Part shown: positions 1 through 64,000 of the stretch, one piece after another
How the letters are laid out: every line of letters begins with the position of its first letter
Position numbering within the stretch: position 1 is the stretch's first letter
DNA from: Trichobilharzia szidati
Lineage: Eukaryota > Platyhelminthes > Trematoda > Strigeidida > Schistosomatidae
Length of the DNA stretch: 64,000 bases
Direction of reading: 5' to 3'
Assembly (NCBI GenBank): GCA_944472155.2
Contig: OX235273.1
Location: 31,097,204 to 31,161,203, forward strand
Made by a program: the position numbers and the translations under genes
Notes under the pieces: generated by a model
The model's input: only the letters and a program-made list of their open reading frames with translations
Told to the model about the DNA's origin: nothing
Database searches by the model: none

Positions 1-127
1 TCGTTCGAGTGAGCATGTCAATCAAACCATTTCACATTACGCGTACTCGTTGATTCCACTGATTGATTACTGATCAGCTGACTTCGAGTGTGACCACGGG
101 TTCGCTCGACAGGTTAACTTCGAGGAG

Positions 128-135
128 TATAAAAA
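128..135 (+). promoter_or_regulatory. TATA box of peptide gene copy 1
   Basis: TATAAAAA lies 54 bases before the start codon at 182. The same box and surrounding sequence recur in the other three gene copies at the same distance, so the core promoter was duplicated with the gene. Transcription would start near 155-160. Confidence 0.8.
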
Positions 136-181
136 GCACGGTGTATGTGAGTAGGTAGCTTCAAGTTGACAGTAAACGACA

Positions 182-825
182 ATGCAGATGTTCACTGTAT
201 GTTACAATTCTCTTGTTGTATAATATTGTATGCCTTCCTTCCTGATGGGCATTTTCATTTCAGCTCGTCTTAGTTGTACTCGTTGCATCACTGGGATTCG
301 AAATGGGAGGTAAGTATTCCTCCTGCGTCTCCTCCTCCTCCTCCTTCTCCTCCTGCTCCTCTTCCTACTCCACGTCATCATCAACATCAACGTCATGACC
401 ATGATCACTCGTTGACATAAATAAGAGAAGAGATAGACAATGCAGACAGACAAATAACACATTCACTCAGTAGAAATGATGTCAATACATGCTACCTTAA
501 TTGATGAGACAATGAATGAAGGAGTGACTGAGTTGGTGATAGAACGTGTCAGTGGGTCAGTGAGTGAGTGAGTGGGTGAGTGAGTGAGTGGGTGAGTGAA
601 TGTATGAAGCGAGTAATGACTGAGTATTAAATTGTGGTGTTTTGTTGTTTTGTGATTTCAGTTATTGCAGGTCCAGTTCCAGAACCAGCAGCGGCAGCAG
701 CAAACAGTGGTTGTCCTGGCTGTCCTGGTGGATGCCCTAAATGCCGTGGAGGGTGTTGTGGATGCCGTGGATGCCGAGGTGGAAATTGTCCAGGTGGCTG
801 CTGTAAAGGCTGCCGAAGACATTAA
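182..825 (+). CDS. secreted Cys/Gly-rich peptide, copy 1 (3 exons)
   Basis: Gene model: exon 1 182..196 (MQMFT), exon 2 264..309 and exon 3 662..825 with TAA. Splice sites are GTATGT at 197, TTTCAG before 264, GTAAGT after 309 and TTTCAG before 662; phases 0 and 1 agree. Exons 1 and 2 together form a hydrophobic signal peptide (LVLVVLVASLGF core). Exon 3 encodes VIAGPVPEP, five alanines, then a basic cysteine/glycine domain with 12 Cys in CPGC, CPKC, CCGC and CRGC pairs, ending CRRH. The product is about 74 residues, predicted secreted. Function is unknown; metal binding or a disulphide-rich effector are both possible. I do not recognise the family. The four-copy conservation of splice sites and protein is strong support that this is a real gene. 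Confidence 0.85.
340..600 (+). repeat. simple repeats in intron 2
   Basis: Intron 2 of copy 1 contains a (CTC)n run at about 328-360 and a GAGT/GTGA tetranucleotide tract at about 545-598. These tracts differ in length among the gene copies while the exons stay constant. The arginine-rich reverse-strand frame across the CTC run is an artefact of the repeat. Confidence 0.8.
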
Positions 826-978
826 ACATTAACGCAGCAGACATCAATTGACTAATTAAACAGAACACGTCATTATTCAAACAAGCTTTCCTGCGTGAAG
901 AAAATACTGTCATCATTGATCTGAAGACGGTGGACAATGTGTACTTTTAGATAGATATCCTCTGTACAACTTACTAAT

Positions 979-984
979 AATAAA
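979..984 (+). terminator. polyadenylation signal, copy 1
   Basis: AATAAA sits 154 bases after the stop codon, in a 3' UTR conserved in all four copies. Confidence 0.7.
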
Positions 985-1735
985 TACACTTGCATTATCC
1001 AAATCACACCTTTCAGACTTCTTCTTTTTCACTCAATTGTCTGTCAATCAGCGAAGCTCTGATTCTCCCCTCCCCTCCCCTCCCCTCGCACTCACCGAAA
1101 TTAGCATCGAACCATCTTGTGTAAATTCCTCTGTGTTTCAACCAGATACTTCGTTGCTTCATCGGTTGGTCATTTAGTCAGTGAGACAGTTTGTCAGGCT
1201 GTTGGTCAGTCGAGTAGGCGTGCAGTCAGCCAGTGTGAGAGAGAGAAAGCCAGTAAGTGGCTAAGTAAGGGAGGGAGGGAGTGAGTAAGTAAATGAGTGA
1301 GTGAGTCATGGAGGGAGTTGGTCAGCTAGGCAGTGAATGATGTTGCGTGTTGATTTCTGCCAGTTGAATTGAGGCATGAATCTCTGCTGAATGGAATTTA
1401 AAGTATACGAAAATATGATTGATATATTCGGCCAAATAAACCAGCATCCATCCATCCAAAATGGTCAGTCAGCCATTCAGTAGTCAGGCAGTCAGATGGG
1501 CAGTCAGTCAGTAGGCTGTAAGCACGTAAGCACGTAATCAAGTCAGAAAGAAAGTAATTGAGTAAGCCAGCCAGCCAGCCAGCCAGCCAGCAAGCGAGCA
1601 AGCAAGTGATTATGCAAGTAACTACGTAATGAAATGTCCGGATTTTTAATAGAGTACTTATTTCACTGAGTAATGATTGCGTGAATATTAGGCAGGTGCT
1701 TGTTTAGTTGAAGACGTCTTCAGTGAGTGATGTTC
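985..1735 (+). repeat. duplicated downstream flank of the peptide gene (copy 1)
   Basis: This stretch is shared with 5900-6640 (inverted), 14546-15340 and 26665-27268. It carries C4T-type runs near 1066-1087, GAGT/CAGT-type tracts and a short (CCAG)n run at 1565-1592 that is much longer in copies 2 and 3. Similarity to copy 3 stops near 1735. No coding potential is supported. Confidence 0.8.
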
Positions 1736-2860
1736 ACGTTAACACACTACTCACTATAGCTTGTTCAGATGCTGACGTTATTGACGTTCACGAATAGTAC
1801 TTAGTATACTAACGCAAGGTCTAATATCCACAACTTTCGTAGTATTCGTTCAGCGTAGACCAAAGACAAAGCAAAACACCACAATGGATCATTCAAATTA
1901 CGAAATATATTTCGAGACCAAATCTGATTGCGAGATAATTTCTTAGCTGGCTGGGGATTGTGCAGGAACGTGACACTATGGAGTACCAAATGGCATGGAT
2001 GCTTGACTGGAAGCCTTCAGATAAACAAGTCGACTTAAACCCCAAGCTTACAACAATTCTGAACTTATTCTAACCTATGCGTCGATAATGCCTTTTTGTG
2101 GTAAATGAATAATTTTTCTACCCACTATGTTCTGAAATAAAGCTGGTCGTTCTAAAAAAGAGAGCTGGGTGCTTAATTAATGCGACAAAATCTTAAAAAA
2201 GATCAACATCTGAAATAATGCCTTCAGTGCTGAAAATAAGCACTGCATGCGTTAACTGCTGCGGTTAATACTGAAAAATAGCACTCTCTCTCTCTCGACA
2301 TAGTATATTGGAACCAACCAATCAGAAAAGAGTAGGTTTCACACAGAGTGTGTAGTGTGACGGCTGCATACTTGTCTGCGAATTACATTTGATGTAATTG
2401 GTCTATTTGACCGGAGGTGTGACAGTAAATAAGAGTCCAACGAAAACATAATTCAACAGGGAGGTAGGGGAATGTGAATTTATCACATATGAAGATTGAA
2501 ATGAATAATATATTTCGTTTGTGACAGTGTCCCTGAATTTGATTACAGTTCAGTTGAGACGAGGTCACCAATGAAAACAAAATTATAAGCAAGGTAGGTT
2601 GTGTCTAATGTGTATTCTACCAGCTATGGGAAAAAAATTTTTAGTGCATCGTTCCGAAATTTGATAACAGCTGAATAAAAATGAGGTGAAAAATGGAAAA
2701 CCGAAACAATTTTGAGAGAATATATTGGGCCATTCCTAAAGCACTTTAAACAGTCGAGCGAATACATTTGTCACGATTTATGTGTAAGAATAAATGATAA
2801 CGGTTCACTTATGATAGGCCCACGATTTAAAAGTCCAAAAGCATTAGAACAAAAAATGGC
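1736..2860. other. non-coding stretch
   Basis: I see no gene here. The sequence is AT-rich with a short (CT)n run at 2284-2297. The open frames are short and lack splice context. Confidence 0.6.
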
Positions 2861-2864
2861 TTAT

Positions 2865-4476
2865 AATAAAGGTTTTGTATTTCCCAATGAATGAAAAACA
2901 AAACGATATTGTTTTTACTGACGTTTCGCTATTTAATGCTAATAGCTTTATCAAAGTATTATTACCAAATCTCAGCATAAATATAACAAACAGTTAGGGG
3001 GTGAGAAAATAGACATAGGTCAAGTTAAAGGGACATATTGAAAGTAAAAGTAGCAATGAAGATAACTAAACCAGATAACAAAGGTAATAGTACGTCTGTT
3101 ATGATATCAAAATAAAGTTTACTAACTTGATCATCGTTCGTCTGTCTGGGGCCATTTTTAGTTGTCAAGTTGGTCAATTGGTAAAGATAACAAAATCAAG
3201 TGTGGATTGTTGGATTTGATCGGTGTGTAAAATTATAAAAGTAGTGTGTGTTTACATAGTGAACTTGCTTATCACATTCGTGTTGATTTTGTCACTTGGT
3301 GGGGGAGGGAGGAGTTGTAACCAGGTCAGATTCTGTTTTAGTCCATCATTCCTATTCAGTTTAGACAATTTGGATTCCACTTGATATGAAGTGCTTCTGA
3401 TGATATGAGACGTTCTTTGTGATTTCTGAAGTTTTTCTGGATTATTTCAATGTTGTCGAAGTCAATGTTGTGGCTTGATTCTATAGCGTGTAGACCTATG
3501 GCTGATGATTTTTCAAGTTTTTGTAGTTCAACGGGATTTCTCGGTGGTCGAAGAGATGCTCTACGGTGTTCATTTCTTCTGATTTTGATTTCTCGAGATG
3601 TTTGTCCGATGTATATCGCATCACATTCCAAGCATTTTATTTTATAGACACAATTAGATAGAGAATCTTTAGGGATCTGGTCTATTATATGGACAAGGTT
3701 GCTTTGAAGTGTGTCTGATGTTTAGAAGAAAACTCCAGTGTCGAGCTGATTGAGTACTCTTCTGATATCATCTGACGTCTCTGCTCTATATGGAATGACG
3801 ACTGTTGAGGTCCATGTTTTCGGAATGCGTTTTCGGCCATACTTAATGTCTGTGTTGATTTTGTTGATGAAGTTCCATGGGTAGTGATGCGATATACATC
3901 GGACAAACATCTCGAGAAATCAAAATCAGAAGAAATGAACACCGTAGAGCATCTCTTCGACCACCGAGAAATCCCGTTGAACTACAAAAACTTGAAAAAT
4001 CATCAGCCATAGGTCTACACGCTATAGAATCAAGCCACAACATTGACTTCGACAACATTGAAATAATCCAGAAAAACTTCAGAAATCACAAAGAACGTCT
4101 CATATCATCAGAAGCACTTCATATCAAGTGGAATCCAAATTGTCTAAACTGAATAGGAATGATGGACTAAAACAGAATCTGACCTGGTTCAAGTTAGTAA
4201 ACTTTATTTTGATATCATAACAGACGTACTATTACCTTTGTTATCTGGTTTAGTTATCTTCATTGCTATTTTTACTTTCAATATGTCCCTTTAACTTGAC
4301 CTATGTCTATTTTCTCACCCCCTAACTGTTTGTTATATATATATGCCGAGATTTTGTAAATTCCGGTTTAATGATACTTTGATAAAGCTATTAGCATTAA
4401 ATAGCGAAACGTCAGTAAAAACAATATCGTTTTGTTTTTCATTCATTGGGAAATACAAAAACCTATATTATAATGA
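2865..4476. mobile_element. Penelope-like element A, two 3' ends head to head
   Basis: Two 5'-truncated copies of one PLE face away from each other. The left copy reads on the minus strand (about 3880 to 2865), the right on the plus strand (about 3880 to 4476). Each encodes the same 90-residue GIY-YIG endonuclease end: AIYIGQTSREIKIRRNEHR, then SSAIGLHAIE and KWNPNCLN before the stop (3356..3631 minus; 3877..4152 plus). The left copy also keeps upstream linker sequence with frameshifts (about 3640-3880). The right copy lacks about 190 bases of 3' UTR present at 18897-19088 and in the left copy. PLEs pair a reverse transcriptase with a C-terminal GIY-YIG nuclease; only the nuclease end remains here. 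Confidence 0.85.
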
Positions 4477-4726
4477 ATATCATATACCCAATGCCCAAAT
4501 TTTTTCAAACCGTTAAAAGAGAAATTGGTTTGGACATATATAAAAAAATGGGTTAACTACAACAAATGAAAACATATACTTATCATGAATGAAATATAAC
4601 GAAATATGAAACACAAAATTGAAAACGAAACAAAGGGGGAATGAAAACTGAAATCCCTTAGATGAAAAAGGATACTTGTCATAAGTGAAGTGTAAATTTT
4701 TTCGATTGTTGAGCACTCTTTACGAA
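4477..4726 (+). other. flank shared with 19345-19620
   Basis: This AT-rich stretch matches the sequence before CACTA copy C nearly base for base, so it belongs to the duplicated block. I see no gene in it. Compared with 19345-20056, about 430 bases of the CACTA 5' exon are deleted at its right edge. Confidence 0.6.
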
Positions 4727-5560
4727 AAACGTTACTGCTTATCTAGAGAAGAGGTGACAAGGGATAATAAAGTAACTTTGCCTTCAAGTTCATCTGTACA
4801 GGGGACAGTGGGTATACCTAGTACTAGTGAGACCGTCACTATTGTTTCACAAATTGAGAAACCGTAACATTTATTATTATGTAGTAATTAATTTTAATAG
4901 AACTTCAGGTTATTCCTGAAAAGATGACCCAAAATGAGCTGGTCAGAGAGTCAATTATGGAATTGTTCCTTAGGAACAATGTAACAGGGGCTGTTGCGCA
5001 AGATATCTTGAACTGTATGCGTAAATTTAATCCACATGTACCAACAACCATAAGAGGCTTGCTAAAAGATAGCGGCATGTGTGTACCTAGATTTCTTGGA
5101 CAAGGTGTTTACTATCACGTTGGACTGAAGGAAAATCTACAGCGTTATCAAGATAGTTGGATTGACTACGGTACTTTTCAACATATTGGCTTGCAAATCA
5201 ACTATGACGGTTTATCTATATCGAACAGTTCTTAGCAGCAATTATGGCCATTCCTAGGTCGTATCACAACTCCATACGTCAGTGACGTTTTCTTAATTGG
5301 CATACATGGCGGTTTGAGAAAACCGAACAACTTCAATGAGGTTTCTATGGACCTATTAGTTGAATTGAAAGATCTTTATAAAAACGGTCTATATGATGAG
5401 AAGTGGGGTAGGAGTGTGACTGTAAGTGTTCTAGCATTTATATGTGACACGCCTGCTCGTTCTAAGGTAAAACAAACCGTCGGTCACAATGGAAAAACAG
5501 GTTGTGATAAATGTGAAGTTATAGGTTGTCGTTTGGAGGGTAGGATGACATGTCTGATTA
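4727..5560 (+). pseudogene. CACTA-type transposase remnant, copy A
   Basis: This is the truncated partner of copy C (19620-20870). It keeps the CLSREEVTRDNK segment, the mini-intron, the LFLRNNVTGAVAQDIL block, and the conserved YDGLSISNSS ... LWPFLGRI ... FLIGIHGG ... FICDTPARS ... GCDKC core. The frame is broken by TAG at 5233-5235 between NSS and QQLWPF, as in the other copies. The layout DGL-WP-GxGG-KP-DxPARS-GxxxCxxC resembles the TNP2-like core of CACTA/EnSpm transposases. Schistosomes are known to carry a CACTA family (SmTRC1); assignment to that family is inference. The remaining C-terminal part is absent. Confidence 0.65.
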
Positions 5561-5982
5561 TTATCATGATTCTTATTATTAATATTTTTGAATGAATGAG
5601 TGAAAATTGTCTTTAAGATGTAGTTGAATGTCAAGAATTCCCGTTCTCTGGCGTTACTTTCACTCAGTAGTCTCCTACCGCACGACTAAATTCTCCCAAA
5701 TACAATCTCTCTTCACTGACTGGCTAACAAAATACTGCCTTGATAATCTCACTCTCTTACTCATTCATTTACTTACTCACTCCTCCCTTACCTAGGCACT
5801 TAATGATTTTTTGTCTCTAACACTGGCTGACTGCCCATGAACATCACTCACTGAAGACGTCTTCAACTAAACAAGCACCTGCCTAATATTCACGCAATCA
5901 TTACTCAGTGAAATAAGTACTCTATTAAAAATCCGGACATTTCATTACGTAGTTACTTGCATAATCACTTGCTTGCTCGCTT

Positions 5983-6045
<63 letters not shown>

Positions 6046-6640
6046 TACTCAATTACTTTCTTTCTGACTTGATTACGTGCTTACGTGCTTACAGCCTACT
6101 GACTGACTGCCCATCTGACTGCCTGACTACTGAATGGCTGACTGACCATTTTGGATGGATGGATGCTGGTTTATTTGGCCGAATATATCAATCATATTTT
6201 CGTATACTTTAAATTCCATTCAGCAGAGATTCATGCCTCAATTCAACTGGCAGAAACCAACACGCAGCATCATTCACTGCCTAGCTGACCAACTCCCTCC
6301 ATGACTCACTCACTCACTCTCTCACTCACTCATTTACTTACTCACTCCCTCCCTCCCTTACTTAGCCACTTACTGGCTTTCTCTCTCTCACACTGGCTGA
6401 CTGCACGCCTACTCGACTGACCAACAGCCTGACAAACTGTCTCACTGACTAAATGACCAACCGATGAAGCAACGAAGTATCTGGTTGAAACACAGAGGAA
6501 TTTACACAAGATGGTTCGATGGTAATTTCGGTGAGCGCGAGGGGAGGGGAGGGGAGAGGAGAATCAGAGCTTCGCTGATTGACAGACAATTGAGTGAAAA
6601 AGAAGAAGTCTGAAAGGTGTGATTTGGATAATGCAAGTGT
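5561..6640 (-). repeat. duplicated downstream flank of the peptide gene (copy 2)
   Basis: Inverted counterpart of 14546-15640. It holds a (GGCT)n microsatellite at about 5983-6045, longer than in copy 1 and close in length to the one in copy 3, and CACT/CTCC tracts at 6300-6360. It joins the CACTA remnant directly to the 3' side of gene copy 2. No coding potential is supported. Confidence 0.8.
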
Positions 6641-6641
6641 A

Positions 6642-6647
6642 TTTATT
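6642..6647 (-). terminator. polyadenylation signal, copy 2
   Basis: AATAAA on the minus strand, at the same distance from the stop codon as in copy 1. Confidence 0.7.
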
Positions 6648-6800
6648 ATTAGTAAGTTGTACAGAGGATATCTATCTAAAAGTACACATTGTCCACCGTC
6701 TTCAGATCAATGATGACAGGATTTTCTTCACGCAGGAAAGCTTGTTTGAATAATGAGGTGTTCTGTTTAGTGAATTGATTGATGTCTGCTGCGTTAATGT

Positions 6801-7466
6801 TTAATGTCTTCGGCAGCCTTTACAGCAGCCACCTGGACAATTTCCACCTCGGCATCCACGGCATCCACAACACCCTCCACGGCATTTCGGGCATCCACCA
6901 GGACAGCCAGGACAACCACTGTTTGCTGCTGCTGCTGCTGCTGGTTCTGGAACTGGACCTGCAATAACTGAAATCACAAAACAACAAAACACCACAATTT
7001 AATACTCAGTCATTACTCGCTTCATACATTCACTCACTCACCACCCACCCACTCACCCACTCACTCACTCACTCACCCACCCACCCACTCACTCACTCAC
7101 TCACTGACCCACTGACTCGCTCTATCACCAACTCAGTCACTCCTTCATTCATTGTCTCATCAACTAAGGTAGCATGTAACGACATCATTTCTACTGAGTG
7201 AATGTGTTATTTGTCTGTCTGCATTGTCTATCTCTTCTCTCATGTCAACGAGTGATCATGCTCATGACGTTGATGTTGATGATGACGTGGAGTAGGAAGA
7301 GGAGCAGGAGCAGGAGGAGACGCAGGAGGAATACTTACCTCCCATTTCGAATCCCAGTGATGCAACGAGTACAACTAAGACGAGCTGAAATGAAAATGCC
7401 CATCAGGAAGGAAGGCATACAATATTATACAACCAGAGTATTCTAACATACAGTGAACATCTGCAT
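6801..7466 (-). CDS. secreted Cys/Gly-rich peptide, copy 2 (3 exons, inverted)
   Basis: Exon 1 is 7452..7466, exon 2 is 7339..7384 and exon 3 is 6801..6967, all on the minus strand with the same splice signals and phases as copy 1. The protein matches copy 1 except for six alanines where copy 1 has five. It starts MQMFT, has the LVLVVLVASLGF signal core and ends in the 12-cysteine domain with CRRH. The gene lies head-out against copy 3, with about 5 kb of other sequence between the duplicated arms. It appears intact. Its function is unrecognised. Confidence 0.85.
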
Positions 7467-7512
7467 TGTCGTTTACTGTCAACTTGAAGCTACCTACTCA
7501 CATACACCGTGC

Positions 7513-7520
7513 TTTTTATA
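7513..7520 (-). promoter_or_regulatory. TATA box of peptide gene copy 2
   Basis: TATAAAAA on the minus strand, 47-54 bases before the start codon at 7466, as in the other copies. Confidence 0.8.
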
Positions 7521-7639
7521 CTCCTCGAAGTTAACCTGTCGAGCGAACCCGTGGTCACACTCGAAGTCAGCTGATCAGTAATCAATCAGTGGAATCAACG
7601 AGTACGCGTAATGTGAAATGGTTAGATTGACATGCTCAC

Positions 7640-8880
7640 TCGAACGATCGACCGCTCAATCGTTTGGAAGATCGATGACTTATTCGGCAGGTGGCTGAAT
7701 CGCTCGCTCGCTCGCTCGCTCGCCTACCTGCCTGGCAATTCATTTTTCCCTTTCACCTATTCACCATGTGATGAACAAATAAGTCATCTTTGTATTTGTG
7801 GCTCAGTCCGTCATTGCATCTGGTTGGTTGGTTGGTTGATTGGTTGGTTCGTACGTCCGTTGGTTGATTAGTTCTTCAGCTCGTTGGTTATTCATTTAGT
7901 TAGTGGGCCGATGCATGCGTCTTAATCCCCATTTTGGAATAGTTTCAATTGATTGATTGACTCGCTGACTGACGTGGATAAATTGGAAAGCACTTTGCAT
8001 CCTGCAATTCCTAAATGCAAACTTTGCTTAGTCGCCGTCATTCGGCGGACAAAGTGAGATAGCTAGCTAGCTCGCTGTGTGAAAATTCTCAGCGAAATCA
8101 GGGAACAGACAGTCTTATTAATTCTAGTATAAATCGGATGCATTCCAGATCTGTGAATCAATCTCACATTCACACATACACATACACACACACACACGGA
8201 TTGACTGCTCTATCGCTTCCTCCCTACACCTCACATTCATCCACAAGCTATTCACACACTCACCACATCCTTCCTATTCTCTGTCTCTCTTTCAAACTCT
8301 GTCTCCGCCTCTCTCCGCTCTCTCCCTCCCTCTCTCTCTCTTGAATTCATCGTAGTTATGCGTCAACTTGTAAGCAATGAGGATGTACAATGAAGAGTCA
8401 CATCGATGTGGAGAAATATTTCAGAAGATAATGTATGAAGATGATGAGTGAGTAAAAGGAAGAACAGTTGAATTGATTGATTGACTGATTGGTTGTTTGA
8501 TTGGTGCAATGGGTGAAATGCTTCCTGGATGAATAAAATCGAAACATCATTCACCTGCTGCTGCTGCAGCTGCATTTATACAAGGATGGTTTCGTTCTGT
8601 CATGTTAATGTAGTATAGTATTGCTGCTGTCTAATCAATGCCTGGCACACCACAGTAAGTAAGCAAGTAAGTGAGTGAGTGATTCGAGGTCGTGACACTC
8701 AGGATTCATTCTACGAAACCTAGTCAATTCGTCGTAGATAGATTGGCTCAGTCAATGGCACATGAGGAAAATGAATATGATGGGTTGTATTCGCAATGCA
8801 AATATCGCACGCCACAGCCACCGCCACCACTATACTTACAAAAATTGCAGTAATTATAAAATTAATATTAATAGTCCTTA
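7640..8880 (-). repeat. duplicated upstream flank (copy 2)
   Basis: Inverted counterpart of 24390-25690, and of 13090-13510 for its gene-proximal part. It is rich in short tetranucleotide tracts, including CTCG at about 7698-7720 and TTGG/GGTT at 7820-7850. Frames conserved between 8363-8575 (minus) and 24796-24987 (plus) reflect the duplication and have no other coding support. Confidence 0.75.
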
Positions 8881-11800
8881 CAACTATCTTCAGTCATGAT
8901 CGTTTTGACATGCTCACTCAAACGATCATTCGCTGTCTCATTGATTTTTCCTTCTTCTTTGTAATTTAACATATATAATTTTTTAGTTTCTGCTCTATTT
9001 GTAGATTGTCATATTATGTTGATTTTGTTTTATGTATGTTTTTCTGGATATTTTGCTTTCCCCTATTATATTTTATACGGAATATCCGCCACTGTCTTCA
9101 TGATTCTTCTTCCTTTCACCGACGAATGATATGTTTTTATGTTCTGTGTATCGATGCAATTTTATTGACATATTAGTAGATATATGGCACTTAGGTTTAC
9201 AGGCATGTAATATCACTGTCTTGAGAGGGGAATGCCGCTCAGTTTGTAAATTATCTGTACTATTATTATTCGAATAATGTGATAGGCTACAAGTTAATTT
9301 CTGTAATTCACTTAACACTTTACATGGACGAAACATGTATGCATATTTTTCCTCCATTTCGTATTTCTTTATGTTCTTTCCTGCATTGTCAACTGCTCAG
9401 CCTCGTATTCCTAAATCGACTTACTTTTCTTTAGGAGCAATTATTCGCCAGTTGATTTTAACTCTTATGTATTTTTTATGCTAACAGTTTAGACTAGATA
9501 GTGACCAGTCTCGTGACTGTCAGAACATCTTTCATTTGTTTCATTTTCAAATGCTGTACAAGATCGATTTCAGGCATTTGTTTCCCACAGAACAAAGTAG
9601 TTACAAAGATTAATTAATCAAGTCCTCCTCACAGCAAAATCATTGAAACCTAACCGTTACTCAGGATAGTTGAGAATATTGCACCCAGGTTTAAGATGAT
9701 TCATTTGTTTCTAGGGGAAAATAACTCGTTCCTACAAGATAACGCGGAGCTAGAGGTGCGTTTAACGTCATATGCATGAACAGCGTGTATTCCATCCATC
9801 ACATCACTGAACTATGCAGTTACATGAGATTAGGAGTAATTTTCGATTCGGAAAATACTATCCTACTTCTGATGAACAGGCTAGCAGTATTTCAAAGCAT
9901 TCCAATCCGCCGAGAATTCGCCTAGTGGTGAACATATGTGCATTATTCCACTGAGTATATAGGTTCAAATTCATCTCCTCACAGAAAGCCTTTCCGGTAC
10001 TTCTGTGCCAGCTTACAAAGATGTGATTCTCTTTAACACCTCCTGCTCTTCTACTTAAATGTCCTTCAATGTAAGTACAAACAAAAATATTTTATCACAT
10101 TTCATTTCATTACTATTACGTGGAATTAAAATAAGGCATGAAGTGTAATTTGATCTTGTTCCCCAAATGTCTAGAAGGGGTAAGCATCCTTCTCACTATG
10201 GTATCAATGTCTATAAACTAAGGAATCGTCAGTTTTACGCGTATACATAACTGAATTGATTATGTGTAACATTGTATTATACAATAAAAAAACGGAAATA
10301 ATCCCTAGTTCAAATGTTCTAGTACAATAATACTTGAGTGAATCAAATGAACAGGACTTAGTTGATAAGAACAACATTTTCTCTGAATTCTCTTGCATAA
10401 TCTTCAGAACTCAATACATTACGTTTTAGGTATATGTATATTCCAGTGATTAACTGTGTGAGTGACTTCTAATTACTAATGTATACGAGTAATGGATTGT
10501 TTCAATTTCTAACGTTTTGTGTTGGCTTTTCTATTCACCATGTTCAGAGGATAAGTTAGCCTTCAGGGACATTCTAAATTAGGCATTGGATATTTGAACT
10601 AAAAAGAAGCCAAACGATTGTGATACACTCCCCTAGAAACAGCTAAACTTTTCGTCCACCAAACATCTTCCATCTTAATTGACCTACAATAATTAAGGGA
10701 GAATAGTCGAGAAGAAACAAGTCACCTAATGAAATCGGAATAATTTGAATCAAACTATGAACTATCGATTTTTGTCACACATTCAACGCCACAGATGTTG
10801 TAACATAATCTATTTTTGGAACCTCTGCACCTAATGTTCAGGTCCAATGAATCCCACTCAGTTACTCTCATCATGATATTCCATATTAGATACGTTTATT
10901 TGGAATATGAAGTGGCATCTTGCAACATGTGCTGATTGACTATAAATAAACTGTGCTACTGGAGAACGTCGCAGGTTGAAAACCTCTAGTGACGATCTAC
11001 GCGTTTAAGTCAATATAGTTACTGTAATCTAAACAGTGAATGGTCATTGAACCAGGTTTGACGGTTAGATTATGAGACGTGACTTAGGTATTATCGACAG
11101 CTCACAGATGTTGTTGTTTTCATTTCCAGTCTACGTAGTTACAACTCACATCCGTATTATTGCATATCCCATATGTGTTAATGACCACAAGGAAAGTGAA
11201 TCACTCATCTTCTCTTATATGAGAACCAGACTCTACCGGCTAACCGTCCGGGTAAGTTATTAGTCTGCATTGACATTCACATCTCTTTCTTTCCCTTCTT
11301 TCGATTATTTGATGTGCACGTGATCTGTCTCAGTTATGCATGTTTCTAGTAATTTTCGATTTGTGGATTGAACCTACCCATGTAAATGCGAAAACAGTTC
11401 TACTAACTCATATCAGTTGTCTCAATTACAATAAGCGGATATCGCCTTTTGTTCTCTAATACAGTGGAAATTGCTGAATTATATTGTCAAGGAATCATTG
11501 GCTATACACAATATCATACACGTAGGAGATTGTTTCATGTATAAGACTAAATCCCTAGAACTATTTCCCTACATTTGCACGATACAAGAACCGATATAAC
11601 ATACCCATAAACTCCGTATGATAATTGTCAAGTAGTCATTCATATATCAACGAAATCTTCACAGATCCGGGAGAAGACTCAAGTTTGTAGAAACAGACAT
11701 ACAATTGAAAGCACGTTCAGGTGACCGTCTTTCATTAATGCTCATTGGTTTCTTCACAACTCCATAAAAACTCGACCGTCATTCTGAGTATCACTCCTTA

Positions 11801-12370
11801 ATAGTCTAAAAGTCAAATACTGTCAATCTAGAGTGCAGTCTGGGAGTCGAGACCAATTGTCTAAACTAAATCCTTTTACTTAGCTACCGCTTGGTATGTT
11901 TTGTCTATTCGTATACATTGTAAATATGCGGTGGATAATGAATAAACAAATGCGAACATCTGTGCACAGCGCACTGCAAGCCCGTTCTCCTACCAACTTT
12001 TGCACATTGTGGAATCTCTGTCTATTCATGAAAAAATCAAATGCTCATCAGCAGCATACCAATACCTGTGGATCATTCTTTCCTGGAATCTTCGATATAT
12101 TCCTGTGGATATCCATCTAGTTTTATCTCCCCACTTCTTAAGGGTAATGACTAGATAAGTTATGACCTGTCACATTTCTTCAAAGCCGAGGTTATCATTG
12201 ATGGATAAGAATAGAAGGATCGTTTATGAGACTGTTTCGTTAAGCTCCAAAATCAGCAGTGTGTAATTCAAGCTGATGAGTAGTGGCTCAAAGTGAGTGA
12301 CCATCTATAATCAATGATCAGAGTGTGAGTCCAGCCTCTTAGAAGTCCGGAAACATAAATTAAAACTGAT
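8881..12370. other. single-copy non-coding stretch inside the palindrome spacer
   Basis: I see no supportable gene, transposon or RNA over about 3.5 kb. Base composition is even and AT-rich and all frames are short. A fragment at 8905-8935 echoes the GACATGCTCACTC motif found upstream of the peptide genes. Confidence 0.5.
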
Positions 12371-12379
12371 GTAAACTGT

Positions 12380-12830
12380 AAAGTACCAACGACAAAGATA
12401 ACGAAAACCACACACTCGCTGATTGATTGGTTAAAGAATGTAAACTGTATACACAGATATGAATAGCTGTTTGATCACTTGAAGAAAATACACGTTGGCT
12501 TCCGTGTCTCGCCTTGTGCTGTTCCAGTGGCAGTGGCAGTGGCAGTGGCTGTGGTAGTCGAAGTCATAGTTGTAGTTGTAATGGTAGTGATTTATTAATA
12601 TTATGTGATTGACATGCTCAACCTTGTCATCATTAGCACATTACCGTTGAAAGAAATATGAAAACCAACACTGTGATTTCTATTTTTATAGTTACACTTA
12701 TTAGTAGTAGTATTAATATTATCGTTATTACTGTTGTCATTATTATTAATATTATTATGATTACACTTTTGCTTAGTAATCTTATTATTTTTAATTACAT
12801 CTTGCTTGTTGCTTGTAATCCTCAACAGTT
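12380..12830. repeat. old repeat remnant and microsatellites
   Basis: Bases 12400-12490 are a diverged relative of 24305-24400 (and of 21440-21540 inverted). A (GTGGCA)n-like run lies at 12525-12556, followed by an ATT/AAT-rich tract at about 12690-12780. No coding evidence. Confidence 0.5.
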
Positions 12831-13631
12831 GGTTGACTGATTGGTCTACTCAGTCTGCAGGGACGGCATGGTGACAGTGCTAGTGGTCACTGTGAGTAGT
12901 GAGGTGATGCTGATGACAGTGCAGTGTAGTGTAGTGCAGAACAGTGCAGTGCAGTGGTGTGCATCTTTTCGAGGACATTTGAATTTGGGGAGAAGAACGA
13001 AATGGTGTGTATCCAGCTATCCGGCCAGCCAGCCAGCCAGTCAGAGTAGGTGAGATTGACATGACAGAGATTAGAATCCAGCTATCTGGCTTTCTCCGCC
13101 GAATGACGGCGACTAAGCAAAGTTTGCATTTAAGAATTGCAGAATGCAAAGTGTTTTCCAGTTTATCCACGTCAGTCAGCGAGTCAATCAATCAATTGAA
13201 ACTATTCCAAAATGGGGATTAAGACGCATGCATCGGCCCACCAACTAAATGAATAACCAACGAGCTGAAGAACTAATCAACCAACGGATGTACGAACCAA
13301 CCAATCAACCAACCAACCAACCAACCAGATGCAATGACGGACTGAGCCACAAATACAAAGATGACTTATTTGTTCATCACATGGTGAATAGGTGAAAGGG
13401 AAAAATGAATTGCCAGGCTGGCGAGTGAGCGAGCAAGCGAGCGAGCGAGCGATTCAGCCACCTGGTGAACAAGTCATCGATCTTCCAAACGATCGAGCGG
13501 TCGATCGTTCGAGTGAGCATGTCAATCAAACCATTTCACATTACGCGTACTCGTTGATTCCACTGATTGATTACTGATCAGCTGACTTCGAGTGTGACCA
13601 CGGGTTCGCTCGACAGGTTAACTTCGAGGAG
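12831..13631 (+). repeat. duplicated upstream flank (copy 3)
   Basis: From about 13090 onward this matches 7550-8070 inverted and 25270-25800 direct. It contains AACC and GAGC tetranucleotide runs (13300-13325, 13420-13452). The last 130 bases before the TATA box are almost identical in all copies, suggesting conserved promoter sequence or very recent duplication. Confidence 0.75.
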
Positions 13632-13639
13632 TATAAAAA
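13632..13639 (+). promoter_or_regulatory. TATA box of peptide gene copy 3
   Basis: TATAAAAA, 54 bases before the start codon at 13686. Confidence 0.8.
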
Positions 13640-13685
13640 GCACGGTGTATGTGAGTAGGTAGCTTCAAGTTGACAGTAAACGACA

Positions 13686-14386
13686 ATGCAGATGTTCACT
13701 GTATGTTAGAATACTCTGGTTGTATAATATTGTATGCCTTCCTTCCTGATGGGCATTTTCATTTCAGCTCGTCTTAGTTGTACTCGTTGCATCACTGGGA
13801 TTCGAAATGGGAGGTAAGTATTCCTCCTGTGTCTCCTCCTCCTCCTCCTGCTCCTGTCCTGCTCCTGCTCCTGCTCCTCTTCCTACTCCACGTCATCATC
13901 AACATCAACGTCATGAGCATGATCACTCGTTGACATGAGAGAAGAGATAGATAATGCAGACAGACAAATAACACATTCACTCAGTAGAAATGATGTCGCT
14001 ACATGCTACCTTAGTTGATGAGACAATGAATGAAGGAGTGACTGAGTTGGTGATAGAGCGAGTCAGTAGGTCAGTGAGTGAGTGTGTGGTTGAGTGAGTG
14101 GGTGAGTCCGTGAGTGATAGAGTGGGTGGGTGAGTGATTGAGTGGGTGAGTGAGTGAATGTATGAAGCGAGTAATGACTGAGTATTAAATTGTGGTGTTT
14201 TGTTGTTTTGTGATTTCAGTTATTGCAGGTCCAGTTCCAGAACCAGCAGCAGCAGCAGCAGCAAACAGTGGTTGTCCTGGCTGTCCTGGTGGATGCCCGA
14301 AATGCCGTGGAGGGTGTTGTGGATGCCGTGGATGCCGAGGTGGAAATTGTCCAGGTGGCTGCTGTAAAGGCTGCCGAAGACATTAA
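13686..14386 (+). CDS. secreted Cys/Gly-rich peptide, copy 3 (3 exons)
   Basis: Exon 1 is 13686..13700, exon 2 is 13768..13813 and exon 3 is 14220..14386. Splice sites and phases match copy 1. The predicted protein is the same as copy 2: signal peptide split over exons 1 and 2, PVPEP, six alanines, 12-cysteine basic domain. Exon 2 is 46 bases and exon 1 has only 15 coding bases, so two thirds of the exons are micro-exon sized. The flanking CACTA remnant B and the inverted copy 2 show it was copied as part of a block of at least 3.3 kb. The gene looks intact and its function is unrecognised. Confidence 0.85.
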
Positions 14387-14539
14387 ACATTAACGCAGCA
14401 GACATCAATTGACTAATTAAACAGAACACGTCATTATTCAAACAAGCTTTCCTGCGTGAAGAAAATCCTGTCATCATTGATCTGAAGACGGTGGACAATG
14501 TGTACTTTTAGATAGATATCCTCTGTACAACTTACTAAT

Positions 14540-14545
14540 AATAAA
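14540..14545 (+). terminator. polyadenylation signal, copy 3
   Basis: AATAAA at the conserved distance from the stop codon. Confidence 0.7.
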
Positions 14546-15130
14546 TACACTTGCATTATCCAAATCACACCTTTCAGACTTCTTCTTTTTCACTCAATTG
14601 TCTGTCAATCAGCGAAGCTCTGATTCTCCTCTCCCCTCCCCTCCCCTCGCACTCACCGAAATTAGCATCGAACCATCTTGTGTAAATTCCTCTGTGTTTC
14701 AACCAGATACTTCGTTGCTTCATCGGTCGGTCATTTAGTCAGTGAGACAGTTCGTCAGGCTGTTGGTCAGTCGAGTAGGCGTGCAGTCAGCCAGTGTGAG
14801 AGAGAGAAAGCCAGTAAGTGGCTAAGTAAGGGAGGGAGGGAGGGAGTAAGTAAGTAAATGAGTGAGTGAGTCATGGAGGGAGTTGGTCAGCTAGGCAGTG
14901 AATGATGTGGCGTGTTGATTTCTGCCAGTTGAATTGAGGCATAAATCTCTGCTGAATGGAATTTAAAGTATACGAAAATATGATTGATATATTCGGCCAA
15001 ATAAACCAGCATCCATCCATCCAAAATGGTCAGTCAGCCATTCAGTAGTCAGGCAGTCAGGTGGGCAGTCAGTCAGTCAGACAGTAAGCACGTAAGCACG
15101 TAATCAAGTCAGAAAGAAAGTAATTGAGTA

Positions 15131-15197
<67 letters not shown>

Positions 15198-15640
15198 AAG
15201 CGAGCAAGCAAGTGATTATGCAAGTAACTACGTAATGAAATGTCCGGATTTTTAATAGAGTACTTATTTCACTGAGTAATGATTGCGTGAATATTAGGCA
15301 GGTGCTTGTTTAGTTGAAGACGTCTTCAGTGAGTGATGTTCATGGGCAGTCAGCCAGTGTTGGAGACAAAAAATCATTAAGTGCCTAGGTAAGGGAGGAG
15401 TGAGTAAGTAAATGAATGAGTAAGAGAGTGAGATTATCAAGGCAGTATTTTGTTAGCCAGTCAGTGAAGAGAGATTGTATTTGGGAGAAATTAGTCGTGC
15501 GGTAGGAGACTACTGAGTGAAAGTAAGGCCAGAGAACGGGAATTCTTGACATTCAACTACATCTTAAAGACAATTTTCACTCATTCATTCAAAAATATTA
15601 ATAATAAGAATCATGATAATAATCAGACATGTCATCCTAC
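14546..15640 (+). repeat. duplicated downstream flank (copy 3)
   Basis: Shared with 985-1735 and 26665-27268 direct, and with 5561-6640 inverted. It includes a long (CCAG)n microsatellite at about 15132-15197, GAGT tracts, and the palindromic GAAGACGTCTTC at about 15317-15328. The part from 15340 to 15640 is also shared with 20900-21170 inverted and, diverged, with 22980-23150. No gene is supported. Confidence 0.8.
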
Positions 15641-16224
15641 CCTCCAAACGACAACCTATAACTTCACATTTATCACAACCTGTTTTTCCATTGTGACCGA
15701 CGGTTTGGTTTACCTTAGAACGAGCAGGCGTGTCACATATAAATGCTAGAACACTTACAGTCACACTCCTACCCGACTTCTCATCATATAGACCGTTTTT
15801 ATGAAGATCTTTCAATTCAACTAATAGGTCCATAGAAACCTCATTGAAGTTGTTCGGTTTTCTCAAACCGCCATGTATGCCAATTAAGAAAACGTCACTG
15901 ACGTATGGAGTTGTGATACGACCTAGGAATGGCCATAATTGCTGCTAAGAACTGTTCGATATAGATAAACCGTCATAGTTGATTTGCAAGCCAATATATT
16001 GTAAAGTACCGTAGTCAATCCAACTATCTTGATAACGCTGTAGATTTTCCTTCAGTCCAACGTGATAGTAAACACCTTGTCCAAGAAATCTAGGTACACA
16101 CATGCCGCTATCTTTTAGCAAGCCTCTTATGGTTGTTGGTACATGTGGATTAAATTTACGCATACAGTTCAAGATATCTTGCGCAACAGCCCCTGTTACA
16201 TTGTTCCTAAGGAACAATTCCATA

Positions 16225-16509
16225 TTTTTCAAGTTTTTGTTTGTAGGGATTTGATTGGTTACAGGATTTCATCATGAGCTGACATTAGTTAGAGAACCAT
16301 TGGAGAACCTGGGAGTACTAGACAGCTGTTTCGTCCTAGTTTGGGAATCTTCATCAGTACGCACCCACCGGGATAAGAACCCACGACCATCTGGTAACAA
16401 GGCGAGCTCGCATAATTTGAAGCGACTCGGACCCCATCCAATGGCCCTTGAATTCTAACTTCTGCCAATTCACGACATAGCGCGACCCCTAGAAAATGTC
16501 TTCGGCGAG
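16225..16509 (-). mobile_element. tRNA-derived SINE with hammerhead ribozyme
   Basis: A 285-bp insertion on the minus strand, bounded by a perfect 9-base duplication AATTCCATA at 16216-16224 and 16510-16518, and absent from CACTA copies A and C at the same site. It has a tRNA-like head with a B-box-like GGGTTCTTATCCC, then a hammerhead core, then a tail ending in an A-rich stretch. This structure matches the Sm-alpha type of schistosome retroposon, which is known to carry hammerhead ribozymes and a Pol III promoter. A diverged relative is at 58619-58885. Confidence 0.8.
16321..16364 (-). ncRNA. hammerhead ribozyme core in the SINE
   Basis: On the minus strand the order is CTGATGA (16351-16357), a helix II region with TCCC and AGGAC around an AAACT loop, then GAAAC (16328-16332), AGCTGTC and a likely cleavage after GTC. 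These are the invariant core elements of a hammerhead. Helix II has two extra bases (GATTCCC), so activity may be reduced. Confidence 0.75.
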
Positions 16510-17088
16510 AATTCCATAATTGACTTTCTGACCAGCTCTTTTTGGGTCATCTTTTCAGGAATAACCTGAAGTTCTAGTAAAATTAATTATTACATAATAA
16601 TAAATGTTACGGTTCTCCTCAATTTGTGAAACAATAGCGACGGTCTCACTAGTACTAGGTATACCCACTGTCCCCTGTACAGATGAACTTGAAGGCAAAG
16701 TTACTTTATTATCCCTTGTCACCTCTTCTCTAGATAAGCAGTAACGTTTCCAGAAGTCCCAGTCACTATATGCTGCATCACGTAACCGTTTTTGACGGCG
16801 ATAAAATGTGGAGTAGCTGTATCCAAGGTATTCATGCAGTTTACCAGAAGATATTCCTCTCTTACGACTTGTTGCAGAATGCTGAATACCCGTATCTAAC
16901 GCATTATCTGAGTTGCTTTCCTTATAACAGAAATGGACAAATAGACAACCGAAATCTAACTCACCTGCATGATTTATAAATCCTGTAAGGATGGTCTCTG
17001 TATGTAAGGAGTACTGCTTATATACCTCTAGGCAAACATCCGTTTTCTTAATATGAAAAGGGATGACAGATGTATTGTAATCACAACT

Positions 17089-17319
17089 TTGAATAAGGCA
17101 TTAAGAAGACAAATTTCGCGAGATGATATCATTTCGTAGTTTCTTTACAACCGCTTTACAACTAACATGGTTAACAATAATAAAATAAAGTTCATGACAA
17201 TAACCATGGTTATTGTAAAGCGGTATTAAAGAAACTACGAAATGATATCCTCTCGCGAAATTTGTCTTCTTAATGCCTTATTCAAATTTATTAAAGGGAA
17301 TAATTGTTTTAATTAGTAC
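17089..17319. mobile_element. 231-bp palindromic insertion with 8-bp target duplication
   Basis: Arms 17089-17163 and 17211-17286 are inverted copies of about 75 bases, starting TTGAATAAGGCATTAAGAAG on the left. The whole is flanked by TCACAACT at 17081-17088 and 17320-17327, and lies inside CACTA copy B. One arm matches the 3' UTR of PLE B at 23245-23350, so it may be a PLE 3'-end insertion in inverted double form and not a classical MITE. Confidence 0.65.
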
Positions 17320-17340
17320 TCACAACTGTTAACATTTTCC

Positions 17341-19350
17341 TTACAGCAAGGTCTACACGCTATAGAATCAAGCCACAACATTGATTTCGACAGATAGACT
17401 TCGACTTCGAGAAATGAAACCCAAAATTGTAAATTCTCTCCGGTTTAAACTAAAACCAAAGTCTTATGTGCTTTCAAGATTCTACGGCCAACCAAAGATA
17501 CATAAACCCACAGTTCCATTAAGACCAGTAAAAGATTTCACCAACTCACCGACATACAACCTATCTGAATACTTACTCTCGGTACTACAAAATGACACTC
17601 AAAATATTGTAAGGAATTCATATGATTTCAAATCCCAAACAGAACACCGAGACACTGATAAAGGAGACATTATGGCAAGCTATGATATTAACTCATTATA
17701 TACTAATATCAATTACCGAAAGTCTTGATATCATTTCCAGTCTACTAGAATCAGATACAATCCTATCACAAAGATGTCCACTGGACACCAGTGAAATAAT
17801 TAAGAGCTTGAAATTCTGTCTAGAAAGTAATTATTTTACATTTAAAGGGAGTTTATATAGACTGAAAAATGTTGTTGCTATGGGTTCACCAGTCTCCCCA
17901 ATAATCGCCGACCTTTTCATGAATAGATTCGAAAATAACATCTTTTCAAGAATACTCACTCCTAAAATATGGTTAAGATATGTAGATGATACTTTTGTAA
18001 TACTAAAACGAGATCTACACAATTCATTCCTGGAGAAAATAAACGGTGTATCTCCCAGAATCCAGTTCACTTCGGAAGCAAAATCAAACGTCGGTGAACT
18101 ACCATTTCTAGACTTCCTAGTTAAGAGAAGGGAAAACGGACATTTTAGTATATCCATATTCAGGAAGAAAATCCACTTAAATAAATATTTAGATTTCAAA
18201 TCATCACACCCCATCAGCGCAAACATTTCAGTTGTTTCAAGTCTTCTTAGACGAGCACACTCCTTGATAATCGACGAGAAAGAAAAAGAAGAAGAAATAT
18301 CAAACATTAATGAAACTCTCAAGCAAAACAACTACCAAGGGACTTCATCAACAGAATCAACACAGACATTGAGTATGGACGAAAATGCATTCCCAAAATA
18401 TGGACCTCAACAGTCGTCATTCCATATAGAGCAGAGACGTCAGATGATATCAGAAGAGTACTCAATCAGCTCGACACTGGAGTTTTCTTCAAAACATTAG
18501 ACACACTACGAAACAACCTTGTCCATATAAAAGACCAAATCCCTAAAGATTCTCTAAATAATCGTATCTATAAAATAAAATGCTTGGAATGTGATGCGAT
18601 ATACATCGGACAAACATCTCGAGAAATCAAAATCAGAAGAAATGAACACCGCAGAGAGTCTGTTCCACCACCGAGAAATCCCGTTGAACTACAAAAACTT
18701 GAAAAATCATCAGCCATAGGTCTACATGCTATAGAATCAGTCACAAAGTTGATTTTGACAATATTGAAATAATCCAGAAAAACTTCAGAAATCACAAAGA
18801 ACGTCTCATATCATCAGAAGCACTTCATATCAAGTGGAATCCAAATTGTCTAAACTGAATAGGAATGATGGACTAAAACAGAATCTGACCTGGTTACAAC
18901 TCCTCCCTCCCCCACCAAGTGACAAAATCAACACGAATGTGATAAGCAAGTTCACTATGTAAACACACACTACTTTTATTATTTTACACACCGATCAAAT
19001 CCAACAATCCACACCTGATTTTGTTATCTTCACCAATTGACCAACTTGACAACTAAAAATGGCCCCAGACAGACGAACGATGATCAAGTTAGTAAACTTA
19101 ATTTTGATATCATAACAGACGTACTATTACCTTTGTTATCTGGTTTAGTTATCTTCATTGCTGCTTTTACTTTCAATATATCCCTTTAACTTGACCTATG
19201 TCTATTTTCTCACCCCCTAACTGTTTGTTATATATATGCTGAGATTTTGTAAATTCCGGTTTAATGATACTTTGATAAAGCTATTAGCATTAAATAGCGA
19301 AACGTCAGTAAAAACAATATCGTTTTGTTTTTCATTCATTGGGAAATACA
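17341..19350 (+). mobile_element. Penelope-like element A, longest copy with reverse transcriptase
   Basis: The copy begins with a scrap of GIY-YIG tail (GLHAIESSHNIDFD, about 17350-17391) fused to the RT N-terminal part, as in tandem PLE arrays. RT blocks in order: FYGQPKIHKP and LRPV (17480-17530), ASYDINSLYTNI (about 17675-17710), VAMGSPVSPIIADLF (about 17875-17920), RYVDDTFVI (about 17970-18000) and GELPFLDFLVKRR (about 18090-18130). The GIY-YIG end follows (AIYIGQTSREIKIRRNEHR at about 18599-18655), with a stop at 18856-18858. Frameshifts near 17705, 18340 and 18740 break the frame, so the element is not autonomous. The 3' UTR runs to about 19350. Confidence 0.85.
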
Positions 19351-19619
19351 AAAACCTATATTATAATGAATATCATATACCCAATGCCCAAATTTTTTCA
19401 AACCGTTAAAAGAGAAATTGGTTTGGACATATATAAAAAAATCGGTTAACTACAACAAATGAAAACATATACTTATCATGAATGAAATATAACGAAATAT
19501 GAAACACAAAATTGAAAACGAAACAAAGGGGGAATGAAAACTGAAATCCCTTAGATGAAAAAGGATACTTGTCATAAGTGAAGTGTGAATTTTTTCGATT
19601 GTTGAGCACTGTTTACGAG

Positions 19620-20870
19620 GTCATATATTAAAACCTTGGGAATCCAAACGAAACAAGGTGGGGGTGATTGTGTTGATTCCCCGTCGAAAACAAACACTTG
19701 CTGTAAGGAAAATGTTAACAGTTGTGATTACAATACATCTGTCATCCCTTTTCATATTAAGAAAACGGATGTTTGCCTAGAGGTATATAAGCAGTACTCC
19801 TTACATACAGAGACCATCCTTACAGGATTTATAAATCATGCAGGTGAGTTAGATTTCGGTTGTCTATTTGTCCATTTCTGTTATAAGGAAAACAACTCAG
19901 ATAATGCGTTAGATACGGGTATTCAGCATTCTGCAACAAGTCGTAAGAGAGGAATATCTTCTGGCAGACTGCATGAATGCCTTGGATACAGCTACTCCAC
20001 ATTTTATCGCCGTCAAAAACGGTTACGTGATGCAGCATATAGTGACTGGGACTTCTGGAAACGTTACTGCTTATCTAGAGAAGAGGTGACAAGGGATAAT
20101 AAAGTAACTTTGCCTTCAAGTTCATCTGTACAGGGGACAGTGGGTATACCTAGTACTAGTGAGACCGTCGCTATTGTTTCACAAATTGAGAACCGTAACA
20201 TTTATTATTATGTAATAATTAATTTTAATAGAACTTCAGGTTATTCCTGAAAAGATGACCCAAAAAGAGCTGGTCAGAAAGTCAATTATGGAATTGTTCC
20301 TTAGGAACAATGTAACAGGGGCTGTTGCGCAAGATATCTTGAACTGTATGCGTAAATTTAATCCACATGTACCAACAACCATAAGAGGCTTGCTAAAAGA
20401 TAGCGGCATGTGTGTACCTAGATTTCTTGGACAAGGTGTTTACTATCACGTTGGACTGAAGGAAAATCTACAGCGTTATCAAGATAGTTGGATTGACTAC
20501 GGTACTTTTCAACATATTGGCTTGCAAATCAACTATGACGGTTTATCTATATCGAACAGTTCTTAGCAGCAATTATGGCCATTCCTAGGTCGTATCACAA
20601 CTCCATACGTCAGTGACGTTTTCTTAATTGGCATACATGGCGGTTTGAGAAAACCGAACAACTTCAATGAGGTTTCTATGGACCTATTAGTTGAATTGAA
20701 AGATCTTTATAAAAACGGTCTATATGATGAGAAGTCGGGTAGGAGTGTGACTGTAAGTGTTCTAGCATTTATATGTGACACGCCTGCTCGTTCTAAGGTA
20801 AAACAAACCGTCGGTCACAATGGAAAAACAGGTTGTGATAAATGTGAAGTTATAGGTTGTCGTTTGGAGG
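19620..20870 (+). pseudogene. CACTA-type transposase remnant, copy C (most complete)
   Basis: The first exon (about 19636-20194) encodes a Cys-containing N-terminal part with SRKRGISSGRLHECLGYSYS and WKRYCLSREEV. A 37-bp intron (20195..20231, GTAACA...AATAG) joins AAC-C to AA, giving IEN-Q-LQVIPEKM. The second exon runs QDILNCMRKFNPHVPTTIRG, YYHVG, YDGLSISNSS, a TAG at 20564-20566, then QQLWPFLGRI, SDVFLIGIHGGLRKP, VSVLAFICDTPARS and GHNGKTGCDKCEVIGC, and ends at a donor GTAGGA after 20870. The catalytic C-terminal half is missing. The TAG is shared with copies A and B. It resembles animal CACTA-type transposase-domain proteins. Confidence 0.7.
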
Positions 20871-21297
20871 GTAGGATGACATGTCTGATTATTATCATGA
20901 TTCTTATTATTAATATTTTTGAATGAATGAGTGAAAATTGTCTTTAAGATGTAGTTGAATGTCAAGAATTCCCGTTCTCTGGCGTTACTTTCACTCAGTA
21001 GTCTCCTACCGCACGACTAATTTCTCCCAAATACAATCTCTCTTCACTGACTGGCTAACAAAATACTGCCTTGATAATCTCACTCTCTTACTCATTCATT
21101 TACTTACTCACTCCTCCCTTACCTAGGCACTTAATGATTTTTTGTCTCTAACACTGGCTGACTGCCCATGAACATCACTCACTGAAGACGTCTTCAACTA
21201 AACAAGCACCTGCCTAATATTCACGCAATCATTACTCAGTGAAATAAGTACTCTATTAAAAATCCGGACATTTCATTACGTAGTTACTTGCATAATC
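20871..21297 (-). repeat. duplicated flank without its gene
   Basis: Same sequence as 5561-5967 and inverse of 15240-15640. It breaks off at 21297 just before the point where the (GGCT)n tract and a gene copy would follow, and continues into a CCACCA-rich repeat related to 8810-8850. Confidence 0.75.
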
Positions 21298-21760
21298 GCA
21301 AATATCGCACACCACCACCATCACCACCACCGACACCGCCACCGACACCACTACACTTACAAAAATTGCAGTAATTATAAAATTAATATTAATAGTCATT
21401 ACAACGTTCTTCAATGTTTATCGTTTTCTCACAGCAGGAGGTAAGACGCTGAAGACAATGTATATTTTCATTGATCAGACTGCTGTTTGTATATGTTCAG
21501 TTTATATTCGTTGACCAATCAATCGCTGAGCGTGTGATTTCCTGTGACTAAATCAAACGGAGAAAAATAGCATGTTCAAATCGATACATCGTATTCTGTT
21601 GCCTGCCAATGGAGTATTGATCTGTGAGGGGAAAGTTTTCTGTCTCTAACATCAAATAGAATGTTCAAATAGATATATCGTATTCTGTTGCTAATGTTGA
21701 ATTGAACTGTGGGAACATGTGAGAATAACATTCCGTTGGCACAGATTGTCTGTATCACAC
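21298..21760. repeat. left arm of an inverted repeat (partner 24165-24535)
   Basis: 21298-21540 is the inverse of 24300-24535, and 21570-21750 the inverse of 24170-24285. A third direct copy of the second half lies at 27335-27440. Two sub-copies of the TTCAAATNGATAnATCGTATTCTGTTGC motif occur inside (about 21574 and 21662). Nothing coding is seen. Confidence 0.65.
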
Positions 21761-22960
21761 CACGACATTAAGATGACAGTGGAGTGCATTGCTTTCGATG
21801 ACATTTGAATTAGGTGAATAGAGAAATTGTATGTCCCCAGACAGCCTAGGTGAGGTTGACATGACGGAAATTCGAGTGTCTGTGTGTGTGTGTGAGAGAG
21901 AGAGGAGGGAGTGAGTGAGTTAGGTAGTGATAGGATCCCGCATAAAATAGTATATCACCCTTTCTCACGCATATTGTGACACATATTGTGCGATCAATCA
22001 TTTCTCACGACTGTGAGCCGACTTTATTGTGTTAAAAATGTATAAATATCATGTGTAGTTTTCCTAATAAATGTACAGTATTTTACATTGACAGGCCAGC
22101 TCTTGTCTTTTGATATTTGCGTGGCTCAGTGAATCGGAAGGTACAACGGACAAATAGGCGTATTAACGTACCAGTCGAGTTCATTACCGTTATACAAATT
22201 AGCAGCTCAGCAGATATAACAAGTAGGCAGGTAGTTTGGGAGTAAGGTGATCGAAGTGATTCATGATCACGTGTTTGTCAGCATTTCACGCGTCGTCCAT
22301 GCTTCCTTGTATATATGTGAGAATTTGTGAGAATAGGAGACTTGTTTGTATCGCTTGCTTGGTGTGGAGCTGAGCTGATCTGAGAAGAGATGAGCAGAGC
22401 AGGTGGGATCAGATCTGACGTCTTCTGGCAAATCTAGCTGTCTTCAACTGGTGCGTGCGTGCCTGCGTGCGTGTTCATGTGTCTATCTAATGTGTGTTTT
22501 CACAATGTTTGTTGACGTGAAGCAGCAGCAAGGAGGTTGATTAGCTGGTGTCAATGTGAGTGTCAGTCAGTGTGTGTCTGAGCGACAGCGAGTGAGCGAG
22601 CGAACCAGCATGCCAGCGATGGACAACGGGAGAGAGAGAGAGAGAGAGAGATAGGGAAGGAGATGTGGATCGTTTGAACCTCATCGAAAGTGTGAGTCTG
22701 CAGAGAATTCAGTGTGTCAGTGACTTCATCTTGTATGTGAATCAACGTATGTATAGGTGCACATATCCTTATGTGTATGTGTATGTGTGTTTGTATGTAC
22801 ATTTATTATATATCTATCTTTCTATACATATGCATAAGCGTAGGGTATTTAAATAAACAGGATATTTCCTACTGTTTTGTAGTTAGTAGATCTTCAGTAG
22901 AATCGGTCCGAAGTGAGTGAGTACTAGTCACATTTGGTTTTATAGGCAGGATGACAAGAC
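21761..22960. other. non-coding stretch with microsatellites
   Basis: GT/GA runs at 21880-21905, a GA run at 22630-22652 and TG-rich sequence at 22770-22800. I see no supportable gene. Open frames on both strands follow the simple repeats. Confidence 0.55.
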
Positions 22961-22969
22961 ACGAGGAAG

Positions 22970-23195
22970 AAGAGAGATTCTATGTAGTAGAAATTAGTCG
23001 TGTGGTAGGAGAATAGTGAGCGAAATTCACACCAGAGAACGGGAATTCGCGAAGATCGAAATACAACTACCCTTTAAATACAATTTCCATTCATTCATTC
23101 AAAAATATCATTAATAATAACAATAACGGTAATAATCAGACAGCAGGCCTGGTAGTAATGCGTTAATTAATTAATTAATTAATTAATTAATTACA
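22970..23195 (+). repeat. diverged copy of the 15490-15640 flank, then (ATTA)n
   Basis: TTAGTCGTGTGGTAGGAGA through the AATAATCAGACA segment matches the sequence between the CACTA remnant and the gene flank elsewhere, at lower identity. It is followed by an ATTA microsatellite at about 23159-23193. It marks an older partial duplication. Confidence 0.6.
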
Positions 23196-23239
23196 TATTT
23201 ATTGATTAATTAATTAATTCAAACAATTTTTCCGTTGGA

Positions 23240-24120
23240 TAAATATGTATAAGGCATTACGAAGACAAATCTCTCGAGATGATATCATTTCGTAGTTTCT
23301 TTTTAACCGCTTCACAACTCACATTGTTAACAATAATAAAATTAAGTTCATGACAATTACTCAGTTAAATAAAACAAAAGTACATATGAATTAACAATCA
23401 TATTTAATAGGTCATGTAGTCCATGGTAGGCGGAGATTGAAGTCTATTGTTTTTTGTGCACACAGTTTAGGCTGTATGTGATTAATCCAACGTGCTTCCA
23501 TCACCTTCAATAACCTTGAATTAGAGTTATGTGAAATAATTGTGAAACAGTCATTAATATTGATTTTGTGACCTGACATTAATAAGTGTTTTGCAATGGA
23601 TAATGCTGGATTTCTATTCAGATTACTCGCATAGGGATTTTCTATATGATTTAGTAGCCATTTTAGAACATGTTCTTTCCGACGACATTGGAACATTCTG
23701 TCGGTTCTACATATATAGGTGTCACCGCAGCTGCAGGTGAACTTGTAGATACAGTTTGAAGTAGAGTCCACAGAATTTCGTCCTTTAATCGTAGTTACAG
23801 GGATCGAAAATGTTCGGCACGTGAGGAAAAGAGATGCGTCGTAGAATGTGCGTTTGATGGCTGACCGAAGTCTTTGAGCTGTCAGCTGCATAATCTGGTC
23901 ACCCTTGAATGGTAGGTTAATAAAGATAGCTTTCTTTGGTACCGAAGCTGTCTTTTCGAGATGTGGTCTTTCTTTACTGTGACAAGTGATAAAGTTTTCC
24001 GGATAACCATTAGCTAATAAAACTGAATGTATATGTCGAAACTCATCCATCACTGTGTCACTCGTGCATATTATTCGGGACCTTGACAACAAATATTTCA
24101 CTAGGGAACGTTTATACTAG
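23240..24120 (-). mobile_element. Penelope-like element B, 3' end with intact C-terminal frame
   Basis: An uninterrupted frame of 229 codons (24101 to 23412) encodes the post-RT linker (FINLPFKGDQ, RLRSAIKRTFYDA), the Cys-containing GIY-YIG entry CIYKFTCSCGDTYICRTDR with RRKEH, and the tail EARWINHIQPKLCAQK. The usual YIG is YIC here. The 5' part with RT is missing. The 3' UTR (23240-23411) contains the sequence that forms the arms of the palindromic insertion at 17089. Confidence 0.85.
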
Positions 24121-24164
24121 AAAGGAAAAAACTGGTCAAATACAGATATTGTCTACTCCATGTC

Positions 24165-24535
24165 TGTTTAAAAAAATACGCAATCTGTGCCTACGGAATG
24201 TTATTCTCACATGTTCCCACAGATCAATTCGACATTAGCAACAGAATACGATGTATCTATTTGAACAGGCTATTTTTGCTATTTTTTTGATGTAAACCGA
24301 AATGACACGCTCAGTGATTGATTGGTCAACGAATATAAACTGAACATATATAAACAGCGGTCTGATCAATGAAAATATACTTTGTCTTCAGTGTCTTACC
24401 TCCTGCTGTTAGAAAACGATAATCATTGAAGATCGTTGTAATGACTATTAATATTAATTTTATAATTACTGCATTTTTTGTAAGTATAGTGGGGGCGGTG
24501 GTGGTGGTGTGCGATATTTGCATTGCGAATATCAT
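24165..24535. repeat. right arm of inverted repeat (partner 21298-21760)
   Basis: Inverse of 21298-21760 with the PLE B copy and other sequence between. On the plus strand a TATATAAA at about 24346 is followed about 25 bases later by a short frame starting MKIYFVFSVLPPAV; I do not consider it a supported gene. Confidence 0.6.
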
Positions 24536-25801
24536 TCATCACACTCATTTTCCTCACGTACCATTGACTGAGCCAATCTATCTACGACGAATTGACTAGG
24601 ATTCGTAGAGTGAATCACGAATGGCAGGACCTCGAATCGCTCGCTCGTTCATTCAGTCACTCACTCACTCACTCACTGACTTGTCTACTTTCTGTGGTGT
24701 TCCAGGCATTGAAAGACAGCAGCAATGCTATACTATACACACATGACAGAACGAAACCATCATTGTATAAATGCATCTGAAGCAGCTGCTGCAGCGTGAA
24801 TGATGTTTCGATTTTATTCATCCAGGAAGCATCTCACCCATTGCACCAATCAAACAACCAATCAGTCAATCAATCAATTCAACTGTTCTTCCTTGTACTC
24901 ACTCATCATCTTCATACATTATCTTGTCAAATATTTCTCCAAATCAATGTTAATCTTCATTGTGCATCTTCAGTGCCTACAAGTTGATGCATAACTACGA
25001 TGAATTGAAGAGACAGAGAGAGGGGAGACGGGGTTTGAAAGAGAGACAGAGAATAGGAAGGATGTGGTGAGTTTGTGAATAGCTTGTCGATGAATGTGAG
25101 ATGTAGAGAGGAAGTGATAGAGCAGTCAATCCGTGTGTGTGCATGTGTATATGTGAATGGGAGATTGATTTACAGATCTGGAATGCATCTGATTTATACT
25201 AGAATTAATAAGACTGTCTGTTCCCAGGTTTCGCTGAGAATTTTCGCACAGCGAGAAAATGAGCTATCTCGCTTTGTCCGCCGAATGACGCCGACTAAGC
25301 AAATTTTGCATTTAAGAATTGCAGAATGCAAAGTGCTTTCCAATTTATGCATGTCAGTCAACCAGTCAATCAATCAATTGAAGCTATTCCAAAGTGGGGA
25401 TCAAGACACATGCATCGACCCACCAACTAAATGAATAAGCAACGAGCTGACGAACTAATCAACCAACTGACGGAGGGACGGACGAACCAACCAACCAATC
25501 AACAAACCAGATGTAATGACGGACAGAGTCGCAAATACAAGGATGACTTATTTATTTATCACATAGTGAATAGGTGAAAGGGAAAAACGAATTGCCAGGC
25601 TGGCGAGTGAGCGAGCGAGCGATTCAGCCACCTGGCGAACAAGTCATCGATCTTCCAAACGAGTGATCGGTCGATCGTTCGAGTGAGCATGTCAATCTAA
25701 CCATTTCACATTACGCGTACTCGTTGATTCCACTGATTGATTACTGATCAGCTGACTTCGAGTGTGACCACGGGTTCGCTCGACAGGTTAACTTCGAGGA
25801 G
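24536..25801 (+). repeat. duplicated upstream flank (copy 4)
   Basis: Direct-orientation counterpart of 7550-8820 inverted, with the same order of tetranucleotide runs and the same promoter-proximal block. No coding evidence beyond the conserved duplication. Confidence 0.75.
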
Positions 25802-25809
25802 TATAAAAA
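25802..25809 (+). promoter_or_regulatory. TATA box of peptide gene copy 4
   Basis: TATAAAAA, 54 bases before the start codon at 25856; promoter intact although the coding region is shifted. Confidence 0.8.
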
Positions 25810-25855
25810 GCACGGTGTATGTGAGTAGGTAGCTTCAAGTTGACAGTAAACGACA

Positions 25856-26512
25856 ATGCAGATGTTCACTGTATGTTACAATTCTCTTGTTGTATAATAT
25901 TGTATGCCTTCCTTCCTGATGGGCATTTTCATTTCAGCTCGTCTTAGTTGTACTCGTTGCATCACTGGGATTCGAAATGGGAGGTAAGTATTCCTCCTGC
26001 GTCTCCTACTCCTCCTCCTCTCCTGCTCCTGCTCCTCTTCCTACTCCACGTCATCATCAACATCAGCGTCATGACCATGATCACTCGTTGACATAAGAGA
26101 AGAGATAGACAATGCAGACAGACAAATAACACATTCACTCAGTAGAAATGATGTCATTACATGTTACCTTAGTTGATGAGACAATGAATGAAGGAGTGAC
26201 TGAGTTGGTGATAGAACGTGTCAGTGGGTCAGTGAGTGAGTGATTGGGTGAGTGAGTGAGTGGGTGAGTGAATGTATGAAGCGAGTAATGACTGAGTATT
26301 AAATTGTGGTGTTTTGTTGTTTTGTGATTTCAGTTATTGCAGGTCCAGTTCCAGAACCAGCAGCAGCAGCAGCAGCAGCAGCAACAGTGGTTGTCCTGGC
26401 TGTCCTGGTGGATGCCCTAAATGCCGTGGAGGGTGTTGTGGATGCCGTGGATGCCGAGGTGGAAATTGTCCAGGTGGCTGCTGTAAAGGCTGCCGAAGAC
26501 ATTAAACATTAA
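25856..26512 (+). pseudogene. secreted Cys/Gly-rich peptide, copy 4 (frameshifted)
   Basis: Exon 1 25856..25870, exon 2 25938..25983 and exon 3 from 26334 keep all splice signals. After PVPEP there are eight GCA codons, and AAACAG of the other copies is AACAG. This one-base loss shifts the frame from near 26393. The spliced frame then reads TVVVLAVLVDALNAVEGVV and continues, Ala/Val/Glu-rich and without cysteine, to a stop ending at 26512. The old cysteine frame survives unread with stop at 26505. Either this is a pseudogene with intact promoter, or it makes a signal-peptide-led Ala/Val-rich peptide. Confidence 0.75.
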
Positions 26513-26658
26513 CGCAGCAGACATCAATTGACTAATTAAACAGAACACATCATTATTCAAACAAGCTTTCCTGCGTGAAGAAAATCCTGTCATCATTGAT
26601 CTGAAGACGGTGGACAATGTGTACTTTTAGATAGATATCCTCTGTACAACTTACTAAT

Positions 26659-26664
26659 AATAAA
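26659..26664 (+). terminator. polyadenylation signal, copy 4
   Basis: AATAAA at the conserved position downstream. Confidence 0.65.
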
Positions 26665-27285
26665 TACACTTGCATTATCCAAATCACACCTTTCAGACTT
26701 CTTCTTTTTCACTCAATTGTCTGTCAATCAGCGAAGCTCTGATTCTCCCCTCCCCTCCCCTCCCCTCGCACTCACCGAAATTAGCATCGAACCATCTTGT
26801 GTAAATTCCTCTGTGTTTCAACCAGATACTTCGTTGCTTCATCGGTTGGTCATTTAGTCAGTGAGACAGTTTGTCAGGCTGTTGGTCAGTCGAGTAGGCG
26901 TGCAGTCAGCCAGTGTGAGAGAGAGAAAGCCAGTAAGTGGCTAAGTAAGGGAGGGAGGGAGGGAGTGAGTAAGTAAATGAGTGAGTGAGAGAGTGAGTGA
27001 GTGAGTCATGGAGGGAGTTGGTCAGCTAGGCAGTGAATGATGTGGCGTGTTGATTTCTGCCAGTTGAATTGAGGCATAAATCTCTGCTGAATGGAATTTA
27101 AAGTATACGAAAATATGATTGATATATTCGGCCAAATAAACCAGCATTCATCCATCCAAAATGGTCAGTCAGCCATTCAGTAATCAGGCAGTCAGGTGGG
27201 CAGTCAGTCAGTAGGCTGTAAGCACGTAAGCACGTAATCAAGTCAGAAAGAAAGTAATTGAGTAAGCCATATATATATATATATA
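26665..27285 (+). repeat. duplicated downstream flank (copy 4), ending in (AT)n
   Basis: Shared with the other downstream flanks up to AGTAAGCC at 27268. There the (CCAG)n tract of the other copies is replaced by an (AT)n run at 27269-27285, which is the right edge of the duplicated cluster. Confidence 0.8.
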
Positions 27286-27334
27286 ATTTATATCCATTAA
27301 TCAATCATGGAGTGTGTGTTTTTTGTTAACATCA

Positions 27335-27440
27335 AACGGCCAAAAATAGCATGTTCAAATAGATATATTGTTTTCTGTCAATAATGGCGAATTGAACTGT
27401 GGGCATATGTGGGTATCATATTCCGGTGAAACACATTGTG
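27335..27440 (+). repeat. third copy of the 21570-21750 repeat
   Basis: AAAATAGCATGTTCAAATAG through the GGTATCATATTCCG segment matches 21567-21735 with divergence. Confidence 0.55.
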
Positions 27441-27465
27441 TGATCAAATCGCCGCAGTGTGATGC

Positions 27466-27870
27466 TCTACGGATGAGGTGGATGGATAAATAGTGTTAAT
27501 GAGTACTAAGATAATATTTTGGCTTTGTACCAGTGTCACTGAACACTTTTAATCGAATCAAAGCAGTGAATTTCGGAAATGTCGGCAAATGCGTATGTGA
27601 CATCCAAAATGGGTAACGATGTGTTACACCAGGAAGATGTCAACAGTAAAGTAGGTGCATATTCTGAACTAGTGCAATGCATATGCCACACCCGCTGTGT
27701 AGGTGATCCGAATATTCTTTATCTACACAGGAATAAGATGAAATATATTGCCGCACTAAATAACGCGGATTCACACCAATCAGTCACTCCTAGTCAGATA
27801 TGACCCTAAAGTCCGATGGTCATGCTTATTAAGTACACAGTAACTAACCATCACCGTTCATTAGCTAATG
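27466..27870 (+). repeat. dispersed repeat R1, copy 1
   Basis: About 400 bases match 32440-32830 in the same orientation, with recurring blocks GATGAGGTGGATGGAT, ACACCAGGAAG, CGCCACACCC-like, GAATATTCTTTAT and CATGCTTATTAA. I cannot assign it to a known element and see no long frame common to both. Confidence 0.6.
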
Positions 27871-30413
27871 ATAAGAATGAAGAAAACTTACGTGTCTATG
27901 TTATTTACCCACGTAAATAAACACCGATTGATTTTAATACGGTCAATAGCCGTTAATCATCACGTATGTATTCATACTGTTACTGAAGTTATCTCACATA
28001 TTTACATAGCGATTCTCGTTGAGGAATGCTCATATTCACCATAGAATGCTTCATTCTACACAATAACATTGAATAATGTAATGATGGCTTGCGGTTGGAC
28101 ACTGCATTCAACAAATGATATTCCACATTGTCCATACCTCACGACGCAGATTAATGGACGCGTACAGTTGAATGACATTTATTGACATGAGACCAATGGA
28201 CAAATTTACCACTTGAACGTCATCGATCGAGTTATCCATACTACCACATGCGAATCTGTGGACAAAAACAATCTCTTTGTGCTTATCGATGTGTTTCTGT
28301 AACTGTCACCACTGTCTAATCACTGAGCTTAGGTAGTTACAAGTGGGTTTAATACTCTGTGAGATTACTGTCTGTTGGTCTGTCACATAGAATACATCCC
28401 CACCGAATTTTGATTGTTTTGATTGACGCTGATTAATTCAGTCCATGAGATGATGGTGACAGACTGTTTGTCTTACCAAGTACACTATAATACAGTACAC
28501 CTGTCGACTCATTTGACACTCGGAAGACATGGTTTATTTCGTGTGTATTCGTGTTGTTACTGCGCTTGTCTCATTTACATTGATAGAGTCATTTACTGTG
28601 TTCGAATACTTTCATTCACAGTCGAATATTTCATTAAACTCAATGATATTAGCTAATGGAGTGATTACTAAACTATTCCTCTTGTAAGTCTAACGAAGGT
28701 TAACATTTTCCTCTGTTTTCAACTGTTGTTTGCGATTCTGTCACACATTTATTTATTGTCGTCAGTGAAAAATCACCTAGAACAATGTCCAAGTGTGATG
28801 GAGAATAACTTACACACTCGCATGTTAATGCTGCATCAAGAGAGACTATGACATAAATGGTGGTTATTTAGTCAACGTGTCGAAGGATTGTCAATAAAGA
28901 ATCACATTACCATCTGGCTGTTATTAAAAGTACACTGTGTGACAAATTTTGTGTTGGGATGAAGCAATGGAGAGGACACACTCTGTGTATCCATGGGATC
29001 CATCACACTGGAATCATGTGCATATTTTGAATCTCGGTTGTGTAACACTCTGAGCATTGTTATAATTAGGTTAATAAAATCACGGCATCTACGTTTTGTT
29101 TCACCAAGTAGTAAGATGTCTTCGTTATGAGCACTTTCAGTTTTCTCAGGTCGATGAACATTCTGCAATATCAGATACACCTTTTCAGTACACTGACCTG
29201 AATCCTGTTGTGTGTACGCGGTAGTCACTTCCAGTCTGATTTCAGGCGGAATACTCACTATATATTTCCCTGTTCGTTAACGAATGTTTAAATATGCATA
29301 TATTTGGACTCAGGATTCAATTATTCCCAGTGGTAACCACTTCATTAGCAATTTAAATCTAAACATTCACAAATTTACTGGTGGAAGTCTAAGGCCAACT
29401 AATTGCATACGAATTAAGAAATCATGGATTTACTCAACATCAGTATTCGTTGAGTATGAGAAGCAAGAAGGAAATACCAACGACTTGTCATCACATTAGA
29501 TCGAATAGAATAGTCGCTAATGTTTCTTGGCTAAAATACTTTCATGTATTAAACCTTGAACACCAAATACACACAGTACTGGTATCCACATTAAAGCAGT
29601 TTTATTTCCTTATGTATGAATATTATAGTGGTTTAATTCGATTTTCATAAGCGATGTGTAAGTGACACCTTCATCAAACCTAGGGATGAAATTAATTTAG
29701 TTCACCGTAGTTGGGTGAGGTCATGTGGCATAGGCAAAGACCATACACCAAATGAATGCTGAGACTTTTCTGAAACATGTCACAGAATTCTGTTTCTCAA
29801 GCAAGAATTCCAGTGTCTTGTCACGATAACATCTCTGGTCGAATGAAAGTAATGAGTTGCTCAGTAATAACCCAAGACGGTCATTTAAACACAATCCATT
29901 TTTCCACCTAGTGTCCATTGCTTGATATCATTAGAAATCTACAAAGTGAATGGGATTTCAAGAGAGGCCATGGATACTGTGACAACATGGTGATTACGAC
30001 ATTCTAAACGAAGTTATTATCTCATCATATCATCATTGTTGCTATGTGAAGAATTCCGGTTTATAGGTGAAGGAAAGAAAGACGTCATGTATGCAAAGTA
30101 GTTTTTGTCCTAGTGAAAAATTCAACATTCAAATGACCAAGTCAGTGTTTTCGTAGCTTCATTTCATGTGCACAATATCGCATACTACCCACTAAGAATC
30201 AGTAGGATGAAGGCTTCCAGGAAATTAAGAATCGACGGTGACACCATCTGAGATAATGTTTCGTTTAGAGATTGTTCGTATTTGCAGCTGGCTTTCTGAA
30301 TAAAGATTCTCATTTCATCTTCTACTTTCCTTCACTCCATTACTTTATGATCACATACATAATAATAAAGCCAAACATGTAAAATGTGAATTGCTTTATG
30401 TAAGAATCATAAT
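27871..30413. other. non-coding stretch
   Basis: No gene I can support. A 118-codon minus-strand frame at 28902-29258 has no recognisable domain, no neighbouring exon signals and no relatives in the window. Confidence 0.45.
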
Positions 30414-31870
30414 GATAATAATAATTTGCTTTATTCCAAAACAGTACTTTTGATACAGAATGGAACTCTCAGCATTTTTACTACAGTATTGCATCCAGTT
30501 AGTACATTACCAATAAATAGAATTCTACATAGATTAAGGAAATCTCAGTTCATTATGACAGCAACATATTGGGATGTCGGTAGCAAAGCCAAAGCTGAAC
30601 AATGTTTGGAAGTGTTAGAAAAGTAGGTGCTGTCATATTTACTGGCGTAAGCAAGAGAAAGAAACAAAGCAGCACATAACGGAAAAAAAGAGAGAGAGAA
30701 TAGGAAAAGAAAGAAAGAAAATGTTGAACCTATAAATAATATGAGTTGGAAAGACGAGGTCCACATGTACTACTGACTATTTAATGAATTATAGGTGTCA
30801 CGCCTAATGCTTTCTTTATCACACAGAACACGAGCTAAGTACGGTATGGTTGAGTTTTTGTACTTGCTGGTGCGAGCATATAGTTTTACACTTCATGCTT
30901 CATTTGTATTCTAGGTTATGGTAATGAAATGAGATGGAATATTTTTGATTGTAATTATTATAATGGATGTTTTAATAAAAAAGAAAACTGGTACTGGAAA
31001 GTTACTCTTACTTGACGTACGGAGTCGGATTTGATCCACTGAGCAACTAATCCACTGTGCGTGCTATGTCTAAAGTAGAGATCGGCTGATTAAATCAAAT
31101 TCGCCGTTAATCAAATCGAATCTCTTCACACATATATATCTGGAGTAGAGAGAAATGTTTCTCAAAGACTTTACGCCATTGATGAACTTCCTCAGAAATT
31201 GAAGGATTTCGATAGAAAAAGAAAGACCAGATTTACAGTATAAAATGATATCATTCTATTTTACAGGTTCTCATCAGCTGCAAACTACCTGAAATTACAA
31301 TGGTTATAATTAATAACATTTCATACTTCATTGTTTGAAAGGTAATACAGAAGGCATTATAAGATAAATGCATCCGGAATATAAGGATTAAAATTTTTGT
31401 AGTTTAAGTTACCATCAATTTATATACTATCAAACTATGGAAAAAAGAAAGAAAAACGGGGGTGGGTGAGAGAAGACAGAAAACAGAAAAATTTAATAAA
31501 CAGTGTCAACATGGCAACTCAACAAGGTCAAAGTTCATCAATTTGAAAACTTGCTTAGTGAGTTGAACTCACTAGTGTCTAGGAGTAATCACTGTAATGA
31601 AAGTGATATGGTTACCAAGGGAGTGAGAGATTGACTACACTCTCTTTCTGTGTGCATAAGTTTGGTCTGAGGCGTTTGATTGCAATTGCTTCAGCAAATC
31701 GTAGTAGATTCGCTGTCCTTTGTGTGTTTAATATTTTGAAGGATTTGGAAATCTCAACAAAATGGCCTGTATCCACAAGGTGTCTGGTAATTGCACTTTG
31801 TAAATATTTGCTTCCTTTTAAGCATAAGTTTCTCAGAATATGCTCTGTGCTGTCTCACACACCCTGATAA
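30414..31870 (-). mobile_element. PLE fragment C (C-terminal tail and possible 3' end)
   Basis: On the minus strand, 31870-31620 encodes a PLE GIY-YIG tail: AITRHLVDTGHFVEISKSF, then LLRFAEAIAIKRLRPNLCTQ. Bases 30414-30500 match the 3' terminal sequence of the PLE remnant at 53710-53790 (inverted), including the TTATTATTA tail. The sequence between them is consistent with a 3' UTR but was not matched elsewhere. Confidence 0.65.
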
Positions 31871-32439
31871 AACTCACGCTCGATATTTGTATTTTCTGTT
31901 GACTATAATTATATATGCACACACATTAAATTATTTCATCTCATTTTATATCATATTCTCATTCAACAAACATGATATGAAACAATCATCTGTGCACCTC
32001 AGACACGACATCTTGCATCCTTGAACAGTGTTGTTATTGCCTCCATGCATTGTAAATATAATTCTAATACAATCAAATATCTTACGCTCACGTAGATGTG
32101 TTAAATGGCAATGTTGGATTGAGTGTGGAAATCATTCTGCGAAATGCAGCAGTTAAAAGAGATTGCTGTTTATTTGATGTGTATTTACACTTATTCTGTC
32201 AACTACTTCCACATTACTGAATAGTAGTAAGTAATATGAGATATACAGTGAATAAAATGGAAGTATTACTTGCAATTCATCACCCAGTCGGCAGTTGAAA
32301 CATTCACAAGATGCATCACGAAAACTTCTCTGGTCTTTCTGAAGGAATGGCAGTGCTGGATTGAAGGTAAACATAGGTGAATTTTAATTTGGAATACAGT
32401 AATCATCCTATTGTCATATTGTTAATGATTTGCCTGAAG
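31871..32439. other. non-coding stretch
   Basis: Nothing supportable seen. Confidence 0.5.
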
Positions 32440-32830
32440 CCGCATTGCGAATGAGGTGGATGGATGAATAGTGATAATGGTTGCTGAGTTAATATTTGGG
32501 TTTGTGCCATTATCACTGAATATATTTAACCGATTTGGACCAATCTACTTCGAAAATCTTGGCAAGTATGTATGTGTCAAGCATTCCTGGTGGTAGCTAT
32601 TGCACCAGGAAGTTGCGACTATAAAGGTAGTGTGCAATTCCTGACATAGGCCAACGTCAATGTCATAAGCGCCACACCCATGTTGGTCGGGGCTGAATAT
32701 TCTTTATTGATATTGCAATAAGAGAAAGTACATATTAGCACTACATAAATACGATTCACTCCACTTAGTCATTCAGAGTCAGATGTGATCATGCTTATTA
32801 AACACACAGTACCTAACTAGCAATACTTTT
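32440..32830 (+). repeat. dispersed repeat R1, copy 2
   Basis: Direct relative of 27466-27870, diverged but collinear. Confidence 0.6.
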
Positions 32831-33059
32831 GCCATTTTTCAGCTGATAATAAGAACGAAGGAAAAATACGTGTAGGCATTCAAGGTCACCAGTGCATTTT
32901 CACTCCATGATCACCAGCTGTTCTTAAGGTTGGCCGACCCTAATGGTCACGACTTTTCACTAGAACACTCCACGCAAATTCATCCATCTGTAGTGAGTCA
33001 GTAACAAGCTTTGTATTAATTTCCAAAAGTTGGTTTGTTTTCGGGATTTAATTTGTTTC

Positions 33060-33160
33060 AAGTTTTGTCACAGACTCACATTAGTCGGAGAAACATTGAG
33101 ACTACCAATGAGCACAGGACAGCTATGCCGTCATAGTTTCCGTAACAACTATGTCTCTGG
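33060..33160 (-). mobile_element. diverged SINE 3' half
   Basis: CACATTAGTCGGAGAAACAT, then ACAGCTATGCCGTCATAG, parallel the 3' half of the SINE at 16225 in the same orientation. The hammerhead core is not intact. Confidence 0.35.
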
Positions 33161-33261
33161 TGAAGTTGTTCATCCTCTTACTAACGAGTAAAAGCAGTAG
33201 TGTAAATAATGAAAATAGTAATAATGATAATAAGGGAATTTATTTTGTTTATTTTGATTAC

Positions 33262-33405
33262 AGGTATAGAAATTTCAGCACGGATATCGGTAGCCCAAAT
33301 TTTGCACGCAGACCATAAGCCTCGGGTGCGCGTCGGCAGGGTATCGAACGCCGGACCATGTGCATGGTCGGCGAGAGTCCTAACCACTGAGCCACCAACC
33401 CAACC
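33262..33405 (-). mobile_element. tRNA-derived SINE, second family
   Basis: On the minus strand: GTTGGTGGCTCAGTGGTTAG (A-box-like), CTCTCGCCGACCATG, then GGCGTTCGATACCC (B box). The same order appears at 63925-64000. It follows directly after an RTE 3' end. The tRNA-like part lacks an acceptor stem pairing, so it is a SINE head and not a tRNA gene. Confidence 0.65.
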
Positions 33406-33408
33406 CTC

Positions 33409-33640
33409 CATACTACTATTATTATTATTATTGTTCCCTTGAGTTCTGGGTGGAACATAAGACTTTGAACAGTGGAAATCTCCAATTTTTCCTCTGAGTG
33501 TCCTCACCTTTAGATGGACTCTCATCTCCTTCTCGCGCGATACCTTCCATGTCACCATCGTGCACCCACGCAACCAGTCGTCCCCCTTTCCGATTCCAAT
33601 CAGTTCATCATTCCAATGAATATGAAGCATGCGGTAAAAT
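33409..33640 (-). mobile_element. RTE-type LINE 3' end
   Basis: The minus-strand frame shows VTWKVSREKEMRVHLK and SYVPPRTQGNNNN, the C-terminal end typical of schistosome RTE-like LINEs, with an (AAT)n tail at 33410-33432. The same terminus occurs at 62130-62260 and 59030-59230. Heavily 5'-truncated. Confidence 0.65.
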
Positions 33641-35988
33641 GTTTCAAATAAAACTGATTTTCTCCTTGTGGTGACCTCATGCAGGCATTATTTCAGTTTG
33701 GATAAAGGCCACTGCACTCATTGTAATCACAGACTGGTGCTTCAGGCAATATAAAAGTGGAGGTATGTGTGTGTAAAACTCAGTGTTTTCAGGCACAATT
33801 CCTATTTATCCTTTGAGATTCTGACGATGATAATGATGCCTGACTTAAATTTCCAATTTTGCTATTAAACTGCCCTCCCGTTTGATTGCGATTCACTGAT
33901 TCATAAGAAGTTATTATACGTCCCACCCAAACCATTGAAAAGATTCCCTTCGTCACTTTGGAAAAGAAAGCAAAGTTCTTAATCCACTGGAATTGAGTTA
34001 TGTAGTTTTTGTTTCTGTTCTCTAGGTGGATCAATAGCTATGGTTGGTTGGACACTGCTGACAGACGAAGATGTATTTTCAGAGCTACTTTAAAGATTTA
34101 ACAACATTACTCATGGTTAGAATACCGATGACAAACTGTCTGTGTAAGCAAATACAGGTTTCTGAAGAGCAAATTCAATAACTAACAGCCTCATTTGAAA
34201 CGCCTATTTCCGTTAGTTTTCAAGCCATCACTAAATAAGTAAATATCCTGGCTAAATTTTGCGACGCCACACAAAAAGTATGAAATTGAGGTGTAATTGA
34301 AAAAGCATCTCCTACAGCATGTGAACATAGTCATCCTATGAAAACTCAGTTGTCCGTCTAACAGATTTTATTGAGCAAATGTTTGCGAAGACAAAATTCA
34401 ATATATTGTCAGCAACCTGCAACAGTTATTACTATTATTAGCAGCTGGAGTATGTGGGTAAGTCAGCTAGCATGCTCAAGTGATTTTCGAAAATTATCTC
34501 AACCATGAAGACTACAATGTTGAGATATTCACATCTGCATCACTTTATTTCTGGGAGAAGGTCTACATTCACTAATAAATTGGTATTATGATGGGGAGAG
34601 CAGGAGTGAGACAGGGCAGATACTAACATCAATCCATAATCCTTCACACACTCACTGCTATGCTATAAAGAATCCTTGACATAAAGCTGAAAATGTCGAA
34701 CATTATGCTCTTATAATTTCTGGAGCATATGTGAGGCACCATGTCTAGCGACCATTCCAAACTTCAATGTTTCAGTGTTAACACCTGCTAGAGATAAGTT
34801 TATTTATACAACTTCGAATGACTAAACTTCTTTTAAATTTCATTTGGATTGCAAATGTTAGACCTATAAAATAGAGCTCAGGGAAAAAGACAAATCGATC
34901 ATAAAACTCCAGGGAATATACAAGTGGCTAAGTGTACTGCAGATAGATTGTTTAGCAGGGATTTCTAGATCACTTATTCTACTGCGAATGACTGGAGTAC
35001 TCACAGCTTGTCAAGACAGTTATATATATATATATAAGCATGGCTCTCAAATATCTTGACTTGGTTGAGGCAGTAACTGCTGCATGTATTAGATTCGTTT
35101 CGCTTCCTGTCTGCTTGATCTATTGACAGGCTATATCATATGTACGAATATATACTTATATATATGCATACATAGATATGTTAGCATTCAATGATATCAT
35201 TTTCATGTTACTGAAACTTAATGACTATACATTCCTTAAGAATAGAAACTTCTGAAATTCTGTGTTAGTGAAAAGTGAGTTGTCATTTGGCCCCCATAAA
35301 TACTGCTATTTATATCTTGAATTGTTAATTGTCTACGTGTGTTTCAGAATATAATTGGAATTTACGGTTTTTTCAATCCACACATCGTGCGAGTTATCAG
35401 ATGATATTCGCTCACACTGCCTGGCGGTTTTCTGACAGCTCTCCACTAATATGGAATTCACTAGTATCTTTTTACAATGTGCGTGAATAATTTACTTCCC
35501 TCCGTTGCAGAAAATCTGCTGATCTCCTGATTGATGACCGCTTCTAACTTTACTTATGAAAATAACTAATACATCATTTGATTTGACATTTTATTAATTT
35601 CGGTTATTAGAAGTACAGACCACAGTTTACAAACAGACTCATTTCTTATAATGTCAAAAACATGTCTATGACTCATCCTTAAATATTTTTAGTAGGTATC
35701 ACAGACAGATACAGTTGTGTTGGCTTTGCATGAAGATAGAAAGTTTGATTAGTATCAATAATAATAAACTCATATTACTGTGCTTTTGATATCTGTACTC
35801 TGTTTTGGATGATCACAAATTAGTATCATCTTGATGGATGAGTTTTGAAAATATTATTGTCTGGCTTGTCTGAATTAATCTTTACGTGAAATGATGGTTA
35901 TGATATGGAATGCAAAAGAATTTTTTTTCCATCATTACTATTTTTATACAATATGGCTGCAAGCCAAGTTTGATTTCCAGCAGATTGT
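33641..35988. other. non-coding stretch
   Basis: No gene seen. An (AT)n run lies at 35021-35036 and TATA-rich short tracts near 35150. Confidence 0.5.
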
Positions 35989-36149
35989 TTTTGAGTGTAT
36001 ATGTGTTATGGAACACTCTGAGCATTTATGTATTAGCAAAAGAATATCCGTCGATATTTTTTATTGACAGAAGATACATTCCAGCACTTGTAGGCCCACG
36101 AATCGGCGCTCGTCCATCGGTATCTGATGAAGCAATTCATTTATGATTG
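35989..36149 (+). other. possible orphan terminal exon
   Basis: After GATTTCCAG an open frame reads through a hydrophobic segment (VYVLWNTLSIYVLAKEYPSI) to PALVGPRIGARPSVSDEAIH and a TGA. No partner exons were found and it abuts a LINE. Chance is quite possible. Confidence 0.25.
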
Positions 36150-36164
36150 TGGATAGAAATCTAG

Positions 36165-36650
36165 GAAGATCAAATATGAAGTGTATTCAAGAATTCTGAG
36201 TGAAACGACACTTGTCTGTACCATATGGTAGTCCACTTTCGTCTGAATATTTGTTGAGCAGTTAGCTCTTGGTTAATTTGTTCATTACCAGAGTTTCTTG
36301 TTGCTAATTCTTTCTGCCCTGCCCTGATCTTCAGTATAGAGCCAGCGAAGGTGGCAGCTGTTGATGCTGGTATGTGACTTGTTGGAAATCCTTTCCGTGA
36401 CACGCAGTGTAAGTTTTTGACTCGTATTGAGGAACTACCTGACTTCAGATTTGTGTTGTAAAGCCGATTCTTGTTCTTTGCTATGGCTGAGTGCAGAAGA
36501 TTTTCAAATCTATTTCAGATTGATGGAGGTGTATCTTGCCTTTCCGATTATGACTAGCTTTGACATCTTCATCCATTCCACCCACCTGTGCTTGAAACAT
36601 TGCTTAATAGATAAGTGAAGGAAGTAACCTCTGTCAAATCTCTCCCACTG
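36165..36650 (-). mobile_element. RTE-type LINE fragment (RT C-terminal part)
   Basis: The minus strand carries WMKMSKLVIIGKARYTSINL, then an INSCLRRILRIRWP-like region in broken form (SRKGFPTSHIPAST, AGSILKIRAGQKE) and INQELTAQQI. The same region is present at 62457-62640. Several frameshifts; no intact frame. Confidence 0.6.
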
Positions 36651-37050
36651 GTGGTGACTGGTGCTGGTTGTGGTTTTGTAATTTAAAGAAATGAAGAGGC
36701 AATACAACTAGCTTGCATATTACACGCTATCGTTTCCTACAAATTTATCTCAAATATTTTATTAGTGTTGTATATTCAAGGAATTGACTGAAAAAATCAA
36801 GCATCACTTTAGTTCATGTCAATTCTTTTTGACGCTAACCAGAGTAACTGGAAAATTTGGATATGTTAAAGAATATATTGTTATCGTTGACCTATGGCAT
36901 GAATTCCGATCTGACAAGACTACTGGAAATAATGTCAGTTATTCTTTTTATTATTATGCTTAAATGCCTTATCATTTCTTTTATTTTAGTCGGTTTCATA
37001 TTTTTCGTGTGAATTGACTTGACAAGTAAATGTGTGATTGGATTGCTCAG

Positions 37051-37175
37051 AATGTACTACGCAAATACATCAGAAAACATTTATCAGATCAATTCGATCT
37101 TCGTGTATTAACCCTTCAGAAATACAAATCAGCACGAATAAATTGCTGTTCAGTTTGTGATGAAATATGCATACA
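37051..37175 (+). other. candidate internal exon with CCSVCDEIC motif
   Basis: Flanked by an acceptor (GATTGCTCAG) and a good donor (GTAAGT at 37176). The only open frame reads NVLRKYIRKHLSDQFDLRVL, then KYKSARINCCSVCDEICI. The composition is protein-like and not repeat-derived. I do not recognise the domain; CxVCxxxC hints at a zinc-binding or disulphide site. Its phase does not join directly to the candidate exon at 37404. Confidence 0.35.
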
Positions 37176-37403
37176 GTAAGTTATTTTATTCACTTGGTAA
37201 CGGGTTAGATTGGCACCCATAACCCACAATTGATTCTATTTGAAACCTATGAGGCAGATGTGCTTGTTTCGCAAAACTTAATGCCACTCCCAGTGAAACT
37301 GAAACTCGCCATTGCGTATTTCACTTAGATCACTGGATCAACTTTGCCTATTCAGGCCACATGTTAACTAAAAACGGCATCATTCACACTTTTCTTCTTA
37401 CAG

Positions 37404-37505
37404 GCGGATAATCCAATTGAGTTTTCTGAACAGACGAATGAACAGACGGAGCGTTCAACTTCTGCGAATTTAAACCATCTCGAAACTAATGAAAGCATTA
37501 TTTGG
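37404..37505 (+). other. candidate internal exon, acidic/polar
   Basis: TTCTTCTTACAG acceptor, 102 bases open only in phase 0 (ADNPIEFSEQTNEQTERSTS ... ESIIW) and donor GTAACG. The length is a multiple of three. Not recognised. It could be a linker exon of the same unknown gene as 37051 if another exon lies between. Confidence 0.3.
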
Positions 37506-38090
37506 GTAACGGTGACTAACAGTTGAATTCAGCCTGTGGGCATTCTGTCTTGTTCGAAGAGTCATCAGCCAGGGGATGTATCGCATTCCCCCAGTGAGTG
37601 ATGGATGATGTTCCAATGAAGACTCAAACCATGCATTCATCATTTAGATATGACTATTCATCATACATCTGCACGTTGAATATTGTTGGTAATGCCTCTA
37701 TTTTTTAATAACCTAAGCATTCCATTATTTGATATTTCTCAATACAATTGTTCAAAATGAAAATGAATGAACATTGAGTGGGTACATAAGTAATCCATCA
37801 TGTTTCATTTTTTCGACTTCTGTATTCAACATATTTTCTTAAAAACAAAGTCGGAATTATGTTGAGTCTCAACTAATTTGATTTGATATCATGCGTTGAT
37901 TTGATTAATGGGTTAGGTACTTCACATGATTAGTAATGAATAACAATAAAAAGAATACCGCTGCTATAAGAAGAATATTAGTGAAACTATGGGATGGCAA
38001 TAGCATGTTTATCAAGGTAACTGTCGATTAACTCGTTTGCTTCTGTCTCACAAAACACGAGACATGACGGCATCACTTTCATCCTGTGCA

Positions 38091-38098
38091 TATATAAA
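38091..38098 (+). promoter_or_regulatory. TATA box of the micro-exon gene
   Basis: TATATAAA lies 73 bases before the start codon at 38164. Confidence 0.6.
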
Positions 38099-38163
38099 GT
38101 TGGGCTTAAAAACAGACAGTTGAAATTGTTTTTGCTATCTTCATCCAAGCGTTTAAAGAACGA

Positions 38164-41100
38164 ATGCTGATGTTATTCAACTGGCTGATTATCATTCTGG
38201 TTTTACAAGCCTGTGGTAATTAAAGCGTTTTCTGTTTTCACAAATTTGAGAAGTTTCATTTCTGATTTATATTTCGAAAATTTTTCCAAATTGAAATTCA
38301 TATTTTCTGGTAATTTGAATATAAAGATGTTATTTCGATTGATAATGGCTGACAGTGTAATTTAGGAGGCTAATTTATTATTCTGCAGATTTTTCCAGTC
38401 GACGTAAGATGGTTGTTAACTCCAACATAAACCAGATAGAACGATATGCAAACGTGATTGCGACAGGCTACTGCACACTTTCGCCAATATCAACCTTAGC
38501 ACGTTCCATAGTGAAGATGAGATTGCTGAGAAGAATTGGCAACAAGGAGTTGCGGAAACAAAAATGATCAAGAACATATGATCCAACAAACATGCAGAAG
38601 TAAGCAAGGAGAGATTGGACATACTTTGAGGAAACTATTCAGTCACATCGCGTTCCATGCTATCTAGGGCGTCTGTTAATGACGTGCAGTAGATTGTGTG
38701 ACTGGGAGGTTGACAGTGGTGCACCTGGCTATGGAGGACCACAGAAACAGGATGAAATGTAGATGTACAGTTGAAGCTGTGTACTCAACTCGGAAGCTAA
38801 GGATGGTGATGTATTCCTCATTCAGCTAATCTCCGTCATTGCAAAATACTGTTTGAGGACAGTTTGATCACCGACATTCAACACACAGAATTCAAGTGAT
38901 TGTATGCAAAACTTGCATTTGATTTCATCATAAGTATTTAGCATTTTTCTGTATCTGTCTATACACTGAAGACTACAGTCATATACTTCTCTCTACATTT
39001 CATTCTAATATTCGTATAATCAGTGCACTTACATGCAGGAGGACATGAAGGTTTCTGTGAGTTATTATGAATTAATTATTTAACCTTATTTCAGGGTATT
39101 TTCAATTCACATGGGTGGCTTCCAGCTAGGTATCAGCTTCTATCAGGGAAATTGCATACTTTGAGTTTAAATATTAACTTATGCATAAAAAGGGGTATAA
39201 AAGACACTGGTTAGCATAAACTTATGAAAACAGTGTGTTGCTTCAGTAAAGTATACGCAATCGGTTAAAGGATCGTGTAGAGCCTTTAAAACAAAACAAT
39301 TTAGTCTATCTAATACCCTGCAATGATTTTCAGCTCAAATACATAGGTCAAACATAAAATCTTAGCAAAATCTAGATTGGTTGACCCGAATAAAATAAGA
39401 AATCTAGAGGATAGTTCAGCTATAGCACTTCATGCAGTCACACACAACCATACAATAGGATGGGATAGGATGACAGTTTTAAAATCTAATGTCACAGGGT
39501 ATAAGGAGAAATTGATAACAGAAGCTTTGTTTATCGAATCAACTACAAATACATGTAATAGGAATGATTCATCACCTGTCCCAGATATCTGGAAAATTCT
39601 ACCACCCCTACGACAAATAGGAGAAAACAAAGAAAGCTATTAAACTCAAGTATCAAAGTCGTGTGATCACAATTGATATGATCATGAACAATACATTTTG
39701 TTCAAAACATCATCCAGTAAATAATACTGTTTCACTGTGATATATCTAATAAACAAACTAATATGGAAGGCTACTGACCTATTTTGTCAGTGTCAACCTT
39801 CGCAGACTCCATAGTGAAGATGAAATGGCTTGCAAGATTTGACAACAAGGAGTTGTTGTTCGGTCACATAGCGTTCCACGCTCTCTAAGGTTTCTGTGGC
39901 CGATGTTGAGGAGATTGTAGGATTGAGAGATTGACAATGGTGCACCTGGCTATGGAGGACCGCAGAAAACAGGATGAAGTGTAGATGTGCAGTTGAAGCT
40001 GTGTACTCAACTCAGAAGCTAAGGATGGTGATGTATTTCTCATCAAGGTAATCTCCGTCATTACAAAATAATGCTTGAGGACACTTTGATCACCGACATT
40101 CAACACAGAATTCAAGTAATTGTATGCAAAACTTGCATTTGATTTCATCATAATTATTTAGCATTTTTCTGTATCTGTCTATACACTGAAGACTACAGTC
40201 ATATAATTCTCTCTATATTTCATTCTATTATTTCTATAAGCAGTGCATTTAGATGAAGAAGGAGAAAAAGGTCTTTGTGAGCTATTATGAATTCTTTATT
40301 TATCGTTGATTCAGTGTACTTTCAATTCACATGAATGGCTTCCAGCTAGGTATCAGCTTCTATCAGGGAAATTGCATACTTTGAGTTTCACTATTTACGT
40401 ATTCATAAAAAGGGGTATAAGAGACATTGGTTTGCATAAACTTATGAAAACAGTGTGTTGCTTCAGTAAAGTATACGCAATCAACTTAACATTAAGTCAA
40501 CTAAAAGCAACTTTCCATAGATTTATTACTTACAATTGGAAGTGAAAAGCGATCGCAACAGGCTACTGCCCTCTTTTGTCAGTGTCAACCTTCGCACACT
40601 CCATAGTGAAGATGAAATGGCTTGCAAAATTTGACAACAAGGAGTTGTTGTTCGGTCACATAGCGTTCCACGCTCTCTAGGGTTTCTGTGGCCGATGTTG
40701 AGGAGATTGTAGGGTTGGGAGATTGACAATGGATATGGAGGACCGTAGAAAACTGAATAGAATGGAGATATTCTGTAGAAGCTCTGTGTTCAACTCTGAA
40801 GCTAAGGAAATAATAGCAATGAGTTGTGTGTGGTAACCGTGTTCCTCATCCAGCTAATCTCCGTCATTGCAAAATACTGTTTGATGACAGTTTGATCAAC
40901 GACATTCAACACACAGAATTCAAGTAATTGTATGCAAAACTTGCATTTGATCTCATCTTAAGCATTTAGCATTTATTCTTTATCTGGCTATACACTAAAG
41001 ACTAGTCATTTACTTCTCTCTATATTTCATTCTATTATTTGTATAATCAATGCATGTGATGATATTTAATGAAGAATTATAATTACATTTAGATAATCAA

Positions 41101-44100
41101 AGATTGATGTGGGACTGTGAGTTATTATGTATTCATTTTTTATCCTTGATTCGGGTTATTTTCAGTTCACATGAGTGGCTTCCGCCTAAGTGTTAGCTTT
41201 TATCACGGAAAGTACATATTTTAAGTTTAACTAATTACGTATGCATAAAAAGAGGATATACGAGTGACTGGTTTGCTTAAATTAATCAAAACAGTGTATT
41301 GGTTCGGTAAAGTATACGCAATCAACTCAGTATAAAGTCAACTTACAGCGAATTTCCATGGACTTATTACATACAATTAGAAGTGCTTCTTCTCAACCCT
41401 TATTTCTTTTCCCCCATAGACGCGTATGAATTTTTGGTCATTTAGGTACCTGGTTAAAGAACATAGTCTTGTTTCAAAATTTATTTGTCGAAAAATTTAT
41501 AGATACTGAGAAGGAAAAGATATTTTCGTTCACTTCTGAGGAACATTTCAGCTAAACTAAAGTTTGCTTTGTTTCAGGAATCTATTAGATTCATATACAT
41601 CGTGTTTAAACGATTCATATTAAGGTAGAAATTTATCATGGTTGTATTTGCAAATTTAATTTTCATATCATATTATTAGATTGGATATTTAGCGTAAAGT
41701 ACAACTAAGAACACATGGTGAATATGCCAGAAAACCTTCATTTCACTTTTCCCTTGAAACTTAAAATTCTAAACGTCTAATGTATTGGCGCGAAACATTT
41801 CGGACATTGTGATCACACATGTACTTGTCATACACAGTTTTATAGAAGGTAAGAAGGCATGAATAATTACAATACAGGTCAGATTGTACACAGGCCAAGG
41901 TCACAAATAATGGGTAGGGAGACGCAAAAGGTGTGGGTAAGAAAGACAAAAGGAGAAAAGCAAGGCAAAGAAGGGGTTGAAAATATTATGAAGTAAATTG
42001 GTCCTTGGTTCTTAATTGGATTACCAAGGCAGGTTTAAGGTGATAACAAATAACTTTTGAACACGTAAGACAGATTAAAGTCTTTTTATGGCTAAGGCTT
42101 CAATGAATTTAAGTATAGGAATTTAAGGCAGATCGATGGTGTTGCTATGGGAAGCCCCCTATGTCCAATGGTAGCTGATATATATATATATGTCGCATGT
42201 CGAGAACCTGGTGGAGAAAGAAATTGGAAAAGTTTATTTTTATCAAAGATATATAGATGACATAATAGTCATTTGTGATAAACCGGCAGACACCACAGAA
42301 ATCCTGAACCGGATCAACACAGCACAAAACATTATATCACTAACATACGCTAAAGAGAATAATAGATGCCTGCCATTTTTAGATGTACTAATAACCCGCC
42401 GAGAAGATGGGTCAGTAAAACGATCAGTCTACAGAAAGTCCACATGGACGGGACAGTACCTAAATTATCATAGTTTCTGTCCACTACAGTATAAAAAGGC
42501 GTTGGTTTAATGTTTGTTCAAGCGTATTCACCGTATATGTACTGCCGATACAATTGAAGAAGAAAGACAACACCTCACTGAAATATTGTTAGATAACAAT
42601 TACCCACTGAGATTTATTGGACGTTACGGAAGCATAAACCATAGAGCTTTACAAATCCAAACAGCTCCCAAAAAAGATGTTTACATATCCTTGCCGTTCA
42701 GAGGTGATCAACAAGGTCTAGTCACTAGACAAAGACTCAAGGCCGCAATTAATAGGACCTATTATGCAGCTAAACTTATCTTCATAGAGAAAACGGGAAC
42801 TATGCTGTCCGGTAAACCCTCATATTATCCGAACGATATTGTCACATCCCACTGTGTTTATCAATTTACATGTATGTGTGGCGACACGTACATAGGGAGG
42901 GCCCATCGGTCTCTGCAGGTTTGGGCCACAGAACATATTCCAAAGTAGCTGCAACAACAAATGAAATCGCCAGACACAAATGAACCCGGAAATAGATGTC
43001 CAACATCATCTATAGCGAAGCAGATAATAGAGACGGGTCATAAGGTTGATTTAAACAATGACTTTAGGCCGATACATAAAACAAGGTTGGGCCACATACT
43101 AAAATTTATTGAAGCCTTAGCCATAAAAAGACTTTAATCTGTCTTACGTGTTCAAAAGTTATTTGTTATCACCTTAAACCTGCCTTGGTAATCCAATTAA
43201 GAACCAAGGACCAATTTACTTCATAATATTTTCAACCCCTTCTTTGCCTTGCTTTTCTCCTTTTGTCTTTCTTACCCACACCTTTTGCGTCTCCCTACCC
43301 ATTATTTGTGACCTTGGCCTGTGTACAATCTGACCTGTATTGTAATTATTCATGCCTTCTTGCCTTCTATAAAACTGTGTATGACAAGTACATGTGTGAT
43401 CACAATGTCCGAAATGTTTCGCGCTAATACATTACATGTTTCAGATAAACTACGTTTTCTTATTGTGTTGTAGAAATTCATAAGGGGAACTAATTGCTTT
43501 AAATTTTTGAAAATTCTAAATTGATAATCTTTATTTTGATGAAGTATGAGTGAATTTTCAGTAGGTTAGATAAGCAGCGTATTGCATCTTATCCCTTCTA
43601 CATTATACAAACATCCGTTCAAGTTAACGTGTACTGAAGTGACCTGAGTAAGCTCCTAAGTGGCCGGATTCAATCAGCAAACTACCTGAATTTTTAACCA
43701 AATTAGCGCATCAGTTTTTATCTTATTTTTTATTGATTTAATCCCTGAATGATGCTTTTGGATAGCGAAATGTATTCACACACATTTTCATTTGACTTCC
43801 ATCTAACTGTTGAGCATTTGTTTTATACGAAAAGAAATATTACAAAGTAATGGTTTTTCTGCCGATATAAGAGCATCGTGTCACGTGATGCACAACAGAT
43901 TCTTGTTTTACCGTAAGATATATTGTTCATTCTATTACACCGAGAATTTTGCATATTGTGTAAACACTGTGCTCAGAATAAAACCGGTTATCACAATATT
44001 ATACTTTTATAAATTCAACATATGGAAACACACACAATTAATCAGAATCAGTTTCAGTCTACTTACAATATATCGATTGAAGGTTGTGGAAACAGCCTTT

Positions 44101-47100
44101 CGGAATTTTCTTAGTTTGTTTCCAGTTTCACAATTATCGTGAATCATTCTTTGATAAATAGTCAGTGTGACTGACACGATTTCGCCCATTTTACTCTTAA
44201 CATCTCTGACTACAATTTCACTTTAAATCACCAATATTAGTGTACACAGTCAGTAAACCTGATTCCGTCTTGCAACATTTTATTTCCAGGTTTCATTGCA
44301 TGCATCGAAAAACGTAAGGAAAGAAATGTATTTAGCACTGAATAATTTTCACATGATATCTGACAATCTATGCATTTTATTGTTTGAACATCTCATTAAT
44401 ACCACCAATATTACTTGTGAATGATAGTACTGTTATTCCAAACTGACAAATACTGAAGTTAACTAACGCAGTATCCTGTTTCTAATATCCTAACCGGATT
44501 TGATTCATAACACTTCTTCATATTTCGTGGAATATACAAATCAGTTCATAAGGGAAAAACACATTTTTCATGTTCCGCGAAGAAATATCTCTTTTCAACA
44601 ACTGCATTTTTCAAGCTTTATTGTCGCATTTATATTACGGAAAAAGGCATTACGTCGCACTAGAAATTCCTCAGTCGATTTGCATATGATAAGAATAAAG
44701 ATAATTACAATGAAGTATCAAATGGGTAGAGTTGCAGTGAATGAATTACAGAATTTTTAAAGATTATTAAATAAATGTACTGGTATAAAGATTTCAAAAT
44801 TGCAGGTCAAATGATGTCTAAAAAATTAACAGTTTGTTAATTGTAACAGTAAAGACAGCGAAGGTGGAATTAATTCAAGTGGTGAAATAAAAAAAAAAGA
44901 ACATAACTATGACCAAGGTAAAGAGAGGGGCTTAACAAAAGGTTTTTGAACACATAATTTAGGTTTCTGTCCATGTATAGCTGGAGTTTCGGTTATGCAT
45001 AACTTGAGGAAACGTAAGCTTTTTGAGTGATTGGATTTCGTCCAGTAAATAACATTCAAGGACAAATCACGTGGGGATGAATGAGGTGACTCTAGAATGT
45101 GTTCACAAATAGAAAACTTTGTCGTTCTCTGCTCACCTTTTCTCAACCAAACCAGGTAGTGTCCAGCTACACGTTTTACATTTCTACTTGGTTCATCTCA
45201 TGTACACTGATCAATAAATGTCATAGATATTGTCTCTGTGAACAAGAGACTACAAAACTTTTGACAAGTTTTTCACATAATTTCAGATGACCCCAGTCCA
45301 ACATGTTGTAAGTAATACATTTTAACTACAGGTTTGAGTGAATGCATATTCTGTTTGAAATTCTGTAGTGATATAATGTTCATAATGACACTGTTCCTAA
45401 TCTAGCCAAATTTGGCTGAAAAAGTCTCAGAACCTTTGCCAAATACACTTTTCAAGTATCTCCGCTAATTTCATATAATCTTATCATCATTTTTGGTAGA
45501 AATTACATCACTATAGACGAAAAGTAAAACTTTTTGAATATTTACCGAAAAATGTTTAGTGATTGGATTTAAACCGATCAATGATGATTGTGGTAAGTCA
45601 TATATTTGAATTAAAACATCACATCAACATATGCTATTTTGACTCCCACTACCCCAATGAGCGTTAGGAAAGAGGTTACAAATTCATGGACATGGCTAAC
45701 AACATAAATATTATGTAAGCGATTCTAAAGTGTTGTTTTCTAATTCAAGAGAAGCTCTTGAGATTTTCATGGACACAAAACAAGGAAGAGATTTCCATAA
45801 AATTTGTTTGCTTCCAGATAGTGACTGTTTATTAACCATATATCTGTCAAACATTTTCTTTAAATTTCTGTTAATAATAATATTTACTAAGCATTATAGC
45901 CGAATTCGATGCCGAATCGGTAGTATGCTTGCCAGTAACATACGTGGTGCAAGACGCATTCCTAAGCCTCTCTTAGCTGGCAGTGGAGTGAAGAAAGAGG
46001 GAAGGTTATGCGTGAAACCAGCTGTGAGCCCCATGTTCGCATAGGAACACAAAATAATGAAACAAACAATTTAGAAGTAGAAACATGTACAGATTTCAAA
46101 AGAATAATATCTGTACAGACTCAGTAACTTTTTCAAAATCGATAAAATTAGTGCAGGGAAAAGAGACTGTAAACCAGACTAGTTTGATTTTGTTTTATCT
46201 GAGAATTATTCCTCGGTGGATCGAATTCATTATCATTGAGGGCAAAAGATATGCTCAAATGTGCAATGAGCACTCCATGTCCATTTTAGATCAGTGACTT
46301 TGAAATCACCATTCTAACTAGCTTGATATTACTTATCATACAATTTAAGATAAAAGGAGAGGTTATTGAATTGTTTTATTTGTCTTGACGGAAAGTTGAC
46401 TTATCCGATACATGATTGTGCAGAAGACCAAGAAGTTTAACAAAGGCACCTTTCCGGTGATTTCAATTTCAAAAGCTATACAAGTGAAATCAACACACAC
46501 ACACGTAATTTGACGTTATTAAAATAATCAGCTAGTCTGATATCGAATTTCAGTCAAGAGTAAAGGAGATAAAAATTTAAAAATTGACGAGAAAATTGAT
46601 GAGTGTGGTGAGAGACGAGTATGAATCGCAGGAGGCATGGAGACTGTGAGAGGTTGGATTAGGCGATTAGTTGCCTGCAGTGTAAAATAGTTAATTTTAT
46701 ACCGAAGAGTGAGGTGATTAGATTGTACATGGAAACATTGAAATATTGTTTTATAAATGAAGATGATAGAAAATTCCAAAAGAAAAATGAGCTTAACAGT
46801 TGTAGATCGCTTATCTATGAACAAGTTGAACCAGATTCTTTTGAACACTAAGCTCTGGTTTCATGATGCACAAAACAGCGACTTCTGCATCGTATCTCTT
46901 TAATGTCATCATATCGAATTAAGAATAATTCTAACTACGGTAGCTTATATATGTAGATTGCGACTGTACAACTCAAGGGAAATAAATCACTGAAAAGGTA
47001 TTCTCAGTGTTACACCTTTTCTCTTGGCAGCATTTATCGTGGGGCTATTAACAGAAAAACAGATAAAAGCAGCTTTGATGGAAGAGAATCAATACTAGAC

Positions 47101-50100
47101 TTATAATTATTCGTTATTTACATTTCAAGTAGAATTTAGAATTTCATCGATATGGGATCACTGGACTCGGCTGTCTGTCATCACTATCAGCTGACCTTAA
47201 GATTTGCCACAAGCACATATCCCCTCTTAGCATGATCTCCGCCGTGTCACTTTCCGTCAATTTATTTGGATTGCATAAGAAATTCTAGCACTTAATGTCG
47301 CTCAGTGGCAACTTCAGTGTATTTGTAATCTACCTATGCTTCCTTCTGCTAATACGTTAGGCAGGAGGTATTGGCTGGTACTCTGAAAGTTCGTGTCCTG
47401 CCGGCCATTTGATCTGAGGTATCCAGCAAAGAAAGCAGGTTTTGAGGGATATGCACAGCTTGTTGTCAATGCCTACTGTTCGGACCAAATATAATCAAAG
47501 AATTAAAAATAATGCTGAAAATTCGAGGTCTTGTCCTTGTCTTATAAAAAGAAAGAAGAAATTCTTTCCCTCTCAATACGATCAAACATAGGCTAGACTA
47601 TCAAACCTCGGCTGCATAAAAGAACGTAATCTGGATGTTCTGAATACAATTTTTCATATTTTTCAGTAAAAATATAAATTTTGCATATGCTTTTTTTTAA
47701 CTTTCAGAAGACAGAGAATATGTAGAATGTGAGAATACTTTGTATTTATGCCCTAATTGAGATTTAATCGAATCAGGTACAATAACCACATAACAAATTT
47801 TGATTTTAGCAGAAACGGAAATTATACTACCCACTGAAATAAAATGGTATTTGAAAATAAGAAAGTGGTTGAACTGCCTAAAGAATGAAAGATCAGTCAT
47901 GCAATTTTCAGAAGACAGGAAAGCCACTGGAAGACGCTTGAAATTATCAAACAGCTTTTAAATATCCTCCTTATTAGTACATAACTGTGAAATCTTAATG
48001 TATAACTCACTGCATCAGATTTCAAATAAGAAGTTCTTAATTGGAGTATATAATGGATTCGTTGCATGCTAATAAAAAGCACACAACTAGTTCGTTGCTC
48101 TTTCTACGAGAAAGCCGGTGAAAAGTATAATATCGTGTCAATAAGCGATGCAATTTCGGGAAACGAATGGTGTATAGATACCGAAGTTTACATAGATCGT
48201 ATTAAATTTGATCACTGTAGAGCCAAAGCAACTTTCGGAATGTATTAATCTGTTTCGGATTATATAAAATTAAAAGGTTTAGTATTTAGGGATCCTGCGA
48301 AATGGTTTTCATACTCTCACCTCAAAGTAATAGTATAACCTTTTCAAATTCATGTATCTACTTGCTTGGAGAATAAATTCAGACAATATTACCACTATAG
48401 TTCATCTCCGCTTTCAGCATGCTTCGATTCTCGCATCTAGGTCTCACATTAGTGAAGAAATTTTCAAATCTAATAATATCAAACTGAAGAGTGATCGAAT
48501 GAATGCATTGAATGTGAATGGGAATTAAAGTTAATTGCAAAAAAGGTGTCCTTGCGTATTGATATTAAATGCATTAAGTTTAGGATTTTGAGAAAACTCT
48601 TGTAAAATGCAACATGCTTACAGAATTATAATTAAACATAAGAAACATCACAATAACAAAAAATAATCTCAGTTGCACATGAAGTATATTATTTTATAGC
48701 ATTCTCATAAATGATATTGTATATTCGATTTCAGGTGAAACCAAGTGCTACAATGAAAATATAGAGTATGTTATTCATTACTAAATTACTGAATTACTAA
48801 AAGAAACAATATGGTCATCCAGAAATGTTTTGCGAAACCTATTGCAATTAAAAGAATTTTTGTCAGAAAAATATGAAATCTTTTACTTAAGACGGTCTGG
48901 TATAGATGTAACAACCGACCATTGGTTTAAAAAGCATGACAGCTAGTTCGAATCGCTATTACCATAGTTATTATTTTCTCCTCAATGAAAACCTAATACC
49001 CTTTTAGCCAAGGGTTTTCATCAGATTAATACGAAAAACTACATTTATTGACTTGATGCACGTCTGAATACCTGATTGGCAGATACAGTGCAGATTCCCG
49101 GTTTTGAATACAAACACCAGCCTGAATATTGTACACCTTCACCACTCAGGTTTTCAAAATCAAGAGGTACACCGCACATTAATGTCACAGCATCGTCAGT
49201 TTCACCTCAGTATTATTGGTCAGTGGGTAATAATGTCAGCAAAATATTTAAAATGGTATTTTTACCCGCGCAAACATCAAAACACAATGTGTAGAATAAG
49301 TAAACTGATATGTTTAAGTCATCTTTATCATCAAAAGAACCATCACTGCAGAAAGAAAATTCCTTCCGATAACGTTGTCGGATTCTCTTCTACATTTATA
49401 CATTCGTAATAACTGAAGAATTATTTTTATTGACAGCACTGATGTTTTATAATATGTTATTGAATCATTGAATTGTTGTTAAACTGCTGGTTGTATTTTC
49501 ACAGGACTGGTTGTGACTACTCGCTCACAGATGAGGTCACTAGACCATTTGCCTGTTTTCGTATCAGTCATTTTAACTACTCTTGTGGAGCCAGTTATAT
49601 TGTCCGTTTCTCCAGGAACGTAATTTTTCCTGCTCGGGAAACACCTGTCAGTTTGGCCAAATGAAGGTGTAGAGAAAGCAATCAGCAGTTTGTTACAAGA
49701 TCACCTGATCAAAACAAACCATGACACTTTCACTAAAGAGTCCTTTTCCATCATCTATCGACTATCAGATAAACTGGTGAAGGCCGAAGATGTAGAATAC
49801 TCCAAACACGGGAGGCTCCTACAACTAGCTTAAGGTAGCTGGCGCCCTGTATTCACAAGAATCATGCTGAGCCACTACTGCTTTTAAGCATGACATTCCG
49901 TGCTGTATATAGACATTTCTTTATCCCTTGTTATCGCATTTCTATGACCAAACTGCTGTTTCCTACGTAAAATTAGTCATTTACTTAAGCAGTGACACAT
50001 AGTTACTCACACTATTTTCCCTCGACGGTTTTGGCATTATCACTCATCCATATGCAACTTATAATAAGAATGAATGTGATTAGTAGTCACCAGCATTCAT

Positions 50101-52487
50101 CAACATATATTAGTTATTAACCATGATCATTTACATTGGAATAATGGGGTTCAATCTAGTGCTACATGTCAAAGTTAAACTTTAAGCACCACTAACTACA
50201 AATCAGCTAACGACCTGCAGCGGACCAATCACATGGAAGAGGGATTTTTGATTTGAGAAAACGTACAGTTTCGAAAAAAACCGCATAAAACTGTTACATA
50301 GAGGATCTTTCGCTAACATTTGACAGGAACATCTCTCAGTTTAGCATAGGAGTGTCGATAGAAAATTCACACAACATTCTGTAGGTGTATTCATCCAAAT
50401 GACTATAAATGAGATCCTTTTGAGATCCTTCTTTGGCCCTTATCCTATTTTTCAATTATCCTCAAAATCCTTCTATATAATTCGTGTGTGTCCCTGTAAT
50501 CGGATCCATAAAATCACTAGAATGGTTCACTCTATGATGAATATATCTAAGAGATGACAGCGAGTTATAACCTTTCCATTCATCAGTATGTACTATGTAT
50601 CCCTGTTTCACCAGTCGAGTGATAATATGCACTAACGTAGTAGACTTTCTGTCTGGTATTCTCTACACGAATCCTTTCCGCAAGGAGGTGTCATATAAAC
50701 CTATCGCTGAAACATTGTTGGCTCGCTCACGACCACGGTTGTATTTTTTCTTCAGTAACACAGTTTCGTCCACATGTACGATGATGCTTTCTCCGCCTAA
50801 CAAAGAAGTAATTCTCTCAATTTTCCATGAGGCGATGTCTCTGTAGTGCTGGTACCACTGAACTGTTGACACGGGGCTATTTACAGTTTCAACAACTTCG
50901 CCTCTCACAGGCTGTTTTAAAATCCAGTAGTTACAAATATACAAAATCTGCGTTATGGAGACCTGTGACGCAGCCAAAAATGTTCCTACGAAGTACTAAA
51001 ATTATCAGCTTACCTTCCCTAATACTAACTCGTCTCATGCAAATCGCACAACGATGAACATAACCATCAATCGACCCTATAAAGCTTTCTAAACTCATGA
51101 CACCACCACATGAACAAATCCTCTCTTTCCTAAGCAACCAAATACTTATCCCCCTCGAACTGCAAGCGTAGGTTCGTTAGAGCATGCATTCGATACGAAT
51201 CAAGCGCTATTCAACCTTCAGCTCAAATACATGAACCTCATTGGAGCATTCGAGATCATTCTTGGATTGGTAGTTAGTGGTGTTTAAAGTTAAAATATGT
51301 CTGTTACACTTTTGTATATAACAACATGAATATGTTTTGAATTATAACCTATTAACAATCTGTTCGCATATAACCTTTGTAATTTTGATGTTAGTGATTC
51401 GATTTTATTTTATAAAACATAGATGTTGTCAGTGGCAGTAATTCTTAAAATATTATTGTCATAAAAGTGTAAAACCTGATGAAGAAGTGATCAGAAGGAA
51501 TATTTTTGGTCTTGTAATTAGTTTTACGAAATTTCTAATCAGTATAAATTATCAATGAATCTTTATTATCCATCAGTGACATCCAAACTTTCATATCAAT
51601 GTTAAATTTGAGTGATCGATTCATGAAAATGGTATTTCTGGCTTCTGACTGTGTACATCTTTCTTTACTACTCAAATAAACCAGTGGGAAAATCGTCTAG
51701 TCCTACATCTCACACTTACCAAAGCACCTTATTTTTAGAATGATTAATAAACACAACTATCTTTTTTTGATATGCGGCTCTGAATACGAATTTATTTCTG
51801 TAGTGAGAGAATGAAATTCAGGACGAACTTTTATATTCAGTCATCAATATGCTGCAACTGATCATTCAGGAATACCAATAAGCATCTCCTTGACAGATTC
51901 TTTTCATTTATCTGACAAAATGACTATTGCATGCAGCTGCATAATAACAGTGTTTCCCTAGGAGAATCACACTTATGTGTGGGAGGCTGTCATGATACGA
52001 TGTTTAGAAGATATTACTTAGCTGAAGTCATTCAGTTATTGGAAGAGTTTGAAGAAAATTAACTTGAAGATTTAGCCAGCCTTTGCTGATTCTATCACTT
52101 AAATATAACTCCCAGAATCAACATGTTATTCAAGCACTGCTTAAGACTCTGAGCATATCTATGCAGCATATTGGAGGCTTTCTGTAAAACCTATAAAAGT
52201 AAAATACTTTAGTTGTCATTAAAGTTGACGTTTTCATTTTCATTCCTGTCCAAATGACAACAGCATTCGCCGCATTTCATTGAGAATGTGAACAAATGAT
52301 CACTGAATAATATGGTGTTCATCCAATCAGTTATATTAAACTAATGAACGTAAAAGTCGGTTCAAGTAACAGATTTATATTTAAAGTTTGTAAGTCTCTA
52401 TTTTGATTTTTACACTGTCTTTTTCTTTTTAGCCGACTAGATGCAGCGCGTCAAGCGAGATTAGAAGGAAGAAACATCACCCATTGA
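38164..52487 (+). CDS. candidate micro-exon gene for a secreted peptide (6 exons)
   Basis: Exons: 38164..38215 (52 nt), 38389..38403 (15), 44290..44313 (24), 45287..45307 (21), 48735..48765 (31) and 52433..52487 (55, ending TGA). Each internal exon has a pyrimidine-rich acceptor (CTGCAG, TTCCAG or TTTCAG) and a donor GTAAGA, GTAAGG, GTAAGT or GTATGT. Junction phases are 1,1,1,1,2 and join to 198 bases, 65 residues, with no stop. Exon 1 is a textbook signal peptide (MLMLFNWLIIILVLQAC). Then come DFSSR, RFIACIEK, HDPSPTC, CETKCYNENI and DRLDAARQARLEGRNITH; five Cys in all and one NIT glycosylation site. Tiny symmetric exons behind a signal peptide are the hallmark of schistosome micro-exon genes (MEGs), whose variable secreted products come from exon skipping. 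The MEG subfamily is not recognised. A further 30-nt exon at 44797-44826 is possible. Confidence 0.72.
38453..39268 (+). repeat. tandem 0.8-kb unit, copy 1 (in MEG intron 2)
   Basis: First of three direct copies. Shared landmarks: GCGACAGGCTACTG start, GTGCACCTGGCTATGGAGGA, GCAAAACTTGCATTTGAT, GGCTTCCAGCTAGGTATCAG and AAAAAGGGGTATAAAAGACA. It is the most diverged of the three in its 5' third. No conserved long frame is seen. The TATAAAAG near 39195 may be a promoter-like element. Confidence 0.7.
39270..39760 (+). mobile_element. PLE fragment D between tandem units 1 and 2
   Basis: The plus strand reads a broken GIY-YIG start (YLIPCNDFQLKYIGQT at about 39300-39352, then a stop), followed by the open tail SSAIALHAVTHNHTIGWDRM and GYKEKLITEALFIE, ending 39643. 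It resembles PLE A's tail but is clearly another family member. It interrupts the regular spacing of the tandem array. Confidence 0.65.
39765..40545 (+). repeat. tandem 0.8-kb unit, copy 2
   Basis: Collinear with copies 1 and 3 and closest to copy 3 in the first 180 bases (GTCAGTGTCAACCTTCGCA, GGAGTTGTTGTTCGGTCACA). Confidence 0.7.
40556..41395 (+). repeat. tandem 0.8-kb unit, copy 3
   Basis: Collinear with copies 1 and 2, with small indels and a more diverged 3' half; the ACTTCCG splice-like site and the TATA-like motif are degraded here. Confidence 0.7.
41779..43436 (+). mobile_element. Penelope-like element E with inverted terminal copy
   Basis: A plus-strand PLE whose 3' end (43104-43436) is repeated in inverted orientation at its left side (41779-42112), about 330 bases each. 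Between them lie RT blocks GVAMGSPLCPMVADI (42138-42182), a frameshift in a (TA)n run at 42178-42190, then YIDDIIVI (about 42256), CLPFLDVLITRREDG and STWTGQYLN. One in-frame TAA (42508-42510) follows, then the linker VYISLPFRGDQ and CVYQFTCMCGDTYIGR of the GIY-YIG nuclease, and KFIEALAIKRL before the stop near 43138. The element looks non-autonomous but is close to intact in its C-terminal half. Confidence 0.85.
44797..44826 (+). other. possible additional 30-nt micro-exon
   Basis: After AAAATTGCAG, 30 bases read RQMMSKKLTV in the phase required by the micro-exon gene and end at a weak donor GTTAAT. It fits the multiple-of-three rule, but the donor is poor. Confidence 0.3.
44920..45170 (-). 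mobile_element. PLE C-terminal fragment
   Basis: The minus-strand frame has SICEHILESPH, SLRFLKLCITETPAIHGQKP and KLCVQKPFVKPLSLPW, the standard PLE tail following the GIY-YIG domain. It lies in intron 3 of the micro-exon gene. Confidence 0.65.
45310..46370. other. intronic stretch, nothing assigned
   Basis: Part of intron 4. A GC-richer patch at 45905-46040 stands out but matches no feature I can name. Confidence 0.45.
46380..47480. repeat. dispersed repeat R2, copy 1, with RTE-like end
   Basis: Collinear with 57140-58210. Shared blocks include GGTTTAACAAAGGCAC-like, ATTTCAATTTCAAAAGCT, TTGTACATGGAAACATT and TTTTATAAATGAAGATGA. The right part (about 47180-47480) contains minus-strand traces of the RTE C-terminus (VTRRRSC; IPQIKWPAGHELSEYQ). 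Confidence 0.55.
47481..48720. other. intronic stretch, nothing assigned
   Basis: AT-rich intron 4 sequence without supportable features. Confidence 0.45.
49520..49850 (+). mobile_element. PLE GIY-YIG fragment
   Basis: The plus strand reads FNYSCGASYIVRFSRNVIFP, then after a frameshift near 49660 GVEKAISSLLQDHLIKTNHD and FSIIYRLSDKLVKAED. It is a decayed PLE C-terminus (YIG is YIV) in intron 5 of the micro-exon gene. Confidence 0.65.
50174..51294 (-). mobile_element. Merlin/IS1016-type DNA transposon
   Basis: About 1.12 kb bounded by imperfect inverted repeats: GTTAAACTTTAAGCACCACT at 50174 on the plus strand, and TTTAACTTTAAACACCACTA read on the minus strand from 51294. It encloses a minus-strand transposase of the Merlin (IS1016/IS1595-like) family. 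Schistosomes are known Merlin hosts. The first 30 bases agree at about 26 positions; a shared ATGTC outside both ends may be a remnant of the target duplication. Confidence 0.75.
50400..51137 (-). pseudogene. Merlin transposase (frameshifted)
   Basis: In order on the minus strand: a CSCGG ... HRCAICMRRVSIREGKL zinc-ribbon-like start (51137-50990), WYQHYRDIASWK, GGESIIVHVDETVLLKKKYN with NRGRERANN (first catalytic D near 50769), RKSTTLVHIITRL, YIVHTDEWKGYNSL (second D near 50583), VNHSSDFMDPITGTHTNYIE and GF (E near 50472). Spacing is roughly D62D37E. Frameshifts near 50985 and 50665 and a stop near 50464 disable it. Close in layout to ISXO2/IS1595-type DDE proteins. Confidence 0.8.
51300..52400. 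other. intronic stretch, nothing assigned
   Basis: AT-rich intron 5 sequence; no supportable feature. Confidence 0.45.
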
Positions 52488-53094
52488 AAATTCAGAACGC
52501 TTTGATTTGAATAATAATAATAATGACACTGGATTTATTCTGAGCATTGATCATAAAGTGTGCGAATGAAAATCACTTATTTAACCATTATATGTAATTG
52601 ATTACCATAATCATAAATACAGACTGATATATCAATTAGATGCCTGAGTTGTTATCTGTATGAAGTTTTGTTCTCGAGAGTGTTTGGATGTCACTAGCTG
52701 CTTTTGTCTACTGACATGTTATCGTATACATTTTAACTCACAGAAAACGCATCCATTGAGATGTCTATCACTGGTACATTTGGTTTTCATCTCTGAGATG
52801 AAATCGCATTAGGCAATTGCAAAAGATTGATTATTGAACAAACAATATCCTTTTCTATAAATTCATCATCAGGCTGTACAGTTATATATCCATTTTAATG
52901 ATACAATGATGTATATTGACAACATTAGTGGTTTTTAAAATAGTAACATCGAATCACTTGGATCAGACTTCAGAAAATTATTTCCAATTAGACTGCTAAT
53001 AGATGTTAGTCCAAAATGTATGTATATAGTAATATGTAAAATTGCAATACTAAAGTAAATGGTTATGAGTGACAAAAAATGTACAGTAATAAAT

Positions 53095-53800
53095 TATCTT
53101 CTAGTTCGCCTTCTACATACAGCTGAAGCAATAGGAATCCACCTGAAGAACCAAACCAGTGTGTTCAGAAGAAATTCGTATAGCCACTTCCTTACCTTGG
53201 CTGGCCATCGTTACATGAATGTATAAACCGGACTACTTCGCCCCTCTCCCCTCTAAACCTTTAAAAATTATAATTGTCCATATTATTTTGTTATTTACTA
53301 TGAACTAACTAACCTTCTTAGCACCACTAAGTAGACCATTTCCTTCAACCTTAAAGCATAACACTTTATTGTTATTGAAATTCTTATATTTATAATCCTC
53401 TCAATTTTTTCGTTTGGTTTATTTTATTTTTCATAACTGTGGACATAATTTTAAGCTGTATTATGACTGTTAACTTTGTATTTCACCTCACTATACCATA
53501 TCAACAGAACATTAGACCCAATTATCCATAACATGCTAAAGTTTCCAAACTGAATCGACAATACCGTTTGAAACAAACCCGCTGTTATTAGTATTTATTA
53601 TTATTATTACTATTATTATTATTATATCTAATAATTATGTCGTTAATGTGGACAAATTTCTCCGATTAATTTTTGTTTTAAATTTTTAATTTTATATACA
53701 CCTTGAGTAAATCAGATGCAATATTGTGACAAATGCTGAGAATTCCATTCTGTATTATAAGTACTGTTTTTGGAATAAAGTAAATTATTATTATTACTTT
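53095..53800 (+). mobile_element. PLE C-terminal scrap and 3' UTR
   Basis: The plus strand reads RLLHTAEAIGIHLKNQTS with frameshifts (PLE tail), then an AT-rich 3' UTR, (ATT)n at 53588-53625 and a terminal segment at 53710-53790 that also occurs inverted at 30414-30500. Confidence 0.55.
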
Positions 53801-54159
53801 ATCTTTAATTACACGTTATCCTTGTAAAATTATTTTATTCTTATGAGCACTTCAGCCTTAGTTACGAGTTATCATTGTCCGAATCGTTTTATTTTCTTTA
53901 ACAATCTGTTACGTATTCAACTTGTGCACACGCTTATTCCTAAATTACTCTTCGTTTTTTCCAATTTTATGTATTATGTAGTCCACGTGCTGTGACCATT
54001 TCTACCTTTTTAATTGTTTCCATTCATTTTATTCGTTAATTATCACACCATTGACATTTTGCCACTGAATAATTAATGTTAACAAACGCATCACCACCTG
54101 ATTGATAAATTATTGTGTTATTAAAAAGACAAGTGCAGCGAAGAAAATTTTCTTTTCGA

Positions 54160-55365
54160 CGAAGTCATCATCTAGGCTGTACATGCGTGTATTTATATCA
54201 AATAGATGGGAAAGTTCCAGAATAATTTCCGGTTAAGGGTCAAATTAATAAAAAATTACAATTAGGAATTGGAATGCCATAATAAACAGGGGGACGGATA
54301 AAACTCGAACAAAGAAGCATTATAATAACTAGGAAGATTGACATTGTGCAATTGGGAGTTAGAAATGTAGAAATAACAAAATATACAGGATGTTTGGATA
54401 AAAAACTAATATGATGAATAATTGTTTATGCAATCAGGGATTAAATATGTAGAAATAGTAAAATGACAAAACAAACTGGACGAGTGGGTATGAAAATATG
54501 GTAGTGTAAACAGGGTTTAAGAAAACTTAAAATAACATCAATAAACAGGAAGTTTAGATAAGAAAGGCGATGAGATTGTCATTACTGAAAATTTTTACCT
54601 GTTTATGATGGCCATGGTAGGGAGAGGGGTTGGACGTAATTCTTTTGGATACAAAGTGTGGGTTTGAGCTTTTGGATAGCTAGCGCCTCAGCTATGCCCA
54701 GATGTCTTGATTTGACTCCCTTTGATAGGTTTGATTGAATTTTTTATATTGATATAAGAATGAAACTTGGGCACTGTGGTAGAGTGTAATTCCATTATGG
54801 GTAAATTTTATTTTGATAGAGTCTCACAGTGTTACACAGTAATATTTACTGATGACATTTCGAGCACAATTTATTGCTCATAATCATATCAAGGTAATCA
54901 AGGTAATGTGTAACACTGTGAGACTTTATCAAAATAAAATTCACCCATAATGGAATTTTGTATATTACTTTGAAGGATTTTTCGAAAGGCGCTGAATGTC
55001 CTGAGTTGACCAGATGTTCTGTCACTGAACTGTATACACGTTTTCGGTCTCCTTTTACTAGCCAGGCTGGGTAGTGTTCGCGAGCGCGTTTTCCAAGTCG
55101 GCGCATGGTACGGCCAATGTACTCAGCTCCACAAGAGCAAGTAAACTGGTATATGCACGTTGAGGTGGCCCAATGCGACGGCTTGTCTTTCACGTTCTGG
55201 CTGAACAGTTTCTTGCAATAAAATGTCAGTCGTAGGCTCGCGGCGAAGTATGTTTTCCTTAGAGATTTGCAGAGGCGTTTGCGAAGGATTTCTGCTTCAA
55301 TATCACGTTTGAATTCTAGATAAGGCAGAAGTGTTTTCTTTGGAATGGATTGGACTTATTTGGAA
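54160..55365 (-). mobile_element. Penelope-like element F, 3' part
   Basis: On the minus strand: linker RKRLCKSLRKTYFAASLRLT (55310-55220), CIYQFTCSCGAEYIGRTMRR with KRAREHYPAWLVKG (about 55160-55050), a 170-bp palindromic insertion at 54788-54957, then the tail HLGIAEALAIQKLKPTLCIQ and PLSLPW (about 54700-54610). The frame is open through the GIY-YIG part (54960-55193). The RT portion is missing. Confidence 0.75.
54788..54957. repeat. palindromic insertion inside PLE F
   Basis: ATTCCATTATGGGTAAATTT starts the left arm (54790-54838); the right arm (54908-54957) is its inverse over about 49 bases. The 70-base centre includes, on the minus strand, TGAGC...GCTCGAAATGTC, which resembles the helix II and GAAA part of a hammerhead. 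Confidence 0.6.
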
Positions 55366-55499
55366 GTCCTCTTCGATTTGAGATTCAGTAACAGTGATTT
55401 GACCTGTTTCTTCTGTACATAGAACACTGGTTGCCTCAGTCGAATCGCGATAGCCCCTGCTATTTGGATGATTTGGGCAATTAGTTTGGCACCCAATAG

Positions 55500-56440
55500 A
55501 TGACGGAGAAACACTCTTCAATATTGGCTTTGTGGTCAGTTTGAACCAGGTGTTCTAATACGGAGCTATTGATGCTTCTAACTACACCTGTATTTAGCCA
55601 CACAGGTAGATGTTCTCGATCACGATAAATCAAGTGCCTAGAGCAACGGCCAATATAACTCGCTCAACTGGCGCAGTTGAATTGGCAAATACAACTACAA
55701 GTGGCTAGTCTAGGTACTCCATCTTTCAATCGAGGAATCAACATCGGTCGTGTAAAAATTAGACTCGTAGTTTGCCAGTGTTAAAAGTTCCTTGAACTGG
55801 TTTTCTTAATTTCTTCGTAATTATTTCGCTAGGTATATCGCCCTTTAGTTGCAGTCGTATGTATAAAGGCTACTTATTTACGAATAGTGAGAAGTCCTTT
55901 TCAACTTTGTCAGTCATATGTTTCCTGATGAATTTGTCTAGATAGCTATTTTCGATCAAGGTATCATATACAATCCTTAGTTCATCTTCAGTTATCTCTT
56001 CTGAGCATATACCTCTAATCCTGTGGCTGAGGGTCCTTACTAAATTTCGTTTGAACTGAAGAGCAATGAAGTTGTGAAAATGTTTACATTGTCCTGTCCA
56101 TGTGATTTTCCCATACAGATTTCTCCTTATACCACCATCTGGTTTTCTTGCAAGGGAGACATCCAGGAATGCAACTATATTTTGGGATTTCTCTTCGCAA
56201 GTGAATTTCAAAGCAGAATGTACTGCATTGAAATGAGTAATTAATGTGTTGCTATCTGAATTATTATCACAAAAATAAAGATGGCATCCGTATACCGGCG
56301 ATAAAATGAGAATTTTCCTATTAGGCTGTTCACAGGACCATTCTCTTGTTTACTTAGAAACAAATCTGGCAATATGGGTCCCATTGGAAAACCCATTGCC
56401 ACCCAGTCCACTTATCTTTTAAGTGTACCATCAAATTAAA
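55500..56440 (-). mobile_element. Penelope-like element G, RT to GIY-YIG
   Basis: Minus strand, upstream of element F and in the same orientation: MGFPMGPILPDLF and YRRYTDAIFIF (56390-56280; YTDA instead of YVDD), AFLDVSLARKPDGG and ITWTGQCKHFHNF (about 56180-56080), CSEEITEDELRIV, and after frameshifts CICQFNCAS...SYIGRCSRHL with REHLPVWLN (about 55690-55610). Broken by several frameshifts. Confidence 0.7.
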
Positions 56441-57139
56441 AATTTATGCTCCTTGTACAGCTAATTTTGTCTTTTTAGTCTTAATATTTGCTACACTTTA
56501 TACCAAGACGATTAAAGCAATAGTTTGTTGATTCAAATCCACCAAAATAAACACGATATTAGGAGAATAATGTCAAAATATAAAATGCAACTGTGATGAC
56601 TATGGATGGATTTTAGTGGGTGGAAACACTCTAAGCAAAGTAATGAATCTAATTCTACATCTTGTCGGCCAATGCGTTTGTACTTCAAAACATACTTTTG
56701 AGATTGTCGTGACCAGAAAACAGGGGAACGATTTTCAAAAAATGTATGAAGAGTGAATAACCGACTGTTTATTGTTAGCAGGTCTGTCGTTAATCGTATT
56801 TTACTAAACATTTCAGAGGTTGGCAAATACACAGGGAATCGTGCGCGAAGTATCAGTAATATTCTCACATAGTGAGAAAGTTAATACAGTGAGAGGAGTC
56901 AGTAAACTAGAATAGCTTGCTTATATTTCTTTTAAGGATTGTTCATCAAGCAATAGAAGTTTTTATCATCGAAACTATAAATGAACTCTGAGACAGCGAA
57001 AAACAAAATGTCTAAAATTACAGTGACCCTTCGTGCTTTTCTTTTTGGATCGAAGTCTTAACAGACGCAGTTCCACCTACTTTGTCATTTCTTGTCATAG
57101 AATTTAACAGAAAAAAGGAGACATTGCCTAACCGTTTAA
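56441..57139. other. non-coding stretch
   Basis: A 111-codon minus-strand frame at 56533-56868 has no recognisable motif; not called. Confidence 0.45.
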
Positions 57140-58210
57140 CTTGTGCCAACTGAAAGTTGATTTATCTAATACATCTTTGTTGAGAAAACCAAGAGGTTTA
57201 ACAAAGGCACTTTTTCGCAGATTTCAATTTCAAAAGCTGTACAGGTGTAATCAGCACACACATTCACAAATTTACATCATTAAAATAGTCACCTAGTTCA
57301 ACATCAAAATGGAGGCGAGATTGAAGGAGATAATAATTTTCAAACTGACGTGAGAATTGACGAGTGTGATGAGAGACGAACGTAAATGATAAGAGTCACT
57401 GAGACTGAGAAAGGTGGGATTGGGAGATCAGCTGCATGAAATACAAATTAGTTTATTTTATTTCGAAGATAAATATGATCAGGTTGTACATGGAAACATT
57501 TAAATATAGTTTTATAAATGAAGATGACAGAAAATCCCAAAGTAACGAAACATGACTACATCATTGGTGAATGCACAAGTCGAACCAGATTTTTTTGGAC
57601 ACTAAGCTCTACTTTCTTGATGCATAAGTTTATGACTTTCCCATCCAATCTCATCAGTGTCTACATATCTATTATAAAAATAGTTGTAACTATGCTCACA
57701 TAGGTAATAAAATTGTTGCTGCACCACTTGTGAGAACTGGGTCACCAACAATATAAGTTTGCAGAGAGGAATTCTGTGTTGGAAGCAGTGTTGTTGTAAG
57801 TTTTGAGAAAAGAAATAAAAGCAGCCGTTTAAAGGAGAAATAACAGTGGACTCACAATTACTCGTTATTTTCATTCCAAGTAGAATTTGAAATTTCCTCA
57901 GCATACGGCCGTTGTACTTGATTCTCTGTCATAGCTTATAGCCAGCCTGACAAATACACACGCGCATATATTTCCTCTTCACATGACCTCCTCCATGTCG
58001 CACTCCAAAGCTCAACTGGTGGCTTCCTATCTGGATTTCACGAGATGGACTGAATTATGACGTTGCTCGATGACCTTCTCAGAGAGTATCTGGAATATGC
58101 GTACCTAGGTTTTCTTAAGGAAATATGACAGAAAATAGGTTGTTGGTCGCTTTTCTGAGATAGTCGATTCCTAACAGGTCTTCTGATCTAATGGGTTCTA
58201 CCGAAATCTG
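57140..58210. repeat. dispersed repeat R2, copy 2, with RTE-like end
   Basis: Collinear relative of 46380-47480. Its right part shows minus-strand ATWRRSCEEE, the same motif as VTWRKSCEEE in the RTE element at 62270. Confidence 0.55.
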
Positions 58211-58618
58211 ATGGATTCATTAAATCCTGCTTTATTAACCTTTGTTGCCTGCTTCAAGTAATTAAAGTGTTTCAATTAATAGAAGGTTGATGTGATGGCT
58301 AAGATTTGATTGATGTGATGGAGATTTGTAGCTCAGGTGGATGATTTTGATTTGATTGTCAATACAGATTCACGTGAATCTGAATAGACACTGAATAGTG
58401 AACGGGTTTACTGTCTGATGTCAATTATTTCACTGTAAGTTCGATACGTTAAGCTATAGTATGTGTTTATTGTTACATAGAACTCTAAGATATGTGTGTT
58501 ATTCCTCACGTCTGAAAATACTGATGCTCACCAGCGACTGGCCCTATTCAAGCAGTTAACCTGGGTTTCTATCAGGTAGGGTACAGCAGGTTGAAGGTGA
58601 GGCAGTAACCCATCAAAA

Positions 58619-58885
58619 AAGACATTGAAAAGTGCTTGCGCTATGTAATGAATTGGAAGAAGTTAGAATTCGTGGGTCATTGAATAGAATACCTGTGGCT
58701 TACTGATCTACGGGCTCGCCTAATAACCGAAAGGTCCTGGGTTCGGACCCAGTTGGTAGGTGGCTGCGTACTCTGAATAATCCAAAACTAGGGCCAAATA
58801 ATTATCCAGTTTTCCCAGGCTTTCCAGTGGTTCTCTAATTGATGTCAGCTGATGATGAAATCATAAAATCAATCAAACAAACTCC
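58619..58885 (+). mobile_element. tRNA-derived SINE, decayed hammerhead
   Basis: Collinear with the SINE at 16225: the CGCTATGTAATGAATTGG head, a tRNA-like section with GGGTTCGGACCC (B box, better preserved here), TGGCTGCGTACTCTGAATAA where CTGATGA should be, GGGCCAAAT where GGACGAAAC should be, and the ATGTCAGCTGATGATGAAAT tail. The ribozyme core is lost. Confidence 0.7.
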
Positions 58886-59029
58886 TTACAAAAACCTGTG
58901 TGAATCGACAGTTTTACAGGAGTGCTAAACGGATGTGTCTTGTGATAAAGACTCAATGACTTGCCGAGGTATATAATTGGATTCATTTTACGGGGACAGT
59001 AAACAACTAGGATTCTACTTGTTCAATTA

Positions 59030-59240
59030 TTATTATTCCTTTGTGATCCCAGGCTAAAATAAGGCTTCAACGGCAAGTTTTTCATCATCTTCCCTCAGAG
59101 TTGTCCAAAATCTGTCATCTGCTTCTCACACGATGGACAAGATACCTTCAAATCACTGGCGTACTCGTTGTTTTCCATTGAATTTCAGGTTTATCTTTGG
59201 ATGTGGTGTTACTCACCAATCTCTCTAGTGTGTGTGGTCG
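59030..59240 (-). mobile_element. RTE-type LINE 3' end
   Basis: The minus strand gives PSCEKQMTDFGQL and SLGSQRNNNN with an AAT-rich tail, matching the ends at 33430 and 62140. Confidence 0.5.
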
Positions 59241-62125
59241 ATATGTTTCAGTCGACACTAAATGTGAAGTTCTATAGCACGATATTTATTTTGACCATAC
59301 ATTATCATCACAGACTCCAATTGAATACCTATAAAAGGAAAGATGACACTGTCAGACACGAATAACATTTCTCACGTATATCCATTCCAGGCAACCGAAG
59401 CATCTATCATGTATACAGCAAAAAGAGGCATTTTATGCAGCCTATTCTACCAATACTATGACATTGGAGACAATTTTATTCAGTAACGAATATTACCCAA
59501 ATTTGTTCCAAGCGACTCAATCTGCAATATCCTTCCAATTCCTAACTATCAGTTAAGACGAAATAACAATTATTCCCTTGATTAATGAGTGTTAACCTTT
59601 TTCGATTATCCAAGCTATTTCGTCATTACTTACACATTGAAGATACGTATTTACCTTCATTTTAACAGAGGATAAATCTTGATATTTCTCCGGAAATAAT
59701 ACTGGGTACAAACAATATTCATAAGTGATAGTAGGTCATGTAAGTGTATTTATCAATCACGTACAGTTTTCCTAATAAAGGGGACACTGATTCGATTTAT
59801 GTATGCTCTTTTGTGAATTATGGTCATTTTTAACTGGTGATTGGCTATAGGATTGGCATAGAAGTGTTCTGAATAGAAGTGAAGCCAGTTAGTGTCAAAC
59901 AAGTCGGTTGTGAGGATGAATGCTGACAAATATCATTGACTGGTTGTGAAGGTAGATCGCTAACTGATAGAAGTCGGAAATTCTAAATCATCTGAATGTA
60001 TCCCAATAACTGTAGGACACCGTATTTACCCTGTGGGATCGTCCATTCGGATTCCATCTCCAGTGAGGTGGTACGTGAGAACTATCTAGAGTTGCTTAGT
60101 GGAGTGAAACAGATTTAGGCCTGAGGAGTCCTGTGAATCTTGTCAGCTGATTAGCCCTCAAATGACTAGTGTATCTCACCATTTATCTTGAAACAATCTG
60201 CTAAGTTCCAATGCACTTTCATTAAACTAAGCTGTGGATATGTAGCCTATAGAACTTAAGCTTCGATTCTCCACCTAAAGAATAAAGATTTCCGTTTCTT
60301 GTCGTTCAAAGCGTTTCAGACCAACCAGCTCACTAGTATCATCGGTGTTCACATGGTAAGTGTGACCCTCCTATTCCTGGTAATCAAGTTCAAAATATAA
60401 GCTGATAAGTCAATTTAGTGATGAATTTCAGTGTAAGTCTAATATATCTAAATCCGTCATTTCACTTTTTTCAGACTAAACAAGGAATATTATGGATTTA
60501 ATTTTATATTATGGATAGATTGGAGTTCTCCTGAGGATTATTTGGAGTTGCTTGAGAAATATTTAGTGATACTCTCTTCTCTATCTCTCAATGGACTATT
60601 TATTCCGTGAAAACACGTGTGTTGATCACATACGTTATGTCTTTATGTTTATTCGGTTTCTGTGCTGAGTGGTTCGACACTGAAACTGAAATAAACCCTT
60701 CAGGCACCATCTTCAGTGTTAATTTCGTTATGAAGTGAGCTTCTGGAATTCACCATCGATGTAGAACTCCAATTATCCTGATGGCCTCAACTCTGGACAT
60801 TTCCTCACTGAGATTTTCTTATCATTTTATTCATCTGAGTTGAAATGATTCACCATGAATTTATCCTCAGTTTTGTTCTGTGTATCGGTAGTCAATCCTT
60901 CTCTGTCCTACCATCCACTTCACTAGCCTCAAAATAGCTCGCAAAGTCTCAAGGGTTGATCTGCCTATTTTGAGGCGAAATTCATATTATCATCAGTTGT
61001 CTATCTGCGGGAGTATTTTTATTTCATATGGTGAATCTTGCTTATGGGTAATTTCAATGGCGATATGGCATGATTGAATTGATTAATTAATATTGGCCAC
61101 TGTATAATTGGAGAAGACTTCAATTATTTCTGCACGCGTGAGTAAAATATTCGGCATTTTTCACCTTTCTCATCAGAATTGTATAGATGTGAAATGCACC
61201 ATTACCGAAAGATAATATGCATTGAATTCACTTCTCCATTATGACTACTTCAGCTTTGAAGATTGAGTATGGATGAATTGAATACATGAGATTCATATGA
61301 ATATGTTCTATCAACAAATGATATTTGCATCATATGATGCTGGCGAGTTCGTTGTGCTTCAACAAAACTAATCAAGACATACGGCTAACTTAGAACTGGT
61401 AATGCATGATTCCGACTGTATAATATTTTTATGTTCTGATATTGCACTCCAAAGTTTTCATTTACAAATATTTAACTGCTTGATTTTCATAACAAATGTG
61501 CCACAGTTAAAGAATCTTTGAAAACCGTGAGGGCGACCTCAGCAGGAATCGAATTCAACACATGCATGTCACCACGGAATCTGGTATATCGGTCAACCGA
61601 TGAGTCATCCAACTCCATCATACTTGTGCAGTGGTAAGCCTGATTACTACTTGACCAGATGTTGTTAGATTCGATATGTAGTGAGAGTCGTAGATAAGCA
61701 CTACTGAGAAATTCCAAAGTGAGATAAAACCACTACCTAGAGCCTTCAAGTTTTCGATTATTCGTCAGTTGATGACGATGGTTAGTCATCAAATCCACAT
61801 TGAAATCAATCCACATCCATACACACACGCTAGAGGTGTGAACACAGCATTAAGATTTAGTTCAATATTCTTATATTCGTATGGTCATTCACATTGATTT
61901 AGTTATCATTTTGTGGTGGAAGATGTAAACATCAACTGAATATCTGAATTAAATGACACTCTGACAATTATACAAGTGATACGAATCAACGTGATTATTA
62001 CTAACACTCACCTCCCATTCGTCATGAAAGTTCAGATAGCCTCGTTTGAACTTCATCCGTCCGACAGGAGCTACTATCACTCGTGAACGTCAGGTTAAGT
62101 AAAATACCACCGTAGACTATAACTC
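59241..62125. other. non-coding stretch
   Basis: I see no supportable gene. GTTTTCCTAATAAA at about 59766-59780 also occurs at 22056-22070 and may be a shared retroelement terminus. A minus-strand B-box-like GAATTCGATTCC at about 61547-61558 may mark an old SINE. Confidence 0.4.
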
Positions 62126-62129
62126 GTGG

Positions 62130-63540
62130 ATGTGTATCATTATTATTCCCTTGGCTCCCGAGTGGAGCATAAGTCTTCAACAACACATATCCACTTTGTT
62201 CTATTTTCTGCCATCACCTTTAGTTGGGTCCGCGTCTGCCCAAACTCTCTCATCTCTTCCTCACACGATTTCCTCCATGTCACCTCAGGACTGACGAGCT
62301 ACTCATCGCTTCCAACAAGTATTCCATTCGAGGGTCTGGCACGCAATGTCATTCAACAGACTCCTTAGTGTGTGCCCGATACATCTCCATTTTCTCCCAC
62401 ATAGTTGTTGAGCGATCGGCTGATGGTTGGTTTGTTCCACTGCAGAGTTTCTAGTTACCTACTCTTTCTGGCCGGCCATCTGATTCTCAGTATAGAGCCA
62501 ACGAAGACAGTTGTTAATAAAAGTCTGCAACCTGTTGGAAATCCTTTTCGTCACACGCAGTTTAAGATCCTGACCCTTATAGATGGGCCGACTTGATATT
62601 ATTGTTGAAAGTCCCAATATTGTTCTTTATTTCGCAGAGAGCAGAAGATTTCCAAACTGTCTTCCACTTTGTGTGAGATTAGACATTTATCATCTGAGAA
62701 CTCTAGATCTTTTAGAGTCTTCTTATCGGTGGTCCAGCGTATTTTTATCTCCTTGCTCCTCACAATCTGACACATAATCCAGTCCACCACAATTAGGAAT
62801 ATCATTGGTGATAATAGACAGCCAGCTTGTCTTACTCCTGTAAGCACTTCAAACGCCGAGCTGCGTTTTCCGTCGTGGATCACCTGACATGTGACATCGC
62901 TATATAGATAGCTCATGAATGAGGTTGGTAAATATTTGGGCACTTCACGCCAAAGTGTTGAAGTAGTTTCCAGATTTCTTCTTGGTCAACAATGTCTGTC
63001 GAAGGCCCCCTAAAAGTCGACGAAGTTGAGACAGAGGTTTGACTGCCATTCTATGCTTTGTTCTGTGGTAGCGATGCGTATATTTGCGATTTGGTCAGCA
63101 CATGATTTGCCTTTCTTGAATCCAGCTTGTTCCGGGCGGAGATCTGCATCCAGTGCATTCTTTATTCTCTGCAGGTTGACGCGACGTAATATTTTACTTG
63201 CTGTGAGTGAATCACAGCATTATTCCACGTCAGTCCTTGCAGAAGGAGGCCTAAGACGCCTTTCTTTGGCAGATTGACGAGGTAACCAGCGTTACTTGAA
63301 AGCTTTTGCAGTAATGGCGTGAGTATATCTGCGACAGACTCTGCGTCCGTTTCCATTGCTTTTGAGGCAATTCCGTCTAGTCTTGCTGCATTTCCGAACT
63401 TCAGCAGCTTAAGCGCATTTTGGGTTTTTTCTTTCTTTGGACGAGCAGTGGCCTCTAGCAGTTCCGTGCGTGCTATTGGTGGTACTTCTTGTCAAACCGT
63501 GGATATGTGCTGTTCGCTTAATTTTGAGTTAAACAAATGA
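62130..63540 (-). mobile_element. RTE-type LINE, reverse transcriptase to 3' end
   Basis: Minus strand, 5' to 3': ARTELLEATARPKKEKTQNA, LKFGNAARLDGIASKAME and ESVADILTPLLQKL (63500-63300), GYLVNLPKKG, ALDADLRPEQAGF and QSNLCLNFVDF-GAFD (about 63160-63010), SYLYSDVTCQVIHDGKRSS, GVRQAGCLLSPMIFLIVVDW (RT core, about 62860-62800), LEFSDDKCLISHKVEDS (FADD-box equivalent, about 62720), NNCLR-like ILRIRWP (62500), VTWRKSCEEEMREFGQTRTQ (62280-62220) and the REP-NNN terminus. Several frameshifts and stops; not active. The order and motifs fit RTE-clade elements of schistosomes. Confidence 0.8.
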
Positions 63541-63924
63541 TTCTACTTGTGACAAATTTAACGTTCTCCAAATGAGTTTTAGAAGAAACTAAGATCCTGA
63601 CTTTTTTTAGCTTAGAACTAATCAGACTAACTTGATTATTATCATATCTCCCAGTCACAAATTTATACGCACTGTAGTGGAATAATGTATTGAGGAATAC
63701 TCCTTGAACAATATATTTATAATATTGGTGCCCATTTGAATATCTCAGCTGATTGTGTAATTATTGTTTGTTTTCTCTCAAGCTGGTGTATTATAATTCC
63801 AGCATACAAATATCTTCATTCTCCGTGAAAATGAAATAAATAATCCCAACACTTCGTTCTACAAACTGGTTCCAACTTGTGGGAAAATATTCGAAACTAA
63901 GATACCAAAGTTATGCATGTGGAA

Positions 63925-64000
63925 GTGCGTCGGTGGCATAGCGGTTAGGACGCTCGCTGACCATGTATGTGGTACGGTGTTCGATCCCCGGTTGGCGCAC
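63925..64000 (+). mobile_element. tRNA-derived SINE head, cut by the window end
   Basis: GTCGGTGGCATAGCGGTTAG (A-box-like), CGCTCGCTGACCATG, then GGTGTTCGATCCCC (B box). Same family as 33262-33405, in the opposite orientation. Confidence 0.65.

Follow-up and report, generated by a model that had tools for sequence, protein, structure and literature searches.

A probable multi-copy micro-exon gene of Trichobilharzia szidati, predicted to have eleven exons, most of which differ more between copies than the introns do

Does the locus considered here encode a micro-exon gene (MEG), and if so, from which exons is it assembled and what are its relatives? The window, which is the whole stretch of DNA analysed (64,000 nucleotides), spans positions 31097204-31161203 of contig OX235273.1 (hereafter C3) in a T. 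szidati assembly of 1.11 Gb; Schistosoma genomes are about 0.4 Gb. An earlier note had proposed a TATA box and six exons joining into a frame of 65 residues, and had read them as a MEG hidden between transposons. The gene is very probably real, and there is good reason for confidence that it is a protein-coding gene of the MEG type, from a schistosomatid-like fluke, with the 11 exons listed in Table 1. The six exons of the earlier note (exons 1, 2, 6, 7, 10 and 11) lie exactly where it had placed them, and the TATAAA at 38093 is retained in all ten close copies described below. GT and AG are present at all junctions, with a weak donor at exon 1, and any one of the 15-, 24- and 21-nt exons can be dropped with the frame preserved, as had been claimed. 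The six exons do join into a stop-free frame of 65 residues, but with five exons missed this is at most a short isoform. The reading as a micro-exon gene with skippable phase-1 exons and a probably secreted product is sound; the model grows, however, from six exons and 65 residues to 11 exons and 105 residues.

A blind scan for phase-1 micro-exon candidates, scored with textbook-like splice frequencies, yielded 9 in the region as against 4 on the opposite strand, while four control stretches held 7, 6, 14 and 10. The three symmetric exons of the earlier note rank 2 to 4 of the 9, behind 47708-47728, and acceptor scores are poor for exons 3, 4, 5 and 8. By splice scoring alone, the exon chain is not clearly beyond chance; paralogues raise it above chance. 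Since the splice evidence is weak by itself, relatives were sought in the genome.

The promoter together with exons 1 and 2 has at least 28 genome matches, with 26 of the 28 on C3. Exon 11 with its flanks has at least 11, as do exons 7-8 with theirs (ten at 91-100% identity); all of these genome counts are lower bounds. The matches to these three parts of the gene indicate a large family rather than a lone gene. On C3, at least 10 close matches, counting the window itself, show 93-100% identity, and at least 15 further ones lie at 67-77%. The close-copy set used here consists of the window and nine other close matches, and divides into eight complete copies and two (34.10 and 30.98) that match at the 5' end only; it leaves out places near 30.29, 31.04 and 32.91 Mb found by the searches with exon 11 or exons 7-8. 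In all eight complete copies, the borders of the earlier note's six exons are intact, and the 11-exon plan yields open frames of 98-107 residues. The closest neighbour of a copy shifts along the gene, as for copy 31.33, which suggests exchange among copies. A 5' end at C3:30979138-30979430 and later exons at C3:31040832-31045646 lie on the same strand, 62-66 kb apart, and N bases occur in the stretch after that 5' end; the two may belong to a single copy whose intron is very large.

As a single sequence, the 65 residues gave no match in a protein search and none in Pfam, and the sole PDB match of this frame was dismissed as chance. A profile of the six-exon proteins from six copies matches two proteins of Trichobilharzia regenti, here P0001 (E 5.4e-4; 94 aa, named 'Kazal-like domain-containing protein' in UniRef) and P0002 (E 1.6; A0AA85KDL2, 86 aa, 'WAP domain-containing protein'). 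With a full-length profile, which itself contains both proteins, P0001 reaches E 1.3e-44, and these two are the only matches among 4806 scored candidates. Their records may be computer gene models and are compared here as proteins; identity to the window protein is 65% for P0001 and 58% for P0002, over 97% of the length. They share with the window protein the type of leader, the cysteines, the segments corresponding to exons and the C-terminus, whereas both have one cassette segment fewer and a shorter exon-2 segment. The missed exons could be recognized because segments of P0001 that are absent from the 65-residue frame match places in the window where AG and GT border a potential exon in phase 1. 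These segments comprise two cassette segments (the window has three), exon 8 and exon 9. At the exon 5 position, copy 26.28m codes for YKGGLLWD, matching P0001, and exon 8, together with the final base of exon 7, codes for LIGFKPINDDC. Joining exon 9 straight to exon 7 would create a stop, which is abolished by exon 8 in between.

The full predicted model thus has exons of 52-15-18-24-24-24-21-33-21-31-55 nt, or 318 nt in total. Its nine internal exons measure 15-33 nt and are symmetric in eight cases; across the eight complete copies, 7 of 8 or 8 of 9 internal exons are symmetric. Exon 1 codes for MLMLFNWLIIILVLQAC, in which a putative leader was recognised by eye. The start of the T. regenti homologue corresponds to codon 3 of this exon (38170), and the first codon is ATA in one close copy. 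Beyond its hydrophobic leader, the predicted protein has six more cysteines in the fixed spacing C-x3-C-x9-C-x10-C-x7-C-x3-C. Counting one at the leader end, seven cysteine columns are invariant in all nine sequences compared (the eight copies and P0001). The conservation of exon phases among relatives, which the earlier note had put forward as a check, is borne out in paralogues of the same genome, the sister species being compared only as proteins.

Table 1. Features of the predicted gene and of the DNA within it (positions in the window)
Feature	Position	Strand	Length	Remarks
TATAAA box	38093..38098	+		Equal spacing kept in the close copies
Exon 1	38164..38215	+	52 nt	Leader-peptide exon, phase-1 end; conserved (divergence 0.014)
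Exon 2	38389..38403	+	15 nt	Borders intact in copies
Cassette copy A	38450..39262	+	~0.8 kb	First of three tandem units
Exon 3	39039..39056	+	18 nt	Inside cassette A; missed earlier; from frame and family comparison
Cassette copy B	39768..40544	+	~0.8 kb	Tandem unit
Exon 4	40253..40276	+	24 nt	Inside cassette B; missed earlier; from copy comparison
Cassette copy C	40560..41385	+	~0.8 kb	Tandem unit
Exon 5	41093..41116	+	24 nt	Inside cassette C; missed earlier; from copy and P0001 comparison
Inserted element	41771..43441	+		346-nt inverted repeats; intronic, outside the gene product
Exon 6	44290..44313	+	24 nt	24-nt exon of the earlier note; segment absent from P0002
Exon 7	45287..45307	+	21 nt	21-nt exon of the earlier note; borders intact in copies
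Exon 8	45560..45592	+	33 nt	Missed earlier; identical residues in P0001
Exon 9	47708..47728	+	21 nt	Missed earlier; best-ranked in the blind splice scan
Exon 10	48735..48765	+	31 nt	Divergence over 24 nt peaks here within the 6.2-kb block
Exon 11	52433..52487	+	55 nt	Contains the stop codon; length varies in multiples of three between copies

The two T. regenti proteins also bear on exon skipping. P0002 corresponds to P0001 minus the residues of exon 6, with C replaced by Y at the junction, as the exon ends in the window predict, and at the protein level the difference agrees with a frame-preserving skip of that exon. Such a skip takes out two of the six post-leader cysteines and leaves four. 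Cysteine parity would be affected differently elsewhere, as skipping exon 7 or exon 8 alone would remove one.

Cassette number differs between copies: three of the eight complete copies have three cassette exons, and five have two. The inserted element is missing from two of the eight (31.33 and 34.12), and its reverse-transcriptase match (42175-42510) is weak, below the Pfam cut-off. An element carried within an intron is a better description of this locus than a gene hidden between transposons. Elsewhere in the window, a reverse-transcriptase remnant at 17613-18500 is above the Pfam cut-off, and a type I hammerhead ribozyme at 16315-16360 (-) is above the Rfam gathering score; the ribozyme fits a schistosome-like fluke. 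Two segments on the same strand, 46312-47248 and 57071-57999, are ~70% identical across 944 bases, have a further match near copy 29.19m, and probably represent an old dispersed repeat. Three places (4888-5595, 15585-16268 and 20219-20926), one of them on the opposite strand, carry very similar pairs of open frames, which probably represent a repeated mobile element.

Of the 15 remote matches on C3, three were examined (27.21d, 27.37d and 29.59d) and one was extended. The central exons of copy 27.21d have lengths of 24, 21, 33, 21 and 31 nt, and all ten of their borders show the AG/GT signals. Compared with the window, 56 of its 130 exon bases and 9 of its 43 residues are identical, and all six cysteine positions are the same. 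A pattern search found the same five exon lengths in 27.37d, but the two are hardly independent because they are similar to each other. In 27.21d, three of the five exons are far less similar to the window than their flanks are, while exons 6 and 10 are about equal to theirs; overall identity is 0.43 in exons and 0.62 in flanks, a rough guide only, as ungapped alignments are set against gapped ones. Copy 29.59d (L029) shows 5' similarity only and no recognisable leader.

Among the close copies, most exons after the first differ more than their introns do. In a 6.2-kb block aligned across eight copies, the most divergent 24-nt window falls in the 31-nt exon, and none of 6015 non-exon windows is as divergent. 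In the 3' block, aligned across seven copies (29.19m, lacking an anchor, was excluded), the corresponding window falls in the last exon, equalled by none of 848. The smaller exons are less extreme individually: 84 of 832 non-exon windows are as divergent as the 15-nt exon, 189 of 6043 as the 24-nt exon and 417 of 6055 as the 21-nt exon, and exons 2, 6, 7 and 9 are each equalled by 3 to 10% of non-exon windows. Jointly, exons 6-10 have 0.155 differences per site, against 0.060 in the remainder of the 6.2-kb block, a value reached by none of 20000 random placements and, among 6210 circular shifts, by a single one. The cassette exons are likewise more divergent than the sequence next to them (0.171 compared with 0.052, and 0.224 compared with 0.100), and exon 8 is barely above its own flanks (0.076 against 0.071). 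A stretch just upstream of exon 8, at 45505-45535, ranks second in the block for divergence over 24 nt (0.27); three copies are exon-like there, and the others lack the donor. The hypervariable stretch near 45511 was tried as an additional exon and rejected, its donor not being common to all copies.

In exons 5-10, 33 of 51 codons are variable, and in 32 of the 33 the amino acid is altered. Silent sites are also above introns, with pS at 0.162 and pN at 0.154, and in the six-exon model the mature part has a pooled dN/dS of 0.74. This ratio gives no proof of positive selection, because silent differences are raised in the exons as well and the value is below one. With the introns serving as the slower standard, the pattern may nonetheless be read as diversifying selection with multiple hits. 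It may also be that the micro-exons are units of targeted diversification, with exon-limited replacement or mutation among paralogues acting besides selection and cassettes gained and lost in tandem. This idea arises because most exons exceed the introns at both silent and replacement sites, and because in the remote copies most of the exon sequence has been replaced without loss of splice sites, exon lengths or cysteines; we consider it speculative and rather improbable. Snake venom phospholipases A2 are a comparable case, in which the cysteine frame is kept, exons are rewritten and introns are conserved. The window family resembles them in having exons more divergent than introns, but the snake genes have ordinary exons and no micro-exon cassettes, and common descent is not claimed. 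A literature search, which left much of the literature uncovered, returned no paper that announces this family, or micro-exons diverging more than introns, in its title or opening lines, and one with peptide pieces of the product returned nothing relevant among the papers listed.

Known MEGs provide the closest comparison. The literature describes genes in which two longer exons, the 5' one with a leader, flank mostly symmetric micro-exons under 36 bp (PMC4671649), about 80% of the coding sequence lies in symmetric exons of 6-36 bp (PMC5825161), and dN/dS is high and the mature part evolves rapidly, with one exon duplication in MEG-3 tied to a transposon (PMC4350168). The window gene resembles Schistosoma MEGs in its leader, carried on a longer 5' exon, in its central micro-exons, which are under 36 bp and mostly symmetric, in its longer last exon (features listed in PMC4671649), and in the fast evolution of its mature part, as PMC4350168 reports for MEGs. 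It differs in the share of coding sequence in short symmetric exons, which is 52-57% in the eight copies, or 62-67% with all micro-exons counted, against the figure of about 80% in PMC5825161. Its fixed six-cysteine spacing is a further difference, as is the lack of any match to a Schistosoma protein in a profile search of a general database, which required shared 5-residue words. The gene has MEG anatomy and probably works like a MEG, and is placed in no named MEG family.

It could be argued that the gene belongs to a named Schistosoma MEG family but has diverged too far to be recognised as a member. Families 1-16 and 26-32 are listed in PMC10526429, where C-x7-H-x5-C appears as one motif of the MEG-1/3/9/28/29/31 group; this motif is present in P0001 and in five of the eight copies, the window copy among them, and relatives of MEG-4 and MEG-8 are reported from T. 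regenti in PMC5825161. Three of the eight copies carry Y in place of H, however, inspection by eye revealed none of the group's remaining motifs, and neither of the two matches from the 4806 candidates is a Schistosoma protein, in a database from which Schistosoma MEGs may be missing. Membership in a named family is accordingly doubtful, if conceivable. PMC6362228 describes MEG transcripts in T. szidati and T. regenti that seem to be avian-specific and lack close relatives among the MEGs of S. mansoni, and these may include the window family.

A second alternative is a protease inhibitor made from micro-exons, with a degenerate Kazal-like fold whose variable loops are aimed at different host proteases. 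The UniRef names of P0001 and P0002 suggest inhibitor domains, six cysteines are fixed in the copies compared, and both the spacing of ten residues from cysteine 3 to cysteine 4 and a PSPxC motif resemble Kazal domains. Pfam does not confirm the names: at E up to 10, neither protein matches the Kazal model or any other, and P0002 does not match the WAP model. A WAP domain has eight cysteines; P0002 has four after its leader, two of the family's six being absent. PDB searches gave weak matches, 5 in one and 3 in another, none of them to an inhibitor, and fold prediction failed for P0001 (mean pLDDT 55, fold not predictable). We regard an inhibitor as unlikely.

The family could also be a dead or dying relic, surviving as duplicated DNA, with exon divergence representing decay. 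Two copies matching at the 5' end only, the shortness of some genome matches and the divergence of silent sites would be expected of such a relic, but the open frames of all eight complete copies, the exon-11 indels in multiples of three and the retained cysteines and splice sites would not, and decay would not surpass intron divergence; a relic is thus very improbable. That splice-like signals assembled by chance in intergenic DNA account for the exons and the frame is hardly credible, for although control stretches hold about as many candidate micro-exons, all eight complete copies keep borders and frames, a T. regenti protein matches along the whole length, and the divergence peaks coincide with exons.

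The preferred reading remains that of a MEG-type gene with a product that, judging from the leader, the cysteines and the divergence pattern, is probably secreted. Cysteines that stay fixed while much of the sequence between them changes would be expected of a secreted protein that faces a host. The six cysteines would form a disulphide frame, around which variation could arise in three layers: among paralogues, with most micro-exons changing faster than introns; through gain or loss of micro-exon cassettes; and through skipping of symmetric exons. By analogy with other MEG products, which are thought to do so, the protein may meet host molecules in the vertebrate, and a host-facing role would follow.

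As a multi-copy example with open frames, this family illustrates micro-exon gene variation through exon-focused divergence of paralogues, tandem cassettes and, judging from the T. regenti pair, skips that would remove cysteines. Micro-exon genes, it also shows, are easily truncated by a reader who takes care, and setting recent paralogues beside one distant protein can reveal micro-exons that are missed by splice scoring. In bird schistosomes, the agents of swimmer's itch, it provides a candidate family of variable secreted proteins.
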